DNA from: Candidatus Zixiibacteriota bacterium
GTDB lineage: Bacteria > Zixibacteria > MSB-5A5 > WJJR01 > JAJRUJ01
NCBI GenBank assembly: GCA_020051695.1
Contig: JAGVQM010000031.1
Location: forward strand, 62,001 to 126,000
DNA length: 64,000 nucleotides
Direction: 5' to 3'
Of this stretch, positions 1-64,000 are shown piece by piece (positions within the stretch are counted from its first letter, which is position 1; the number at the start of each line of letters is the position of its first letter). The position numbers were made by a program, and so were the translations under genes. The notes under the pieces were generated by a model. It searched no databases. It saw only the letters and a list, made by a program, of their open reading frames with translations, and was not told where the DNA came from.

Positions 1-192
1 TGGCAATCCAGCGGCCAACCCGACAACATCGGCTGGCTGGAGACCGAGGCGGGTCGGGCCTTCGTCGAAAATTATTCCACGCCCGATTGGACCGGCCTGA
101 CCGGCGAAGAAAAATACAATTTGCGACAAAACGATCCGCTCAACTACGACACACCTCGGCAAATACGGCTGGGGCTGCGGCTGCATTTTTAA
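1..192 (+). CDS. C-terminal end of a TonB-dependent receptor-like outer-membrane protein (partial)
   Basis: The frame is open from base 1 to the TAA at 190-192 and gives 63 residues. It ends PRQIRLGLRLHF, with alternating hydrophobic residues and a final Phe. That is the usual last beta-strand signature of outer-membrane barrels recognised by the BAM complex, and the preceding NYDTPRQIRLG stretch is typical of TonB-dependent receptors in the FCB group. The N-terminal plug and most of the barrel lie outside the window, so the substrate cannot be guessed. Its stop codon overlaps the stop codon of the convergent gene (TTA at 189-191). The barrel assignment rests on the tail alone. Confidence 0.6.
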   Translation, partial: WQSSGQPDNIGWLETEAGRAFVENYSTPDWTGLTGEEKYNLRQNDPLNYDTPRQIRLGLRLHF

Positions 193-1829
193 TCGGAGAG
201 AACACTCCCCGGGACAATCGTATCGCCTTGTACTGCCTGACTCACGGGGATGAACCAGAATGGTTTTTCCCACATCGAGTAATAACTTGCATCCGGCAGC
301 AATTCCAGATTCTGGTCGAAATACCGGTTGAGAATTACGCGAAAGGTGTTGACCGGCGTGATCGTGTCATATAACAGACTGTCGCCACCGTGGGGCAGAT
401 AATAGGCGTTCAGGATGCTCAGCCGTTCACGCATATTGGTCCGTTCGCTGCTGTTCCAATCCAGATACGCCCCCGGGCCGTGGTCGGATTGCAGGACGAT
501 AATCGGCGGTTGGGAAGAAGCCGCCAGAATTGACTCGATGGCCGTGACGATAATTTTCTCGATGAACTGCAACTGATCGCGATATAACATGATGTAGCCG
601 TCCTGTCGAGTATTCAGGCGGCCGATCAGCCAGTTCCCGTCGGCCAGACTCCAGGCAATCGGCGGGTCGCGCGGTTCGCCGTTCGGTCCGAAAATAAATG
701 GCGGGTGCGGCGCAACCAGGTGCGCGAAGACGAATTTCGGTGAAACCCGCTGCGGCATCTCGGCCAGCAGGTCGGCAGTCCGCAAAATCAACTCCCGCCG
801 GGCTTCGGCCTGCAGATGGCTGAGTCTTTCCCCCCAAAAGGGGACAGGCTTGGTGGACGGGATCAGGAACGGCAATGCCGTACTATTAATCAAACCGCTC
901 TGGAATTCATCCAGGAAGCCGACTTTGCTGGCCGGTTCCAGAAAAACATCCGCGTCGCGCATCTCGGTCGCCGGTGAGCCGGTGGCGAACGCCATGGTGG
1001 TATATCCCCGCTCGCGCAGGAAACGTACCACCCGGCTGTTCAAGAGTATGCGGTCCAATGCCTGCGTATCTTTCGCATTCGCGTAGTACCCGTCCTCGTC
1101 CGCGTCGAGGTATTTGTAATTCAGTGATGACGACAGTGAGAGTGTGGTTTGGCAATAATTCGAACCGCTACGTCCGCCGATATAAAATCCGCGCTGCCTG
1201 AGATAATTATATAATCGGCTGTCGGGATATTCGTACAGGTCGGCCAGGACATCTTCCCGGGCGAAACCGTCAAGGATGATATAGTAAATATCCGGCAGTT
1301 GCGCCTGTGTATCCCTCTTCTCTGCAGCTGGCTGCTCCACGGGTATTCCATCTGCGGCTGTCGGCCGGCTCCCGCCGGCGAGGAAGGCAAAAAACATCGT
1401 GGTCAACGGTACCGCGATTAGGATGACCGTCACGGCATTGGCCCAGCGGGTCAGTCCGGCAGGTTCGTGCCGGGTCCGGAGCAGCAGGAATCCTCCGCCG
1501 AGAAACAGCAGGGCAAACAGCGGCTTGAGCACGAAATTGGCCCCTTCGCGCAGCGTAAACGGGCGGACAGAGAAAAAATACCACAACAGGTCGTACAATT
1601 GGCCATAGGAAAAAAACAACAGGAGAAACAGCGACGTGATCAATGCTCCCTTTCCGATGCTGCGAAAGATGAGGCCGAAGACCAGCCATAACATTAGCGC
1701 CAGCAGCAGACAGACCGCCGCCGGGATTACCATGACCGCCGGCGGGTATTCGCTCATATTCCGACTATAGAGGAATACTGTGGGGAACAGCGCGAACAGC
1801 AGCGGATGAACGATGAATGGTTTTTTCAT
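189..1829 (-). CDS. Membrane-anchored sulfatase/alkaline-phosphatase-fold protein, copy 2
   Basis: A 546-residue protein. The first ~170 residues hold about five hydrophobic segments with short loops, so the N-terminus is a polytopic membrane anchor. The rest looks extracytoplasmic and has the alkaline phosphatase/sulfatase fold: a first metal motif YYIILDGFARED, a possible nucleophile region NYCQTTLSLSSS (Thr rather than the Cys/Ser of true arylsulfatases) and a second metal motif QSDHGPGAYLDW. Proteins of this plan include phosphoglycerol and phosphoethanolamine transferases, so transfer to a surface glycan is as likely as sulfate hydrolysis. I chose the ATG at 1829 because a purine-rich stretch precedes it, it starts 11 bases after the upstream stop, and it begins the first membrane segment (MKKPFIVHPLL). 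It is a close paralogue of the gene before it and is probably cotranscribed with it. Confidence 0.75.
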   Translation of the reverse strand: MKKPFIVHPLLFALFPTVFLYSRNMSEYPPAVMVIPAAVCLLLALMLWLVFGLIFRSIGKGALITSLFLLLFFSYGQLYDLLWYFFSVRPFTLREGANFVLKPLFALLFLGGGFLLLRTRHEPAGLTRWANAVTVILIAVPLTTMFFAFLAGGSRPTAADGIPVEQPAAEKRDTQAQLPDIYYIILDGFAREDVLADLYEYPDSRLYNYLRQRGFYIGGRSGSNYCQTTLSLSSSLNYKYLDADEDGYYANAKDTQALDRILLNSRVVRFLRERGYTTMAFATGSPATEMRDADVFLEPASKVGFLDEFQSGLINSTALPFLIPSTKPVPFWGERLSHLQAEARRELILRTADLLAEMPQRVSPKFVFAHLVAPHPPFIFGPNGEPRDPPIAWSLADGNWLIGRLNTRQDGYIMLYRDQLQFIEKIIVTAIESILAASSQPPIIVLQSDHGPGAYLDWNSSERTNMRERLSILNAYYLPHGGDSLLYDTITPVNTFRVILNRYFDQNLELLPDASYYSMWEKPFWFIPVSQAVQGDTIVPGSVLSD

Positions 1830-1840
1830 TGATGCCTGCC

Positions 1841-3442
1841 TCACCGTATTTCCCGGCCTACCGGCACGAACCAGTACGGCTTGTGCCACAGCGAAAAGTG
1901 GCTTTCATCGGGCAGCAGTTCCAGGTGTTCGCCGAAATAGTGATTGAAGATGACGCGGAAGGTGTTGACCGGCGTAATCGAATCATATACCAGCGAATCG
2001 CCGCCGCCGGGAAGATAATACGCATTCAAAATCCCCAGCCGCTCACGCATGTTCGTGCGTTTGCTGTCATTCCAGTCCAGATATGCTCCGGGGCCGTGGT
2101 CGGCCTGAATGACAATCACCGGCGGCCGGGAAGAATTATCGAGGATGGCGTCAACCATGGTGCTTACCAGCGTTTCAATGTATTGCAGTTGATTGCGGTA
2201 GCCGGTCAGATAATCCTGTCGATTCTTGCCGTACCTGCTGTAAAAGGCATTTCCGTCACTGAGATCGAAAAAACCTTCGGGATTGCGTTCCTCACCATTG
2301 GGCCCGAACAAAAATGGCGGGTGCGGGGTGGGAAGGTGGGCAAAAACGAATTTCGGGGACGGCCGGGACGGCATCTCTCCCAGCATGATAAACATGCGGC
2401 GAATCATTTCCCGCCGGGAATTGGCCTGGGGATGGCTCAAGCCGCCGATCAACGGCAGGTGATACATCTCCGGCAGGAGATGCGGCAGGGGAGTGGACTG
2501 CACCAATCCGTTTTGGAATTCGTCCAGGAACCACACCTTGCCGACCGGCTCCAGAAAAATATCGGCATGACGCAACGTCGTGGGATCATAACCGGAGGCG
2601 AACGCCACGGTGGTATACCCGCGCGCGCGCAGGAAGGACATAACCCGGTTGTCGGCGATTTTCCGGGTCAGCGGTTCACGGTCATCGGAATTGGCGTCAT
2701 AACCGTCCTCGGCCGGGTCGAGATATTTGTAATTCAGGGAGGAAGCCAGAGACAATGTGGTCTGGCAGTAGTTGGCGCCGGCGCGCGCGACCACAAAAAA
2801 TCCCCGCTGTTTCAGGAACTCGACAAGTCGCGAGTGCGGCAGATCGTACAATTCGGCCAGGACATCCGCGCGGGCAAAACCATCAAGGATGATATAATAA
2901 ATATCAGGATATTCTGTATCTTCTGCGGGCGTGTCTCCGCGATCGGGGGAAACGGCTTCCGTGCCATCCGGCCGCATGGGGGTTTTCATTGCAGAATGCA
3001 TCGTGGATACCATGATACTCGCCAGAGGGATGATCAATAAAATGGCGGCGGCGTAATTTGCCCAGCGGGTAACCAACACGAGGTCGCTTTTCGTCCGCCG
3101 CAGCAAAATGATCCCAACTAACAGTAATAATCCCGTCAACGGGAGCAGGACATATTCCGCCCCGAACGTGAATGGTCGCACGGCAAAGGCATACCACAAA
3201 ACATTGTACAGATGGCCATAGGAGAAAAACAGCAGGAGAAACCACGATGCCGCCAGCGCGCTTTTTCGGGGATTATGCGATATCAGCCCAAACAACAACC
3301 GGCAGCATGCTGTCAGAATCAGGGATGCCAGCAGCGGCACGATCACCACGGTGGTGGAATATTCTGTTGTATTGTGGCTGTACAAAAACAGCGTGGGGAA
3401 CAACGCCAAAAGCAGGGGGTGGATGGGCTTGACGTTTTTCAT
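1841..3442 (-). CDS. Membrane-anchored sulfatase/alkaline-phosphatase-fold protein, copy 1
   Basis: A 533-residue paralogue of the next gene downstream, alike along its whole length. It starts MKNVKPIHPLLLALFPT, has about five membrane segments in the first ~165 residues, then the metal motif DIYYIILDGFARADV, the candidate nucleophile region NYCQTTLSLASS, and the second metal motif QADHGPGAYLDW. Both copies keep every motif, so both may be active. Transfer or hydrolysis of phospho- or sulfo-groups on envelope glycans is inferred from the fold and topology; no substrate can be read. The ATG at 3442 was preferred to an earlier in-frame codon at 3469 because it begins the hydrophobic anchor and matches the start of the paralogue. 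It is first in a two-gene unit with an 11-base gap. Confidence 0.75.
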   Translation of the reverse strand: MKNVKPIHPLLLALFPTLFLYSHNTTEYSTTVVIVPLLASLILTACCRLLFGLISHNPRKSALAASWFLLLFFSYGHLYNVLWYAFAVRPFTFGAEYVLLPLTGLLLLVGIILLRRTKSDLVLVTRWANYAAAILLIIPLASIMVSTMHSAMKTPMRPDGTEAVSPDRGDTPAEDTEYPDIYYIILDGFARADVLAELYDLPHSRLVEFLKQRGFFVVARAGANYCQTTLSLASSLNYKYLDPAEDGYDANSDDREPLTRKIADNRVMSFLRARGYTTVAFASGYDPTTLRHADIFLEPVGKVWFLDEFQNGLVQSTPLPHLLPEMYHLPLIGGLSHPQANSRREMIRRMFIMLGEMPSRPSPKFVFAHLPTPHPPFLFGPNGEERNPEGFFDLSDGNAFYSRYGKNRQDYLTGYRNQLQYIETLVSTMVDAILDNSSRPPVIVIQADHGPGAYLDWNDSKRTNMRERLGILNAYYLPGGGDSLVYDSITPVNTFRVIFNHYFGEHLELLPDESHFSLWHKPYWFVPVGREIR

Positions 3443-3569
3443 GACCGGCGGCCTTTTTGCACAACCCAATTAAACCACGAAAAACAGCGTGGTCAAGGCC
3501 AATGCCGCTTATGAGAAACAACAACAATCGGCGGAGGCAGTGTAATCGCAGATAAGGGAGTCCGCCCGA

Positions 3570-4733
3570 TTACGCCGAACGCAATGCCGTATCCAGATCG
3601 TCAATCAAATCTTCGGCATCTTCAATGCCCACTGACAGCCGGATCAGGTCGTCAGTCAGGCCCTTTTCACGGCGGATGATCTCGGGAATCGAGGCATGGG
3701 TCATGATGCCGGGGTGTTCGATCAACGATTCCACCCCGCCCAGCGACTCGGCGCACTGGAATAGTCGTGTCGCCTGGCAGACCCGCCGCGCAGCTTCTAC
3801 GTCACCGGCAAGATAAAATGAGACAATCCCGCCGAAGCCGGTCATCTGCCGGTTCGCCAGTTGATGATGCGGATGTGACGGTAATCCGGGATAGATCACC
3901 CGTCTTACGCGCGGGTGCTGTTCGAGAAATACCGCTACTTTTTGCGCGTTGGCCTCGTGTTGCCGCATACGCAGCCCGAGGGTCTTCAACCCGCGCAGGA
4001 ACACCCAGCAATCAAACGGCCCGAGGCAGGCGCCGGCGGCATTCTGCGTGAAACGCAGCCGTTCGGCGATTTGTTCGTTCGCGGTTACCACGCAACCGCC
4101 GACGGCGTCAGCATGCCCGCCAATGTATTTGGTCATCGAGTGCAGGGCGACATCCGCGCCCAGGGCCAGCGGCTGCTGAAAATATGGTGAGGCAAACGTA
4201 TTATCGACTACAAACACCCATTGACGGCTGCGGCAGAGTTCAGCGGCGGCTGCCAGATCGGTGATTTTCAACAGCGGATTGGTCGGTGATTCCACCCAGA
4301 GCATTTTGGTGGCCGGTCCGGCCGCGGCGGCGATCTCTTCGAGGTCCGAGGTGTTAACATAGGTGTATTCCAGCCCGTACCGGCGGAACACTGTTTCGAA
4401 AACCCGGTACGTCCCGCCGTACACGTCATCCGAACAAATCACGTGATCGCCGGATTTCAACAGCGTCATGACCGTCGAAATGGCGGCCATCCCGGAGGAA
4501 TAGACGATCCCGTGCGTCCCCCCCTCCAGTGAGGCCAGGCATTGTTCCAGCGCTTCGCGGGTCGGGTTCTGGGTGCGGGAATATTCATACCCGGTATGTT
4601 CACCCGGACCCCGCTGGACGTAGGTCGATGTCTGAAAAATGGGGACACTGATTGCGCCGGTCCGTGGCTCGGGCGCCTGCCCGGCATGGATGGCGCGGGT
4701 ATCAAAATGGAGTTGCTGGTTTTCGTCGCGCAT
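3570..4733 (-). CDS. Cystathionine gamma-lyase/gamma-synthase family PLP enzyme
   Basis: A 387-residue, full-length Cys/Met metabolism PLP enzyme (fold type I). Family landmarks are in order: the N-terminal HFDTRAIHAGQ, the tetramer-type YEYSRTQNPTREALE, the PLP-phosphate loop SSGMAAIST, the DNTFASPYFQQPL stretch and the PLP lysine in SMTKYIGGHADAVGG. The C-terminal SLGGVESLIEHP matches the substrate-contact region of gamma-lyases and gamma-synthases. It lies 22 bases after a cystathionine beta-synthase-like gene on the same strand, so the pair most likely runs reverse transsulfuration (homocysteine plus serine to cystathionine to cysteine). That favours gamma-lyase, but sequence alone does not exclude gamma-synthase. 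It is cytoplasmic. Confidence 0.9.
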   Translation of the reverse strand: MRDENQQLHFDTRAIHAGQAPEPRTGAISVPIFQTSTYVQRGPGEHTGYEYSRTQNPTREALEQCLASLEGGTHGIVYSSGMAAISTVMTLLKSGDHVICSDDVYGGTYRVFETVFRRYGLEYTYVNTSDLEEIAAAAGPATKMLWVESPTNPLLKITDLAAAAELCRSRQWVFVVDNTFASPYFQQPLALGADVALHSMTKYIGGHADAVGGCVVTANEQIAERLRFTQNAAGACLGPFDCWVFLRGLKTLGLRMRQHEANAQKVAVFLEQHPRVRRVIYPGLPSHPHHQLANRQMTGFGGIVSFYLAGDVEAARRVCQATRLFQCAESLGGVESLIEHPGIMTHASIPEIIRREKGLTDDLIRLSVGIEDAEDLIDDLDTALRSA

Positions 4734-4755
4734 ATGATCGTCCGCAGTCTTCCGG

Positions 4756-5748
4756 TTACTGGTTGCCGTTGCCGCCCGCGTAGCCCCGTTCGCTCATCCA
4801 CTCGTCGCGGTAAAACTTGGACAGATACCGCGAGCCGGAATCGGGCAGGATAGTCACCACTCGTTTCACGCCGGGATTGTCCGTGAGATATTTCAGCACC
4901 CCGCAGACTGCCGACCCCGATGAGCCACCGGCAAACAGGCCTTCCTCGGTGCACAACCGCCGCGCCATCAGAAATGATTCCCGGTCATCGACCTGGACCA
5001 TGTCATCGAGCACCGAAAAATCCATCGCCCCGGTCAACTGGTCGTCCCCGATCCCTTCGACCTGATAGACAAACGGTTCAATCATGACTTGTCGTTTGTA
5101 CCAGTCATAAAACACCGACCCTTTGATGTCTACGCCGATAATTTTAATCCCCGGGATTTTTTCCTTCAAAAACCGCGCGGAACCCGATAGCGTCCCGCCG
5201 GTGCCGACATCCGCGATAAAAGCATCCAGTTTGCCGTCCACTTGTTCGAAGATCTCCGGCCCGGTAGTGTGATAGTGGGCCGCGATATTGTCCTGTGAAT
5301 GGTATTGATTGAGATAAAATGAACCGGGTGTCTCGCGGGCGATCCGTTTGGCAGTCTCGTAATATGATTCGGGGGAATCGGCGGGAACATTGGTTTTGGT
5401 CACGACGACTTCCGCGCCGAACGATTTCAGCAGGTTCACTTTCTCCTGCGACATCTTGTCCGGCATGGTGAAAATGGCCTTATACCCCTTGATCGCCGCG
5501 GCCATGGCCACGCCGACCCCGGTATTGCCGGAGGTGTTTTCAACAATCGTCGCGCCGGGTTTGAGCTTGCCCGCTTTTTCGGCCTGTTCGATAATGTACA
5601 GCGCCATGCGGTCTTTCACCGACCCGCCGGGATTTAAAAACTCAGGTTTGACCAGGATTTCGGTTTTGAATTCGCGGCCGATCCGGTTGAGCCGGACCAG
5701 CGGCGTCTCACCGATGCCGTGCAGAATATTGTCGATTATTTTTCTCAT
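4756..5748 (-). CDS. Cystathionine beta-synthase-like / cysteine synthase family PLP enzyme
   Basis: A fold-type II PLP enzyme of 330 residues. Visible motifs are GETPLVRLN, the PLP lysine in NPGGSVKDRMA, the substrate loop ENTSGNTGVG, the phosphate-binding GTGGTLSGSARF and GGSSGSAV near the end. The central stretch (PESYYETAKRIARETPG, then YLNQYHSQDNIAAHY) resembles cystathionine beta-synthases more than O-acetylserine sulfhydrylases. It lacks the C-terminal CBS-domain pair of eukaryotic enzymes, so AdoMet control through that region is not expected. The ATG at 5748 is preferred to the ATG at 5763 because AGAGAAAAGAG precedes it at a suitable distance. It is first in the pair with the gamma-lyase-like gene. 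Confidence 0.87.
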   Translation of the reverse strand: MRKIIDNILHGIGETPLVRLNRIGREFKTEILVKPEFLNPGGSVKDRMALYIIEQAEKAGKLKPGATIVENTSGNTGVGVAMAAAIKGYKAIFTMPDKMSQEKVNLLKSFGAEVVVTKTNVPADSPESYYETAKRIARETPGSFYLNQYHSQDNIAAHYHTTGPEIFEQVDGKLDAFIADVGTGGTLSGSARFLKEKIPGIKIIGVDIKGSVFYDWYKRQVMIEPFVYQVEGIGDDQLTGAMDFSVLDDMVQVDDRESFLMARRLCTEEGLFAGGSSGSAVCGVLKYLTDNPGVKRVVTILPDSGSRYLSKFYRDEWMSERGYAGGNGNQ

Positions 5749-5856
5749 GCTCTTTTCTCTCATTCAACTGTTGCAGTTTCGGTACATATCGCGTCCTGGC
5801 GGAAGCGCCGGCGCGCCTCCGTTTTTGATTACACTAACAACGTCGGCAAAAGGCGC

Positions 5857-5881
5857 CCTGTTTGTAACAGGCAGCTTTTTT
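5857..5881. terminator. Possible intrinsic terminator between the M6 protease and the transsulfuration pair
   Basis: A 6-base perfect stem (CCTGTT, loop TGT, AACAGG at 5857-5871) is followed on the plus strand by six T at 5876-5881. On the minus strand the hairpin is followed by GCGCCTTTTG. It lies just downstream of the M6 protease stop and upstream of the beta-synthase-like gene. The stem is short and the T-run favours the plus strand, so this is tentative. Confidence 0.35.
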
Positions 5882-5913
5882 ATGGTGTGAGCCGGAACAG
5901 CTCGGTCAGCCAA

Positions 5914-8505
5914 TCATTCCACACATCCGGGGATCAGGGTCCCCCGGCTGAGATACACAAAATTGACCAGAAATGTGACATCCAGCGGCGTCGCCATGCA
6001 ATCGCCGTTGACATCCACGGAGTTCACCCCATTGGGGGGCGCGGCTGTCCCACGGTAGATATAATTGACGGCATAAGCCACATCGAGCGGCGTGACAAAT
6101 TCATCGCCGTTAAGGTCGCCCGGAGTGTACGCGGGACCGGCAGCGCTCAGCCAATCGATAATTGCGGCAAAGACCACCGCCCGCTTGGTGTATCCGGGCA
6201 GGCCATCGGCGATGGCCTCCATGCCGAATCCCAGAAAGACGATTTTATAATCCTGCGCGGCCACATGGATCCCCGCCGCATCGGTCGAATTGTAATACGT
6301 ATAGCATACCCGGGCCAGGGGATCGGCCGGGACCAGGATGTCCGGCGAGGTCTGGTTGGCGGCGCCGCCCGGACCGCCCAGCGGCAGTGAGTGGCCATTG
6401 CTGATCGGATCACCGGCCACGCCCTGAGCGAGGATCAAAGGCGAGCCTGCGGCGAAGCGGACATGCAAATAGTCGCGGAGGAATGTCGAATCGGCATCGT
6501 TGGCCAGGTCTTCGGCGATATCCTGTCCGGTCAGCAGCAGACGTCCGCCGTTGTCCAGCAACTCGCGAAGCGCGGCGACATCGGCGGTGCTGAGCACATC
6601 GCTGCGGCTGTTGCCGGTCAGCCACACCGTATATGGATAATCACGCAGTGTATCGGGTGAGGGGGATGATTGCGCGGCCTTGGTCCATACCGTGTACGGC
6701 GTCCGAAGCGAATCGAGTATACCGGACAGATATTCCTGGTAATCCAGGGGATTGTTGTTGTCGTCATCGACCAGGATCACCTGCGGCGGTCCGACATCGG
6801 CAATGAGTGTATCATAAATGATATTCTCGCCGCCGTTGGCCGAATACAGCAACTCGAATTTGACAATGGTCGGCGGAAAGCCGGCGTCCACGGAAAAGAT
6901 GATCGGATCCGCAGCGTTGGACCCCTGTTGTCCGTTCAGGAGATCGCCGAAGTCGGCGACCGCATCGGCAAAGAGGATCTCGGGGTCGATCGTGGAAACC
7001 GTCATCGTCAAGCCGAGCGCATCCATGCCCAGATTGTCGACGGTAATCACCAGTTCGACGCCGTTTTCTCCCGGGTCGGGCCGGCCGTCACCGTTGCCCA
7101 AAACATCGGCAAAGGTCACAGTGTCCCGAATAAGGTACGGGCGGCCGTACACAATGTCCAGTTCCGCGGTCATGAGCGGACCGGAATTGGAAATATCGTA
7201 GATGCCGATCCCGGTAGGGTTACCCAGATAGTTATTGCTGTTGGGTGTCGTAAAATCATGGAATTCCCGATTGTTGCTGGACCCCGGCCAGGGGTCCCCG
7301 CCGTCACTGCCGCCGCCTGCTTCGAGCTGGAATAACCCGTCGGCCTGCTCCACCGCTACCAGGGGATGGTTTTCATCCCAGTTCCCCGAGCGCGTTTCGT
7401 CGATATGCCAGATCAACAGACCGTCACCGGGGAGGGAGGCGTCGGAAAGGTAGCGTTGGCGGTTTTCGACCAGAAAATATTCCGGCCCGGTCTGGCCCAG
7501 TGTCCACAGCCGATAGGCCACCGGCGAATCCTCGGCGCGCGCGATCTCCACGGCTGGGGTATTGATCAGGATGTTAACGGGCTGGACAAAGCCGAGTTCC
7601 TGCTTGCACCAGGCATCAAAGTGGGCGGGACGGTGACCGCCGCCGTTCCAGCTTCCACCGGACATCAGCGACCAACTCCCCACGCCGGAGGAGGAATAGT
7701 CGGTATCGTATAAATCGGGCATGCCCAGCACGTGGCCGAATTCGTGGCAAAAAACGCCGATATCGGTAATCACGCCGGGCGAGCGGACTTCCGGTTCAAC
7801 GGAGTAATCCGAGACATAGACGCCGTCTTTCAGGACACCGCCGATGCTCGAGCGGTGGGACCAGATATCGTTATCCGACCCGGTTTCCTCGGCGCCGTAC
7901 CCGGCGAAAACCACAAAAATGCCGTCAACCCAGCCGTCATTGTTACTGTCGTATTGCGAATAATCCAGGTCGGGGTCGGCGGCGTTGACCGCATCAGCGA
8001 CCATTTGCGGCGCACAGCGCGGACAGGTCCCGAAACCGTTCTGGGCATTGACATAATAGGCATATGTCTGTGGCATGCGGTACCAGCCGACGACATCCCC
8101 CTCCAGAAAAAAAGTACCGTAGGAGTTTTCCCAGTAAAACTCACTCATGCTGCCGTACGGCATTTTGTCCCAGGAAAACAATACACTATCGAATTGCCCG
8201 GCCTCCGGGGCCGGGGTAAATGACGTATACTGGTGATCGGAAAAATCGACCAAGATGACGGGGACGCGCATCGTATCGACATCACCGTCCAGCGGCGAGA
8301 TCAGCGGCCGGGCAAATTCCGGGCGTTCGATATGGAAATATCCCCGTGTCCGGGCGTCGAGTTGCCGGGCAACGATGGCAGGCAACCGGTCTTCCAGTTC
8401 AAGTTTGTCCTGCAACCCGGGTTTCATGGGGCTGGCGGAGGTGAAAACCGGCAGCAGGCAGAGGACTGCCGTGCCGAGCAAACGAGTGCATGTGCGTCGA
8501 TTCAT
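5914..8505 (-). CDS. Secreted M6-family metalloprotease with C-terminal dockerin-like repeats
   Basis: An 863-residue secreted protein. Residues 1-25 are a signal peptide (ending near SASP). The peptidase domain (~75-450) carries the M6 zinc site HEFGHVLGMPD, with H254, E255, H258 and the third ligand D264, plus the MSGGSW turn just after it. Middle residues (~455-790) look like beta-sandwich and flavodoxin/DJ-1-like modules (VILVDDDNNNP, LTGQDIAEDLA). The last ~65 residues hold two calcium-loop repeats, GDLNGDEFVTPLDVAYAV and VDVNGDCMATPLDVTFLV, like type I dockerins. M6 peptidases (immune inhibitor A type) degrade extracellular protein. The dockerin suggests docking on a cohesin-bearing partner or surface, but none is in the window. 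GAGAGG precedes the ATG by 8 bases. Confidence 0.88.
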   Translation of the reverse strand: MNRRTCTRLLGTAVLCLLPVFTSASPMKPGLQDKLELEDRLPAIVARQLDARTRGYFHIERPEFARPLISPLDGDVDTMRVPVILVDFSDHQYTSFTPAPEAGQFDSVLFSWDKMPYGSMSEFYWENSYGTFFLEGDVVGWYRMPQTYAYYVNAQNGFGTCPRCAPQMVADAVNAADPDLDYSQYDSNNDGWVDGIFVVFAGYGAEETGSDNDIWSHRSSIGGVLKDGVYVSDYSVEPEVRSPGVITDIGVFCHEFGHVLGMPDLYDTDYSSSGVGSWSLMSGGSWNGGGHRPAHFDAWCKQELGFVQPVNILINTPAVEIARAEDSPVAYRLWTLGQTGPEYFLVENRQRYLSDASLPGDGLLIWHIDETRSGNWDENHPLVAVEQADGLFQLEAGGGSDGGDPWPGSSNNREFHDFTTPNSNNYLGNPTGIGIYDISNSGPLMTAELDIVYGRPYLIRDTVTFADVLGNGDGRPDPGENGVELVITVDNLGMDALGLTMTVSTIDPEILFADAVADFGDLLNGQQGSNAADPIIFSVDAGFPPTIVKFELLYSANGGENIIYDTLIADVGPPQVILVDDDNNNPLDYQEYLSGILDSLRTPYTVWTKAAQSSPSPDTLRDYPYTVWLTGNSRSDVLSTADVAALRELLDNGGRLLLTGQDIAEDLANDADSTFLRDYLHVRFAAGSPLILAQGVAGDPISNGHSLPLGGPGGAANQTSPDILVPADPLARVCYTYYNSTDAAGIHVAAQDYKIVFLGFGMEAIADGLPGYTKRAVVFAAIIDWLSAAGPAYTPGDLNGDEFVTPLDVAYAVNYIYRGTAAPPNGVNSVDVNGDCMATPLDVTFLVNFVYLSRGTLIPGCVE

Positions 8506-8964
8506 GTGGTCAACCTCTCAGGTGTAACAAGCCCTGTCAGGGGCATCTGACCGGTGGCCCGGTTTCGGCCGGTTATTGTTGGTATCGGCGGGACTAACTC
8601 TTTGGTAAATCTATAGTTCAATGTCTCCCGGTGTCCTGTGTTCTCTATCCGGTTTGTTAATTGTGGCCGGCGGGTAATCTTGAGTTATCTGTGTGGGCCA
8701 AGCCCTGCTCCCAAGTAACTTATTGTCGTTCTGCCTCTTATTTGTACGTCACCCTCGTCACTATTGCTGGTATAAAATATATAAATAAACTCTTAATTGT
8801 AAAGGATAAAGGTAAACATTTTCCATCAGGCGGCCCGCCGGACAGCGGGTAAGCGACGGCAAATCACCGGCCGGCCCGAAAGTTTACATTGACACCAACG
8901 CTCCGGCCAGCGAACATACTCACGGTCGAAACGGACAATAGACCTGTAGACCTGGGGAGGAACA
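8506..8964. other. Divergent intergenic region between the M6 protease and the Yip1 gene
   Basis: No convincing gene. It must carry the promoters of two divergent genes. The patch 8760-8815 is clearly AT-rich, with a TATAAAATATATAAA-like run that could supply a -10 element for the plus-strand gene. I could not pair it with a good -35. Ribosome-binding sequence GGGGAGG (8954-8960) belongs to the next gene. Confidence 0.4.
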
Positions 8965-9549
8965 ATGAACATGATCAGTCGCGTGGTGAACATTGCCATC
9001 AAACCGAAGGATGTATGGCCGATCATCGCCGGCGAAAGCACCAGCGTGCAGGCCATGTTTACCGGTTTCATCATTCCGCTGGCGGCAATCGGGCCGCTGT
9101 GCGGTTTCATTCAGTCGCTGCTGTTCACGCCGGCCTTTGGTTTTCGCGCACCCATCGGCATGTCGTTCGTCGGGATGATCGTGGGGTATATCCTGGTGCT
9201 GGCCGGTGTCCTGGTTACCGCCTTTATCGTCGATAAGCTGGCCCCCACCTTTCAATCATCCGGTGGGCTGGAGCAGGCGTTGAAACTGGTCGCGTATTCG
9301 CAGGCGCCGGTGTGGGTCGCCGGGGTGCTGAACCTCATCCCATTTTTGGGGATTCTCATCATTTTTGTGGCCCTGTATTGCCTGTATATCGTCTATCTGG
9401 GCTTTACGCCGGTGATAAAGACCCCGCCGGACAAGGTTATACCCTACCTGGTGGTCGTGATCATCGTCTCCGTGATTGTCTGGGCTGTTGTTGCTGTGGT
9501 CACCAGTGCAATTGTCGCCACCGGGGTGGTGGTTAATACAACGATTTAA
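8965..9549 (+). CDS. Yip1-domain integral membrane protein
   Basis: A 194-residue protein starting at an ATG with GGGGAGG four bases before it. The N-terminal IKPKDVWPIIAGE is the amphipathic lead typical of bacterial YIP1-family proteins (Pfam Yip1). Five hydrophobic segments follow: roughly residues 28-50, 63-86, 105-130 (with a proline break), 137-150 and 160-185. The QAPVWVAGVLNLIPFLG stretch is the conserved helix pair of the family. Bacterial members have no settled role. The gene stands alone, with the M6 protease divergent upstream and a 569-base gap downstream. Confidence 0.8.
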   Translation: MNMISRVVNIAIKPKDVWPIIAGESTSVQAMFTGFIIPLAAIGPLCGFIQSLLFTPAFGFRAPIGMSFVGMIVGYILVLAGVLVTAFIVDKLAPTFQSSGGLEQALKLVAYSQAPVWVAGVLNLIPFLGILIIFVALYCLYIVYLGFTPVIKTPPDKVIPYLVVVIIVSVIVWAVVAVVTSAIVATGVVVNTTI

Positions 9550-9576
9550 GGCAAGCGACATTTGGCAGGTATGACG

Positions 9577-9606
9577 ACGGCGGCGTGGAATTACCCGCGC
9601 CGCCGT
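9577..9606 (+). other. GC-rich hairpin after the Yip1 gene
   Basis: A 9-base perfect inverted repeat (ACGGCGGCG at 9577-9585, CGCCGCCGT at 9598-9606) with a 12-base loop lies 28 bases after the stop. No T-run follows, so it may be a transcript-end stem but is not a canonical intrinsic terminator. Confidence 0.35.
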
Positions 9607-10118
9607 TGCATGTAGGGCACAATTGGCTACAATAGTCGGGTCAATCATGTCCAGCGGATGAACAGGATTCATCGTGTTCAAATGGAGCAGTCGGACCCGG
9701 CAGTTGGAAACCTTGCTGATCCTGTGGCGGCGTAATTCGACGTCATGGCGTTCAAACCCACGGTGTTCAATACATATTTTGGTTCTGAAGTCACCGCGTG
9801 GGGTGTCAAAAGTGACAGTTTTCACACCTGTTTTGGATAACAAATTGTCAGACAAGCGGAAACATCCGGTTCTTTTGGCAAATACTGTATATACAATGCC
9901 TGCTCCCCTTGATTAATCCAGCCGATTTGCCGTAGTTTTACATGATGGTAGCGCGGGCCACCCGGTTGGTGTCGTGAACGCTTAGCCCGGCAGAAAACCG
10001 GAAGTATCGCCGATGATTGTAGAGCTTGCCCGACAGAGAATGTGAACCGATCATGCCGGCAGACGAAACAAAAGCCCGGTTTATGCCCGAAAGGCCGCGC
10101 AGGGAAACGGAGAAAAAG
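9607..10118. other. Upstream region of nifJ, no gene seen
   Basis: About 500 bases without a convincing coding frame. It holds the perfect 10-base palindrome TGTATATACA (9886-9895), a possible operator or -10 region, about 220 bases before the nifJ start. Codons in frame upstream of 10119 lack the family N-terminus and are read as untranslated. Confidence 0.4.
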
Positions 10119-13100
10119 ATGAAGCGACGAATGGTAATGATTGACGGGAACGAGGCGGCGGCCCATTCGGCTTTTATGGTTAATGAAGTCATCGCCATTT
10201 ACCCGATTACTCCCTCCTCGCCGATGGGCGAATTTTCCGATCAATGGTCGGCGGAAGGCCGGATCAATATCTGGGGTGAAGTCCCGACCGTGGTCGAATT
10301 GCAAAGTGAAGGCGGCGCGTCGGGGGCATTGCACGGCTCGTTGCAGACCGGAGCGTTGACCACTACCTTTACCGCCTCGCAGGGCTTGCTGCTGATGATC
10401 CCCAATATGTATAAAATTGCCGGCGAATTGACCCCGGCGGTGATCCATGTCTCCGCCCGGTCGCTGGCCTGCCAGGCGTTGTCGATTTTCGGCGACCATT
10501 CGGACGTGATGGCCACCCGCGCGACGGGTTTTGCGCTTTTGGCCTCGAATAATATTCAGGAGATAATGGATTTTGCCCTGATCGCGCAGGCTGCCTCGCT
10601 GGAATCCCGCGTGCCGTTTTTGCATTTCTTCGATGGTTTCCGCAGTTCGCACGAAGTGCTGAAAGTCGAAGAATTGACGCATGACGATGCGCGGGCGATG
10701 ATCGATGAGGAGCTAGTCCGCGCCCATCGCCGCCGCGCCCTGTCGCCCGACAACCCGTTTATCCGCGGCACCGCGCAGAACCCCGACGTGTATTTCCAGG
10801 GCCGCGAGACCGTCAACCCATACTATACACAATGCCCGCAGATCGTCCAGAACATGATGGACAAGTTCGCCGGAATTGCCGGGCGCCAGTACCATTTGTT
10901 TGATTATGTCGGCGCCCCGGATGCCGACCGCGTGATTGTCATCATGGGCTCCGGCGCCGAGGCCGTGCACGAAGCGGTGGAATACCTCAATGAGCACGGT
11001 GAAAAAGTCGGCGTGCTGAAAGTCCGGCTGTTCCATCCGTTCTCGGTGGAACATTTTTTCCAGGCCCTGCCGCCGACCACCCGGAAGATTGCCGTGCTTG
11101 ACCGCACCAAGGAACCGGGGGCGCTGGGCGAACCGCTGTACCAGGACGTGATTACCGCCTTCAGCGAACACTTGACTTCCGGCAGCGGCACATTCGCGGT
11201 GATGCCCGTCATCGTCGGTGGCCGCTATGGCCTGTCCTCCAAGGAATTCACGCCGGCGATGGTCAAGGGCATCTACGATGAGCTGGCCCAAGACGCGCCG
11301 AAAAACCATTTTACCATCGGGATCATCGATGACGTCACCCACACGTCACTGGAGTATAATCCTGATTTTTCGACTGAAGCTCCGAGTACGGTCCGGGCGA
11401 TGTTTTATGGTCTGGGGTCGGACGGCACGGTCGGCGCGAACAAAAATTCGATCAAGATCATCGGTGACGATACGGACAACAACGCGCAGGGATATTTTGT
11501 CTATGACTCCAAGAAGGCCGGTTCGGTGACTGTGTCCCACCTGCGCTTCGGCCCGAAGCCGATCCATTCGACATATCTGATCACCAAGGCCAATTTTATC
11601 GCCTGTCATCAATTCAGTTTTCTGGAGCGGTTCGACATTCTCAAAACCGCTGTCACGGGGAGCACGTTTCTGCTCAACAGCCAGTATGGGCCGGAGGAGG
11701 TGTGGGACCACCTGCCCCGGACCGCCCAGCAGCATCTGATCGATAAGAAACTCAAATTCTATCTTATCGACGGTTATGCAGTCGCTAAAGACACCGGCAT
11801 GGGGGCGCGGATCAACACGATCATGCAGACCTGTTTCTTTGCGATCAGCGGGTTATTGCCGCGCGACGAGGCCATTGCCTCGATCAAGCGCGCGATCAAG
11901 AAGACCTATGGCGCCCGCGGCGAAGCGGTCGTCGAGAAGAACTATGCGGCGGTCGATGCCACGCTGGCCAAACTGCACGAGGTGAAAATTCCCGGCCGCG
12001 TCACCAGCACCTTCGATATCCGCCCGGCGGTCCCGGCAGAGGCCCCGGCGTTTGTCCAGAATGTCACGGCAAAAATTATTGCCGGGCTGGGTGATGACCT
12101 CCCGGTTGGTGCGATGCCCGTTGACGGCACGTATCCCAGCGGGACCACCCGCTGGGAAAAGCGCAATATTGCCCTGGAAATCCCGGTCTGGGATGCCGAG
12201 TTATGCAGCCAGTGCGGGAAATGCGTGCTGGTCTGCCCGCACGCGACCATTCGCGCCAAAGTGTGCGATCCGGAATTGCTTGCGGGCGCTCCGCCGACGT
12301 TCAAGTCCGTTGAATCGCGGTTCAAGGAATTCAAGGGACAACATTTCATCCTGCAGGTTGCCGCCGAAGACTGCACCGGCTGTGAGATGTGCGTCCATGA
12401 ATGCCCGATCAAGAGTAAGTCGGACGCCAGTCATAAGGCGATCAATATGATGTCTCAGGCGGAGCTGCGGGACACCGAGGCCGCCAACTGGAAATTCTTC
12501 CTGACCCTGCCGGAGACCGACCGCCGCGTGTTGTCTCCGGACAAGGTCCGCGACATTCAATTGTTTCAGCCGTTGTTTGAATTTTCGGGGGCTTGCGCGG
12601 GCTGCGGCGAAACGCCGTATGTCAAGCTGCTCAGTCAATTATTCGGTGATCGGGCATTGATTACCAACGCGACCGGCTGTTCCTCTATTTACGGCGGGAA
12701 CCTGCCGACGACGCCGTGGACCATCAATGCCGAGGGCCGGGGGCCGGCTTGGACCAACTCCCTGTTCGAGGACAACGCGGAATTCGGTGTGGGGATGCGG
12801 CTGGCGGTTGATCAGCAAGCCGGTTATGCCCGGTTGTTGTTGAAACGGCTGGCGCCGAAACTGGGCGATCAACTGGTGCAGGGACTTCTGAACGCCGACC
12901 AGTCCAATGATGCCGGTATCGCCGCCCAGCGTGAGCGGGTACAGGCATTAAAAGACGCACTCCACCGGCCCCAGACATTCGATGAGCGGGATTTGTTGGC
13001 ACTGGCCGACATCCTGGTCAAAAAGAGTGTCTGGATTATGGGCGGCGACGGCTGGGCCTACGATATCGGGTACGGTGGGTTGGACCACGTGCTGAGCATG

Positions 13101-13700
13101 GGCCGGAATGTCAATCTGCTGGTGTTGGACACCGAAGTCTACTCCAACACGGGTGGACAGATGTCCAAATCGACGCCGCGCGGCGCGGTGGCCAAATTCG
13201 CCTTCGGCGGGAAGCCCGGCGCCAAAAAAGACCTGGCCATGATGGCCATGACATACGGCAATGTCTATATCGCGCGGGTGGCGATGGGCGCCAACGACCG
13301 CCAGTGTTTGAAAGCGTTCCTTGAGGCCGAGGCGTACGACGGCCCGTCGCTGATCATTGCCTACAGCCATTGTATCGCCCACGGTTATAATCTGGTGTAC
13401 GGCATGGACCAGCAAAAAGCCGCTGTCCAATCGGGACACTGGCCGTTGATGCGTTTTGATCCCCGGCTGGCCGCCGAGGGCAAAAACCCGTTACAGCTTG
13501 ATTCCAAGGCGCCGTCGATTCCGATCGAGAAATATATGTATAACGAGACGCGGTTTGCCATGCTCACCCATACCCGGCCCGAGGACGCCAAGCGGTTGCT
13601 GCAGGGAGCGGCAAACGATGCGCAGGCGCGCTGGCGGTTGTACAAACACTGGGCCGACATGAAATTCGACGGTGAAGCGAAGGAGGAAAACAATGGTTGA
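10119..13700 (+). CDS. nifJ: Pyruvate:ferredoxin (flavodoxin) oxidoreductase, single-chain
   Basis: A 1193-residue enzyme, the usual length for homodimeric PFOR. It oxidises pyruvate with CoA to acetyl-CoA and CO2 and reduces ferredoxin or flavodoxin in the cytoplasm. Domains in order: the N-terminal pyrimidine-binding region (MIDGNEAAAHSAF, YPITPSSPMGE), the transketolase C-like domain, the gamma domain (FYGLGSDGTVGANKNSIK), an 8Fe ferredoxin domain with CSQCGKCVLVCP and CTGCEMCVHECP, then the TPP domain with CAGCGETPY and GDGWAYDIGYGG followed by DTEVYSNTGGQ. The ATG at 10119 has GGAG six bases upstream and begins MKRRMVMIDGNEAA as in homologues. The last codons overlap the next gene by 8 bases. 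It points to anaerobic or microaerobic carbon metabolism. Confidence 0.97.
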   Translation: MKRRMVMIDGNEAAAHSAFMVNEVIAIYPITPSSPMGEFSDQWSAEGRINIWGEVPTVVELQSEGGASGALHGSLQTGALTTTFTASQGLLLMIPNMYKIAGELTPAVIHVSARSLACQALSIFGDHSDVMATRATGFALLASNNIQEIMDFALIAQAASLESRVPFLHFFDGFRSSHEVLKVEELTHDDARAMIDEELVRAHRRRALSPDNPFIRGTAQNPDVYFQGRETVNPYYTQCPQIVQNMMDKFAGIAGRQYHLFDYVGAPDADRVIVIMGSGAEAVHEAVEYLNEHGEKVGVLKVRLFHPFSVEHFFQALPPTTRKIAVLDRTKEPGALGEPLYQDVITAFSEHLTSGSGTFAVMPVIVGGRYGLSSKEFTPAMVKGIYDELAQDAPKNHFTIGIIDDVTHTSLEYNPDFSTEAPSTVRAMFYGLGSDGTVGANKNSIKIIGDDTDNNAQGYFVYDSKKAGSVTVSHLRFGPKPIHSTYLITKANFIACHQFSFLERFDILKTAVTGSTFLLNSQYGPEEVWDHLPRTAQQHLIDKKLKFYLIDGYAVAKDTGMGARINTIMQTCFFAISGLLPRDEAIASIKRAIKKTYGARGEAVVEKNYAAVDATLAKLHEVKIPGRVTSTFDIRPAVPAEAPAFVQNVTAKIIAGLGDDLPVGAMPVDGTYPSGTTRWEKRNIALEIPVWDAELCSQCGKCVLVCPHATIRAKVCDPELLAGAPPTFKSVESRFKEFKGQHFILQVAAEDCTGCEMCVHECPIKSKSDASHKAINMMSQAELRDTEAANWKFFLTLPETDRRVLSPDKVRDIQLFQPLFEFSGACAGCGETPYVKLLSQLFGDRALITNATGCSSIYGGNLPTTPWTINAEGRGPAWTNSLFEDNAEFGVGMRLAVDQQAGYARLLLKRLAPKLGDQLVQGLLNADQSNDAGIAAQRERVQALKDALHRPQTFDERDLLALADILVKKSVWIMGGDGWAYDIGYGGLDHVLSMGRNVNLLVLDTEVYSNTGGQMSKSTPRGAVAKFAFGGKPGAKKDLAMMAMTYGNVYIARVAMGANDRQCLKAFLEAEAYDGPSLIIAYSHCIAHGYNLVYGMDQQKAAVQSGHWPLMRFDPRLAAEGKNPLQLDSKAPSIPIEKYMYNETRFAMLTHTRPEDAKRLLQGAANDAQARWRLYKHWADMKFDGEAKEENNG

Positions 13701-14691
13701 TCTGTCGACTTCATACCTGGGATTGACCCTCAAAAATCCCCTGGTCGTTTCCGCTTCGCCGTGGTGTGCCGATTTGGAAAAAATCAAGCAGATGGAAGCC
13801 GCCGGCGCCGGCGCGATCGTCCTGCATTCGTTGTTCGAAGAACAGATCACGCTGGAAAGCAATGAACTGGACCGGCACCTGTCGCACGGTGAACATTACG
13901 CCGAGGCCCTGTCGTACTTTCCGGATCTCGGGCAAACCAAACTGAATCCCGACCCGTACGTCGAGCATGTCCGCCGGGCCAAGGCCGCGGTGAAGATCCC
14001 GATCATCGGGAGTTTGAACGGCGTCTCGACGGGCGGGTGGATCGAGTACGGCAAGAAAATAGAGCAGGCCGGTGCGGACGCCCTGGAATTGAATATTTAC
14101 TTTGTGCCCACCGACCCGGCGCTGACCGGCGTCCAGGTTGAAAATATGTACTGCGAACTGGTGCGGGAACTGAAGGCGACACTTTCCATCCCCGTGGCGG
14201 TCAAGATCGGCCGCGATTTCAGCGCCATACCAAATTTCTGCACGCAACTAGACCGCGCGGGCGCCGACGGGCTGGTGTTGTTCAATCGTTTTTATCAGCC
14301 CGATTTTGATCTGGAAAAACTCGAGGTCGTCCACAACCTCGTGTTGAGCAGCCCGCATGAGCTGCCGGTGCGGCTGCATTGGGTGGCCATTCTCTACGGC
14401 AACATTTCGGCCGATCTGGCGGTCACCGGCGGGGTGCATGACGCTGCCGGCGTGCTCAAATCCATGATGGCCGGCGGCAGAGTGGCGATGATGACTTCGG
14501 CCCTGTTGAAAAACGGGATCGGCCATCTGACTACCGTGCGCAACGAACTGGTCTCCTGGATGGAGGAGAAGGAATACGAGTCTATTAAACAAATGCAGGG
14601 AAGCATGAGCTACCGCACGGTTGCCGAACCCGCGGCCTTCGAGCGGGCCAATTACCTTAAGGTGTTGAGCTCGTATTCCCTGCGGCGCTGA
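13693..14691 (+). CDS. Dihydroorotate dehydrogenase-like flavoprotein
   Basis: A 332-residue TIM-barrel protein of the DHOD family. It begins MVDLSTSYLGLTLKNPLVV, the family's opening strand, and ends in a normal-length barrel. Expected FMN-site features are visible: the NPLVVSASP start, a conserved GSLNGVSTGGW strand, ALELNIYFVPTD, VAVKIGRDFSA (the FMN lysine strand) and the phosphate-binding ITGGVHDAAGVLKSMMAGG-type loop. AGGAGG precedes the ATG by 6 bases, inside the end of nifJ, so the two are translationally coupled. Proteins of this subgroup occur next to nifJ in other bacteria and are usually called dihydroorotate dehydrogenase-like. No pyr genes are near, so a role with PFOR or another electron-transfer reaction is more likely than pyrimidine synthesis. 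The substrate is unknown. Confidence 0.88.
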   Translation: MVDLSTSYLGLTLKNPLVVSASPWCADLEKIKQMEAAGAGAIVLHSLFEEQITLESNELDRHLSHGEHYAEALSYFPDLGQTKLNPDPYVEHVRRAKAAVKIPIIGSLNGVSTGGWIEYGKKIEQAGADALELNIYFVPTDPALTGVQVENMYCELVRELKATLSIPVAVKIGRDFSAIPNFCTQLDRAGADGLVLFNRFYQPDFDLEKLEVVHNLVLSSPHELPVRLHWVAILYGNISADLAVTGGVHDAAGVLKSMMAGGRVAMMTSALLKNGIGHLTTVRNELVSWMEEKEYESIKQMQGSMSYRTVAEPAAFERANYLKVLSSYSLRR

Positions 14692-14898
14692 TCCTTTGGT
14701 TCCCGGAGTCGATGCCCATGCACCATTCCCGCCGCCGTGCCGGCAGCCGGTCCACCGGCACTGGTCAAATCGTGGTCATCCCCTGCTTGTGCGGTCGGGC
14801 GGAGATATATTTTTGTCGCGGTACCCATGAAGATCCCTCAGGCGACGTACAGGATGTTGTGATATGATTATGATAACGGCTTGCGCAAAGGAGGTCGG

Positions 14899-16248
14899 AT
14901 GGATTTCAAACACGCGCTGTTGGCGGCGGGGATGGTGGCGATGATCTCCGGGCCGGCGTTGGCGCAGAATTATGGCATTACCTCCAAGGCCCTCGGTAAC
15001 GGGCTGGAAGTAATTGTCATCGAGAACCACGGCGTGCCGCTGGTGACGATTGAAATTTGCGCCAAAAACGGCGCATACACCGAAACGCCGGACATGGATG
15101 GGTTGTCTCATTTGTACGAACACATGTTTTTCAAAGCCAACAAAGAACTCCCCAACCAGGAGCGCTACATGGAACGGACCCGCGAACTGGGGATGAACTG
15201 GAACGGCACAACTTCCGACGAACGGGTCAATTATTTCTTTACGCTGCACAAGGACGATCTGGCCGACGGGCTGAAGTTTATGAACGACGCCATCCGTTAC
15301 CCGCTGTTTTTGCAGGAGGAGTTGTTGCGGGAGCGGGAAGTCGTCATTGGCGAGTTCGACCGGGCAGAGGCCAGTCCCTATTTTCATCTGGGCCGGGCGG
15401 TCGGCAAGGAATTATGGTACAAATATTACAGCCGGAAAAACGTGATCGGTGACCGTGATACCATCCTGGCCGCCGACCAGGAAAAACTGCGCCGGATCCA
15501 GTCCCGGTACTATATTCCCAACAATTCGGCATTGATCGTTGCCGGTGATGTCCAGCCCGAGGATGTGTTCACGAAAGTGGAGGCGTTGTTCGGTGATTGG
15601 GAACGCGGGGATGACCCCTTTGAAAAATACCCCATCCCGGAACACCCGCCGCTGCCCCAGTCCAAACTCCTGGCCGTGACGCAGCCGGTGAATTTTATTG
15701 TCATCCAGCAGACCTGGCACGGCCCAAGCATGCGCGATGACGTGCCGAGCACGTTTGCCGCGGACGTATTCTCGTTCATCATCGGACAACCCGACTCGAA
15801 ATTCCAGAAAAACCTCGTCGATGCCGGCCTGGTGGACGGGGTCGGCCTGGGGTATCAGTCTCTGACCTACACCGGGCCGATTACGCTGAATGCGCGGACC
15901 TCGGCTGACCGCTATCGTCAGGCGATGGCCGCCATCGAAGCAGAAGTCGAAAAATTCGACGCCCCGGATTACTTCACCGACGAGCAGCTCGAGTTCGCCA
16001 AAAACCAGTTGGAGATTTCCGAGATTTACGGCCGGGAAAGCGCCGACCAGTTCGCCCATACCGTGTCGTACTGGTGGTGTGCGCGCAACCTGCAGTATTA
16101 CATGGACTACATCGATAACCTGCGCCGGATCACACGTGAAGATATTGCGCGCTACATCCGGACCTACATCAAGGGTAAACCGGCGGTGACCGGCGTGCTG
16201 GTCTCCCCGCAAGATCAACAACAACTGCAAATCGGGGAGGGGAACTAA
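14899..16248 (+). CDS. M16-family zinc peptidase, catalytic member, secreted
   Basis: A 449-residue protein with a signal peptide (residues 1-23, ending ALAQ). The M16 inverted zinc motif HLYEH is present (H71, E74, H75) and the distal glutamate sits in REVVIGEFDRAEAS (E152). This fits the ~450-residue half-size M16B peptidases, which work as heterodimers with a partner lacking the zinc site. AAAGGAGG lies just before the ATG at 14899; an earlier TTG at 14881 lies within that ribosome-binding stretch and is rejected. The stop TAA overlaps the ATG of the next M16 gene (TAATG), so the pair is coupled. Substrates of periplasmic M16 pairs are generally peptides; here it is unknown. Confidence 0.93.
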   Translation: MDFKHALLAAGMVAMISGPALAQNYGITSKALGNGLEVIVIENHGVPLVTIEICAKNGAYTETPDMDGLSHLYEHMFFKANKELPNQERYMERTRELGMNWNGTTSDERVNYFFTLHKDDLADGLKFMNDAIRYPLFLQEELLREREVVIGEFDRAEASPYFHLGRAVGKELWYKYYSRKNVIGDRDTILAADQEKLRRIQSRYYIPNNSALIVAGDVQPEDVFTKVEALFGDWERGDDPFEKYPIPEHPPLPQSKLLAVTQPVNFIVIQQTWHGPSMRDDVPSTFAADVFSFIIGQPDSKFQKNLVDAGLVDGVGLGYQSLTYTGPITLNARTSADRYRQAMAAIEAEVEKFDAPDYFTDEQLEFAKNQLEISEIYGRESADQFAHTVSYWWCARNLQYYMDYIDNLRRITREDIARYIRTYIKGKPAVTGVLVSPQDQQQLQIGEGN

Positions 16249-17558
16249 TGCGACGTCCATCCCTGTTAACCTTAATGGTGCTGTGCATGGTCATCTTTGC
16301 CGCGTCTACCGGATTGGCCGTCGAAAAATTCAGTGTCGACGGCATTGATGTGATTGTAAAGTATAACCCCGCCAACGAGATCATCGCGGCACATGTGTAT
16401 TTAAAAGGCGGGATCGCCTATTGCGGGACCGAGCGGGCCGGTATCGAAACTATTCTCTACCGCAGCGCGCTGGAAGGCACCGAGAATTATCCGAAAGACA
16501 AGCTGCGCTCCGAGCTGGCGCGGATGGGCACGGCCATCGGCAGCAATGCCTCTAATGATTATACCTCCGTGACCATGCAGTGTCTGAAACGCCACCTCGA
16601 TATATCGTGGAACATCTTCGCCGATGTCATCGCCCGCCCGCTGTGCGCGGAAGCCGATGTCAAACTGGTCAAAGAACGCCAGCAAAACGATATTCGGCAG
16701 ACCTATGCCGACCCCGACGGGTATGCGCGGTTGCTGAGCGATGCCTTGTACTATCGCGGTCATCCCTATGCCGTTTCGCCGACGGGGACCGAGGAATCAA
16801 TCGGCGCGCTGAATTCCGCTTTGCTGGTGGAGTATCTCCGGCAGGAGGTAACGAAGGCCCGGATGCTGGTCGTGTTTGTCGGGGACGTCGACAAAGCCGC
16901 CGCAACCCGCCTGGTGCGGGACGGGCTGGGGTCACTCCCTGCGGGAACCTATCAGGCGCCGGTACTCCCTGTGCCGGGTGGTGCGACCGCGGTTGAACAT
17001 AAAGTCGAAGCGCGCGAATTGCCGACCAATTATGTGCGCGGCTATTTCTCCGCGCCGTCACCGGACAATGTCGAGGACGCCCTTCCGATGTTTGTCGGGC
17101 TGGACATCCTGCGGGACCGGCTTTTTGAGGAAGTGCGCACCAAGCGAAACCTGACGTATGCGGTTTCCTCCTCGATGGCCAATCGCCGCAATAACTATGG
17201 GCTGCTGTATGTGACCTCAGGTGATATCACGCAGGCGGTCAACGTGATGCTCGATGAAGTGGCCAAAATGCAGAATGAAACCGTGCCCGAAAAAGACCTG
17301 CACGACAAGATCAAGGTCCTGACGACCGAGACCCTGATGGGTGAGCAGACCAACGGCAGTCAGGCCTCGACTCTGGCGATGCAGGAATTGGTGGGCCGGG
17401 GATTCGAGATGGCCGAACAGCGGATTGAGTTGATCCAGAAAGTCACTTCCGCCGAGATCCAGCGCGTAATGAAAAAATACGTCAACGGCACCAATTTTAC
17501 CGTGCTGGGCGATACGACTGCAGCACAGAAAATGCTCGACGCAGTTGCCGTGCGCTGA
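16248..17558 (+). CDS. M16-family peptidase-like protein without zinc motif, partner subunit
   Basis: A 436-residue secreted protein (signal peptide about residues 1-24, MRRPSLL to GLA). The fold is M16, with the central strand LVVFVGDVDK and the C-terminal FEEVRTKRNLTYAVSSSM that matches the R/Y substrate-binding region. The HxxEH box is absent: the equivalent place reads ETILYRSALEGT. In M16B heterodimers one subunit carries zinc and the other supplies the R/Y pair, and this one fits the second role. It overlaps the catalytic gene by one base (TAATG), and a terminator follows 34 bases later, so the two form a closed operon. Confidence 0.9.
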   Translation: MRRPSLLTLMVLCMVIFAASTGLAVEKFSVDGIDVIVKYNPANEIIAAHVYLKGGIAYCGTERAGIETILYRSALEGTENYPKDKLRSELARMGTAIGSNASNDYTSVTMQCLKRHLDISWNIFADVIARPLCAEADVKLVKERQQNDIRQTYADPDGYARLLSDALYYRGHPYAVSPTGTEESIGALNSALLVEYLRQEVTKARMLVVFVGDVDKAAATRLVRDGLGSLPAGTYQAPVLPVPGGATAVEHKVEARELPTNYVRGYFSAPSPDNVEDALPMFVGLDILRDRLFEEVRTKRNLTYAVSSSMANRRNNYGLLYVTSGDITQAVNVMLDEVAKMQNETVPEKDLHDKIKVLTTETLMGEQTNGSQASTLAMQELVGRGFEMAEQRIELIQKVTSAEIQRVMKKYVNGTNFTVLGDTTAAQKMLDAVAVR

Positions 17559-17591
17559 TCACGCAACGCGCAATGAGCTAACAGACAAATG

Positions 17592-17618
17592 GCCCGGCCG
17601 ATCAGCCGGGCTGTTTTT
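17592..17618 (+). terminator. Intrinsic terminator after the M16 pair
   Basis: Stem GCCCGGC (17592-17598) and GCCGGGC (17605-17611) with a 6-base loop, followed by TGTTTTTA. It lies 34 bases downstream of the second M16 gene and ahead of the convergent lipoprotein gene. Confidence 0.8.
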
Positions 17619-17674
17619 ATGGCCGTATTGTCCGCAGCCCGGCCGCCTTGAGGTGCCGCCGGGTGCTCGATATT

Positions 17675-18310
17675 TCAGATCTCGTCATCATCCCCGACAG
17701 TTTGTCTGACGAGGTTTCCCTCCTCAAAAAACTGTTCGGAGATCAATGTGCCCTCTGCGGACCAGCGGCGGCATTCGCCGTGTTTCTTGCCGTTTTGATA
17801 GGACAATTCCTCGATTTTCTGGCCCAGGGAATCCCAGATCGTCGCGGTGCCGTGGGCCAGGTCTTCCATAAAATACGCTTCCTGGAAGAGTGCGCCGTTT
17901 TCGTACCACGAGCGGACGGCGCCGGTTTGTTTGCCTTCAACAAACAGCATTTCCTGTTTCTTATGACCGTTGGGGTACCAGTACGTGATCAGACTATCGG
18001 GTTCACCGTAACGGGCTTTACCCTCAAACATTTTTTGCCCGTTGCGGTACCACATTGTCCGGCGGCCATGGGCCACAAAATGGCCGGGCGATTCGGCAAA
18101 TTCCGTCCAGCGGGCCTTTAAGGCCCCATCATCATAGTACTCCTCGCGGATCAACAATCCGTCTTCGGTCATCACCGGCTTTTCATCCTGCCCGGCTGCT
18201 TTCTTGTTTTCCGGGTTGTTCGAACATCCGCCCGGAAAAGCGGCCAGCAGGGTACATGCGATTACCACGCCATACACTAATCTTAAACGGCCCATTTTGT
18301 TTTGCACCAT
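17675..18310 (-). CDS. MORN-repeat lipoprotein
   Basis: A 211-residue protein with a lipoprotein signal peptide; the lipobox region reads AAFPGGC, with Cys29 as the likely lipidated residue. The body has about six repeats of the type WYRNGQKMFEGKARYGE / YWYPNGHKKQEMLFVEGK / SWYENGALFQEAYFMEDL, which are MORN-like repeats of the YwqK/toxin-antitoxin-lipoprotein kind. The tail is acidic (GDDDEI). GGGAGG lies about 6 bases before the ATG at 18310. Proteins of this type are membrane-attached and generally without known function. Neighbours give no clue; it is convergent with the M16 operon. Confidence 0.8.
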   Translation of the reverse strand: MVQNKMGRLRLVYGVVIACTLLAAFPGGCSNNPENKKAAGQDEKPVMTEDGLLIREEYYDDGALKARWTEFAESPGHFVAHGRRTMWYRNGQKMFEGKARYGEPDSLITYWYPNGHKKQEMLFVEGKQTGAVRSWYENGALFQEAYFMEDLAHGTATIWDSLGQKIEELSYQNGKKHGECRRWSAEGTLISEQFFEEGNLVRQTVGDDDEI

Positions 18311-18678
18311 TTTCTACCTCCCAACCGAGGTTTACATTATATCATATCCCGTGGTAATCGGCAAGCGGCTGTCGGTACACCACTTGGGAAACCGGCACGG
18401 CAGCTTGACCGGCGGCGCGGCCCCCATAAATCCGGGCTATGCCGTAATTATCCTGAGGGCCGCAGCCGGCCGGGACCGGCTGGGCTGTTTCCGGGGGGGC
18501 GCTGCGGATCACGCACTTCCTGTATCGGGGCAACGGCAGGTTGCCACGGGTGGTTTCGGAGCGGTCGCGCGGCAAAATGATGGAGCGCGTTTAATTAATC
18601 GTCCGCCCCGGCCCCGCGCCACTTGACTTGAGCAGTTGGCTGTATTTCTTACGACAGGTTAGCCGATGGAGTATTGAT
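18311..18678. other. Intergenic region upstream of ricT
   Basis: No gene that I can support. Weak coding frames here lack family features and ribosome-binding sites. The AGCCGG/CCGGCT hairpin (18464-18481) followed by GGGCTGTTT is too weak to call a terminator. It should contain the promoters of the lipoprotein gene (minus) and of ricT-metG (plus). Confidence 0.35.
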
Positions 18679-19602
18679 ATGAGTGACCAGCAGCAGAATA
18701 CGGCGAGTGATCCGAAAAAGACGGCGGAAGACGGCGCCCTTTCGATGATCGAATTCAAGGGCTCCCGCAAGGAGTTCTACCGCAATCCCTATAATTTGAG
18801 ATTGAGGCGGGGAGACTGGGTTATCGTGCAGGTTGAGCGGGGTGAGGATTTGGGCCGTTTTCTCGCCGAGGTAGACCAGGTGCGCGTTAGCAAAGACGAA
18901 ATCAAGCCGCTGCCTATCCTGCGGTCGGCCGTTGCCTCGGAAATTGCTATCCGCGAGCAGAATGCAGTCCGCGAAAAGGAAGCAAAGGCCGAGTGCGTCA
19001 AGCTGATCAACAAGCGCGGGTTAAAGATGAAACTCGTGGATGTGGAGTGGCAGTACGACGGCAATAAGGTCACCTTCTATTTTACCGCGGAACGGCGGGT
19101 CGATTTTCGCGAGTTGGTCAAAGACCTCGCCTCGGTCTACCGCACCCGGATCGAATTGCGGCAGATCGGCGCCCGGGACGAGGCGCGGCGGGTCGGGGGG
19201 ATGGGTGTGTGCGGACTGGAACAATGCTGTAATGCATTCTTGAACGAGTTCGAGCCGATCACTACCCAGCTGGCCCGGGAACAAAGTCTGTCGCTGAACC
19301 CGGCCAAGATTTCCGGCAATTGCGGCCGGCTGCTTTGCTGCCTGCGCTATGAAAGTGAGTTCTATCGTTCGGTCGTCCGGGCCTTCCCCAAGGTGGGCTC
19401 GAGTTTCGCCGCCGGTGAAATCGAAGGACGAATTGAACGGATATTGATTTTGCATGATGAGATGATGGTCAGAAGTGAATCCGGCGAGGACAAGAAAATC
19501 AATTTGACGGAGATCCGCCGCGCGCGTCGCAAACGGCCGTGGATGAAATCGCCGGCCACCGATCCCGCCGCAGACGTTACAGGACAGACCGATGGCGACT
19601 AA
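18679..19602 (+). CDS. ricT: PSP1-domain regulatory protein RicT (YaaT)
   Basis: A 307-residue PSP1-domain protein. The PSP1 core lies at about 85-200 (VTFYFTAERRVDFRELVK then VYRTRIELRQIG), followed by the cysteine-rich GMGVCGLEQCCNAF and GNCGRLLCCLRYESEFY. In Bacillus RicT such cysteines take part in iron-sulfur cluster binding by the RicA-F-T complex, which acts on RNA processing and cell development; that role is not proven outside Firmicutes. The ATG at 18679 has GGAG seven bases upstream; the earlier in-frame codon at 18628 adds a non-conserved stretch. It overlaps metG by 11 bases, an arrangement common in other phyla. Confidence 0.9.
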   Translation: MSDQQQNTASDPKKTAEDGALSMIEFKGSRKEFYRNPYNLRLRRGDWVIVQVERGEDLGRFLAEVDQVRVSKDEIKPLPILRSAVASEIAIREQNAVREKEAKAECVKLINKRGLKMKLVDVEWQYDGNKVTFYFTAERRVDFRELVKDLASVYRTRIELRQIGARDEARRVGGMGVCGLEQCCNAFLNEFEPITTQLAREQSLSLNPAKISGNCGRLLCCLRYESEFYRSVVRAFPKVGSSFAAGEIEGRIERILILHDEMMVRSESGEDKKINLTEIRRARRKRPWMKSPATDPAADVTGQTDGD

Positions 19603-21532
19603 ACCGGCAGGCACCAGGCGGGTCCTGGTGACCACACCAATTTATTATGTCAACGACCGGCCCCACCTGGGCCATGCCTATACCACTGTTGCGGCCGATT
19701 TTATGACCCGCGCCCACCGTCTGCTAGGCCGGGAGGTCTTCTTCCTGACCGGTACCGACGAGCATGGCGAGAAAGTCGCCGAGACCGCCCGCGCCAATGG
19801 AAAATCACCGATCGAGCATTGTGATGAGGTCGTGGCCGGATTCAGGGACGCCTGGAAGGCACTGCATATTGAGTATGACCGGTTTATCCGGACCACGGAG
19901 GAGGCGCACGTTCGCGGGGTAACGCAACTTTTGGAGCGGTTGCATCGCGCGACCGGCCCCGATGGACAACCGGTTATCTATGAAGGCGAGTACCGGGGAC
20001 TGTATTGTACCGGGTGTGAGAAATTTCTCAGTGGGCGCGATATGGAGGACGGCCGCTGTCCGATCCATCCCACAAAAGAACCTCGGGAAATTACCGAGCG
20101 GAATTATTTTTTCCGGCTTTCCGCTTTTTTGGAACAATTGAAAATTAAGATCGAAAGTGATGAAATCCACATCCGGCCCGAAAATCGCAAACGGGAAGTG
20201 CTGGGGCTTTTTGCCCAGGGCTTGGATGATTTTTCCATTTCGCGCGAGAAAGTCGAATGGGGCATTCCGCTGCCGTTTGACCTGTCGCAGACCGCCTATG
20301 TCTGGGTCGATGCCCTGTCCAATTACATCACCGGTATCGGCTTCGGCAGTGACAGTAACTCGTACAACAGGTGGTGGAATGACAGCTTTGTCCTGCACCT
20401 GATGGCCAAAGACATCCTGAAATTCCATAGCATCTTCTGGCCGGCGATGCTGATGGCGGTCGGCGAAAAAACGCCCGACGCCATGTTCATCCACGGCTAC
20501 CTGACTCTGGTCGACCAGAAAATGAGCAAGTCGCTGGGCAATGTGATCAAGCCCGATGCCTGGGTCGCGGATTTTGGGGTGGACGGCGCCCGGTATTTAT
20601 TGACGACGATTTTCCGTTTCGGCCAGGACGGCGAAATCCGGGAAGATACCCTGCGCGAAAAATACAACGCCGATCTGGCCAATGATTTCGGCAACCTCGT
20701 TTCCCGTGCAGCCAAAATGGTGCTGGGGCATTTTGACGGTTATATCCCCGAGCCGGATTACTCCGGCGCGGAAGAACAGGCGTTGAAAGCAATTGTCGCC
20801 GATGCCGGGCGAAAGTTCGCCGAGGCCGTCGATGACGTCGATCCGAATCATGCTGTCGAGGCGGCTTTGTCAATTGCGCGGGAGGCCAACCGCTATTTCG
20901 ATCATGCCGCGCCCTGGACGCTGGCCAAAGAAAGACGAATGGACCGGCTGGCGGGGGTGCTGGGTGTGACAATGGAAGCCATATACGCATGTGCCGTGCA
21001 TTTGTCGCCGGTGTTGATGGTCAAAATCCCGGAGGTCTTGCGGACCCTGGGGTATACCGAGGCCGAGATCGATGCCCGTCTGCGCAAAGGTCAGAGTATT
21101 GCCGCGCCCGCGGGGCGGCAGATCACCAAAGCCCCGCCGTTTTTCCCACGCGTGGACAAACTCGGTACAAAGATCGAACCGGAGAAAAAAGAAAAAGCCA
21201 AGACAGACGGCGTGATCACTATCGATGAATTTTTCGCCGCGAAATTAAAGACCGCCGAGGTCCTCGCCGCCGAGAAAGTAGAAAAAGCCGATAAGTTGCT
21301 TAAACTGCAGATTCAAATCGGCGAGGAAAAACGGCAAATCATTGCGGGGATCGCCGAGTTTTATCAACCCGCTGAGCTGGTCGGCCGGACGATTATTGTG
21401 GTATCCAATCTCCAGCCGGCGAAAATCCGGGGCATCGAATCCAACGGCATGTTATTGGCCGCGCGCCACGGCAAGACCCTGCGGCTGGTGACTACCGACG
21501 GCGAAATCCCCTCCGGCGCGGAGATTGGGTAG
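19592..21532 (+). CDS. metG: Methionyl-tRNA synthetase with C-terminal tRNA-binding domain
   Basis: A 646-residue class I synthetase that charges tRNA-Met. The HIGH box is HLGH in YYVNDRPHLGHAYT, and the KMSKS box is in QKMSKSLGNVI. The zinc knuckle is of the CxxC-CxxH kind (YCTGCEKF then GRCPIH), as in Thermus and Bacillus enzymes. After the anticodon-binding helices there is a flexible, Lys-rich linker (~515-535) and a C-terminal OB-fold tRNA-binding (EMAP/Arc1p-like) domain of about 105 residues, used for dimerisation. It starts inside ricT by 11 bases, so it is coupled to it. It is convergent with glnS, with a gap of only 12 bases and no terminator between them. Confidence 0.97.
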   Translation: MATKPAGTRRVLVTTPIYYVNDRPHLGHAYTTVAADFMTRAHRLLGREVFFLTGTDEHGEKVAETARANGKSPIEHCDEVVAGFRDAWKALHIEYDRFIRTTEEAHVRGVTQLLERLHRATGPDGQPVIYEGEYRGLYCTGCEKFLSGRDMEDGRCPIHPTKEPREITERNYFFRLSAFLEQLKIKIESDEIHIRPENRKREVLGLFAQGLDDFSISREKVEWGIPLPFDLSQTAYVWVDALSNYITGIGFGSDSNSYNRWWNDSFVLHLMAKDILKFHSIFWPAMLMAVGEKTPDAMFIHGYLTLVDQKMSKSLGNVIKPDAWVADFGVDGARYLLTTIFRFGQDGEIREDTLREKYNADLANDFGNLVSRAAKMVLGHFDGYIPEPDYSGAEEQALKAIVADAGRKFAEAVDDVDPNHAVEAALSIAREANRYFDHAAPWTLAKERRMDRLAGVLGVTMEAIYACAVHLSPVLMVKIPEVLRTLGYTEAEIDARLRKGQSIAAPAGRQITKAPPFFPRVDKLGTKIEPEKKEKAKTDGVITIDEFFAAKLKTAEVLAAEKVEKADKLLKLQIQIGEEKRQIIAGIAEFYQPAELVGRTIIVVSNLQPAKIRGIESNGMLLAARHGKTLRLVTTDGEIPSGAEIG

Positions 21533-21544
21533 TCTCAATAGAAT

Positions 21545-23263
21545 TTACTGTTTCTGCTGTATCTTCGCCCAGGTATCCCGCAAGGTCACGGTCCGGTTGA
21601 ACACCAGTTTGCCCGGTGTCGAATCGGGGTCGACACAGAAATAACCCAGTCTCTCGAACTGGAACCGGTCACCCGCTTTGGCCACGGCCAGGGCGGGTTC
21701 CACGCGGCAACCGGCAACAACTTCCAGGGAGCCGGGGTTCAGATTATCTAGCCAGTTCTCGCCGTCGGCCACCGCCAGCGGGTCTTCTTTGGTAAACAAA
21801 TAATCGTAGAGCCGGACCTCGACTTCCCGCGCATGCGCCGCCGAAACCCAGTGCATCGTGGCCTTGACCTTGCGGCCGTCGGGCGAATCCCCGCCGCGCG
21901 TGGCCGGGTCGTAGGTGCAATGCAATTCGACAATCTCGCCGTCGGCATTTTTAATGACATCGGTGCAGGTAATGAAATACGCATACCGCAGCCGCACCTC
22001 GCGGCCGGGCGAGAGGCGATAGAATTTTTTCGGCGGGTCTTCCATGAAGTCCTCCCGCTCGATAAACAACTCGCGGGAGAACGGCACTTTCCTGATCCCG
22101 GCCGACGGGTCTTCGGGATTGTTGACCGCCTCCAGTTCTTCGACCTGGCCTTTGGGGTAATTGTCGATCACCACTTTCAGCGGCCGCAGCACGCCCATAA
22201 CCCGGGCTGAGGATTTATTCAAATCCTCGCGCAGGCAGTGCTCCAACAGCGCGACATCGACCGTACTATCACGTTTGGCGACGCCGATCCGGTCGCAGAA
22301 GTTCCGGATCGCCGACGGGGTGTAGCCGCGCCGGCGCAGGCCGGAAATTGTGGGCATGCGCGGGTCATCCCAGCCGCCGATATGCTTTTCCTTTACCAGT
22401 TGCAGGAGTTTGCGCTTGCTCAACACTGTATAGCTGAGATTGAGGGGCGCAAATTCGATTTGTTGCGGATGGTGAATGCCAAGTTGTTCGATGAACCAGT
22501 CATACAGCGGCCGATGGTCCTCGAATTCCAGCGTGCAAATCGAGTGGGTGATCCCCTCGATGGAGTCCGACTGGCCGTGCGCCCAGTCATACATGGGATA
22601 AATACACCACTTGTCGCCGGTGCGGTGGTGCGTGGCGCGCAAAATCCGGTACAACACCGGGTCGCGCAGGTTCACGTTCCCCGAGGCCATATCTATTTTG
22701 GCGCGCAACACACGGGAACCATCCGGAAATTCCCCGGCGCGCATGCGGCCAAACAAGTCCAGGTTTTCCTCGACCGGGCGGTCGCGGTACGGGCTGGGTG
22801 TGCCCGGTTCGGTCAGTGTTCCACGGTATTCGCGAATTTCATCGGCGCTCAGGTCATCAACATACGCCTTGCCGTCGCGGATCAATTTCAGGGCGAACTC
22901 ATGGAGCTGGTCGTAATAGTCCGAGGCATAAAACAGCCGGTCCTCCCAGTCGAAGCCCAGCCAGCGGACGTCTTTTTGAATCGATTCGACGTAGTGGCTT
23001 TCCTCTTTGGTCGGGTTGGTATCATCGAAACGCAGATTGCACAATCCGCCGTACTGCCGGGCCAGGCCGAAATTCAAGCAAATCGACTTGGCGTGGCCGA
23101 TGTGGAGATAGCCGTTGGGCTCCGGGGGAAACCGTGTGTGTACCCGGCCACCGTTTTTATTGTTGGTAATATCCTCGGTGATGATCGCACGAATAAAATC
23201 GAGCGAGACCGGGGCCTCGGTTGCGGCCTCGGGTTTGTCGGATTTGTGCTTGTGATCGTTCAT
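21545..23263 (-). CDS. glnS: Glutaminyl-tRNA synthetase
   Basis: A 572-residue enzyme that charges tRNA-Gln directly. The HIGH box is HIGH in [12 protein letters not shown] and the KMSKS equivalent is [11 protein letters not shown]. Further hallmarks are FRFDDTNP-like [28 protein letters not shown] and a full C-terminal beta-barrel anticodon domain ([12 protein letters not shown]). Most bacteria make Gln-tRNA through GatCAB, so a GlnRS marks either a lineage with the eukaryote-derived enzyme or an acquisition. The N-terminal ~30 residues are polar and variable. No clear ribosome-binding site precedes the ATG at 23263, so the exact start is the weakest part. Confidence 0.96.
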
Positions 23264-23319
23264 AGTTGTGTATCCGGCCTATTCAGAAAAGACTTGATAT
23301 ATTCCATAACCGGTAGCGT

Positions 23320-23435
23320 GTAGGTCGGCTTCCGGAGTCCCCGCCGCGGCGGGGACGGAGAAAGCCGACAATTTTTCGCCGGGTTTCTCGTTCCGTCCTG
23401 CCTTGCGGCAGAACGGAATTCGGAACCCGACCTAC
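23320..23435. repeat. 116-base nested palindromic element between glnS and a small membrane gene
   Basis: The outer arms are GTAGGTCGG (23320-23328) and CCGACCTAC (23427-23435). Inside are a 20-base perfect palindrome centred on GCGC (23337-23356, GTCCCCGCC..GGCGGGGAC) flanked by TCGGCTT/AAGCCGA, and a second hairpin CCGTCCTGCC/GGCAGAACGG (about 23395-23415). It is non-coding and looks like a mobile or dispersed intergenic repeat. Part of it (CGGGTTTCTCGTT) recurs at about 59013-59026. Confidence 0.7.
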
Positions 23436-23452
23436 GCCAAATCGTTCCATGG

Positions 23453-23878
23453 CTACTCAAACATCGAGGGCGGCATGGGTTTTGACGAATCGGGCGGCGG
23501 TGGGGGCGGGGGTACATATGCCGATTGCGGCCCGGGGGCCATGCCCTCGACAGCGGTCATTTCCCATTCCAGCCCCCCGATCAGCCGCGCGGCCACGTTA
23601 TAGATGCCACCCGCGATAAAACCGTAGATCGCGCCGAACACCGCGCCGATGAAACCATAGACAAACGGCAAAATGAATGCCATCGCCAAGCCCATGCCCT
23701 GGGCCATGCCGCCAAAATCACCCAGTTCCGAAGGCATACCCATCGAGGAAAACATGGACCCGATCATCGCGATAATCATACCGGCGAGCATACCGCCCAG
23801 AAAGCCAGCCGCCCCCCCGAGGACAAATGAAATCTTCACGACTGAAAAGACACCGACACGTTTTAATTCATATTTCAC
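23453..23878 (-). CDS. Small Gly/Met-rich membrane protein with proline-rich tail
   Basis: A 141-residue protein I do not recognise. After a short basic start (VKYELKRVGVFSVVKIS) there are two to three hydrophobic, Gly-, Ala- and Met-rich segments: about residues 17-40, 58-84 and 88-98. A C-terminal run of seven prolines follows, then DSSKPMPPSMFE. Gly-zipper-like patterns (GGMLAGMIIAMIG, GAVFGAIYGFIAGG) suggest packed helices. The GTG at 23878 is chosen because AGGAGG precedes it by 6 bases; a longer reading starting upstream has no such site. The outward tail may bind other proteins, but this is conjecture. It is divergent from the PDZ protein gene. Confidence 0.65.
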   Translation of the reverse strand: MKYELKRVGVFSVVKISFVLGGAAGFLGGMLAGMIIAMIGSMFSSMGMPSELGDFGGMAQGMGLAMAFILPFVYGFIGAVFGAIYGFIAGGIYNVAARLIGGLEWEMTAVEGMAPGPQSAYVPPPPPPPDSSKPMPPSMFE

Positions 23879-24152
23879 TCTTTGCCTCCTGCTTTTGTCA
23901 TTACCCTCATCGGCAATAACGGTCACCGCCCCCTGCCGGGCAAGGCAAAAGCAAATCGTTCCATCGCTATGGTTGCCATAAAGTTGCCGGAATTGGGCTG
24001 CTTTGTGTCTGACAGGCCGGACGTCCCCCCGGCCGATTCGTGTTAAAAGGTGTTAATCCCGGGTTTCGCCCGGAAAAAGAGGAACTTGTCCTGTCCAAAA
24101 CCCGTAGAAATACCATTGAATAAAACAAGTGAGTTTGGGAGAAGGAGGACCA

Positions 24153-25217
24153 ATGAGCAGGCGAAACGGGAAAAGACAGTGGCTGATTGCCGTGGTGGGA
24201 CTACTGGCGGCGTTGTTGGTTTTCGGCGGCACGGCTTTGGCCGGCAAGAAAAAAGCGAGCAGGGACGAGGGCTGGCTGGGTGTGTACATTCAGGAAGTCG
24301 ATGAAGATATTCAGGAAACCCGGGATTTGGCCTCTGCTGACGGTGTGATTATTGAAGAGGTCATCGATGGTTCTCCCGCCGACAAGGCCGGTCTGGAGCC
24401 GGATGATGTAATCCTGATGTATGACGGGAATCCGGTAACATCCTCCAACCGGTTTACGCGCATGATCCGGCGGACGGCGCCTGAGACCGAGGTGAAACTT
24501 CAGATTCTCCGCGACGGCAAACCCCAGGATATTACCGTGACCATCGGTGAAAGCCGGCGGAACAATGGATATTACTTCAGCGACGAAGACGACGACTACT
24601 ATTTCAGCCATGGCTCGCCGCACGTCATCATTCCGCCGGTCAGGGTCCCGAAAATCGACATCCCCCGCATCGAAGTCATCGATGATGATCTGGATTGCAT
24701 ATACCTTGGTGGTGCAGGCGGCCATCTCGGCTTGCAGTTGCGCGGTCTTAACGACCAGCTTGCCAAATATTTCGGACTGATGAACGGCGAGGGCATTTTA
24801 GTCGAGAAAGTGCTGAAAGACAGTCCCGCCGAAAAGGCGGGAATCAAGGCAGGCGATGTCATTTTGTCCGTGAACGGCGAAGATATGGGGGATGTTGACG
24901 ATGTCATTGATGAGATTCGCGACTACGATGAGGGCGATACAGTTGAAGTTGCTGTGATGCGCGATCGCGAAAAGAAAATATTTCCAGTAACCATCGAAGA
25001 AGACGACGATGATTACGCCGGCGACCATTTCCTGAACAAATCGAAATACAGGTCTCGGTCGTACCGTCCACGGACAGCCGTCTGGCATAACGACCTCAAG
25101 GACACCTACCGGGATATCAACGACGAGCTGGAAGAGGCCGTGGAGGAATTGCGCGAGGAATTGGAGGAAGTCCACGAGGAATTGAAAGAGGCCCTGGAGG
25201 AATTGGAAGGCCGCTGA
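24153..25217 (+). CDS. Secreted two-PDZ protein with acidic coiled-coil tail, no protease domain
   Basis: A 354-residue protein. A signal peptide or membrane anchor spans about residues 10-31 (WLIAVVGLLAALLVFGG). The first PDZ domain (~38-130) has GWLGVYIQ and SPADKAGLEPDDVI. An acidic, Tyr-rich linker follows (YYFSDEDDDYYFS). The second PDZ domain (~190-280) has GILVEKVLKDSPAEKAGI and GDVILSVNGE. The last ~45 residues form a highly charged helix (EELREELEEVHEELKE). It resembles HtrA and Tail-specific protease PDZ modules but has no serine protease triad, so it probably works as a periplasmic adaptor or scaffold. AAGGAGG precedes the ATG by 4 bases. It is followed by a strong terminator. Confidence 0.85.
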   Translation: MSRRNGKRQWLIAVVGLLAALLVFGGTALAGKKKASRDEGWLGVYIQEVDEDIQETRDLASADGVIIEEVIDGSPADKAGLEPDDVILMYDGNPVTSSNRFTRMIRRTAPETEVKLQILRDGKPQDITVTIGESRRNNGYYFSDEDDDYYFSHGSPHVIIPPVRVPKIDIPRIEVIDDDLDCIYLGGAGGHLGLQLRGLNDQLAKYFGLMNGEGILVEKVLKDSPAEKAGIKAGDVILSVNGEDMGDVDDVIDEIRDYDEGDTVEVAVMRDREKKIFPVTIEEDDDDYAGDHFLNKSKYRSRSYRPRTAVWHNDLKDTYRDINDELEEAVEELREELEEVHEELKEALEELEGR

Positions 25218-25242
25218 CGTCCGACTCCTGATCTGGCTGGAA

Positions 25243-25273
25243 ACGGGCGGCGATCAGCCGCCCGTCTCTTTTT
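25243..25273 (+). terminator. Intrinsic terminator after the two-PDZ gene
   Basis: A 9-base perfect stem (ACGGGCGGC at 25243-25251, GCCGCCCGT at 25257-25265) with loop GATCA, followed by CTCTTTTTA. It lies 26 bases after the stop codon. Confidence 0.88.
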
Positions 25274-25477
25274 ACCATAATTCCCGGCAGTGTTTTCCTC
25301 CGGCTGTTGCCGTGCCGCCCTTGACTGTCGGGCAGGTTTTGACTACTCTGCGGGGTCGCCCGGGCGACAAAACCGGGGCCAATCGCGTATACGGGTGACA
25401 GGCAATAATCCCGGGCAGAGGCACGGGGGGAAAATGCTGTCCTGCCGGGCGAGATGGGTCAATTTTTGAGGTGAAAG

Positions 25478-25987
25478 ATGGAAATTGAAGATATCGGCGT
25501 TTTCGCGGAATTTCCGGAAACGATAGCGCGACTTAACGATCCGGGGGCTTTGCTGGTGGCCGGAGTGAGCAACCCCAATGTGATGACAATCGGCTGGGGC
25601 ATGCCGGGCATCATCTGGGGGCTACCCATTTTCATGATTTTTGTTCGGCCCAGCAGATTCACCCACCATTTACTCGAAGAGCATCAGGAGTTTACCATCA
25701 ACATCCCCACCCGCGATATGGCCGCTGAGGTGATGATTTGCGGGACGAAATCAGGCCGGGACCTGGATAAGTTCGCCGAATGCGGTTTTACCCTCGCACC
25801 GGGTCACAAAGTGGAAGTACCGCACATTGTCCAGTGTCCGATTCATTACGAATGCCGGACGGTCCACAAAAACACCGTCATCGCCGATAAGCTGAAACGC
25901 AAAATCCGCTCGACATATTACGGTTCCGGTGATTTGCACGATGTTTACTACGGGGAGATCCTTGGGGTGTATAAAAACCAGCCGTGA
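25478..25987 (+). CDS. Flavin reductase domain (FMN-binding split barrel) protein
   Basis: A 169-residue flavin reductase-like protein (ribosomal-protein L7/flavin reductase family). It has the family pattern ALLVAGVSNPNVMTIGW, then FMIFVRPSRFTHHLLEEH, FTINIPTRDMAAEV, a CGTKSGRDLDKFAECGFTLAPG stretch and the closing strand YYGEILGV. Such proteins bind FMN and reduce flavin or small electron acceptors; the partner is unknown. GAGGTG precedes the ATG. It is 55 bases before the DUF58 gene on the same strand, so they may share a transcript. Confidence 0.88.
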   Translation: MEIEDIGVFAEFPETIARLNDPGALLVAGVSNPNVMTIGWGMPGIIWGLPIFMIFVRPSRFTHHLLEEHQEFTINIPTRDMAAEVMICGTKSGRDLDKFAECGFTLAPGHKVEVPHIVQCPIHYECRTVHKNTVIADKLKRKIRSTYYGSGDLHDVYYGEILGVYKNQP

Positions 25988-26042
25988 TCCTGCGTGTTTC
26001 GCAGGGAATGTGCGGGAAATCAGTCCGGAGCGGGAATAAACC

Positions 26043-26951
26043 ATGACACCGTCGAATCTGGAAACATATCGCAAATACCTTGATCCGGAGGTCATCTCCC
26101 GGTTAAAAACCATGGAGATGCGGGCGCGGCTGGTCGTGGAGGGTTTCATCACCGGTCTGCACAAATCCCCGTATCATGGTTTCTCGGTTGAATTTGCCGA
26201 GCACCGGCAGTACATGCCGGGCGACCCAATCCGCAATATCGACTGGAAAGTCTTCGCCAAATCAGACCGGTATTTTGTCAAGGAATTCGAGGAGGAGACT
26301 AATCTCAAGGCCTATCTTCTGCTGGATTCCTCCGCGTCGATGAAATATACTTCCGGGAAGATCACCAAATTGCAGTACGCTTCGTATCTGGCGGCGGCGT
26401 TGTCGTTTCTGATGCTCAAACAGCGCGACGCGGTGGGGCTGGTGGCTTTTGATGAAAAAATACGGCAGTATATCCCGCCCAAATCCACCGGCGCGCATTT
26501 GCATTCATTGTTACTGGGACTTGAAAAACTGCAGCCGGCGGAAAAAACAAATGTGGCCCTGACTTTGCATGAGATGGCCGAGCGGATCAAACGCCGGGGG
26601 TTGATTGTGGTCCTTTCCGACCTGCTGGACGATCCGGGGCGGATTCTGGCCGGCTTGAAACACTTTCGTCACCGCAGCCATGAAGTCATTGTTTTTCATA
26701 TCCTCGACCCGTACGAACGGCGGTTGTCGTTCCCCGAAGAAACGATCTTCAAGGACCTGGAGACTGGTGAGGAAATCAGCACGGTCCCCTGGCAAATCCG
26801 CGCGGAATACCAGAAATCAATCGAGGGGTTCATCGCGCGTTACGCGCGGGAATGCCGCCAATCATTGATTGACTACGTCGTTGTCGATACGGCGCAGACG
26901 TACGATACTGCGTTGTTCGCTTACCTGGCCAAGCGCAGCCGTCTGTTTTGA
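26043..26951 (+). CDS. DUF58 domain protein (vWA-like)
   Basis: A 302-residue DUF58 protein. The family signature GFSVEFAEHRQYMPGDPIRNIDW (residues ~45-68) is followed by a vWA-like domain with the metal-adhesion motif DSSASM (~100) and VLSDLLDD (~200). DUF58 proteins are usually coded with a MoxR-type AAA+ ATPase and BatA/BatB proteins and are thought to work in chaperone-like metal or protein insertion. No MoxR gene is in the window, but a BatA-type gene follows 3 kb later. It overlaps nothing and is 14 bases from the endonuclease IV gene. Confidence 0.9.
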   Translation: MTPSNLETYRKYLDPEVISRLKTMEMRARLVVEGFITGLHKSPYHGFSVEFAEHRQYMPGDPIRNIDWKVFAKSDRYFVKEFEEETNLKAYLLLDSSASMKYTSGKITKLQYASYLAAALSFLMLKQRDAVGLVAFDEKIRQYIPPKSTGAHLHSLLLGLEKLQPAEKTNVALTLHEMAERIKRRGLIVVLSDLLDDPGRILAGLKHFRHRSHEVIVFHILDPYERRLSFPEETIFKDLETGEEISTVPWQIRAEYQKSIEGFIARYARECRQSLIDYVVVDTAQTYDTALFAYLAKRSRLF

Positions 26952-26965
26952 CCCTGCGGATTTTT

Positions 26966-27862
26966 ATGAGCCCCCTCCCGCGGAAAAAGTCCCACGCGCC
27001 GCTTATCGGCGCACATATGTCCATTGCCGGCGGCGTTTTTAACGCTATCCTGCATGCCGAGCAGGCCGATTGCCGGACTGTGCAATTGTTCAATAAATCC
27101 AGTAACCAGTGGGCGGCCAAACCACTGGCCCGTGAGGAAATCGATCGGTTCCATGCCGAACTCGAGCGGACCGGCATCCGGCCGTGTGTCTCACATACCT
27201 CTTATCTGATCAACTGCGGTTCGCCGGATGATACTCTGTACGAAAAATCAACGGCGGCGCTGGGCGTCGAGTATGAGCGGTGCGGCGTGCTGGCTTTGGA
27301 GTATCTGGTGCTGCATCCGGGGTCGCATGTCGGCACGGGTCTGGAACAGGGGATTGCGCGTATTGCCGGGGCATTGAACAGGGTACTCGGCTCGGCGCCG
27401 GAGTGCTCGACGGTCATTTGCCTCGAGGCGGTCTCCGGGGCCGGTTCGTCCATCGGCCGGACGTTCGAAGAATTGCAGGCGATTATTGCGCGTGTCGAGG
27501 ATGATTCGCGCATCGGGGTGTGCCTGGACACCTGTCACATCTTTGCCGCAGGATATGATATTCGGTCGAAGGCCGCTTATCAGGCGACTATGACCGCATT
27601 CGACCGGGCCGTGGGGTTGTCCCGGCTGAAAGTCTGGCATTGCAATGATTCCGTCGGTGCACTCGGCTCGCACCGGGACCGCCACGAACATCTCGGCCGG
27701 GGGCAAATCGGCCGGGAGGCCTTCGGCCTCTTAATGCAGGATGACCGGTTCCGCGAAGTGCCCAAAATCCTGGAGACGCCCAAGGAGGAAGGCGGAAAAC
27801 AGATGGACCCGGTAAACCTGGCTTTCCTCCGACGACTGGCGCGACGACCGGCAAAAAAATGA
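26966..27862 (+). CDS. nfo: Endonuclease IV (AP endonuclease family 2)
   Basis: A 298-residue enzyme that cuts the phosphodiester 5' of abasic sites in base-excision repair. It has the trinuclear-zinc TIM-barrel signature: GAHMSIAGGVFNAI, LVLHPGSHVG, CLEAVSGAGSSIGRTFEEL, VCLDTCHIFAAGYDI, WHCNDSVGALGSHRDRHEHLG and ILETPKEEGG. All the His, Glu and Asp zinc ligands expected in these stretches appear. The ATG at 26966 begins nine residues before the conserved core; a TTG at 26948 within the DUF58 stop is also in frame but has no better site. Placed between DUF58 and a TPR gene, it is likely a passenger in that unit. Confidence 0.94.
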   Translation: MSPLPRKKSHAPLIGAHMSIAGGVFNAILHAEQADCRTVQLFNKSSNQWAAKPLAREEIDRFHAELERTGIRPCVSHTSYLINCGSPDDTLYEKSTAALGVEYERCGVLALEYLVLHPGSHVGTGLEQGIARIAGALNRVLGSAPECSTVICLEAVSGAGSSIGRTFEELQAIIARVEDDSRIGVCLDTCHIFAAGYDIRSKAAYQATMTAFDRAVGLSRLKVWHCNDSVGALGSHRDRHEHLGRGQIGREAFGLLMQDDRFREVPKILETPKEEGGKQMDPVNLAFLRRLARRPAKK

Positions 27863-27936
27863 AATATTCGAACTTCCCCGGGGTATGGGGGTGTATTTTA
27901 TGGTGAGGATGTCGGTTATCAGAAAAAGGACAGCTC

Positions 27937-29871
27937 ATGATTTTGTGTACTAGTGCGCAGTGGCCAAAACAGCGAAAAGGCGCAGCATTACTGCGGTGGG
28001 TATCGGCAGCGGCATTAATAATAATGATTTCGGGGTCGGTGGTCCAGGCGGCGCCCGGTGCGGCAGTCGATATTCGGGTCAAAGAATTCGTTGCGGCCAA
28101 TCCGCCGGTGTCTGATTGGGTGGATTCCAATCGGGCAATGTTGCCCCCGGGCCTTGAGGTGTATTCGCTGCAGGGGAATTTTGGGATCAATCTGCTGGTG
28201 ACGGCAGTCGATACCGGCGGGATTACGCTGCAATATCGTCTGGCCACGTTGGGAACGAATGTCAGCCAGCGCTCCGGTGTTGTCGATGTCGAGTGGGGCG
28301 TCCCGGTGGTCATCGATTCTATCCCCGGCAAGGGCAAATCGCATTATCGGGCACTCATTACACCGTATCCTGCCGATGTTGAGCAACCCTGCCTGGAGGA
28401 AGTGGGCGATCCGGCGGCCTGGCCCAACGATCCGAGCGCTTATTTTGATTTCTATTATGTTCGCAATTCACTGGCCGATGCGCATTGGAACATGCTGCGC
28501 GATTTCATGGAACGGGAATACCAGACGATCCATGAAAAATTCAATATGGAATATCCCGGCAAGGTGCATTTCTATTTTTGCCCCTGTGCGCCGGAAAATA
28601 TTGATTTTGAGGACGGACTGGGTTTTGCGCTTGATCCCGGCCGGCTGGCGGGACTGGCGGTGTACAACCAGGAGGTCAACAGTGTCGATCCCCAGATTAC
28701 CAATTTGTTGAAATTTTATCGCTGGTGGGGATTCGCCCCGCGCTTTCTGGCCTGGGGTGTTTCGGGGGATACCGATTTTGCTGATTACTACGCGAAAGAG
28801 TATCTGCGGCAGGGTCGGCTGGTACCCTTCGATTCATTGCTGATTTCGGGGGATTTCCGGCGCGCCGATCCGCTGGTGGCTTTTTATGAATCGGCGTCAT
28901 TCGTTCATTATCTGATCGATTCCATCGGCGTCGCGGCATTCCATGATATCTACGAACGCTCGACCGACTTGTCCATTAAACCCGCGTTCCTGGCGGTTAC
29001 CGGCAAAACCATCGACCAATGGGAGCGGCAATGGAAAAAATATCTCGATGCGCGTCAACTTCGTTACCAGGAATACGTCTATTTTGCCCATCGCGCGGAG
29101 GCGATTAATCGTCCCGCCGAACACCTGGAACTGCTGGAATTGGGAGCGGCCGACATGGGTGACAGTCTCGTGCCGGCCCTGATGCAGGAAATGGCCACGG
29201 CGTGTTACGGGATGGGCCGATATACCGAATCGTATGAGTGGTTCAAGAAGCTGGCCGTCACCGATTCCACTTCCGCGCCGTTTCAGCAGTATTGCGGCAA
29301 TGCAGCGGTCGTCCTGGGACTGCTGGGAGAAGCGTATCCCTATTTTGAACGTGCGGCGCAACTTGATACGGCCTTCAGCGCCCCGTACCTGAGCATGGGT
29401 GAAGTGATGGAATTGCGGGGGTATATCGATTCGGCGCTGGTGTTGTGGCGGACCGGGCTGAACCGCGGACAGTCGATCCCCGTCTTTGTCGAATTACTCA
29501 TTCATCTGGCCCGCTACGATCGGCAATACCATGCCGAGGATTCCGCAATGGCCCGGCTGACGATGGCCCGCAATTCCACGAAACGGCTGCTGGACCAGTA
29601 TCCCGACCACCCGCGCTATTTGCTGCGGATGGGCGAAATCCTGACCGAAATGAACCAGCCGGATTCTGCGCTGGTCTACTATACAGCAGCCGAATTTTTC
29701 GAGAACCGCCCTTCCTATCAGGCGCGTATTTATTTGGGTGCGGGCAAAGCGGAGGATCTGGCGGGCCGGCGGAAACAAGCGGTGGAACACTATGACAAGG
29801 TATTTGATGTCAAGGCCGGTTATCCGGACCGCGAACAGGCGAAGAAATACTTAAACCAGAGATATCGTTAA
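27937..29871 (+). CDS. Secreted peptidase-MA-like protein with TPR repeats, zinc motif absent
   Basis: A 644-residue protein with a signal peptide ending near VVQAAPG. The N-terminal half has an unassigned beta domain; residues ~180-390 look like the peptidase MA-like fold (LVAFYESASFVHYLIDSIG then KTIDQWERQWKKYL, the usual end of that domain). The HExxH zinc motif is not found, so no protease activity should be assumed. Residues ~400-640 hold about six TPR-type repeats (for example EMATACYGMGRYTESYEWF and GAGKAEDLAGRRKQAVEHY). AAAGGA precedes the ATG. Likely a periplasmic scaffold. It lies between nfo and the BatA-like gene on the same strand. Confidence 0.75.
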   Translation: MILCTSAQWPKQRKGAALLRWVSAAALIIMISGSVVQAAPGAAVDIRVKEFVAANPPVSDWVDSNRAMLPPGLEVYSLQGNFGINLLVTAVDTGGITLQYRLATLGTNVSQRSGVVDVEWGVPVVIDSIPGKGKSHYRALITPYPADVEQPCLEEVGDPAAWPNDPSAYFDFYYVRNSLADAHWNMLRDFMEREYQTIHEKFNMEYPGKVHFYFCPCAPENIDFEDGLGFALDPGRLAGLAVYNQEVNSVDPQITNLLKFYRWWGFAPRFLAWGVSGDTDFADYYAKEYLRQGRLVPFDSLLISGDFRRADPLVAFYESASFVHYLIDSIGVAAFHDIYERSTDLSIKPAFLAVTGKTIDQWERQWKKYLDARQLRYQEYVYFAHRAEAINRPAEHLELLELGAADMGDSLVPALMQEMATACYGMGRYTESYEWFKKLAVTDSTSAPFQQYCGNAAVVLGLLGEAYPYFERAAQLDTAFSAPYLSMGEVMELRGYIDSALVLWRTGLNRGQSIPVFVELLIHLARYDRQYHAEDSAMARLTMARNSTKRLLDQYPDHPRYLLRMGEILTEMNQPDSALVYYTAAEFFENRPSYQARIYLGAGKAEDLAGRRKQAVEHYDKVFDVKAGYPDREQAKKYLNQRYR

Positions 29872-29936
29872 CCGGACCGACCTGCGGTGACGCACCGGGG
29901 AGACATCTTCCCGTCCGCCGGGCGGGTTGACAGATC

Positions 29937-32051
29937 ATGAACTTTCTGAATTCCGCGATCCTGGCTGTGCTGGCCGCCACTTTGGCGCCGCTGCTGATTC
30001 ATTTGCTGAATCGGCAGAAAGTGCGGACGATCGAATTCTCCTCGCTGGTATTTTTGCGCAACCTGCAAAAGACCAAGATGCGCCGGCTCAAATTGCGGCA
30101 GGTGCTGTTGTTGATTATCCGCACGCTAATGCTGGTTTTTCTGGTGCTGGCGTTTGCCCGCCCGACCATGAAAACCGGCGCATTGTCTGCCGTTGGTTCG
30201 CACGCCAAGACCTCAGCAGTGTTTTTGTCCGACCTTTCGGCCAGCATGAATGCCCGTACCGCCGACGGTTCGGCGTTGGAACGCGCTACGCGCCGTGAAT
30301 TGGAACTCATCGAGTTGTTAAAAGAGGGGGACCAGGCGGTGCGCGGCGAGTTTTCACGGATCGCCACATTCAGCCAGCCGACGTCCGATTTCGCGGGCCT
30401 GGCTGAGGATATTCGGGAGCAGGCGCCCGGCGCAGGCAGTACCGATATCGTTTCCTCCATCGCCGAGGCCGAAGCCCGGCTGCAGGAATCGAAAAACCTG
30501 AACCGGGAGATTTATTTATTTTCCGATTTGGCGCGGAATGGCTTTACCGCGGCCGCCGGTCTGGAGCGGCCGAGTGTGGAAAATGCCGGGCGTATTTACC
30601 TGGTGGATGTCTCCGACGAACGGGTGATTAATGCTGCGGTGACAGGGGTCGAATTTTCCGGCGAACTGGTCCAGGTGGGCGTTCCGTTTGAGATCACCGC
30701 GCGGATGATCAATCGATCCGGGGAGACTTTCGACCATCTGCTGGTCGGGGTTTTTCTGGATGGCCGTCGGCTGGCCCAGGATGACCTTTCGCTGGGACCG
30801 TGGGCCGCCGGAGAGGTCGTATTTCGGCTGGAGATCACCGAACCCGGCCGGCATTTCGGTTATGTCGAGTTGGCCGATGACGACAACATCGCCGATAACC
30901 GGTGCTATTTCACTGTCCATATTCCGCAGACCACCGCGGTGCTCCTGGTCTCTGATTTTCCTTCCGAGCGGCAGTTGATTCGCCGGGCGCTCCTGCCGGG
31001 CGGGGAAGGACGCTTCACCCTCACCGAGTGTGATACCCGCGACCTGACACGCGAGAACCTGGCCGCGTATGATGCGGTGATGCTGATTTCGGCGCGCAAA
31101 CCGGAGTCGGTCATGTGGGAGAATATCGACCGGTATGTGCGTTCCGGCGGGGGAGTGCTGGTTGTCCCCGGCGGCGACCTGGACACTGCGACATACAACT
31201 CCTCGCTCCTGCGCCGCTACTGTGCCTGTGCGTTCACCGCACTGCCCGAGGATCTGCCGTCCGGTGAGCAGTATTTTGTCCTGGATGATCTCGACTCGCG
31301 GCACCCGATCCTCGCGGTATACCGTGATGTGCCGGCCGACAAAATACCGTCGATCAGGTTTTACTCGGCGTTTGAATTGAGCAATGCCGCCGGCGTACAG
31401 AGTGTGCTGCGGTTTGCCGATGGGCGTCCGGCTCTCGTTGAATGCCGTGGGGGGCAGGGTAAGGTGTTGGTGTGGACCACACCTTTGGCGGCGTTGTACA
31501 CCGATTTGTCGTTCCACTCTCTTTTTGTGCCGTTGATGGGGCGGACTGCCGAGTATCTTGCCGCCGATCTTGGTGAACAGGCACACGATTACCGCGTCGG
31601 GCAGGCGGTAATCCGGCCGCGCAGGGCGACGTGGGCCGGGCCGCTGGTGCTGGAATTCCCCGATGGGCGGGCCGCGCAACTGGCGCCGGAGGCCTCCGGC
31701 GACGCGGAAAAATACGCGACCATGGAATTGGACATGCCCGGCTGCTACACTGTCCTGGACGGCGATATCCCCGTCGATATTTTTGCGGTGAATATCGATG
31801 CCACGGAAACCGTGGTCGAGAAGATCACCCGCGAGGAGATCGAACAACGGTTGCCGGGCCGCCTGATTACCGTGCTGGAGCCGGACGATGATCTGTCCGC
31901 GGCAGTGCTGGCCGCCCGTTACGGACGTGAGATCTGGAAAATCCTGTTGTGGGGTGTTGTCGGCCTGGTGCTCGCGGAGACCCTTTTGGCCCGCACGAAG
32001 AAATCCGAGCTACCGCCGGATATGCTCAGCGGGGAAAAAACCGCAGGTTGA
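29937..32051 (+). CDS. BatA-type membrane protein with vWA domain
   Basis: A 704-residue membrane protein. The N-terminus is the BatA/aerotolerance domain (ATLAPLLIHLLNRQKVRTIEF) with two membrane segments (about 5-22 and 57-78). Then comes a vWA domain whose metal site reads SDLSASM (D-x-S-x-S), with FLSDLSASMN and later SDLARNGF. A large middle region contains a CARDB-like strand set and a glutamine amidotransferase-like fold (VLLVSDFPSER, GGGVLVVPGGD). A final membrane helix is at about 655-675 (ILLWGVVGLVLAETLLA), ahead of a basic tail. Proteins of this plan are often coded with DUF58 and MoxR. The DUF58 gene lies 3 kb upstream on the same strand; the function is unknown. Confidence 0.82.
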   Translation: MNFLNSAILAVLAATLAPLLIHLLNRQKVRTIEFSSLVFLRNLQKTKMRRLKLRQVLLLIIRTLMLVFLVLAFARPTMKTGALSAVGSHAKTSAVFLSDLSASMNARTADGSALERATRRELELIELLKEGDQAVRGEFSRIATFSQPTSDFAGLAEDIREQAPGAGSTDIVSSIAEAEARLQESKNLNREIYLFSDLARNGFTAAAGLERPSVENAGRIYLVDVSDERVINAAVTGVEFSGELVQVGVPFEITARMINRSGETFDHLLVGVFLDGRRLAQDDLSLGPWAAGEVVFRLEITEPGRHFGYVELADDDNIADNRCYFTVHIPQTTAVLLVSDFPSERQLIRRALLPGGEGRFTLTECDTRDLTRENLAAYDAVMLISARKPESVMWENIDRYVRSGGGVLVVPGGDLDTATYNSSLLRRYCACAFTALPEDLPSGEQYFVLDDLDSRHPILAVYRDVPADKIPSIRFYSAFELSNAAGVQSVLRFADGRPALVECRGGQGKVLVWTTPLAALYTDLSFHSLFVPLMGRTAEYLAADLGEQAHDYRVGQAVIRPRRATWAGPLVLEFPDGRAAQLAPEASGDAEKYATMELDMPGCYTVLDGDIPVDIFAVNIDATETVVEKITREEIEQRLPGRLITVLEPDDDLSAAVLAARYGREIWKILLWGVVGLVLAETLLARTKKSELPPDMLSGEKTAG

Positions 32052-32145
32052 CAATGTCGTGCGGCAATTATGCGTAAGTTGAATCATCCCGACTCCCGGT
32101 GACGGGCAGGCCGGAGCGTTAATCCGGCTCTATTCGGTGAATGCT

Positions 32146-32455
32146 ATGTTATTGGTCGATCACGAAATCGATTCGGCGTATTGGCGGGAATGGGACATAT
32201 TCGGTTTGCCGGGAGGGATTACCGGCTTTTTGCTGAGTCATTTTCCCCTCCAGTTCGCTGTTTGTACGGCCTGAACTCGTCGTTCGCCGGCAGACGCCGA
32301 GGGCATTTTTTTCGCTGGGTTTGCCGATTGCCGGGTTGTGTGCCCATGCCCTTCAGATGTATTTTCTGACCAGAGGCCCGCGGGAATTCAAGACCCCGCT
32401 GTCCCTGGTAATTTTGGTGGCAATCCCGTGGTTTCAATGGTCCGGGGTTGCCTGA
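32146..32455 (+). pseudogene. Small hydrophobic membrane protein gene with a frameshift
   Basis: Two coding-like frames join into one ~100-residue protein. The first starts at the ATG 32146 (GGTGA before it) and reads MLLVDHEIDSAYWREWDIFG, then a hydrophobic helix GGITGFLLSHFP, and stops at 32274. A second frame open from 32237 to the TGA at 32453-32455 has LGLPIAGLCAHALQMYFL and TPLSLVILVAIPWFQW, both hydrophobic. The join would fall at the TTTTCCCC run near 32240-32250, so a one-base insertion or deletion, or a sequencing error, would explain it. The combined product is not recognised. Confidence 0.42.
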
Positions 32456-32546
32456 CGATATATACCATGACCGGCTGCGCCTGAACAGGTCGTCGCCGGA
32501 AACAAGAGCACAAATATCAGCCGGTGTACCGGCCGCCGACAAACCC

Positions 32547-34433
32547 ATGATTGCCCTGTCCCTGCATAAAGTCGCCAAGAGCTTCCCCATCGGTTCGTTG
32601 TTCAGCGGGATCAACTGGGAGATCCAGGTCGGCGAGAAAATCGGCTTCCTGGGGATTAACGGTATCGGCAAGACGACCTTGTTGAAAATCATGTCGGGCG
32701 ATCTGGAAGCCGACGCCGGTACGGTAACCTGGGCGCGCGGCATCCGTGTGGGGCGATTGCAACAGATTCCCGACCGGCGGCTGACTGAATCGTTGTTTGA
32801 TTACGCCATCGGTGGGCGGGCCGACCTGCTGGCGCTGAAAAAGAAGATCGACGATGTCTCGGTTCAACTGGCCGAGGCCCCGGAAGATGTCCGATTGGCT
32901 GCAGCGCTGGGGGAATTCCAGCAGGATTATGATACCCTCGGCGGTTTTGAATTGGAACATCGTGCCGGTCTGACCCTCGACGGGCTGGGTTTCTCCAAAG
33001 CGGAGTATGCCAAGCCGCTGAACGTGTTTTCCGGCGGTGAGCGAACGCGCGCGGAGCTGGGCCGGTTGCTGCTGGCTGACGATGAGGTCATCCTGCTGGA
33101 CGAACCGACCAATCACCTCGATCTGGCGGCAATCGAATGGCTGGAGGATTTCATCATCAAATCACCCAAGGCCGTGGTGTTTGTGACCCATGACCGGGTC
33201 TTTCTCAACCGCGTGGCCGGGTCGATTGCCGAACTTTCCCCCGCTGGGTTGGAATTCTATCAGGGCGGGTACGAGAAATATCGCCTCGAGCGGCAACAGC
33301 GGCGCGACAAACAGCGGGTATTGTTCGAACGGCAGCAACAGGAGATCAAACGCATCGAGGATTTTATCGCGCGTAATATCGCCGGGCAAAAAACCAGACA
33401 AGCGCAGTCCCGTCGTCACGCCCTGACCAAGCTGGACCGGCTGGGCCGGCCGGCCGGCGAACATGATACCATGCATTTGGCGTTCGAAACCCGCATTTCC
33501 AGTTACCGCGAAGTCCTGAAAGTCCGTGATTACAGCCGCTCGATGAACGGCCGATTGCTCTTGAAGGATGTCTCGTTCCTGATTGAGCGGGGGGATAAAA
33601 TCGGGATTATCGGCCCCAACGGCTCGGGGAAGACCACGCTGTTGCGGGGAATTCTGGGGGAGGACCGGGAATATTCCGGGGATATCGAGTTGGGGATGCG
33701 CGTGGTCCCCGCCTATTTCGATCAGAACCTGGAATCGGTCGTGGAACAGGGCACGGTCATCGACCAGATCTGGGATGAACATCCGACGTTTCAGGCCTTC
33801 GAATTGCGGTCGTTCCTGGCCCGGTTTTTATTTTCCGGGGAGGATGTGTTCAAGCAGGTTACGCGGCTTTCCGGCGGGGAAAAATGCCGTCTGGCCCTGG
33901 CCAAGTTGATGTTGTCCCGCGCCAATTTCCTGTTGCTGGACGAACCGACCAACCACTTGGACATCCCCTCGCGTGAGGTGCTGGAGGACGCTCTGGCCGA
34001 ATTTGAGGGCACGATCCTGGTCGTTTCGCACGACCGGTATTTTCTTGACCGGATTGTCAACAAGCTGCTGGTGGTCAACCGACACGGTCTGGAACTGCAC
34101 CTCGGCAATTATTCGGAATATCTGGCCCACCGCACCCAGCAGGAAAAAAATGTGGTTATCGAAAAGCAGCCGGTCAAAAAGGAAAACGACGAGTGGGAAC
34201 AACTCCGGCAAAAACGGCGCGACCGGCAAAAACGCGAGCGCGAACAGCAGCGGCTCGAGGACGAAATCCATAAGACCGAAAATCGGCTGGAGGAAATCGA
34301 CGACCTGCTGGACGACGAGACGGTGCAGTGTGACTGGCAGCGGCTGGCGGAGCTGGGTGATGAGAAAAAACTCCTGAGCGCGCGGCTGGATGAATTGTAT
34401 CCCCTGTGGGAATCCTTTGCCGGTGACGAATAA
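32547..34433 (+). CDS. ABC-F family ATPase (duplicated ABC domains)
   Basis: A 628-residue soluble ATPase with two ABC domains and no membrane segments. Domain 1 has Walker A GINGIGKTT and signature FSGGERTRAELG with LLLDEPTNHLD-like VILLDEPTNHLD; domain 2 has GPNGSGKTT, LSGGEKCRLALAKLM and FLLLDEPTNHLD. The inter-domain linker (~240-320) is basic and helical as in ABC-F proteins that act at the ribosomal E-site. The C-terminal ~95 residues are an Arg/Glu-rich coiled coil (EWEQLRQKRRDRQKREREQ), as in Uup-like members. The ATG at 32547 begins the first strand (MIALSLHKVAKSF) but has no good ribosome-binding sequence. It lies 36 bases before the NifS-SelD gene. Confidence 0.93.
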   Translation: MIALSLHKVAKSFPIGSLFSGINWEIQVGEKIGFLGINGIGKTTLLKIMSGDLEADAGTVTWARGIRVGRLQQIPDRRLTESLFDYAIGGRADLLALKKKIDDVSVQLAEAPEDVRLAAALGEFQQDYDTLGGFELEHRAGLTLDGLGFSKAEYAKPLNVFSGGERTRAELGRLLLADDEVILLDEPTNHLDLAAIEWLEDFIIKSPKAVVFVTHDRVFLNRVAGSIAELSPAGLEFYQGGYEKYRLERQQRRDKQRVLFERQQQEIKRIEDFIARNIAGQKTRQAQSRRHALTKLDRLGRPAGEHDTMHLAFETRISSYREVLKVRDYSRSMNGRLLLKDVSFLIERGDKIGIIGPNGSGKTTLLRGILGEDREYSGDIELGMRVVPAYFDQNLESVVEQGTVIDQIWDEHPTFQAFELRSFLARFLFSGEDVFKQVTRLSGGEKCRLALAKLMLSRANFLLLDEPTNHLDIPSREVLEDALAEFEGTILVVSHDRYFLDRIVNKLLVVNRHGLELHLGNYSEYLAHRTQQEKNVVIEKQPVKKENDEWEQLRQKRRDRQKREREQQRLEDEIHKTENRLEEIDDLLDDETVQCDWQRLAELGDEKKLLSARLDELYPLWESFAGDE

Positions 34434-34468
34434 GTTATAAGAGCTGCTATTCCGAAAGGTCACGGACG

Positions 34469-36673
34469 ATGAAACCGATCTACCTCGATTATAATGCCAC
34501 CACACCGATTGCCCCCGAAGTCGCCGCGGCCATGCGGCCCTACCTCGAGGAGCATTTCGGCAATCCGTCCAGTTCGCACTGGTATGGAATCCAAACCAAA
34601 AAGGCCGTCGAGCACGCCCGAAAACAGGTCGCCGGGATGCTGGGCTGCGGAGCGGATGAGGTCATCTTTACCAGCGGCGGATCGGAAGCCAACAATTATG
34701 CCATCACCGGCACCGCGTTTGCCCGGCGCAATCGGGGTAACCATATCATCACTTCTGCCATCGAACACCCTGCGGTCCTGAAAGTATGCGATTACCTGGA
34801 AACTCAGGGTTTTGTGATTACCCGTCTGCCGGTCGATGAGTTCGGGCTGGTCTCTTGTGCCGAGCTGGAGCAGGCGATTACGCCGCAGACGATCCTGATT
34901 ACCATCATGCACGCCAATAACGAGGTCGGCACCCTCCAGCCGATTGCCGAGATCGCCGCGATCGCCCGCGCGCGGGGCATTGTCATGCATACCGATGCCG
35001 CACAATCGGTGGGGAAAGTCGACACGCGCGTCGCTGTGCTGGGTGTTGACCTGCTGTCTATCGCCGGGCACAAAGTATATGCCCCGAAAGGTATCGGAGC
35101 GTTGTATATCCGTAACGGCGTGGCATTGGCCAAACTGATCCACGGTGCCGATCACGAACAAAACCGCCGGGCCGGCACCGAAAATGTGCTGGAAATCGTC
35201 GGGCTGGGGCAGGCCTGCGAAATTGCGGGACGCGATCTGGCCCGGAATGCCGCGCAGATGAAAACCATGCGGGACCGCCTGTACGGAAAATTGCACAGTA
35301 AGCTGGAGGACTTGAGACTCAACGGCCATCCGGACCGCCGCCTGCCAAACACCCTGTCGGTGAGTTTTCCGCATATCGAGGCCAATACCCTGCTTTCCGA
35401 GCTGACCGAAGTCGCCGCCTCGGCCGGCGCCGCCTGTCATGCGGATTCGATCGATGTCTCACATGTCCTGGAGGCGATGAATGTGCCGCAGGAATATGCC
35501 ATGGGCACCGTGCGTCTGTCGGTGGGCAAGATGACCACCGCCGAGGAAGTCGACCGCGCAGCGGAAATCATTGCCGGGGCCGTCGCGCGGCTGAGACCGG
35601 CCGGTACTGCGGCCCGCGCAATTCCCGGCGACAGCAAAGAAATCAAGCTGACCCAGTATACCCATGGTCTGGGCTGCGCCTGTAAGATGCGCCCGCAGAT
35701 TCTGGAGGAAATCCTCTCGAAACTGCCGCGGACCGATGATAAAAATATTCTTGTGGGCACCGATACCGCCGATGACGCTGCGGTCTACCGCATCAATGAC
35801 CAAACCGCGATTGTCCAGACCGTCGATTTTTTCACGCCGGTCGTCGATGATCCCTACTGGTTCGGCGCGATTGCCGCGGCCAATGCGCTCAGTGATATCT
35901 ACGCCATGGGCGCCCGGCCGCTGTTTGCCTTGAATATCGTCGGTTTCCCCTCCAACCGGCTGCCGGGCTACGTGCTCGAACAAATTCTCCAGGGGGCGCA
36001 GGACAAAGCAAGCGAAGCCGGAGTAAGCATCATCGGCGGGCATACGGTCGAAGACCCGGAGCCGAAATACGGCCTGGCCGTGACCGGCATCGTCAGCCCG
36101 GACAAAATCCTGATCAACGCCGGTGCGCAGCCGGGTGATGTACTGATTCTTACTAAACCGTTGGGTGTCGGCATCCTGACCACGGCGATGAAGCGCGGGC
36201 TGCTTGAGCACAAAACCGCAGAGTATATCATCGCCCTGATGGCCGAGTTAAACCGCGCCGCCGCCGAGGTGATCGCCGATTTTCCGGTGAACGCCTGCAC
36301 CGATGTCACCGGTTTCGGCCTGCTGGGGCATCTTAAGGAAATGGTCGAGGGCAGCAAAGTGGGCGCGATGGTCTATGCCGCCCTTGTGCCGAAGATTGCC
36401 GAGGCCCTCGAGTTCGCCGCCGCCGGCGTGGTCCCTGGCGGCACGATGGATAACATGCAATTTGTCGTGCATGTTGCCGACTGCGACGAAGCCATCGGCA
36501 AAGCCACGCGCACGCTGCTGTGTGACGCCCAAACCTCCGGCGGATTATTGATCTCCCTTCCTGCAGCCCACAAGGATACATTATTGAATCGGCTGCATGA
36601 GGCGGGAGTTACTGACGCCGCGTATATCGGTGATATCACCACCCGCGGACGGGGACATATTACTGTGAAGTAA
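34469..36673 (+). CDS. selD: Cysteine desulfurase-selenophosphate synthase fusion (NifS-SelD)
   Basis: A 734-residue fusion. Residues 1-~385 are a NifS-type cysteine desulfurase with LDYNATTPI, the PLP lysine K202 in SIAGHKVYAPKG, and the persulfide cysteine C323 in ASAGAACHADS. A short linker leads to a complete selenophosphate synthase (~391-734): LTQYTHGLGCACKM with C403 and K406 at the E. coli Cys17/Lys20 places, DDAAVYRI, GGHTVEDPEPKYGLAVTG, DVTGFGLLGHL and the Asn/Gly-rich AQTSGGLL. The desulfurase half would release selenium from selenocysteine or selenide and pass it to the other half, which makes selenophosphate for Sec-tRNA or 2-selenouridine. No selA, selB, ybbB or tRNA-Sec gene is in the window. 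Confidence 0.95.
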   Translation: MKPIYLDYNATTPIAPEVAAAMRPYLEEHFGNPSSSHWYGIQTKKAVEHARKQVAGMLGCGADEVIFTSGGSEANNYAITGTAFARRNRGNHIITSAIEHPAVLKVCDYLETQGFVITRLPVDEFGLVSCAELEQAITPQTILITIMHANNEVGTLQPIAEIAAIARARGIVMHTDAAQSVGKVDTRVAVLGVDLLSIAGHKVYAPKGIGALYIRNGVALAKLIHGADHEQNRRAGTENVLEIVGLGQACEIAGRDLARNAAQMKTMRDRLYGKLHSKLEDLRLNGHPDRRLPNTLSVSFPHIEANTLLSELTEVAASAGAACHADSIDVSHVLEAMNVPQEYAMGTVRLSVGKMTTAEEVDRAAEIIAGAVARLRPAGTAARAIPGDSKEIKLTQYTHGLGCACKMRPQILEEILSKLPRTDDKNILVGTDTADDAAVYRINDQTAIVQTVDFFTPVVDDPYWFGAIAAANALSDIYAMGARPLFALNIVGFPSNRLPGYVLEQILQGAQDKASEAGVSIIGGHTVEDPEPKYGLAVTGIVSPDKILINAGAQPGDVLILTKPLGVGILTTAMKRGLLEHKTAEYIIALMAELNRAAAEVIADFPVNACTDVTGFGLLGHLKEMVEGSKVGAMVYAALVPKIAEALEFAAAGVVPGGTMDNMQFVVHVADCDEAIGKATRTLLCDAQTSGGLLISLPAAHKDTLLNRLHEAGVTDAAYIGDITTRGRGHITVK

Positions 36674-36726
36674 TCGCCAAATGGTTGTTGGTTATTTGTG
36701 TCGGCTGTGAAATACACAAATACAAA

Positions 36727-36757
36727 AAGGGCCGGTCGTTGACCGGCCCTTCTTTTT
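36727..36757. terminator. Bidirectional terminator between selD and pfkA
   Basis: An 11-base stem (AAGGGCCGGTC at 36727-36737, GACCGGCCCTT at 36741-36751) with a 3-base loop, followed by CTTTTT on the plus strand and preceded by AAAAA, which reads as a T-run on the minus strand. It serves both converging genes. Confidence 0.9.
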
Positions 36758-36786
36758 GAAATATCTGGTTTGGCAATGACAGTGCT

Positions 36787-37950
36787 TTACCGGCCGAATC
36801 CAATCCCAATGGCTTCAGCGGCGCGGACCATCTGCCCGTCCGGGTCCACCAACTTGAAGGCGCCGACCGCATCCTCGATTTTGACCGAATCGACACGATA
36901 ATCCCGGTAACAGACCATCCGGCCGAAACGTTCCTGCCGGACAAGTTCCACGGCCTCGACGCCGAACCGCGTTGAAAGGATACGATCGAAGGGGCTGGGC
37001 GTCCCGCCGCGCTGCAGGTGCCCCAGCACAGTAACCCGCGTTTCGACGCCCGTTTGTTCGGTAATTTGAGCAGCGATCACATTGCCGACCCCGCCGAGCC
37101 TTTCCAGCGAGCTGGCGTCCTTGGCCGCACGCAACACCGTCACATCACCGCCTTTGGGCCTGGCGCCTTCGGCCACGACGATAATGGAAAATCCCGACCC
37201 GGTCTCGTGCCGCCGGCGAATTTTGCCGCAAACTTCCTCGATATCGTAGGGGATTTCCGGAATGAGAATAATATCCGCGCCGCCGGCCAGCCCGGATTCC
37301 AGCGCGATCCAGCCCGCATAGCGCCCCATCACTTCCAGGATCATCGCCCGGTTGTGCGATTCGCCCGTGGTATGCAGTTTGTCGATGGCCTCAGTGGCGG
37401 TGATCACCGCGGTCTGAAAACCGAATGTCGCGTCCGTGGCCATCAGGTCGTTGTCGATGGTTTTCGGCACGCCCACAACATTCATGCCCATGTTATAGAA
37501 TTTCTGGCCGATTTTCAACGAGCCGTCCCCGCCGATGACAATCAGCGCGTCCAGTTCAAGTTTTTCGTAGGATTTCATGGCCAGCGAGGAGATATCGACA
37601 ACAACTTTTTTGCCTTCTTTGTCCTCTTTGTGTTCGAAGGGATTGCCGCGGTTAGTGCTGCCCAAAATCGTGCCGCCGCGGGGTAATAAGCCGCGCACGT
37701 CTTTCAATTCCAGCTTATGGGTCTTTCCCGGGGTCAGGAGTCCTTCGAAGCCCTCATTGATACCGATGATTTCCCAGCCGTAGTTGAATACAGCACTTTT
37801 GACCACCGCCCGCAGAACGGCGTTCAAGCCGGGGCAGTCGCCGCCGCCGGTCAGCACGCCGACGCGTTTGAAGTCAACTTTTCGTGGTGAGGTGTGGGCC
37901 GGAACTGCCTGTGTTTTTGTCTTCTTTTTCGGAACGGTCATGGTTTGCAT
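36787..37950 (-). CDS. pfkA: 6-phosphofructokinase
   Basis: A 387-residue phosphofructokinase that phosphorylates fructose 6-phosphate in glycolysis. It has GVLTGGGDCPGLNAVLRA, the nucleotide-site motif GGDGS (residues 140-144), the catalytic PKTIDND (162-168), MGRYAGWIALESG and LGHLQRGG. The Gly in GGDGS is the ATP-type residue, while the Lys in PKTIDND is the residue often seen in pyrophosphate-dependent enzymes and in the ATP-dependent group III enzymes of actinomycetes. ATP use is therefore more likely, but not certain. The first ~28 residues are a Lys/Thr/Pro-rich extension. GGGGAGGG lies just before the ATG at 37950. Confidence 0.93.
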   Translation of the reverse strand: MQTMTVPKKKTKTQAVPAHTSPRKVDFKRVGVLTGGGDCPGLNAVLRAVVKSAVFNYGWEIIGINEGFEGLLTPGKTHKLELKDVRGLLPRGGTILGSTNRGNPFEHKEDKEGKKVVVDISSLAMKSYEKLELDALIVIGGDGSLKIGQKFYNMGMNVVGVPKTIDNDLMATDATFGFQTAVITATEAIDKLHTTGESHNRAMILEVMGRYAGWIALESGLAGGADIILIPEIPYDIEEVCGKIRRRHETGSGFSIIVVAEGARPKGGDVTVLRAAKDASSLERLGGVGNVIAAQITEQTGVETRVTVLGHLQRGGTPSPFDRILSTRFGVEAVELVRQERFGRMVCYRDYRVDSVKIEDAVGAFKLVDPDGQMVRAAEAIGIGFGR

Positions 37951-38092
37951 AACTCCCTCCCCTGAACGGATGTGATATTACTAAATCGGCAAGCGGCAAG
38001 GATCACTTGCGCCCGTCAGGGGAAATATCTATCTGCCTCTCCGGAACGTACGGCACGGTCGGTGAGAAAATCAAGAACAAAACGGGATCTGC

Positions 38093-39028
38093 TTATTTCC
38101 CGAAAGTCATGGTAAATCGATGGATATCACCCAGAATTCCGCCGGGAGTATAGTTATAATCGAAGCGCGCACTGGAAATAATCAGGCCGCCGCCGGCGGT
38201 CCAGGGGCTTCCGCCATTGTCGCCGTTGCGCGCGCCCAGATGGCGATACCCCGCGCGCAGGAACAAGTTGGGCGAGACGGCGTACTCGGCTCCCTGGTAC
38301 ATGGTCCCGGCGCCGTTAGCCTCCAACTGGGCATCAAACGTGGTAATGAGCAATCTGTTGAGGGCAATGCAGATCCCCGCGCGAAACCGCCGCGGCAGGG
38401 CATACGAACTGTTGCCGGCGGTGATTTGCGGCCCGAGGTTTAATGCCGCGACTCCGACAGCCACCGAACCCCAGTGATACTGGGCGCCGATATCCAGCGC
38501 CCAACCGGAGTAGGAGCCGGTCTCAAAATCCTCCTGGAAATACTTGCCGGTAACACCGAAAGATATGGAACTGCCCCATTGCCGGGCTGCAGAAATGCTG
38601 AGCACGGTATTGGAGGGAGAAAATTCACCAAGCGGATTGTCCGCGGCGTCATACCCCTCGATTGGGCCGTAATGGATGTACCCGACCGAGGCCGCAACTG
38701 CAGTTTCGTCCCCGACCGGAATGCCCAAAGCGGCATATTCCTGGAAGGTGTGCTGGTACCAGTTGGTATGGTGCACGGTCGCCGCGGCGCCGCCCAAACC
38801 GGCAAGCGATGACGGATTATACGGCAGTCCCGAAATGTCGCCGGCAATCGCCGCAAATGCCCCGCCCATCGAGCCGGGCCGCGCGCCGGGATCGACATTT
38901 AAGAATTCCGCAGCCCCCGATCCGGGATGGTCCTGGGCTGCTGCCGCTGAGCATAGTAACAGGAGGTTGAGCATAACTGCTCGTAAAATCAATGAGAACA
39001 CGTCTGGTTTTTCGCGCCATGCGGACAT
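38093..39028 (-). CDS. PorV/PorQ-type outer-membrane beta-barrel protein
   Basis: A 311-residue secreted protein. A signal peptide spans about residues 10-36, ending AAAAQD. The mature start EFLNVDPGARPGSMGGAFAA then GDISGLPYNPSSLAG is the hallmark of the PorV/PorQ family (related to FadL). The rest is alternating-strand sequence ending IHRFTMTFGK with a terminal aromatic-lysine tail. In Bacteroidetes such barrels work with the type IX secretion system, but none of the core por genes lies here, and the family also has other members. GGGGTG precedes the ATG at 39028; a further in-frame ATG at 39040 is possible. Confidence 0.82.
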   Translation of the reverse strand: MSAWREKPDVFSLILRAVMLNLLLLCSAAAAQDHPGSGAAEFLNVDPGARPGSMGGAFAAIAGDISGLPYNPSSLAGLGGAAATVHHTNWYQHTFQEYAALGIPVGDETAVAASVGYIHYGPIEGYDAADNPLGEFSPSNTVLSISAARQWGSSISFGVTGKYFQEDFETGSYSGWALDIGAQYHWGSVAVGVAALNLGPQITAGNSSYALPRRFRAGICIALNRLLITTFDAQLEANGAGTMYQGAEYAVSPNLFLRAGYRHLGARNGDNGGSPWTAGGGLIISSARFDYNYTPGGILGDIHRFTMTFGK

Positions 39029-39635
39029 ATCACACCCCATAACCTGGCCCGATAATGAGCCCATCCTGCTCCGCTTTTGCAACTCAGGTGCCCGCTTCAC
39101 CCCTTGATGATCGACAATGTTCCGAATTCCAGAGGCGGGCAAAATAAAAGCCGCTAACTCGCTTACGGTAATAAGATTAGACCAGACTGACAGATACCGG
39201 TACGTGCCCCCCAGAACAGCAGTTCCCGATGTCAGCCGGAGATAATAACGGAGAGACTGCTCCGCATCAGCCCCGAACACCGGAAAAAATATCCTACTTG
39301 TCAGCAACCTCCTGTTGTTCGGTCGTCCTTGCCGCCGGTCGTCCGTGATCGGCAACTCCTCTACATTTAATATCGTATCGGACGCTGTTGAGGTTGACCC
39401 CCCGCTCAAACCGCGCCAACAGGTTTTACAATAAGGGCCGGCAAAAATCCGTGTCAACTAAAAAATAGTGGGCAGCATTATGGACCAATCATGTAAGGCA
39501 GGATCATGCAATGATCTCCGGTGGCGGCATTTTTCGTGAAATTTGTGTCGCCGCTTTTGCTCAATACGATACTAAGGTATTAACGAGCAGCAAGATAACG
39601 GACTGATGCCGGAATACATTGCCGGAGAAAACTAA
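39029..39635. other. Long intergenic region upstream of the PorV-like gene
   Basis: About 600 bases with no convincing gene. A minus-strand frame running back to 39457 has no family features, many rare codon patterns and no ribosome-binding site, so I read it as leader and promoter sequence. No clear repeat or terminator is seen. Confidence 0.4.
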
Positions 39636-40016
39636 TCAGAAATTGCTCGCGCGCTCTCCAAGATCGATAATCGAGCACGCGGCGGCCGCCGGTACGCCCA
39701 TTTTGTAGGCCTTGGCCAGCAATTCTTCCGATTCCGCCCCCGGATTGAAGAACACTTCCGCCGCCCCGGTTTTCTTGAAATCACCGAGCAGATTCAGGCC
39801 CAGTTTCGGCGGCAGGTAGACACTGATGCGGTCGATCTTCTCTGGAATATCCAGCACGGATTTGTAGACTTTCAGTCCTTCGATTTCAGTCTCTTTCGGA
39901 TTTACGGGGAATACTTTCCAGCCGCGTTTGAGATGAGCGCGGACGGATTTATTTCCATATTTGGCGCGGTCGCTCGACGCGCCGATGATAGCAACGGATT
40001 TTTGTTCTTCAGTCAT
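39636..40016 (-). CDS. CoA-binding (Rossmann-fold) protein
   Basis: A 126-residue single-domain CoA-binding protein of the YccU type. It opens with SVAIIGASSDRAKYGNKS, the nucleotide/CoA-binding glycine turn, and continues with VFPVNPKETEIEGLKVYKSV, DRISVYLPP and EVFFNPGAES, all standard for the family. Such proteins bind CoA in a Rossmann fold; no enzymatic step is known for the small members. GGAGGT precedes the ATG at 40016 by about 9 bases; a longer in-frame reading that starts within the DUF362 gene is rejected because it lacks this site. It ends a minus-strand series. Confidence 0.9.
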   Translation of the reverse strand: MTEEQKSVAIIGASSDRAKYGNKSVRAHLKRGWKVFPVNPKETEIEGLKVYKSVLDIPEKIDRISVYLPPKLGLNLLGDFKKTGAAEVFFNPGAESEELLAKAYKMGVPAAAACSIIDLGERASNF

Positions 40017-40059
40017 TATACAACTACCTCCATAGTGCCCATGGTGAGCGGTGCCCACC

Positions 40060-41151
40060 CTACTTTTCATATTTTGTTTTATATGAGGTGAATAATTTTC
40101 CCCAATCGGTCTGGAAAAACTGATTGATGATTTTCCGGCCGACTGTCGGGTACCACAGGACATCATGATAAATATTCGAGGCCAGCGGCGCCCAGACCAC
40201 CAGCGGGGAGTGCAACGCGATCTTCTCCATAAAACGTAGCGGCCCCCTGCGCAGCATCTGATCGCCCCAGATCACCAGCGATTTTTTGGTCTGAAAATGC
40301 AGGTTCATCTGGGAAATATCATCCCCGATCACATCGATCTGGCGTTTATCGGCCACGCCGAGTTTGCGTTCATGGCACATGCTCAAATACGGAATCGACA
40401 GCGGATCAAACCCCATGATGCCGGCCGCGACCGCGTCGATGGCCACCGAGTCGAATGAGGCCAGCAACACGTTCCCCGGCCGGGGGATCATCGTCCGCGG
40501 CCCGGCGCCGTCCCCGCATACCGCCCCGTCCATTACCGCCAACACCTTCGGATGTAATTCGTTTTGCATCAGCACCAGGTCGACCAATACCTCATGGATA
40601 TATTTGTGGGCGTAGTGCCGGACTTCCTTGAGCAATCCGCCGAAGGCATTTTTTATTGCGCCGGTGGTCGTGGAATGACCGTGCGTCTTGATCGTCGGCA
40701 AATGAATGACTTGCCGCCCGACAAACATCTTCGGTATCTCGATTCCTTCAGGAAAAATTCGATTGAGTTTCAATAGCGGTGAATTGAATCTGTACACCAT
40801 CCATTCGACTTCGGGCAGCGGCGTAAAATTCAACCCATAATGCTCGAGGATCGGAAACCAGAGATTGTTGCGCGCGCCCTCCCGGGGGTTGGTCACGACC
40901 GTCTTGTTCTCGATGGGGATCAGCCGGTCAGGGGCGAAGCCATAATCCAATAATGATTTGACGACGCCCTCCACCTGCCAGGGTTGGGATGAGCAGGCCG
41001 GGAAATATTTGGTCCATGACAGGTTTAATTTAATCAGGGTGTCGGTATTCCGGTCAAGCCCATCGATGACCCCCACCAGGTCCAACAGCCGCCGATAATC
41101 GGCGACAACCGTTTCGGGTTTGGTCAATATCGCCGCGACACGTGAGCGCAT
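40060..41151 (-). CDS. DUF362 domain protein
   Basis: A 363-residue DUF362 protein. Recognisable stretches are LIKLNLSWTKYFPACSSQP, FVGRQVIHLPTIKTHGHSTTTGAIKN, GLLKEVRHYAHKYIHEVLVDL, LAVMDGAVCGDGAGPR and NVLLASFDSVAIDAVAAGIMGFD. It has no ferredoxin domain, unlike the longer DUF362-ferredoxin fusions. The family has no settled activity. The start is uncertain: the ATG at 41151 has GGACGG just before it, and a TTG at 41190 in the same frame would add 13 residues. It is between the polysaccharide deacetylase and the CoA-binding gene on the same strand. Confidence 0.85.
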   Translation of the reverse strand: MRSRVAAILTKPETVVADYRRLLDLVGVIDGLDRNTDTLIKLNLSWTKYFPACSSQPWQVEGVVKSLLDYGFAPDRLIPIENKTVVTNPREGARNNLWFPILEHYGLNFTPLPEVEWMVYRFNSPLLKLNRIFPEGIEIPKMFVGRQVIHLPTIKTHGHSTTTGAIKNAFGGLLKEVRHYAHKYIHEVLVDLVLMQNELHPKVLAVMDGAVCGDGAGPRTMIPRPGNVLLASFDSVAIDAVAAGIMGFDPLSIPYLSMCHERKLGVADKRQIDVIGDDISQMNLHFQTKKSLVIWGDQMLRRGPLRFMEKIALHSPLVVWAPLASNIYHDVLWYPTVGRKIINQFFQTDWGKLFTSYKTKYEK

Positions 41152-41328
41152 CCTATCCGTCCAGTCTTTCGCGAATGGATTCTTCTCCAATTAATGATAT
41201 TACCTGTCCCGAAAATTGGCAACTCACATCGGCATCCCGCCGCCGGACCTCCCTAGAGTACGCAGCATCTAGCCGATCATTATGGCGCAAAACGTGCCGG
41301 CTGTCATTTCCCGGCAGCCGGAGGCGCC

Positions 41329-42255
41329 CTACTGATCTTCGCCCGGTATTTTCACTTGTTTGGAGGGTGGCAGTGGTTTGCCCCGGGTCAATTCGCTGAT
41401 CAACAGCCGGGGGCGGAACGCCGCGTCGGTCTCCCCGAGGTATTGGCGAACTGGGCCGAAACGGAATTCGGACAACAGGCGTTCAAGTTTGTAGATCGTC
41501 GTGGTCAGGTTGGTGTAATGTCTAAATCTGCTCAGGGTGGATATCGCGGTCCGGGGCTGGTCGGGGTCGATTTCCCAGGGGTGAAGATAGACCACGGCCG
41601 GTCGGCCCTGTTTATTGGCTGCCCGGATTGCATACCGGGTGTACCAATAGGGGAACAAGCGCAGGTATCCGCCGCCGGCCGCCGGCACATTTTGTCCCAG
41701 TAGCCGCAGGGTGGTCAGCGGGATTTCGTCCATGATCTGCCCATTCTCCAATTCGAAACGGAACGGCTGGCGGGGGAGGTCCGGCGAGCCGTACGTGTCA
41801 TGATGAATCGGGAAGACCGATGAATCATAGGTGAAGCCCAGCTCGGCCAGCACCTGCCAGGCCCAGGGCGTCCGTTCGCCGATGGAGAAACTCGGCGCTC
41901 GGTATCCCCGGATTTCCACGTCCGACGCCTTCCGGATCAGTTCGAGCGACCGCGCTACGTCCGCGCGGAATTCCGCCTCAGTCAGCGTGTAAACCAGCCG
42001 ATGGCCGTAACCGTGCGAGGCGATTTCGTGGCCGAAGGAGGCGATCCGTTCCACCATGCCGGGAAGTCTTTCGGCAACCCAGCCCAGCATAAAAAAAGTG
42101 GCGTGGACACCGAAACGCTCGAAGATTTCCAGCAGGGTCATGACATTCGGCCAGACCCGCACCTGCGTATGTTCCCAATCGGCAAAAGGCACTGCCGCGG
42201 ACTGGGCTTCGGCCTGAAACCAGTCCTCGACATCAACCGATAAAATATTGAGCAT
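41329..42255 (-). CDS. Polysaccharide deacetylase (DUF3473 / XrtA-type)
   Basis: A 308-residue NodB-type deacetylase. The metal site is made by SVDVEDWFQAE (Asp pair) and SHGYGHRLVY (two His), with the catalytic RGYRAPSFSIGE and the YLHPWEID motif. The C-terminal DUF3473 part (LSRFRHYTNLTTTIYKLERLL) is the one found in exosortase/PEP-CTERM-associated deacetylases. It removes N-acetyl groups from an extracellular or membrane-linked polysaccharide. It lies 35 bases after the BY-kinase gene and belongs to the exopolysaccharide unit. No exosortase or PEP-CTERM protein is in the window. The ATG at 42255 begins the conserved MLNILSVDVEDW. Confidence 0.92.
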   Translation of the reverse strand: MLNILSVDVEDWFQAEAQSAAVPFADWEHTQVRVWPNVMTLLEIFERFGVHATFFMLGWVAERLPGMVERIASFGHEIASHGYGHRLVYTLTEAEFRADVARSLELIRKASDVEIRGYRAPSFSIGERTPWAWQVLAELGFTYDSSVFPIHHDTYGSPDLPRQPFRFELENGQIMDEIPLTTLRLLGQNVPAAGGGYLRLFPYWYTRYAIRAANKQGRPAVVYLHPWEIDPDQPRTAISTLSRFRHYTNLTTTIYKLERLLSEFRFGPVRQYLGETDAAFRPRLLISELTRGKPLPPSKQVKIPGEDQ

Positions 42256-42290
42256 TTCGGGACGTGCTCCCCACACCCGCACCCGTCCGG

Positions 42291-43097
42291 TTACCGGGTG
42301 TTTTTATACCGATACCCGTAGTATTTCTGGCTATAATAATAGGGGAGCGCCTCATCGAGGTTGTTGAGCACCACACCCAGCAGATTCAGTTTGCTGTTGC
42401 GGATCATCTGGGCCGCCCGTATGGCCACCTCGCGCTGCGTGCTGCCCGCGCGGATTACCATTAAGACGCCGTCGACATTACGTCCGATGGTAATGGCATC
42501 GTCTACGGGAATAATCGGCGCACAGTCAATGACAATCCGGTCGAAGTAAAATGACGCTTCGGCGAGCAGGTCGGGCCAGCGCTCGGCGTTTAACAGGTCC
42601 GACGGATCTCCCGTGGTGGACCCGGCGGTCATCACCTTGAGTTTATCGACCGCGGTCGTCCGGACGCACGAATCGAACGAACCGGCGTCCTTCAGGCATT
42701 CAGACAGCCCGCCGGACAGCGGCTCGCCGAACATGCGATGAACGGTCGGTCGTCGCATATCGCAATCCAAAAGCAGCGTCCGCTGGTCAAGATAGATTGC
42801 CGCGGTCAGGGCGACAAAAGCGGCGACCGTGCTTTTGCCCTCGTCGGTCACTGATGAGGTGATCAAAATCTTCTTGGGGCCGGCCGGTTTTTCCGGGAGA
42901 TCGGCAGTCCACCCGATGCCGTCGCAGATGCGACGGAACTCGGTGGCCGGGACGCTCTCCGCCCGAAATATATCCACGATCGTCCGGTTGGACACGGCAT
43001 TGGTTTTCGGTTTGGGGGACAGTTTTGCGGCGGCTATCGCCGCCGGGGATCGGGGCGTGTCGCGTTTGGCCACTGGTGTTCCATTTTCATTCGGCAT
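42291..43097 (-). CDS. BY-kinase (CpsD/CapB-type tyrosine autokinase) for exopolysaccharide export
   Basis: A 268-residue cytoplasmic tyrosine kinase. It has a Walker A-type loop SSVTDEGKST, Walker A' LLLDCDMRRPTVHR and Walker B FDRIVIDCAPI, and a C-terminal tyrosine cluster PYYYSQKYYGYRY, the autophosphorylated tail that drives ring assembly and disassembly. The first ~45 residues are a low-complexity, Ala/Pro/Lys-rich extension. The membrane adaptor is a separate gene (the GumC-like protein), as in Gram-positive CapA/CapB and in PEP-CTERM-type clusters. The ATG overlaps the end of the TPR gene by 11 bases, so translation is coupled. Confidence 0.92.
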   Translation of the reverse strand: MPNENGTPVAKRDTPRSPAAIAAAKLSPKPKTNAVSNRTIVDIFRAESVPATEFRRICDGIGWTADLPEKPAGPKKILITSSVTDEGKSTVAAFVALTAAIYLDQRTLLLDCDMRRPTVHRMFGEPLSGGLSECLKDAGSFDSCVRTTAVDKLKVMTAGSTTGDPSDLLNAERWPDLLAEASFYFDRIVIDCAPIIPVDDAITIGRNVDGVLMVIRAGSTQREVAIRAAQMIRNSKLNLLGVVLNNLDEALPYYYSQKYYGYRYKNTR

Positions 43098-44463
43098 GTT
43101 CTACGCTTCCATCATTTCCGGTGTCTTGAGTCTGATCCGCCACCCGGGGGGCGGGGGGCAGGAGTGTCCGGCCGCTTTTCAATGCGGCTTTTACCAGCAC
43201 CGACATCCCTTTGTCCTCGTTTTCGGCCAACTTTTTGTTACGTCGCGCGGCGCCGAATTCGGGGTTTATTTTCAGGGCGCGTTCATATTCCCGGATCGAC
43301 CGGCGGTGGACCAACTGGGCCAGGATCGTATACGACTGGGCCAGACGAAAATGCAGGTCGGCGAAATGAGGGTGGGTTTTTACGCGGTCGCGCAAATCGG
43401 CGATTTCCGCTGAAAGCTCGGCTTCCGACGGCATAAAGCGGTCGGAACATAACGCCAAATCCAAAGGCGAGACCGGGATCGGTTGGACTGAACCCCGGGC
43501 CTGGATTTTGGCCGCCGCGTATGCATCGTATGCTTCAGCCAGGCGGTCCTCTTCAAGGTATCGCTGCCCGAGGAAATATGTGCCCGACCGCAGGGTGGGG
43601 AGGATAATTGCCGCTTTTTCGAACAGGTCCATCGCCTTACGCTTTAGGTCGATGTTCATGCGGTAATCCTCACGCCGGATCCCGTTGAGGATGTGCGCCA
43701 GCGCCATATTGTAGTATGGTTCCCAGAAGTACGGGTTTTTCTGCGCGGCCTGGCGGAATTTGTCCACTGCCTTGCGGCAGGATGATAGTTCCATGTATGC
43801 TTCGCCCAGGCGGTTGACATAATCGGGATACTCGGGATTGAGTTTCTCCGCACGTTGCAGGTACTCGGCTGCTTCGTTATATAAATTGAGATTTAAATAG
43901 CAGCACCCCAGGTTATAAAGAGCTTTATCGTATTCGGGCGCCAGCAGCACCGCCCGGTCGAATTCGCGCCGCGCCTCCAGCCACATCGAGCGCGAGGCAA
44001 AAAGTTCACCGATATAATTCAATAACGCCGGTTCATGGGCATTGGCCGCCGACAACGACAATTTAAATACGCGGTCCAGCTCGGCGGCCGCGCGTTCGTG
44101 CATGCTTTTCAGGGCCGGGAAGATGCGCTCGGTCGGCACACCGTCGATCTGCTCGCCGTCGATGGTGGTCAGCCGCACACCCTCGCCGAAAATATCACAG
44201 CGCATCCGCTTGCTGACCGGGTCGACCGTGCTCTGCACGAGATATTCACGTTCGGCATGTTTCAGCCGGGTGTTCAAACGCAGCAGGGAAGCGGCCGACG
44301 AATCGGGGTGCCCGCCCCCGCCGCTGATCCTGCGAGACGCCGGTTCGGGGACCACCACGCCGGATGGCTGGGCTTCCTGATCAGCCAGAGTATCCGGCGC
44401 TCGTTCTGCCGAAATATTCTGGGAGACCGAAATGTCGGTGATGTCATCATTTCTTCCCTGCAA
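43087..44463 (-). CDS. TPR-repeat protein of the exopolysaccharide unit
   Basis: A 458-residue protein I place by context. The N-terminal ~90 residues are polar. Then about six to seven TPR repeats run from ~120 to 400 (EFDRAVLLAPEYDKALYNLG, YLQRAEKLNPEYPDYVNRLG, KFRQAAQKNPYFWEPYYNMA). There is no signal peptide or membrane segment. It starts at a TTG with AGGAGG six bases before it, and that TTG overlaps the end of the GumC-like gene by 17 bases. It also overlaps the BY-kinase start. The coupling on both sides suggests an assembly role with the export apparatus. Confidence 0.82.
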   Translation of the reverse strand: MQGRNDDITDISVSQNISAERAPDTLADQEAQPSGVVVPEPASRRISGGGGHPDSSAASLLRLNTRLKHAEREYLVQSTVDPVSKRMRCDIFGEGVRLTTIDGEQIDGVPTERIFPALKSMHERAAAELDRVFKLSLSAANAHEPALLNYIGELFASRSMWLEARREFDRAVLLAPEYDKALYNLGCCYLNLNLYNEAAEYLQRAEKLNPEYPDYVNRLGEAYMELSSCRKAVDKFRQAAQKNPYFWEPYYNMALAHILNGIRREDYRMNIDLKRKAMDLFEKAAIILPTLRSGTYFLGQRYLEEDRLAEAYDAYAAAKIQARGSVQPIPVSPLDLALCSDRFMPSEAELSAEIADLRDRVKTHPHFADLHFRLAQSYTILAQLVHRRSIREYERALKINPEFGAARRNKKLAENEDKGMSVLVKAALKSGRTLLPPAPRVADQTQDTGNDGSVEHAE

Positions 44464-45970
44464 ATTTGGCCTCCTTCAGGGCAGTAATCCGCGGCACGGT
44501 GGCCAGCACCTTGAAGCCCAGTTGCTCTTCCACATCGTCGACGGTGCGGAACGAATGATCGTTATACTCCGCGAGGAACACGAGCACCATCCCGAAGACC
44601 AGGCCGATCATGGCTGCGGCGATGGCGAATTTCGACCGGTCAGGATAAACCGGCGTGGTCGGTACCAGCGGTGTCTCGATCAGCGTATACTTGGATTCGG
44701 CCGCAGCACGCTGCTGGGCCTGCAAAATCTGGGCGCCCGTATATTGCTCGACAAACCGGTTGTAAATATCGCGGCTGGAGGCCTCCTCGGTTTCCAATCG
44801 GCGTTGCTGCTGCTCATATTCCGGTCCAGTGGCCATGCGGTCCCGGATGCGGTTGACGATCCGGCTCATGACCTCTTTTTTCTTGACCAGAAAATCCAGC
44901 TTGTTGCGGGAATAGACCAGTTCGACCATGGCGTCATGATCTTCCGGGGAGAGGTTGGTGAATGTCTCATCGATGATCCGCGTGATTTCCGCCTGAATGT
45001 TGTTTAACCCGGTCCCCAGGCGGTAGTTGTAATCCACGACCCCGCGGTCTTTCCAGGAATATTTGCCCAGCAGACTGCCCAGCCGGTCGATCAGCGATAA
45101 TTGCTCGCCGTGCAGGGTGGTCAGGCGCTCGGAATACACGAAATCAGCACGGGCGACGCCCTCTTCGCCCAGCTGGTTTTCCAGTTGGGCGATCCGTTCG
45201 ATGGCGTTGGCGTGGTCCAGACTTAACGCGTCCCGTTCCCCGACGATGTCCTGGAGATTGACCTCGGTTTCCAACTGGTCATCGACCGCCTGGCGGACTT
45301 TCTGGCTTTTGAATTCAGCCAGCCGGTTCTGGGCTTCCGCCCATTTTTCACGGTAAATTTCCAGTTGCTCCTCGGAAAATTCGCCGGCGACGCGGATGGC
45401 CGCGACTTCTTCCCGGATCATGTTTTCGCGGAAGATTTCCGCCAAGTGAGTGGCCGCATCTTTGGCTTCTACCGGGTCGGATGATGGAATAACGATTTCC
45501 GCGTAGTCATCGCCGATCAACCCGACCCGGATTTCTTTTTGCAACCGGGTGACCAGGAAAGCGATGGCCGCCCGCCGGGCATCGGAGGTTGCCCGCGCGG
45601 CCTGCGCCTCCGGCCCGCCTTCCGCCAGCATTTTGTCGACCCAGCCCATGCGGCCGATCAGTTGTTCCAAATAACCGGATGAAAGGACACGCCGGCGGAG
45701 TGTTTCCACTTTTTCACTCGGCGACCGGTAATCGTAACGGCGCTCCGCCGACTCGGAGGTCAAACCCCGCACTGATGCGCCCAGGATACTCTGCTGCCCC
45801 AGACGGATAAGCGCGGTCGATTCGTATCGTGGTGTCAGCAAGAACGAACCGATAATCGTCCCGCCGGTGACGGTGATAATCGCCAGGATCAGGTACCATT
45901 TCCGGCGATTAAGTATCCGCGCGTATTCACGCAGATTAATCGTCGTTTCTCCGGATTCACGCATGGTCAT
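44447..45970 (-). CDS. GumC/Wzz-type polysaccharide chain-length determinant
   Basis: A 507-residue inner-membrane protein of the PCP family. Transmembrane segments lie at about residues 25-47 (WYLILAIITVTGGTIIGSFLL) and 462-483 (FAIAAAMIGLVFGMVLVFLAEY). Between them is a long periplasmic coiled-coil region of about 400 residues (ERIAQLENQLGEEG, REKWAEAQNRLAEFK). The YPDRSKFAIAAA stretch carries the proline-rich pre-TM2 motif region. The C-terminal tail is short and cytoplasmic, and the kinase domain is in a separate gene. It controls polymer length and links the export channel to the BY-kinase. It is 16 bases after the Wza-like gene and overlaps the TPR gene. Confidence 0.92.
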   Translation of the reverse strand: MTMRESGETTINLREYARILNRRKWYLILAIITVTGGTIIGSFLLTPRYESTALIRLGQQSILGASVRGLTSESAERRYDYRSPSEKVETLRRRVLSSGYLEQLIGRMGWVDKMLAEGGPEAQAARATSDARRAAIAFLVTRLQKEIRVGLIGDDYAEIVIPSSDPVEAKDAATHLAEIFRENMIREEVAAIRVAGEFSEEQLEIYREKWAEAQNRLAEFKSQKVRQAVDDQLETEVNLQDIVGERDALSLDHANAIERIAQLENQLGEEGVARADFVYSERLTTLHGEQLSLIDRLGSLLGKYSWKDRGVVDYNYRLGTGLNNIQAEITRIIDETFTNLSPEDHDAMVELVYSRNKLDFLVKKKEVMSRIVNRIRDRMATGPEYEQQQRRLETEEASSRDIYNRFVEQYTGAQILQAQQRAAAESKYTLIETPLVPTTPVYPDRSKFAIAAAMIGLVFGMVLVFLAEYNDHSFRTVDDVEEQLGFKVLATVPRITALKEAKFAGKK

Positions 45971-45985
45971 TGGTCTGGTGCGCTC

Positions 45986-46948
45986 CTATCGGCTGATAAG
46001 TAAAATCGCTGATGATACCGTCCCGGCCAGGGCCAGGACATCACGGAACGCGCCCCAGCTCCCGGAGAAAAAGCCCCGTTTTTTTGTCGGGATAAAAATT
46101 GCGTCCTCGCGCTGTACCAGATATTGGTACGGCCCCCCCGTTTCGCCATACCGCTCAAGATTGACCACCCGCACGACGGGGCGGTCGAGGCCTTTGGATA
46201 CTATACGGACTTTGGACAAATCTGCGTTGGCCCCGGGACCTCCCGAAACGACCAACGCCTCCAGCAGGTCGATTTCGGCGTCGATGGCGTGCCGGCCGGG
46301 AGCTGCAACGTTACCGTAAATATAAAATGCGTTCGTGCGTTTGGAGGCGTCGACAAACCGTTCAGGGTTCAAACCCTCCGGCAGCCGGGGGATGGTAACC
46401 GTATATCCGGATTGCAATTCCGGCAGCCGGTCCAGCTCGCCGGTGGAGAGAATTTCGCCTACATCCACGTGAATGACCCCGCCCCCTGCCGCAGCCGAGC
46501 GCAGGATGGTGACATCGGACAAATCCGCCGATTCAGTCGGCCCCCCCGCCAGTTTGATTACCTCCCACAAATCCGGGATTTTTTCGAAGTACATCATCCC
46601 GGGGTTGGCCACCTGATCGCCGACAAAGACACTGCGGCTGCGGTAGGCGGAGACCGTGACCACGACCTGGGAGATGTTTTTATTAACTCGCGAGATCCGC
46701 TCGACGATCAACTGCTCCAGCCGCCCGGTGGTCATTCCGGCGGCCTGAGTTTCCCCAATGACTGCCAGCGTGATCTTGCCGTCGATACGGACGGTCACGG
46801 TCTGGTCAAGTTCCGGCTGCTGCCAGTAGCTGATTTGCAGGACATCGTTGGGGCCGATGACATATTCCTGAGTCTGGCCGGCTACGGGAAGAGCGGCCGA
46901 CCAGATGAGTACCATCGCCAATCCAAGACACGTGCACGTGCGTTTCAC
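45986..46948 (-). CDS. Wza-like polysaccharide export protein (SLBB domains)
   Basis: A 320-residue export protein. It has an export signal (MKRTCTCLGLAMVLIWSAAL), then the polysaccharide biosynthesis/export domain beginning YVIGPNDVLQISYW, and two SLBB domains (SVFVGDQVANPGMMYFEKI and AFYIYGNVAAPGRHAID). No lipobox cysteine is in the usual place, so anchoring may differ from Wza. It ends in a short hydrophobic stretch (VLALAGTVSSAILLIS) that could cross or insert in the outer membrane. It starts at a GTG with AAGGAG six bases upstream. It is 17 bases after the diguanylate cyclase gene. Confidence 0.93.
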   Translation of the reverse strand: MKRTCTCLGLAMVLIWSAALPVAGQTQEYVIGPNDVLQISYWQQPELDQTVTVRIDGKITLAVIGETQAAGMTTGRLEQLIVERISRVNKNISQVVVTVSAYRSRSVFVGDQVANPGMMYFEKIPDLWEVIKLAGGPTESADLSDVTILRSAAAGGGVIHVDVGEILSTGELDRLPELQSGYTVTIPRLPEGLNPERFVDASKRTNAFYIYGNVAAPGRHAIDAEIDLLEALVVSGGPGANADLSKVRIVSKGLDRPVVRVVNLERYGETGGPYQYLVQREDAIFIPTKKRGFFSGSWGAFRDVLALAGTVSSAILLISR

Positions 46949-46965
46949 ATCGCTCTCCTTTTTTG

Positions 46966-48075
46966 TTACCGGCGGTCAGTGGGGGGTGAAATCACGCCCA
47001 TCCCCGGTTGATAAATAATTGCCCGATCGCCGCCGCCTTCCTTGGCTTTCAATAAAGCCATGTCCGCGCACCAAAACAAATGCTCCGCGTCGCCGGCATG
47101 GTCCGGGAATACCGCGGCGCCCAGGGAAATCGAGGTCCTGGTGGTTTCCTGCCGCGGGGCCGGCCGGAACACTTGCTCGAATATGACACTCCGCAACCGG
47201 TTGGTAAAGGAAAAACAATTGGGCAGCGAGGTTTCCGGCATGATTATTACAAATTCATCCCCTCCATAGCGACAGGCGATATCAATGGACCGTACCGTCT
47301 GGTTCAACAACCCGGCGACGATTTTAAGCACTTCGTCGCCCGCCAGGTGGCCCTGGTGGTCGTTCAGCTGTTTGAAGCGGTCCAAGTCAAAGACCACCAG
47401 CGACAAGGAGCGGGAAAAACGCGACGCGCGTGTGATTTCCTCATCAAGGCGCCGTTTGAGGAAGCGGCGGTTGAATAACCCGGTCAGCGGGTCCGTGTAT
47501 GAGAGCGCTTCCAGGCAGGCGATCCGCTCCTGGTTTTGCAGGGCCAGATCGAAATGGCCCAACCAGTGTTCCAGCCGGCATTGCTGCTTTGCGCTGAGCG
47601 GCAGGCTGTCCCGCGTGCCGAAGATCCCCACTATCCGCATCCCCTGTTTTTCGTCCACTTCACAGGAAAATTGCCAGGTCATCTCCGGGTAAGCCGAATG
47701 TTCGAGTCTCACGTGGGGTTTCAATCGCCGGCTTTGCCGGGAAGATGTCGGCAGATCAGCCAAAACCGCCTGAACCATCTCCCCGGTTGCCCCCCGGGAA
47801 CACAGTGTCTCAGGCGTTTCATCCTGCCCCTGGTGATGAATGAAAATCGAACGCGACAGGCCGAAATGTTCCGCCAGCAGTGCGGCAAACATCTCACACA
47901 GCGGACGCTGTTCGCGGATCTGGAGCCACTTGGCAAACTCCTCTTCAAGGATTTGGTCGACGGTATAAGGAGTTTCATCGGGGATGTCGTCCCCGATGCG
48001 CTCACGCCGGAGACGTCCCGGCCGCAAGATCCATGACAGTCTTCGGGGCATAACAGGCCCCCCATCGGGCCGCAT
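46966..48075 (-). CDS. GGDEF diguanylate cyclase
   Basis: A 369-residue c-di-GMP synthase. The N-terminal ~190 residues are a GAF-like sensor region (EEEFAKWLQIREQRPLCEMF, then SIFIHHQGQDETPE). The GGDEF domain follows, with TGLFNRRFL, DLDRFKQLNDHQGHLAGDEV and an intact active site CRYGGDEFVI. The inhibitory I-site RSID lies five residues before GGDEF, so product feedback is expected. There is no EAL domain and no membrane segment. The ATG overlaps the TGA of the STAS gene (TGATG), so the two are translationally coupled. It is directly ahead of the export genes, which points to c-di-GMP control of this polysaccharide. Confidence 0.94.
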   Translation of the reverse strand: MRPDGGPVMPRRLSWILRPGRLRRERIGDDIPDETPYTVDQILEEEFAKWLQIREQRPLCEMFAALLAEHFGLSRSIFIHHQGQDETPETLCSRGATGEMVQAVLADLPTSSRQSRRLKPHVRLEHSAYPEMTWQFSCEVDEKQGMRIVGIFGTRDSLPLSAKQQCRLEHWLGHFDLALQNQERIACLEALSYTDPLTGLFNRRFLKRRLDEEITRASRFSRSLSLVVFDLDRFKQLNDHQGHLAGDEVLKIVAGLLNQTVRSIDIACRYGGDEFVIIMPETSLPNCFSFTNRLRSVIFEQVFRPAPRQETTRTSISLGAAVFPDHAGDAEHLFWCADMALLKAKEGGGDRAIIYQPGMGVISPPTDRR

Positions 48076-48779
48076 CACATGAACGTTTTCCGCATTCGTC
48101 GGCAATAGCGAAATCGGGCCCGTCGCGTAAGCATGTGCTGCCGGCGCAGACTGCCGAAAACCTTCCACCAGCCGGACGGCCGCCGACCGCCGTGGTTTTC
48201 CTGTAGTCGTTGCCGCATCTCCCCGATTGTTTGAAACGGGTCCTCGGCCACCAATTGCATGACTACTTCATCGAGTGTCGGCAGCGGTTGCCCCTCAGGC
48301 AGTTTCCCCTTGTCGGTCGGTGTGGATGTGGAAGGTCGGGCAGCCGGAACAGGTGTCACCGCCGCATTACGACGGTTGTCGGGGCCTTGGAATTCGGCGA
48401 CCGCCGAATCCAGTTCGTCGAAATAAGGCAATAATCCGTCAAACTCGAGAAGTTCGTATATCTCGCGCACGTCTGGAGTCATGCGGGCCAGTTTGATGTC
48501 CCCTGCCCGCTCCCGGATCTCCCGGAGATGGGAAACAAAAACACCCCAGCCCGCGCTGGAGATGTATTCAACGCCCGCCAAATCGACGACCAGCCGATAA
48601 CGCCCGCGGGCAATCAGCGAGGAAATGACCTGTTCCAGGTCGCCCGCAGTCATGGTATCGACTGCGCCATCGACCCGGACAATCGAGATCTCGCGGGTCG
48701 GGCCGGCGGTGGAGACGGCGATTTTCAGTCCGTTCCCGTCAACCGCCGCCGCGTTTATGTCATGACCGGCATGTTCCAT
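48075..48779 (-). CDS. STAS-domain protein with C-terminal helical extension
   Basis: A 234-residue protein. Residues ~25-125 form a STAS (anti-sigma-factor antagonist) domain: IVRVDGAVDTMTAGDLEQVI, RLVVDLAGVEYISSAGWGVF, then IKLARMTPDVREIYELLEF. The SSAG stretch has a serine at the usual phosphorylation site. A proline/threonine-rich linker (~132-160) leads to an unrecognised C-terminal part (DEVVMQLVAEDPFQTIGEM, then WWKVFGSLRRQHMLTRRARF) that looks helical and basic. It is coupled to the GGDEF gene through TGATG and is the first gene of this compact unit. No ribosome-binding site is clear at 48779. Confidence 0.85.
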   Translation of the reverse strand: MEHAGHDINAAAVDGNGLKIAVSTAGPTREISIVRVDGAVDTMTAGDLEQVISSLIARGRYRLVVDLAGVEYISSAGWGVFVSHLREIRERAGDIKLARMTPDVREIYELLEFDGLLPYFDELDSAVAEFQGPDNRRNAAVTPVPAARPSTSTPTDKGKLPEGQPLPTLDEVVMQLVAEDPFQTIGEMRQRLQENHGGRRPSGWWKVFGSLRRQHMLTRRARFRYCRRMRKTFM

Positions 48780-48878
48780 AGTAGCAAAGTCGTCTGATCG
48801 GATCGAATTGTCAAATACTCTTCCGGGCCCCGCCGGTCATCTTCAGCCGCTGCTAGTCGGCAAATCACAGTTATCCGG

Positions 48879-49541
48879 CTATTTGGGCGGGGTAATGTAT
48901 TCATATTTTTTGGGCGGCAAATCGAAAATGAACGTCCGGTCCTGCCATGACGCAAATGTCCGCAATTGCAACAGGGCGCCTTCCGGGAAATCGAGGTCCT
49001 CGTATTTTTCCTCGGCGGTGACAAACTCCACCTGCCAGACTGTTTCGAGGAATTTTCTTGTCGAGGGGAACATGAGTCGGCGGCCCGTCGGGATTGTTTG
49101 CCCCTCCTCAAAGACCTGGACCGAATCGATTTTAAAATTCTTAATCAGTTGATAATCCGGGATATGCCGTGCGGCGATGAGGATGGTGACCCGACAACCG
49201 TTCAATGTCGGTATGTTTTCCATCGCGACGTCTTTAAATACCCAGTAGTCGAACGCAAATGTGAGGTCGTCGATATGCCACAACCCTGCCGAATCCACAA
49301 CAAGCTGCGGCAGCTCCGGCCACCCGCCGATCCGCTCGGCCCATTGGTGCTGCGTAGTATCAGTCGGCCTCAGGATCATATCCACCCATTCGAGTTTTGC
49401 CGATTCGGATGCCGCCTCGGTCTTGCTGTTATCTGCGGGTGTTTTCTCATTCGTACAGGAAAGGAGCATCAGGGCCAGCAATCCCACGGTTACATACTGC
49501 CGCAGGCCGAACCATACCTGAGTCTTTAATTTTTTGTCCAT
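48879..49541 (-). CDS. Hypothetical lipoprotein
   Basis: A 220-residue protein I do not recognise. It has a lipoprotein signal peptide with the lipobox LMLLSC, then a polar acidic linker (TNEKTPADNSKTEAASES) and a globular domain with many aromatics (WAERIGGWPELPQLV, FDYWVFKDVAMENI, FEEGQTIPTGRRLM). The ATG at 49541 is chosen because AAGGA precedes it by 6 bases; the ATG two codons earlier (49547) sits inside that site. It lies between the STAS gene and another secreted-protein gene, all minus strand. Confidence 0.65.
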   Translation of the reverse strand: MDKKLKTQVWFGLRQYVTVGLLALMLLSCTNEKTPADNSKTEAASESAKLEWVDMILRPTDTTQHQWAERIGGWPELPQLVVDSAGLWHIDDLTFAFDYWVFKDVAMENIPTLNGCRVTILIAARHIPDYQLIKNFKIDSVQVFEEGQTIPTGRRLMFPSTRKFLETVWQVEFVTAEEKYEDLDFPEGALLQLRTFASWQDRTFIFDLPPKKYEYITPPK

Positions 49542-49587
49542 GGTCATTCCTTGTTCTCACAGGAGTGTGAAATGGTTCCACGATCCG

Positions 49588-50535
49588 TTATTTGCGCCTC
49601 CGGGGTATTGATTGGGCGTCGGGCAACGCTCGCTGGAGCTCATCGGTGACAGTCACCGGTGCCCCGATGACCTGTGTGGACCCGCTGTACCGGACGCGGT
49701 CCAGGATAGCCCGGGCTTCAATAAAACCCTCCGCCTCGCGCCCGAGGTTGCTCTGGTCCAGCCCGTACCCGACGATATTCGCCAGAAACCTTGTATACTC
49801 CTCCGGCTCGCTGAATTCCAGCAGGTCGGACTTGGGCAGACTGTCGATGTACGCGGCCCGGCGTTTCATCTCCGGATAACGGTCATGGTGACTCGCTGTC
49901 CGGTTGACATATCCCGGCGGGTCCTGGCCGGCATCCCATTCCAGATACCGATAAGAGACCGGGGCGGTGGCCGCGTTCAACCCGCCGATACTGCGGCCAC
50001 GGCGGTCCACCACCTGCAGCGGGTGGGGCCGGCCTTCGGGCGCGGGCAGTAGCGAATCAATGACCAGACCAGGGGGGAAGTTCAGACTGGGGACCGAGCG
50101 CTTTTTTCCCTCCGCCATCAGCGTAATTCGATAGGCCGTATCCCCCGGCATGTCGCTTTCGAATGTAGTGCAGACAAGGTCCAGCTCGCCGTCCCCATCC
50201 ACGTCAAGCAGCGGCGAGGGTCGAAGAAACCGAACATTCGGCGCCCGTTCACCGAAACAATACGACCAGCCCGCGCGCGGGATATAGACGGCGATAATGG
50301 CGCGGTCGTTTTTCCCATCCTCGCCGAGCCGGGAGAGGATGACCCCCCCGAATGCCTGGTTGGCGGGGGGGCAAGCAATATAATGCTCGATGAAGACCTC
50401 GTTGGCCTGAATGTGTTCGACCGTAAGGTTTTGCAGCAATGTATACAGCGTATCACAGACAGGTTGTCCCGCAGCGGTCATGGCCGCGGCGGACAGATAA
50501 CCGGCCAGAACAACAACTAAGACACATGTGCGCAT
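49588..50535 (-). CDS. Hypothetical secreted protein
   Basis: A 315-residue protein with a signal peptide (MRTCVLVVVLAGYLSAAAMT, ending near AAG). The sequence includes LLDVDGDGELDLVCTTFES, an FG-GAP/calcium-loop-like stretch common in extracellular beta-propeller proteins, and is otherwise unassigned. The C-terminus is basic (SIPRRRK). It is 46 bases before the lipoprotein gene start on the same strand, and GGAG lies about 12 bases before its ATG. Function unknown. Confidence 0.6.
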   Translation of the reverse strand: MRTCVLVVVLAGYLSAAAMTAAGQPVCDTLYTLLQNLTVEHIQANEVFIEHYIACPPANQAFGGVILSRLGEDGKNDRAIIAVYIPRAGWSYCFGERAPNVRFLRPSPLLDVDGDGELDLVCTTFESDMPGDTAYRITLMAEGKKRSVPSLNFPPGLVIDSLLPAPEGRPHPLQVVDRRGRSIGGLNAATAPVSYRYLEWDAGQDPPGYVNRTASHHDRYPEMKRRAAYIDSLPKSDLLEFSEPEEYTRFLANIVGYGLDQSNLGREAEGFIEARAILDRVRYSGSTQVIGAPVTVTDELQRALPDAQSIPRRRK

Positions 50536-50583
50536 TGCTCAGGTTTGCTCCTTTTTCTTTGTCGTGCGGGCCGCAGCCCGTCA

Positions 50584-52080
50584 TTAGAACGACAGGTAAT
50601 ATAACGAGCCGCGGCGGACGATCAATAGAATCATTTTTTTGCCCTCGGCCTTGCTGGCCACGGACTTGAAATGTTCGACATTTTCAATCGGCGTATTGTC
50701 GATCTCCAGAATGACATCCCCCGCCCGCAAGCCGGAATAGGCCGCCGGTGACCGGGCCAGGATGTCTTTCACCAGCACGCCCGCCGTACCCTTGCGCAAC
50801 CCCAGCTGCTCGGCCTGGTGCCCGGTTATGTTCTCCACGACGACGCCTTCAATCTGGCTGACCCATTCATCGGAGGAATCTGACAAATAAATATATTCCG
50901 AGGGTGTTTCTTCGATAGTCAAACTGGTTTGGCGTTTTTGCCCGCGGCGGTAGTATTCAAGGTCCACCGATTTGCCGCTCGGCGCCAGGGCGATCAGGTA
51001 TTTCAGCCGCGCGGCGTTGGTCACTTCCTGCCCGTCCAGCGCGGTGATGATGTCACCGCGCTGCAGGCCGGCTTTGGTGCCGGGCCCTTTGTCCATGACA
51101 TCATTGACCAGCGCACCGCGCAGCCCCTCGGCGTTAAACGCGGGCGCAATATCGGGGTCCAGATCCTGATAGGTGATCCCCGCCCACCCACGGACGAAGC
51201 GGCCCTGGTCGATGATCGAGTTCATCACTGTCTGTGCCATATTGGCGGGGATGGCGAAGCCGATGCCCTGATACCCGCCGCTCCGCGAAAAAATTGCCGT
51301 ATTGATGCCGATCAATCGGCCGGAAATGTCGACCAGGGCGCCCCCGGAATTGCCGGGATTGATTGCCGCATCGGTCTGAATGAAATCCTCGTACTCGACC
51401 ATGCCGACATTGGCCCGGCCCTTGGCGGAAATGATGCCCATCGTGACCGTCTGCCCCAGACCGAACGGATTGCCCAGCGCCAGCACCACATCGCCAATAT
51501 TAGCGGCGTCCGAATCCCCAAAGGGAATTGTCGGGAAATTCACACTATCCAGCTTGAGCACCGCCACATCGGTTTCCGGGTCGGCGCCGACAATGCGCGC
51601 ATTGAATTGGCGGCCGTCCGGAAGATACGCCAGCACTTCCGTGGCATTTTCGACGACATGGTTATTGGTCAGCACATACCCGTCCGCGGTGACAATGACT
51701 CCCGAACCCAACGACCGCTCCCGCCGTTCCCGAGGGACCGAAAAAAAACGCCGCCCGAAGAAATCAAAAAATGGATCACTGCCGAACGGGCTGGTCTGTA
51801 CGCGTTCCTGCACGATGCGAGTTGACGAGACGTTGATGACTGCCGGCGCGACGGCATGGGCGATGTCCGAAAACGACCAACCCCCCGGCCCCGCGACCGG
51901 TTGGCGCGGCTGGACCAGGTTGGATTCCCCGGTTTCCTGAGCCGCCGCCGGACGCACGAACTCAGCCGCGTGATTATTGACGGCCCCCATCCCCTCGAAT
52001 GAAACGCCCACAGCCAGCCCGGCCAGAAAACAAAATCTCAGCCCGAACAAGACCAATCCTGTTTTTCTATTTGTTCCCAT
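50584..52080 (-). CDS. htrA: HtrA/DegP-type Do-family periplasmic serine protease
   Basis: A 498-residue Do protease. An N-terminal hydrophobic signal or anchor (residues ~8-26) leads to a trypsin-like domain with H141 (LTNNHVVEN), D171 (ETDVAVLKLD) and S245 (NPGNSGGALV), all intact. Two PDZ domains follow (about 280-375, VRGWAGITYQDLDPD; and about 410-498, VVENITGHQAEQLGL then GDVILEIDNTPI). It degrades or refolds misfolded envelope proteins. GGAGG precedes the ATG at 52080 by 9 bases. It is divergent from the hybrid histidine kinase gene, with about 250 bases between them. A role in stress response to that kinase is possible but not shown. Confidence 0.96.
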   Translation of the reverse strand: MGTNRKTGLVLFGLRFCFLAGLAVGVSFEGMGAVNNHAAEFVRPAAAQETGESNLVQPRQPVAGPGGWSFSDIAHAVAPAVINVSSTRIVQERVQTSPFGSDPFFDFFGRRFFSVPRERRERSLGSGVIVTADGYVLTNNHVVENATEVLAYLPDGRQFNARIVGADPETDVAVLKLDSVNFPTIPFGDSDAANIGDVVLALGNPFGLGQTVTMGIISAKGRANVGMVEYEDFIQTDAAINPGNSGGALVDISGRLIGINTAIFSRSGGYQGIGFAIPANMAQTVMNSIIDQGRFVRGWAGITYQDLDPDIAPAFNAEGLRGALVNDVMDKGPGTKAGLQRGDIITALDGQEVTNAARLKYLIALAPSGKSVDLEYYRRGQKRQTSLTIEETPSEYIYLSDSSDEWVSQIEGVVVENITGHQAEQLGLRKGTAGVLVKDILARSPAAYSGLRAGDVILEIDNTPIENVEHFKSVASKAEGKKMILLIVRRGSLYYLSF

Positions 52081-52330
52081 CTTTAATTTCCTCCAGTTGC
52101 GGGTTGGGCCATGTCCCTGTTGTACAACAAACAATCCCGGATTTTCCCTGCTTCATGTAGAAAACAACGCGGCGCGGGGAAGTCAAGTTCAATGGCTGTG
52201 TTGCGAATTTCCCCTCGGGCCGAAGAGCGAAATCAGGATGATCCGCCGGGTCGGCCCCGTCAGGAACGCGCCTTTGGCCGCCGATATAAAAGTAAGGTGG
52301 ACAAGAAAATCTCCAACCGATGGGATGAAT

Positions 52331-54517
52331 ATGATGACACAAAAAACCGCCACGCGCCGCGTAACCGAAAGTCAGAGTTTTGCGGCAGCGGTTGGTACCA
52401 CCGAACAAACCAAAATACTCGTAATCGACAGCGACCAACTGGTGCATCAACAAGTACGCCAACTGGTTGCTGCTGAAAACTGCATGGTTGACCACGCCTC
52501 CTCGACCAGCGAGGCCTCCACGCTACTGGCCGGCAATCAATATGACATCCTGATTGCCGAGGTCGGAGTCGACGGTATCGACGCTTTCGGCCTGATTCAC
52601 GGTGCCCGGCGCAGAGATGCTGAACTGACGGCTATTGCAGTGTCGCGTCGCCCAACAACAGAGCTGGCCATCAATGCGCTTAAAGAGCGGGTTTTCGATT
52701 TTCTGACCAAACCGCTGGATCAAACCGAACTGCGTTTGACCATCTTGCGCGCCACCGAAATACATCGCCTGAATCTGGCGAAAACGCGTTTGCTGGAGGA
52801 CGCGCGGCAAAAGAAAATCCAGCTGACCCAGCGTGTCGCCGAGTTGAATGCGTTGGCCGACGCCGCAGGGGTGCTGTCCTCCTCCGGTGATTTGACCCGG
52901 CTGCTCGACGCCATCATGCACCTTGCCGCCAAAGTCACCATGGCCCGCCACGGATCGATTATGCTGTTGGAGGCCGGTGATGAAACGCTGCGCATCAAAG
53001 CCACAGTCGGCCCGGAAGCGTCCCGGTTGCTGGAGCTTAGTCTGCCGGTGGGCGAATCAATTGCGGGGTGGGTGGCCCAGCGTGGGGAGGCGTTGAAAAT
53101 CGATGATGTAGAAGCCGATCCGCAGTTCGGTCGGGCCAACCGCCAGGGATTTGAAACCAAATCCCTGCTGTCGGTCCCCCTGTGCACTCCCAACCGGGTG
53201 GTCGGTGTGATCAACCTCTCGGACAAAGCAGGCGGTGAGCCGTTCACCGATTGGGACCTGCGTATTCTGCGGACATTTGCTGCGCAGGTCTCGATGGCGA
53301 TCAGCGACGCCGAACAATTCCAGCGCAACCGGCGCAAGCTGGCGGAAGTGACCGCGTTATATGAGATCTCCCGCAAGATCCCGACAGTCACCGGTTCGGA
53401 TGAAGTGGCCGAGGTCATTTTCGACGGGCTCAAAGCCATTGTGGACTGTGATACAAAAATCTGGTTTGAACCGGCTCACGATACCGGCGAATTGGTGGCC
53501 GTGCGGGTCGATGGCGCACTGAAGAACTACCATCGCGAGCAGGGATTGACCATCCCGGCGTGGACGGGCGCCGAACCGAATGAACCGGCGCTTGCCGGAT
53601 ACATTGCCGATGCCCTGACCAAAATTGTCCCCGCAAGTGCGGCAATGTCTTCCATCCTGGTTTCGCCGGTCGGAACACCGGCCGGCAAAGGCGAGGTCGA
53701 AACATCCCCCGCCTTTTGCGGCGTGATTGTGCTTCTGGCGGCCCGGCCCCGCGCTTTCGACTCGTACACCGAACGGCTGGTTCGCGTCGCCACGGCCCAG
53801 GCCGCTGCATTGTACGAGCGCAAAAGCGCGTTGCTGAATGCCTCCCGGCTGGTCACGATGGGCAAGATGATCTCGGAAATCTCCCACGATTTGCGCAAGC
53901 CGCTGACCAACACCAAAGGTTCATTGCAGGTCATCTGCGCCAAACATGGCCTGCCGGAAAAAACTGTGCACGTCCTGCAGTCAATCGAACAGGAGATCGA
54001 CCGCCTGGCGGCACTGGTTACCGAGCTGGTGGATTTCTCCAACCCCAAAAAATACCAGACCCGCAAAGGCCCGATTAAACCGGTGATCGACCGCGCCTAT
54101 CGCCTGGTCGAAAAAGATGCCCGGCAGAAAAAACTGCAGCTTGTCGTGGAATTGGCCGACGACCTGCCGCCGTTTTTCCATGATGAAAACCAGATGATGG
54201 AAGTCTGCCTGAACCTGATCCTGAATGCGTTTGAGAGTATGGAACCCGGTGGCTCGCTGACGATCCGGGGCCTTCTACAGAAATGTCCGGACAAACAGCG
54301 AGATTGTATCTGCCTGGAGTTCGAAGACACCGGCTGCGGCATCCCCAGGGAAAACCTGGCGCGGATTTTTGAGCGGTACTATACCGGACGCGAAAACGGC
54401 ACCGGGCTGGGACTGGCGATTGTGGAACGAATTGTCCAGGCCCATGAGGGGAAAATCGAGGTCGAATCTCGTCCCGGCCGGACCGTATTCCGTTTGTTGT
54501 TTCCCATTGAGCGATAG
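52331..54517 (+). CDS. Hybrid histidine kinase: degenerate receiver, GAF domains, HisKA-HATPase
   Basis: A 728-residue soluble kinase. Residues ~25-140 form a receiver domain (KILVIDSDQLVHQQVR, then FDFLTKPLDQTEL) in which the phosphoacceptor Asp is Glu77 (YDILIAEVGVDG). One or two GAF domains follow (~185-480, SIMLLEAGDETLRIKATVG and AGWVAQRGEALKIDDVE). The transmitter has the phosphorylated H519 in MISEISHDLRKPLT, the N-box LNLILNAFESM and ATP-lid motifs FEDTGCGIP and GTGLGLAIVER. It has no membrane segment, so it senses something inside the cell. No separate response regulator is near. The start is one of three close ATG codons at 52325, 52331 or 52334. It ends at a palindromic repeat ahead of recR. 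Confidence 0.92.
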   Translation: MMTQKTATRRVTESQSFAAAVGTTEQTKILVIDSDQLVHQQVRQLVAAENCMVDHASSTSEASTLLAGNQYDILIAEVGVDGIDAFGLIHGARRRDAELTAIAVSRRPTTELAINALKERVFDFLTKPLDQTELRLTILRATEIHRLNLAKTRLLEDARQKKIQLTQRVAELNALADAAGVLSSSGDLTRLLDAIMHLAAKVTMARHGSIMLLEAGDETLRIKATVGPEASRLLELSLPVGESIAGWVAQRGEALKIDDVEADPQFGRANRQGFETKSLLSVPLCTPNRVVGVINLSDKAGGEPFTDWDLRILRTFAAQVSMAISDAEQFQRNRRKLAEVTALYEISRKIPTVTGSDEVAEVIFDGLKAIVDCDTKIWFEPAHDTGELVAVRVDGALKNYHREQGLTIPAWTGAEPNEPALAGYIADALTKIVPASAAMSSILVSPVGTPAGKGEVETSPAFCGVIVLLAARPRAFDSYTERLVRVATAQAAALYERKSALLNASRLVTMGKMISEISHDLRKPLTNTKGSLQVICAKHGLPEKTVHVLQSIEQEIDRLAALVTELVDFSNPKKYQTRKGPIKPVIDRAYRLVEKDARQKKLQLVVELADDLPPFFHDENQMMEVCLNLILNAFESMEPGGSLTIRGLLQKCPDKQRDCICLEFEDTGCGIPRENLARIFERYYTGRENGTGLGLAIVERIVQAHEGKIEVESRPGRTVFRLLFPIER

Positions 54518-54524
54518 ATCGAGC

Positions 54525-54550
54525 AGGTCAAGCGCCCCGGCGCTTGGCCT
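54525..54550. repeat. Palindromic repeat between the histidine kinase and recR, copy A
   Basis: A 12-base stem with one G-T wobble (AGGTCAAGCGCC at 54525-54536, GGCGCTTGGCCT at 54539-54550) and two bases in the middle. It may end both converging transcripts, but no T-run follows. A second copy of its core (GTCAAGCGCC..GGCGCTTGAC) is at 58874-58895. Confidence 0.7.
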
Positions 54551-54557
54551 ATATGTG

Positions 54558-55154
54558 CTAAAACTCCGTGCGGCCTTCGAGTGCTTTGGCCAGCGTATGC
54601 AGATCGGCATACTCGACATCACCGCCCATCGGCAACCCCCGGGCAATGCGCGAAACTTTCACGCCCAACGGTTTGAGCAGTTTGGCGATATACAACGCCG
54701 TAGTCTCGCCCTCGGGCGTGGGGTTGGTGGCAAGAATAATTTCCTCGACATCGCTTTTGGCGCGGGTGACCAGTTCGGCGATTTTTAAATCCTCAGGCCC
54801 GATACCATCCAGCGGCGCAAACACTCCCCCAAGTACATGGAACACCCCGTCAAATGACCCGGCGCGCTGCAGCGCGACCACATCGTGCGGTTCTTCCACC
54901 ACGCAAATCAGTTTGCGGTTGCGTTCCTCATCGCCGCAGATCGGGCAGGGGTCGTCATCGGAGATATTAAAACACACCGAGCAGGAGCGGATTTTCTCTT
55001 TGACGTTCAGGATGGCCCGGGCCAGTTCGCGCGCGGCTTCCGGCGGGGCTTTGAGCACATGATAGGCGAGCCGATAGGCGGTCTTCCGGCCGATACCCGG
55101 CAGTCGGGAAAACTGGTCGACTAATTCTTCGAGGGTAGCTGAGGTTTGGGTCAT
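54558..55154 (-). CDS. recR: Recombination protein RecR
   Basis: A 198-residue recombination mediator that works with RecO and RecF to load RecA on gapped DNA. The N-terminal helix-hairpin-helix holds LPGIGRKTAYRLAYH. The zinc finger is CSVCFN..CPIC, and the Toprim domain shows ICVVEEPHDVVAL, ILATNPTPEGETTALY. The C-terminal ARGLPMGGDVEYAD is the RecR hallmark. It is the last gene of dnaX-ybaB-recR, an arrangement common in bacteria. Length is normal. Confidence 0.97.
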   Translation of the reverse strand: MTQTSATLEELVDQFSRLPGIGRKTAYRLAYHVLKAPPEAARELARAILNVKEKIRSCSVCFNISDDDPCPICGDEERNRKLICVVEEPHDVVALQRAGSFDGVFHVLGGVFAPLDGIGPEDLKIAELVTRAKSDVEEIILATNPTPEGETTALYIAKLLKPLGVKVSRIARGLPMGGDVEYADLHTLAKALEGRTEF

Positions 55155-55206
55155 AAACGGGACCGATGAAGGGAGTAGTGTCGGTGAAATTGTCCGCCCA
55201 TACTGG

Positions 55207-55524
55207 TTACATGTTCAATCCGGGAAGCTGCAATCCCCCGGTGATTTGCGACATCCCCTCGGCCTGCATTTTTTGCGCGTTTTCCAGCGCCTGATTGACC
55301 GCGGCGGTGACCAGGTCTTCCAGCATCTCGACATCCCCGGGGTCGACGACCTCTTTGTCGATTTTGACCGAGACGATTTCCATTTTGCCGTTGGCGATAA
55401 CTTTGACCATCCCGCCCCCGGCGGTGCCCTCAACTTCTTTCTCCGCCAGTTCGGCCTGGATCCGTTCCATCTCGGCCTGCATCTTCTGTACCTGCTTGAA
55501 CATCTTGCTCATATCTTTGGACAT
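55207..55524 (-). CDS. ybaB: YbaB/EbfC nucleoid-associated protein
   Basis: A 105-residue DNA-binding protein of the YbaB/EbfC family: [17 protein letters not shown], then [18 protein letters not shown] and [18 protein letters not shown], with [15 protein letters not shown]. It forms dimers that bind DNA non-specifically. It sits between dnaX (13 bases before) and recR (52 bases after) on the same strand, the conserved order. Confidence 0.96.
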
Positions 55525-55537
55525 CTGTCGCTCCTGT

Positions 55538-57244
55538 TCACCGGCCCTCCGGCATTATCTCGGCGTCGAATTTCTCCACGATCATGCGGAGTTTTTCGTC
55601 CGATTGCAAAAGCGAATCGTCGCTCGGTTCGGCGCGGGGCGGCCCGGTTTTGGTCTGCCGGTCCGGCGCCGACTCTGAGGCGACATGCAGCCGGACATGC
55701 AGCCCCTGACCCATCTCGGCGGCCACCTCGGCCTGAATCATATTCGAGTTCGATTTTTGCGCCAGTTGTTTTTGAATGTAGCCGTTGCCGCCATAAACTG
55801 TAATGTCTACCGCCCCACCCTCACCGCGCGTGATCTGCGCATTGGTCATAAACCCGGCGATCACCGAGGAATGTTTGCGGATCCGCTCGAGGATGCGGTC
55901 TTTCAAATCCCCCGTTACTGTGGGGTGGTCGTCCTGTCTCACGGGTTTCTGGTGGAAAGGCGCAGACGGGATTTCCGGAGTTCTCGCCGTCGTTTGGCGC
56001 GGGGCGGCCGAATCACTCCGAGTCGGCGACGGCGCCGGGGGAGAGGAGACGGTCTGTGGCAGTGCGTCGAACAGGTTTGTCCCGCCGCTGGTTTCGCCCG
56101 GTCCCTGTTTCAACAGGTCGTCGATTTTGCCGAGGACTTCGGAAAATTCCACGGTCTTATCCATTTTGGCGGCGCGGGCGGCCAGCATTTGCGCATCTAA
56201 AAGCGGCTGAGTCGACCAGCGCAGGCGGCCGAGAAAATCGCGCAGGTAGTCGACCAGCCGGTACAAATCGCCCAAGGCGAATTTTGCGGCTTGTTTTTTG
56301 TATAACTCGCGGCGGTCGGCCGGGACATCCAGCAAATCAGTATCCTCGCCCAACGCAGTGACCAACAATAAATTGCGCAAATGCTCGACCAGTTGCACGC
56401 CGAATTCGCCATAATCGCGGCCTTCCTCGGCGACTTTGGAAACTCGGGCGATGGCCGCGCCCGCATCCCCGGCGGCGAAATCATCCACGAGATCGAATAA
56501 CAGCGAATTATCGACCAGCCCCAGCGCCTCATTGGCGATCTCAGCGGTTGCCCGGCCGACCGCGTACGCCGACACCTGATCCAACAGCGATTGGCCGTCG
56601 CGCAGCGACCCCGCCGCCTTATGCGCGATAATCTCGATCGCCGCCGGTTCGATATCGATTTTTTCGGCCTCGGCGATTTTTTGCAGGGTTTCGGCCAGCG
56701 GGGCGTAGGGGATCAGCCGGAAATCGAATTTCAGACAGCGCGAATGGATCGTCGCCGGGACTTTGTGCGCTTCGGTGGTGGCGAAAATGAACACCACGTG
56801 CGCGGGGGGTTCTTCCAGCGTTTTCAATAGCGCGTCAAACGCCGATCCGGACAGCCGGTGGACTTCGTCTATAATGTAGACCTTGTATTTCCCGCCGGTT
56901 GCCACGTAATGCGATGATTCGCGCAGGTCGCGGATATCATCCACGCCGGTGTTGGAGGCGGCGTCGATTTCGATGACGTCCATATACGATCCGCCGGTGA
57001 TCTCTTTGCAGGCCGGGCACTTGCCGCAGGGGGTGGGGGTGGGGCCGTCCTTGCAGTTCAGCGCCTTGGCTAAAATCCGCGCGGTGGTGGTCTTGCCGGT
57101 GCCGCGCGGCCCGGCAAAGAGGAACGCGTGATGGATTTTCCCCGCCTTGAGCGCGTTGGTCAGCGTGCGCACGATATGCGGCTGGGCGATAATCTCGTCA
57201 AATGTCTGCGGCCGCCATTTCCGCGCCAGTACCTGATAGGTCAT
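55538..57244 (-). CDS. dnaX: DNA polymerase III gamma/tau subunit
   Basis: A 568-residue clamp-loader ATPase that opens the beta sliding clamp during replication. It has the Walker [21 protein letters not shown], the zinc module [35 protein letters not shown] and sensor 1 [17 protein letters not shown]. The C-terminal ~170 residues are a Pro/Ser/Thr-rich linker followed by a short folded tail. The length is shorter than E. coli tau but longer than gamma. No obvious programmed frameshift heptamer was found. It is the first gene of dnaX-ybaB-recR. Confidence 0.97.
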
Positions 57245-57483
57245 CTATGCTCCCACCCAAAAACCCGTTTGCAACCTACACATTCTGCCCGCTCCCGGTA
57301 TCATTTTATCCGTGCCGGGGCGGGGTCGTTGAGGGGCAGTATACGGAAAATTGAGGGGGTAAGTCCAGATGGGAATCAACCGGTACCCCACCCAACGGGT
57401 GGGTGAAAAAGTGATTGGCTGAATGCGGCAATTGATTTGATCGCTCGGCTCCTGGCGCTATGCTCCGGTCATGAAACTCCGCA
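57245..57483. other. Intergenic space upstream of dnaX
   Basis: No gene. It carries the short palindrome CCACCC/GGGTGG (about 57388-57402) and is probably the dnaX promoter region. The minus-strand SUFU gene ends on the far side of it. Confidence 0.4.
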
Positions 57484-57509
57484 GGTGGTCCACCTTTTAG
57501 GTGGGTTTC
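57484..57509 (+). repeat. Hairpin repeat, left copy (T-run on plus strand)
   Basis: GGTGGTCCACC TTTTA GGTGGGTTTC. A 5-base stem CCACC/GGTGG is followed by TTTCATTTT. It is an inverted copy of the hairpin at 57540-57565: 19 of 26 positions agree, and all seven differences are transitions. Two of the changes are paired in the stem (A-T here, G-C there). Confidence 0.7.
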
Positions 57510-57539
57510 ATTTTAAAACTGCAATTGCCTATTAAAAAA

Positions 57540-57565
57540 GAAACCCGCCCGGAGGGCGGGCCACC
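57540..57565 (-). terminator. Intrinsic terminator after the SUFU gene (right copy of the hairpin repeat)
   Basis: Read on the minus strand: stem GCCCGCC/GGGCGGG then TTTCTTTTTTAAT, a strong terminator 9 bases after the SUFU stop. It is an inverted copy of the hairpin at 57484-57509. Confidence 0.85.
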
Positions 57566-57573
57566 GGCCCAAT

Positions 57574-58212
57574 TCACACAACCATGTCACGATCCAAATC
57601 GCTGTATGGATAATAGCCACATTTCTTGAGTTTTTCGATTAGCACGGCTCCTCCATGTTCCATGGCGAATGCCATCTCTCTACGAAGTATTTCGATAATA
57701 AGGAGTAACCCGCATTTTTCGCCCCGAATGACGAAATCAATATTGTCTCGCCGGTATTCGTCAAATATCAAGCACCAATTGGGTTCGGGTGGGACCGTGG
57801 GTATTTCGCAGGTTTCAAATGGATTTAAGACCGCGTGCCGCGAATAATTGCCAATCATTGTGAAAATATGCGTGATTCGGTCATTGATTTTACCGAAAGG
57901 ATTGATTTCAGAACGTGCATTATTGTGTGGTTGATAGGGATGTTTTGTGAAAGCCACAAGTTCGTATCTGCCGATCCGGCTTGGGAGAACATCAGGGCCG
58001 AACGGGTTCATGACTTCCATAGTGGTAAAACACGTTCCGGGCATTGTGTGCAGAAAATAGTAAAGATCTACCGACCCACCAGCATCAAATGGCACTATCG
58101 CATGCTGTACCAGATTATGCATCGGACCCAGTATTTTTTCCATGGCGGCTCGTTTTTGCTCGTAATCAACTTCCAATTCCTCATCCGGGATATCATCTTC
58201 TGGTTTGATCAT
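57574..58212 (-). CDS. Suppressor-of-fused (SUFU)-domain protein, possible orphan immunity protein
   Basis: A 212-residue protein of the bacterial SUFU type: VDLYYFLHTMPGTCFTTMEVMNPFG then IGRYELVAFTKHPYQP. Many bacterial SUFU-like proteins are immunity factors next to polymorphic toxins, but no toxin is visible here, so it may be an orphan. It has no signal peptide or membrane segment. Its base composition is visibly more AT-rich than the neighbouring dnaX operon, with more codons ending in A or T. It lies in a repeat-rich zone with an IS3 remnant, so horizontal gain is likely. A terminator follows. Confidence 0.75.
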   Translation of the reverse strand: MIKPEDDIPDEELEVDYEQKRAAMEKILGPMHNLVQHAIVPFDAGGSVDLYYFLHTMPGTCFTTMEVMNPFGPDVLPSRIGRYELVAFTKHPYQPHNNARSEINPFGKINDRITHIFTMIGNYSRHAVLNPFETCEIPTVPPEPNWCLIFDEYRRDNIDFVIRGEKCGLLLIIEILRREMAFAMEHGGAVLIEKLKKCGYYPYSDLDRDMVV

Positions 58213-58455
58213 GATAGATAACCTGCCCTAATTTCAGCAATACGCATACGAAATTATCTGATGCCACAAATTCGTTTTATATCCGCCTCTGCGAATTTAC
58301 TTCAATGACTGAGTGAAGCAATCATTTTTTACGTGGCGGGCGCGGTCCGGAGTTCTGCCGGGGTTTCTAAGAGTATTGTATTTCCTGGTTCGTCTGGTTC
58401 GCGGCAGCGCCTTGATACCCTGACCAAACCTCCGGGGCACATATTCCAACAAGCC

Positions 58456-58472
58456 CCGGAGGGCGGGCCACC
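58456..58472. repeat. 17-base partial copy of the hairpin repeat
   Basis: CCGGAGGGCGGGCCACC, identical to 57549-57565. One arm of the hairpin only; the other side has decayed. Confidence 0.6.
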
Positions 58473-58660
58473 CCGCCTCCTTTGTTCGGGCCGTATGGTA
58501 ACTGTTATCCATGTGCCCGGTCTATTCTGTTCCCTATGTGCCCAGTTTGTGCCATTTTGGTGGCGCAACAAAAGGGAGCGTTTTTCACAAGATGGATCAA
58601 TGGGAACCCACCCGACGGAAACATCCGCTTGCGCGGATTTTTGCTCTGGGTGGGCCACCT

Positions 58661-58729
58661 CCGTCAAAACCGCCCCCCCAACCCCCCCGCCCCCTTGCTT
58701 GCGCCGCGGCGGGTGCATATATATTGTGG
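58661..58729. repeat. Direct repeat, copy 1
   Basis: About 69 bases starting CCGTCAAAACCGC and ending near ATATATTGTGGC, with the core CCCCCTTGCTTGCGCC. It matches copy 2 at 61030-61099 with few substitutions and short length changes. The pair flanks the IS3 remnant and the glycosyltransferase gene. Confidence 0.8.
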
Positions 58730-58731
58730 CT

Positions 58732-58751
58732 GGCAGATGTCCACATCTGCC
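58732..58751. repeat. 20-base perfect palindrome
   Basis: GGCAGATGT CC ACATCTGCC. It stands alone just after direct-repeat copy 1; no T-run follows. Confidence 0.6.
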
Positions 58752-58843
58752 GCGCCATTTATTTAACTATTCAACGTTTTTGGCCAACGTTGGGGTACAT
58801 GTGGACATGTGCCGCCCACAATACAGGAACTGCTTCGCAACTC

Positions 58844-58867
58844 CTTTCATGGTGGGCGACCCATCAG
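58844..58867. repeat. Short direct repeat, copy 1 (second at 59094-59117)
   Basis: CTTTCATGGTGGGCGACCCATCAG, repeated with about three changes at 59094-59117. The second copy joins the IS3 remnant. Confidence 0.5.
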
Positions 58868-58873
58868 AAAAAT

Positions 58874-58895
58874 GTCAAGCGCCAGGGCGCTTGAC
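58874..58895. repeat. Palindromic repeat, copy B
   Basis: GTCAAGCGCC AG GGCGCTTGAC, a perfect 10-base stem. Its core matches copy A at 54525-54550. Confidence 0.65.
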
Positions 58896-58937
58896 CTACT
58901 CCCAATGCCTGACCCCTTCATAATTTTCCAGACGTAG

Positions 58938-58958
58938 GGGCGGGTCTGTGACCCGCCC
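58938..58958. repeat. GC-rich hairpin
   Basis: GGGCGGGTC TGT GACCCGCCC, a 9-base stem. It is preceded by GTAGGGG, as in the nested elements at 23320 and 60920. Confidence 0.55.
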
Positions 58959-58979
58959 GACTGGTCGGTGTTGCCAATA

Positions 58980-59000
58980 GGGCCGGTCTGAGACCGACCC
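58980..59000. repeat. Hairpin next to the GC-rich hairpin
   Basis: GGGCCGGTC / GACCGACCC with one mismatch and a 3-base loop. Confidence 0.45.
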
Positions 59001-59116
59001 TTACAAGTATTTGTCGGGTTTCTCGTTACGCTTCGCGTTTCTCGGAACTCGACCCGCCAAAGGCCACTCAAATCGTTGGCTTTTTCGACAAGCCTTTCAT
59101 GGTGGGCCACCCGTCC

Positions 59117-59275
59117 GAAGTGATGGCCAAGTTTTTGGAGTATATTGAGGTGTTCTATAACCGGGAGCGCCGCCATTCGAGTCCGGGCTTCAAACGCCTG
59201 GTTGATTTCGAACAGCCGACAATCCTATCTTTACTACGTGTGCGTTTTTTTGGGGGAAGATCACTTGAATCATAG
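59117..59275 (+). pseudogene. IS3-family transposase (OrfB, integrase domain) C-terminal remnant
   Basis: Reading the plus strand from 59117 to the TAG at 59273-59275 gives SEVMAKFLEYIEVFYNRERR, then HSSPGFKRLVDFEQP. FEYIE(V/I)FYNR.RRHSSLGY.SP..FE is the end of the DDE integrase domain of IS3/IS150-type OrfB, so this is a decayed remnant of about 45 residues. The rest of the transposase and the terminal inverted repeats are gone; the upstream sequence is repeat material. The tail has lost the usual stop position and runs into the start of the glycosyltransferase gene. Confidence 0.8.
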
Positions 59276-60821
59276 TACAATTCGTCATTTCAATCTCGAT
59301 AAGTTGTGCTGGGTTATCGGGCTGAGTGTGCTGGTCAGGCTCATTTTTCTCGGCCTTTTGGATCTTCTGCCCGAAGAGGCATACTACTGGAACTACGCCC
59401 AGCATCTTGACATCGGGTACCTCGACCATCCCCCCATGGTAGCCTGGCTTATTGGTGCATCGGAGGCGCTTCTTGGCCGAAGCGAATTTGCTGTTCGGCT
59501 GCCGGCGTTTCTGGGATGGATTGTCCTGGCCTATTTCGTGTTTCACCTGGCGGAGGATACAATCGGCAAAGGGACCGGCAGGATGGTCATCCTTCTCCTG
59601 GCCATATTGCCGATATACATGTCCGTCGGATTCCTGATGACACCGGATGCACCGTTCTATGTTTGTTGGGCCGGCGCGTTGTTCTTTATTGCGAGAGCGA
59701 TGTTCAATAAACGCCCGCTTGCATGGTATGGCGCAGGGATTTTTCTGGGACTCGGAATGCTTTCAAAGTATACGATGGGCCTGATTGTGCCGGCAACGCT
59801 CGCGTACATGCTCGTTGATAAAGATGCTCGTCAGTGGTTCAAGAGACCTCATCCGTATATTGCCCTGTTGCTTGGCCTGGTTTTGTTCTTGCCCGTCCTG
59901 TACTGGAATTCTCAGCATCAATGGGCATCTTTTGCCTTTCAGGGGACCCGTCGTTGGGGGGGCGACACAGGTTTTCATCTTCATATTCTAATCGGGAGTA
60001 TTCTTGTACTCATAACCCCGCTCGGCTTGTATGAGGCGGCAAGGGTCATTCTGGATTTTCAAAAGTGCCGGCGGACGATCCGCCAGGCGGATTTGCTCCG
60101 CTACCGCAAGTATCTATTTCTCGTGACATTTACATTAGTGCCCTTGCTGGTATTCGTAATTCACAGTATCCAGGGACAACCGAAATTGAACTGGACGGGA
60201 CCAGCGTGGTTGGCATTGCTGCCACTAATCGGGGCAAGAATTTCCGGGATGAGAGCGAGGCAAGATGCGCCATATGTGCGGACTCTAACAAGACGCTGGC
60301 TGGTAACTGCTTCACTTGTCCCCGTACTCTTCGCGGCGGGGTTCGGCTATATGATCGCCGGTATGCCGGGATTCACCAAGGAGAGTTGGATGAAGCTTCC
60401 AATTGCCTGGAAGGCCTACGGCGACAGGGTTGAAGAGATCGAAACGCGCCTTGAAAATGAAACCGATTCGGAACCGATCGTCATTGGTTTAGACGAGTAC
60501 TGGCTGGCCAGCCAAGCGAGTTTTTATGATCCTGATGACGACGATGATCTAGACACTTTGCAGGAGATAGCCGGCGAAAACCTCGTTGGTGGCAACAGCC
60601 TGATGTGGAACTCCTGGGTATCACCTCAGATGGTAGCCGGACGTCATGGGCTACTTGTTAGTTTCACCGAGGATAAACTGAAACAAAATCGGGTTACCGG
60701 TCGCTTTTCCAAGGTAGGTGAAATAAGTAAAGAAGTCCTCACCAATTGTGATGGAGAGATCGGGCATTTCTACTGGCGAGTAGGATACAATTACCGTGCG
60801 GACAGTCTGAGGCGACAGTGA
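59265..60821 (+). CDS. ArnT/PMT-type (GT83-like) membrane glycosyltransferase
   Basis: A 518-residue polytopic glycosyltransferase. It has LLPEEAYYWNYAQHLDIGYLDHPPMVAWLI, the periplasmic first loop with the acidic EEAYYW and the DHPP motif of the GT83/ArnT and dolichyl-phosphate-mannose transferases. About ten further hydrophobic segments follow (GWIVLAYFVFHLA, GMLSKYTMGLIVPATLAYML, ALLLGLVLFLPVLYW). It probably transfers a sugar from an undecaprenyl-phosphate donor to lipid A or another surface lipid; the acceptor is unknown. The start at a TTG (59265) is chosen because GGGGGAAG precedes it and the sequence before that is the IS3 remnant. A longer reading from 59145 reads into the remnant in another frame. 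Confidence 0.85.
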   Translation: MNHSTIRHFNLDKLCWVIGLSVLVRLIFLGLLDLLPEEAYYWNYAQHLDIGYLDHPPMVAWLIGASEALLGRSEFAVRLPAFLGWIVLAYFVFHLAEDTIGKGTGRMVILLLAILPIYMSVGFLMTPDAPFYVCWAGALFFIARAMFNKRPLAWYGAGIFLGLGMLSKYTMGLIVPATLAYMLVDKDARQWFKRPHPYIALLLGLVLFLPVLYWNSQHQWASFAFQGTRRWGGDTGFHLHILIGSILVLITPLGLYEAARVILDFQKCRRTIRQADLLRYRKYLFLVTFTLVPLLVFVIHSIQGQPKLNWTGPAWLALLPLIGARISGMRARQDAPYVRTLTRRWLVTASLVPVLFAAGFGYMIAGMPGFTKESWMKLPIAWKAYGDRVEEIETRLENETDSEPIVIGLDEYWLASQASFYDPDDDDDLDTLQEIAGENLVGGNSLMWNSWVSPQMVAGRHGLLVSFTEDKLKQNRVTGRFSKVGEISKEVLTNCDGEIGHFYWRVGYNYRADSLRRQ

Positions 60822-60919
60822 CTTCCTCCGAGATAACCGGCAATTTGATGCCTGCCGCCGGGTGGCCCATCACGGAAGGATTTCGGCAAGAAATCCTGGA
60901 GTGGTGGGTTGGCAGCATA

Positions 60920-60997
60920 GTAGGGCAGGAGCCGTAGCGGTCCTGCCATTTTAGTTTTGCGGCAGGATCGCTTCGCTGCGCTCGGATCCTGCCCTAC
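60920..60997. repeat. Nested palindromic element of 78 bases
   Basis: Outer arms GTAGGGCAGGA (60920-60930) and TCCTGCCCTAC (60987-60997) are perfect complements. Two further hairpins share the same arms: GGCAGGA/TCCTGCC (60924-60947), and GGCAGGATC/GATCCTGCC (60961-60993). It can fold into either one long hairpin or two short ones. The plan is like 23320-23435. Confidence 0.75.
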
Positions 60998-61029
60998 GCA
61001 ATCAAGTGCCCGCCCCGGTTTCCCCCTCC

Positions 61030-61099
61030 GTCAAAACCGCTCCGCAAACCCCCGCGCCCCCTTGCTTGCGCCCAGGCGGGTGCATATATTATGTGGTTC
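61030..61099. repeat. Direct repeat, copy 2
   Basis: About 70 bases matching 58661-58729, starting CCGTCAAAACCGC and with the shared core CCCCCTTGCTTGCGCC and GCGGGTGCATATAT. Confidence 0.8.
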
Positions 61100-61210
61100 G
61101 CCCGGGAGGGTCAGCCCGGCGTTAGGTGGAGCGCAGGGGCGCCGAATAAAAAGCGCCTGCCAATGTCTCGATTTCGTAATCAAAAAATCCCTTCATACGG
61201 AGTACAGGCA

Positions 61211-62326
61211 ATGCCGGACACAATGAAAGCAGTAGTCAAAACCAAGCCCAAACTGGGCGCCGAATTACAACGCAAACCAATACCGACCTACCCGCCGGAT
61301 TGGGTCCTGGTGAAAGTGCGGGCCACGTCGATCTGCGGCACCGATGTGCATATCTACAAGTGGGATGACTGGTCGGACAAGCGCATCGGCGCGAAGAACT
61401 TACCGCAAACCTTGGGGCATGAGGTCGCCGGTGATGTGGTCGAGGTTGGCGCGCACTGCAAGCGGATCAAAGTCGACGATTATATCTCCGCCGAAACCCA
61501 TATTTATAACCCCGGCGATCTGAACGCCATGCTCGGACAGTTGCATATCGGCGATCATATGCAAATCCTCGGGGTCGACTGCGACGGCGCGTTCGCCGAA
61601 TATTTTGCGGTCCCCGAATCGGTGTGCTGGGTCAATGACAAATCGATCCCGCCGGAAATTGCCACCATCCAGGAGCCGCTGGGCAACGCCACCTATACCG
61701 TGCTGGGCGAGGATTCCGACGTGGCCGGGAAGACTATGGTTATTATTGGCGATGGCCCCATCGCGCTTTTTGCCGTGGGTGTGGCGCGGGTCTGCGGGTT
61801 GGCCAAGATCTTCATCATCGGTAAGTATGACTTTAATATGAATATCGCCAAGAAGTTGGGCGCCGATCACCTGTTGTATGCCAACAAGGATGATGTCAAC
61901 CGGATTCAATATATTCGCGACCACACCGGCGGCAGCGGGGCCGATATCGTGCTGGAAATGGCCGGTTCCCAGCAGGCGCTGGATGAAGGGTTTCAGGTGC
62001 TGCGCAAGGGCGGGCGGTTTTCGGCGTTCGGCGTCTCGGCCGACCCCAAGCCGGCAATCGACTACAACAACGGCATCGTGTTCAAAGGCGCGCAAATCCA
62101 CGGTATTTCCGGCCGCAGGATGTTCGATACCTGGTATCGCAACCGCAATTTGCTGGCCTCGGGCCGGCTGGATATCTCGCCGGTGATCACGCACATGTTC
62201 AAACTGGAGGATTACAAGGCCGGCTTTGATGAAATGATGACCCGTCCGCGCCATTCGGCCAAGTGTGTCTTGTTCCCGTCCAGCGAGGAATTCGAGGCGG
62301 CGAAAAAGCGGCGCGGCGTGAAGTGA
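61211..62326 (+). CDS. tdh: L-threonine 3-dehydrogenase-like MDR enzyme lacking the structural zinc site
   Basis: A 371-residue medium-chain dehydrogenase that should oxidise threonine to 2-amino-3-ketobutyrate with NAD. Catalytic zinc residues are in SICGTDVHIYKWDDW and LGHEVAG, the nucleotide loop is IIGDGPIALFAVG, and the family stretch EPLGNATYTV is present. The structural zinc lobe, normally with four cysteines after the GHE segment, reads AETHIYNPGDLNAMLGQL then HIGDHMQILGVDCDG and contains none of them. The ATG at 61211 has CGGAG before it; MKAVV at 61223 is also possible. The next gene, kbl, supports the threonine-degradation role. Confidence 0.92.
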   Translation: MPDTMKAVVKTKPKLGAELQRKPIPTYPPDWVLVKVRATSICGTDVHIYKWDDWSDKRIGAKNLPQTLGHEVAGDVVEVGAHCKRIKVDDYISAETHIYNPGDLNAMLGQLHIGDHMQILGVDCDGAFAEYFAVPESVCWVNDKSIPPEIATIQEPLGNATYTVLGEDSDVAGKTMVIIGDGPIALFAVGVARVCGLAKIFIIGKYDFNMNIAKKLGADHLLYANKDDVNRIQYIRDHTGGSGADIVLEMAGSQQALDEGFQVLRKGGRFSAFGVSADPKPAIDYNNGIVFKGAQIHGISGRRMFDTWYRNRNLLASGRLDISPVITHMFKLEDYKAGFDEMMTRPRHSAKCVLFPSSEEFEAAKKRRGVK

Positions 62327-62355
62327 AAATAACATTCAGCGATAAGTGAGGACCA

Positions 62356-63561
62356 ATGTACGGGAAATTAAAACAAGACCTGCAAAAAGAGCTACAGGGT
62401 ATCCGTGATGCCGGTCTGTACAAAACCGAGCGGATCATCATGACCCCGCAGGCGGCGGAGATTAAAGTTTCCACCGGCGAGCAGGTCCTGAATTTCTGCG
62501 CCAATAACTATCTGGGACTATCCTCCCACCCCAAAGTGATCAAAGCCGCCCACGAAGCGCTCGACAAGTGGGGGTACGGCATGAGTTCGGTGCGGTTTAT
62601 CTGCGGCACCCAGGAAATCCATCGCAAGCTGGAAAAGAAAATCTCCGAGTTTCTGCAGACCGACGATACCATCCTGTATGCGGCCTGTTTCGACGCCAAC
62701 GGCGGGATTTTCGAACCCCTGCTGGACAAAGATTGCGCGATTATCACCGACGCGCTCAACCATGCCTCGATCATCGATGGTATCCGCCTGTGCAAGGCGA
62801 CGCGGTCGATCTACAAACATGGCGACATGGCCGATCTGGAAGAACGGCTCAAAGAGGCCGGCGGCGCCAAGTACCGCATTGTGGCCACCGACGGCGCATT
62901 CTCCATGGACGGCGACATTGCCAAGCTGGACAAAATCTGCGATCTGGCCGACAAATACGATTCACTGGTGATGGTCGATGACTGCCATGCCTGTGGCTTT
63001 TTGGGCAAGACCGGCCGTGGTTCCATCGAATATCGCGGGGTTATGGGTCGCGTGGATATCATCACCGGCACGTTGGGCAAGGCGCTCGGCGGGGCCTCCG
63101 GCGGCTATGCCTCCGGCCGGCAGGAGATCATCGATCTGTTCCGCCAAAGATCGCGGCCGTACCTGTTTTCCAACACCGTTGCCCCGGCGGTGGTCGGCGC
63201 GTCGATTGCCGTATTCGACCTGTTGTCCGAAACTACCGAACTGCGCGACAAGCTGGAGAAAAACACGAAATATTTCCGCGCCAAAATGACCGCGGCCGGA
63301 TTCGATATCACGCCCGGTGATCATCCGATCGTCCCGATTATGTTCGGCAAGTTTCCCAATGACGCCAAGTTGTCGCAGGATTTCGCCAATGCGCTGCTCA
63401 AAGAGGGCATCTATGTCATCGGGTTCTACTACCCGGTGGTTGCCAAAGGGGCGTCCCGCATCCGGGTCCAGATTTCCGCCGCGCATGAGACGCATCACTT
63501 GGATAAAGCCATTGCGGCATTCACCAAAGTCGGCAAACAACTTGGGGTGCTGGCCAAATAA
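62356..63561 (+). CDS. kbl: Glycine C-acetyltransferase (2-amino-3-ketobutyrate CoA ligase)
   Basis: A 401-residue PLP enzyme of the alpha-oxoamine synthase family. It cleaves 2-amino-3-ketobutyrate with CoA to glycine and acetyl-CoA. It has [65 protein letters not shown] and the PLP lysine in [16 protein letters not shown]. The C-terminus ([13 protein letters not shown]) is normal. It is 29 bases after tdh and TGAGGA precedes the ATG, so tdh-kbl form an operon closed by the terminator at 63599. Confidence 0.97.
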
Positions 63562-63598
63562 ACCGCCGCGTTTCGAGATTACGAATTCGGATCAGCAT

Positions 63599-63626
63599 AA
63601 CCGCGCCTGCGGGCGCGGTTATTTTC
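63599..63626 (+). terminator. Intrinsic terminator after kbl
   Basis: Stem AACCGCGCC (63599-63607) and GGCGCGGTT (63612-63620), followed by ATTTTCTT. It lies 37 bases after the stop codon. Confidence 0.85.
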
Positions 63627-63682
63627 TTGTGGATATTAAGGTCTTGATTGCCCGTCGGTTGAAAAAAAAGTGACTTTGTCCC

Positions 63683-63709
63683 TTGACAAATTCACAGAAT
63701 TTATATATT
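63683..63709 (+). promoter_or_regulatory. Sigma-70-type promoter for the last gene
   Basis: TTGACA (63683-63688) and TATATT (63704-63709) with a 15-base spacer, in an AT-rich stretch just after the kbl terminator. The spacer is shorter than the usual 17, so the strength is uncertain. The transcript would begin near 63717 and have a leader of about 175 bases. Confidence 0.6.
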
Positions 63710-63724
63710 TCACCAATAGACTGC

Positions 63725-63893
63725 TAATGATTGCCCGTTCCCTTATAAAGGTATGAGCGGGCAATTGTACAATACCGAGCCGGAGTGTTCCGGCGTTGTA
63801 AGTTCCGAAGTTGAAGGTGTACCTGTTGCGCGGGGGTTGCGTATACGCCGATTGCCAATGAGATGTGAAACTCTTGCTGTAAAGGTGGGAGCG
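63725..63893 (+). other. Structured 5' leader of the last gene
   Basis: About 170 bases between the promoter and the start codon. ATTGCCCG (about 63729-63736) and CGGGCAAT (about 63757-63764) form an 8-base stem with a 20-base loop. A second possible stem (GCCGGAG/CCGGCG-like) lies near 63780-63796. No riboswitch class that I know fits. Confidence 0.4.
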
Positions 63894-64000
63894 ATGAATT
63901 GGTGGCGATCAATCGGGGTGTACTTGATTGCGGCGTATGTGGTTTTGTTCTGCCTGCCGCCGGTGGACGTGCGGGGGACCGTTCGACCCCAAGCCGGCGA
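63894..64000 (+). CDS. N-terminal end of a secreted protein (partial)
   Basis: The ATG at 63894 has GGTGGGA just before it. The 35 visible residues begin MNWWRSIGVYLIAAYVVLFC, a signal peptide or membrane anchor, then PPVDVRGTVRPQAG. The gene continues beyond the window, so its role is unknown. Confidence 0.6.
   Translation, partial: MNWWRSIGVYLIAAYVVLFCLPPVDVRGTVRPQAG

Follow-up and report, generated by a model that had tools for sequence, protein, structure and literature searches.

Kinase B and its receiver in the window

Within the window, meaning the whole 64,000-nucleotide stretch of DNA that was analysed, a forward-strand gene encodes a histidine kinase, here called B, whose N-terminal receiver and helix are followed by two inserted GAF domains and then by the HisKA and HATPase modules.

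Table 1. Kinase B, its domains and site residues, and its neighbours in the window
Feature	Position	Strand	Evidence or remark
Kinase B, REC-GAF-GAF-HisKA-HATPase_c	52331..54517	+	728 aa, ATG at 52331
Pseudo-receiver, residues 27-146	52409..52768	+	Pfam PF00072 E 1.9e-13; AF2 pLDDT ∼93
Acidic pair: D33 present, S34 for metal-binding acid	52427..52432	+	orthologue alignment
E77 (GAG) at phospho-Asp site	52559..52561	+	orthologue alignment
K127-P128, conserved Lys-Pro present	52709..52714	+	orthologue alignment
GAF domain 1	52889..53302	+	Pfam E 5.6e-23; Z 19.9 to solved GAF
GAF domain 2	53330..53818	+	predicted fold only in the window's B
HisKA including H519 (codon 53885-53887)	53858..54043	+	Pfam
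HATPase_c	54182..54511	+	Pfam
HtrA/Deg-type PDZ protease, divergent neighbour, outside ancestral gene row	50584..52134	-	
RecR, convergent neighbour, outside ancestral gene row	54558..55154	-	

The sequence-only reading had taken this frame for a cytoplasmic histidine kinase with GAF domains and a normal H519, and most of that description held: Pfam matched Response_reg, one GAF, HisKA and HATPase_c, H519 is present within HisKA, and no membrane-like segment was seen (best 19-residue Kyte-Doolittle mean, 1.34), which fits a cytoplasmic protein. The plural in "GAF domains" went beyond the single Pfam match but agreed with the predicted fold, in which the middle region is a GAF (pLDDT 90.5, Z ∼14 to solved GAF structures); Pfam GAF_2 matched this region in 21 of 32 B sequences scanned, the window's B not being among them. 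The closest named match was JAJRUJ010000082.1, at 57% identity, and its kin place the window's genome with Candidatus Zixiibacteriota. The window gave no Rfam match at the gathering threshold and no tRNA. On the reverse strand at 41329-48168, we also noted an exopolysaccharide-type cluster comprising a deacetylase with DUF3473, ParA-like, TPR, Wzz-like and polysaccharide export proteins, a full GGDEF protein and a STAS protein.

In the orthologue alignment, the five classic receiver positions of the window's B read D33, S34, E77, S105 and K127. Glu therefore does stand in the column of the phosphoacceptor Asp, and the Lys of the site is retained, both as proposed from the sequence; the acidic pair, which had been thought intact, is not, since its second member, the acid that binds the metal directly (PMC12632262, excerpt), is Ser. 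Another acidic residue, D35, sits one position beyond the pair. Three further positions that are >80% conserved in 83 orthologues (Pro at D+4, Gly at D+8 and Thr at the T87 site) are changed both in the window's genome (G000) and in G001, the sole other genome of its family, which belongs to a different genus; at the T87 site, the window's B has Ser and its sister Ala. The receiver model retained the (beta/alpha)5 fold, matched CheY-like receivers with Z ∼20 and an rmsd of 1.7-1.8 over 124-125 residues, and had a last helix extending to residue 184 (AF2). Judged by E77, S34 and the missing loop Pro and Gly, this domain is a typical pseudo-receiver that can probably no longer take phosphate.

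The gene row and the receiver site among relatives

B is flanked in most relatives by two genes on its own strand, A upstream and C downstream; among 92 loci read, A was upstream of B in 78 and C was present in 81. A is a GAF-HisKA-HATPase kinase, and C, which combines a receiver, a sigma-54 AAA+ domain and a Fis-type HTH, is an NtrC-type regulator. From its layout, we call the A-B-C row a putative operon. An NtrC regulator upstream of B was considered and rejected, the upstream gene being kinase A and the regulator C lying downstream. Among the best 25 NCBIfam families, the top model for B was AtoS at 193.9 bits (cut-off 646), and that for the C of G001 was AtoC at 422.2 bits (cut-off 714), with PrsR (TIGR02915) at 383.1 bits (cut-off 502.6); since no model among these 25 reached its cut-off, B and C are left without these names.

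The row is not present in the window, where B stands alone between the HtrA-type protease and RecR. An orthologue of C was found elsewhere in the same genome (G000:C27:16957-18351; L164:10440-11858), 81% identical to the C of G001 where the next best match reached 39%, and its receiver site reads as intact in the alignment; the genes of the row in G000 seem to be spread across three contigs, C21, C27 and C38. An exosortase gene (Exosortase_EpsH) and a gene with DUF3485 are located ∼4 kb away from this C (region L164:4619-6303). This C is followed at L164:12157-12690 by a short GGDEF-like protein with a weak Pfam match below cut-off, and such a protein is often found downstream of C in other genomes too; judged by eye, gene clusters 9, 12 and 14 of the row comparison are of this same short kind. 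Kinase A is longer in four genomes, G078 (L098), G082 (L103), G085 (L100) and G097 (L101), with frames of 726-871 aa, and that of G078 carries extra PAS domains, so the input domains of A vary.

A B orthologue was present in 92 of the 98 genomes searched, G000 included, and the phospho-Asp column of these 92 rows held Asp in 84, Glu in 2 (G000 and G001), Val in 1 (G006) and a gap in 5; as the receiver of G006 is missing, its Val is a misalignment of a fusion protein. Asp is therefore the rule, and we rejected Glu as a family-wide trait of B orthologues. Every one of the 78 orthologues next to a kinase A had the phospho-Asp (D57), as did all 9 of the 11 held-out loci that have A, each with an intact site (87 of 87 in total). 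All five site residues were present in 75 of the 78, the second acid being changed in the other three (Asn in G017 and G024, Ala in G035). The receiver table leaves out G006, whose receiver is deleted, and the fragments G047, G071, G077 and G089; G020, G088 and G092, in which B is at a contig end, were not scored as lacking A, and the A profile described below finds A in all three.

Co-occurring losses of kinase A and the receiver

We built a profile of kinase A from 32 sequences and searched 132 genomes of the phylum at a threshold of E ≤ 1e-110, which matched 117. The 15 genomes without A were G000 and G001; G002; G006; G009 and G018; G052, G068, G125 and G126; and G013, G053, G089, G118 and G129, and all four genomes of family f17 were among them. 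Completeness was 52% for G018, 76% for G125, 68% for G126, 69-89% for the last five named, and 93-100% for the rest. Where controls scored 595 and 498 bits, the best match in G000 reached 219.5 bits and covered the kinase core only, so the window's genome yielded no A orthologue with this profile, and another kinase may act there as upstream donor; G009 gave 279.9 bits over 48-445 of a 1051-aa frame, and we are unsure of it as an A orthologue. In G125 and G126, the gene directly upstream of B, which we take to be folC-like, is the one that elsewhere precedes A, meaning that A does not occupy its usual position in these two. Because the assemblies of G006 and G125 are fragmented and those of G125 and G126 incomplete, an A lying elsewhere in these genomes could be missed.

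In G001, A's place between the cytochrome c assembly genes and the B-C pair is taken by a GAF-only ORF (L009:4944-5840). G000 has a relative of it (L171:3066-4076), likewise after such genes and with no B and C behind. The neighbours matched Cytochrom_C_asm, CcmB and ABC transporter families in Pfam, and in this taxonomic order A likewise follows cytochrome c assembly genes. The GAF-only pair differed by 0.49/0.43/0.68 at codon positions 1/2/3. On the A profile, the two proteins scored 83.5 and 49.8 bits, a range that overlaps that of B's own GAF (54.5, 64.8 and 78.8). In a GAF tree, the pair grouped together, apart from the main B-GAF clade, on long branches and with its place among A sequences not settled by the tree; rows G009B, G042B and G029B of this tree seem from their branch to be B's second GAF, and G006B equals G006A. 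We infer that the GAF-only protein is a remnant of A.

Receiver loss, counted when D57, both acids or the entire domain had gone, was seen in 5 of 9 assessable genomes without A versus none of 87 with A, and these losses span four lineages. G000 and G001 have Glu and Ser at the site, G002 has Cys and Gly for the acidic pair with D57 present, and G006 and G125 lost the domain by deletion. In G006 (L084:1-2334), a single in-frame fusion joins A's GAF to B behind the receiver position, and the kinase core of A and the receiver of B are both absent; in G125 (L185, reverse strand), B begins at its GAF. The A-less genomes that keep the full site are G009 and, from one family, G052, G068 and G126. 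In the B of G068 (L089), GAF1 and the kinase core are separated by an in-frame stop, so that only its C-terminal frame is in the B tree and it has no entry in the rate comparison; this gene, from an A-less family, may be decaying.

Fisher's test, which ignores kinship, gave 2e-6 for 5 of 9 versus 0 of 87, 1e-5 when the incomplete G125 and G126 were left out, and 1e-4 when any change at the five positions was counted (5 of 9 versus 3 of 87). On a B tree made by a quick method, from which G125 is absent, loss of A required five changes (four of them forced) and loss of the receiver three. Branches without A make up 12% of the length of this tree, and the chance of three losses falling there is ∼0.002, or ∼0.0002 for four, a rough figure since G125 lies outside the tree. 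Loss of A and decay of the receiver thus co-occur several times over.

The receiver of the window's family has also changed much more quickly than the remainder of the protein. The B proteins of G000 and G001, which are 58% identical overall and share Glu (codon GAG in both) and Ser at the site, were 72% identical in the kinase core, 68% in GAF1 and 53% in GAF2 versus 33% in the receiver, whereas 198 other pairs matched for kinase identity had a mean receiver identity of 67% and a minimum of 49%, none being as low. The four receivers with the most excess divergence (G002, G001, G000 and G052) are all from genomes without A; G009, also without A, was outside the 15 most diverged, and G068 could not be scored. 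Within the G000-G001 receiver, identity was 20% over beta1-alpha2 and 59% over beta5-alpha5, the best-kept part, which joins the signalling helix. Differences at codon positions 1/2/3 were 0.52/0.39/0.70, a pattern indicating that the receiver is not free of constraint and one resembling that of the GAF-only pair. By the model and these comparisons, the receiver has kept its fold, and its beta5-alpha5 end best of all.

Interpretation and comparison with known systems

We consider it probable that A phosphorylated the receiver of B, that the kinase half of A was lost and that the receiver decayed. In the ancestral cascade, A would have phosphorylated B's receiver and B would have controlled C, presumably by phosphotransfer, and such a two-kinase cascade is pointed to in most genomes of the phylum examined (117 of 132 have A). 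The window's family would have lost the kinase half of A, which survived as the GAF-only protein, and B's receiver would have given up phosphate chemistry (Asp replaced by Glu, the metal acid by Ser, and no loop Pro or Gly) to become a pseudo-receiver. B would still be an ordinary kinase that its GAF domains drive, and C probably remains its target; the receiver would cap the signalling helix in a now presumably mainly structural role. The window's B might be always active, always inactive or adjusted through some other contact. Our best reading is a two-gene history in which a presumed donor kinase and its target domain were lost repeatedly, which goes beyond an ordinary pseudo-receiver. Set against the co-loss are the small number of independent A losses (about five) and the three A-bearing genomes with a changed second acid. 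The site is still intact in four genomes without A, so either decay does not always follow the loss or another donor serves them. Glu and Ser have been kept in G000 and G001 despite the low identity of their receivers, and mild selection would give the same. As a more tentative addition, which we regard as possible though doubtful, the leftover GAF-only half of A may still report to B, now by binding and perhaps via the dead receiver; the G006 fusion, with A's GAF in place of the receiver in one chain, is a parallel to such contact.

The sequence-only reading had proposed that a receiver unable to be phosphorylated probably acts as a fixed active-like domain; the first part agrees with the site residues, and the second is not supported by the rest of the domain. 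Nor could that reading take in the intact state of the ancestral receiver or the disappearance of the adjacent kinase, its likely phosphodonor. It is unlikely that E77 works as a phosphomimetic lock holding receiver and kinase in one fixed, selected state. At 26%, Glu is the commonest substitution in aspartate-less receivers (ALRs), and some receivers are activated by it (PMC4395418, PMC12632262, excerpts); both family members retain Glu, D33 and K127. However, D to E alone is often insufficient to activate a receiver (PMC4395418, excerpt). The metal acid, the loop Pro and Gly and the T site are changed in both members, and their receiver identity is below that of all 198 pairs, which looks like relaxed constraint rather than one preserved mimic state; two other A-less genomes have no receiver, which means that B does not in general require a locked one.

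A similarly low probability attaches to a repurposed sensor, in which the pseudo-receiver binds a ligand or a protein as that of ShkA binds c-di-GMP. The transcription factor TacA is of the NtrC type. TacA is activated in the ShkA precedent (PMC7010744, excerpt), a degenerate GGDEF-like gene follows C, and the codon pattern leaves the receiver some coding constraint; however, there are two sequences only, in which no conserved new surface can be discerned, and identity falls to 20% over beta1-alpha2 as against 59% over beta5-alpha5.

We give little credence to A being unrelated to the receiver, in which case Rec-HK receivers would decay occasionally and coincide with loss of A by chance within one fast-evolving order. 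Three of the four losses are indeed in one order, the events are few and four A-less genomes keep the site, but the fourth loss belongs to another family, the kinase core of A and the receiver of B are missing together in G006, and the rough tree estimate above makes so many losses on so small a share of branches improbable. A sequence or assembly error at E77 and S34 carries practically no weight, as both genomes are draft assemblies yet share E and S across two genera; the condition under which the earlier reading was to fail, Asp in most homologues with Glu as an error here, was borne out for Asp and not for the error, and by alignment the Glu is neither a sequence error nor an old trait.

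Among the matches listed, the titles and abstract openings of literature on Zixibacteria histidine kinases, two-component systems, and pseudo-receivers with partner-kinase loss gave no description of the A-B-C row or of the co-loss of A and the receiver. In LvrB, phosphorylation of the receiver by LvrA leads the signalling helices to form a coiled coil and frees the kinase (PMC13269768, PMC5863495, excerpts). B resembles LvrB in having an N-terminal receiver driving HisKA-HATPase via a signalling helix and, in its relatives, an adjoining partner kinase gene. The model of the window's B aligned to LvrB (8vc9) over 24..728 with Z 21.6 and an rmsd of 47.1 over 331 residues, meaning that the separate domains match and not their arrangement. 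The phosphorylatable Asp of LvrB-type Rec-controlled kinases is found in orthologues with A adjacent and not in the window's B or that of G001. Unlike LvrB, the window's B has two GAF domains in between, no phospho-Asp and a lost partner, and its likely output is a sigma-54 regulator, where that of LvrB is the anti-sigma protein LvrC.

ExsG, a REC-HWE kinase that acts as both response regulator and kinase, likewise has a receiver before the kinase and relays its signal to a further regulator, but its receiver works, phosphorylation of it inhibits the kinase, and the protein is of the HWE type and hexameric (PMC3899027, excerpt). ShkA of Caulobacter is also a kinase with a pseudo-receiver, which differs in being central and in binding c-di-GMP (PMC7010744, excerpt).

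Among ALRs, Glu occupies the Asp site in 26%, the first acid is kept in 65% and the second in 29% (PMC4395418, excerpt), and the second acid position is non-acidic in ∼80% of pseudo-receivers, whose activation mechanisms have been called a mystery (PMC12632262, excerpt). The window's domain has the marks of an ALR, being a receiver by sequence and fold whose phospho-Asp is replaced and in which at least one of the five site residues is missing; with its PF00072 match, Glu for Asp, the second acid lost and the first acid and Lys kept, it shows at each site the commonest ALR state (PMC4395418, PMC12632262, excerpts). It differs in being an input domain in a kinase, with its origin from an intact receiver traced along with loss of the presumed donor. 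An orthologous receiver can here be followed from intact to decayed to deleted alongside that donor, with a natural fusion as well, and this provides pairs to compare, one genome supplying A and B in intact form and a second supplying the decayed B with the GAF-only version of A.
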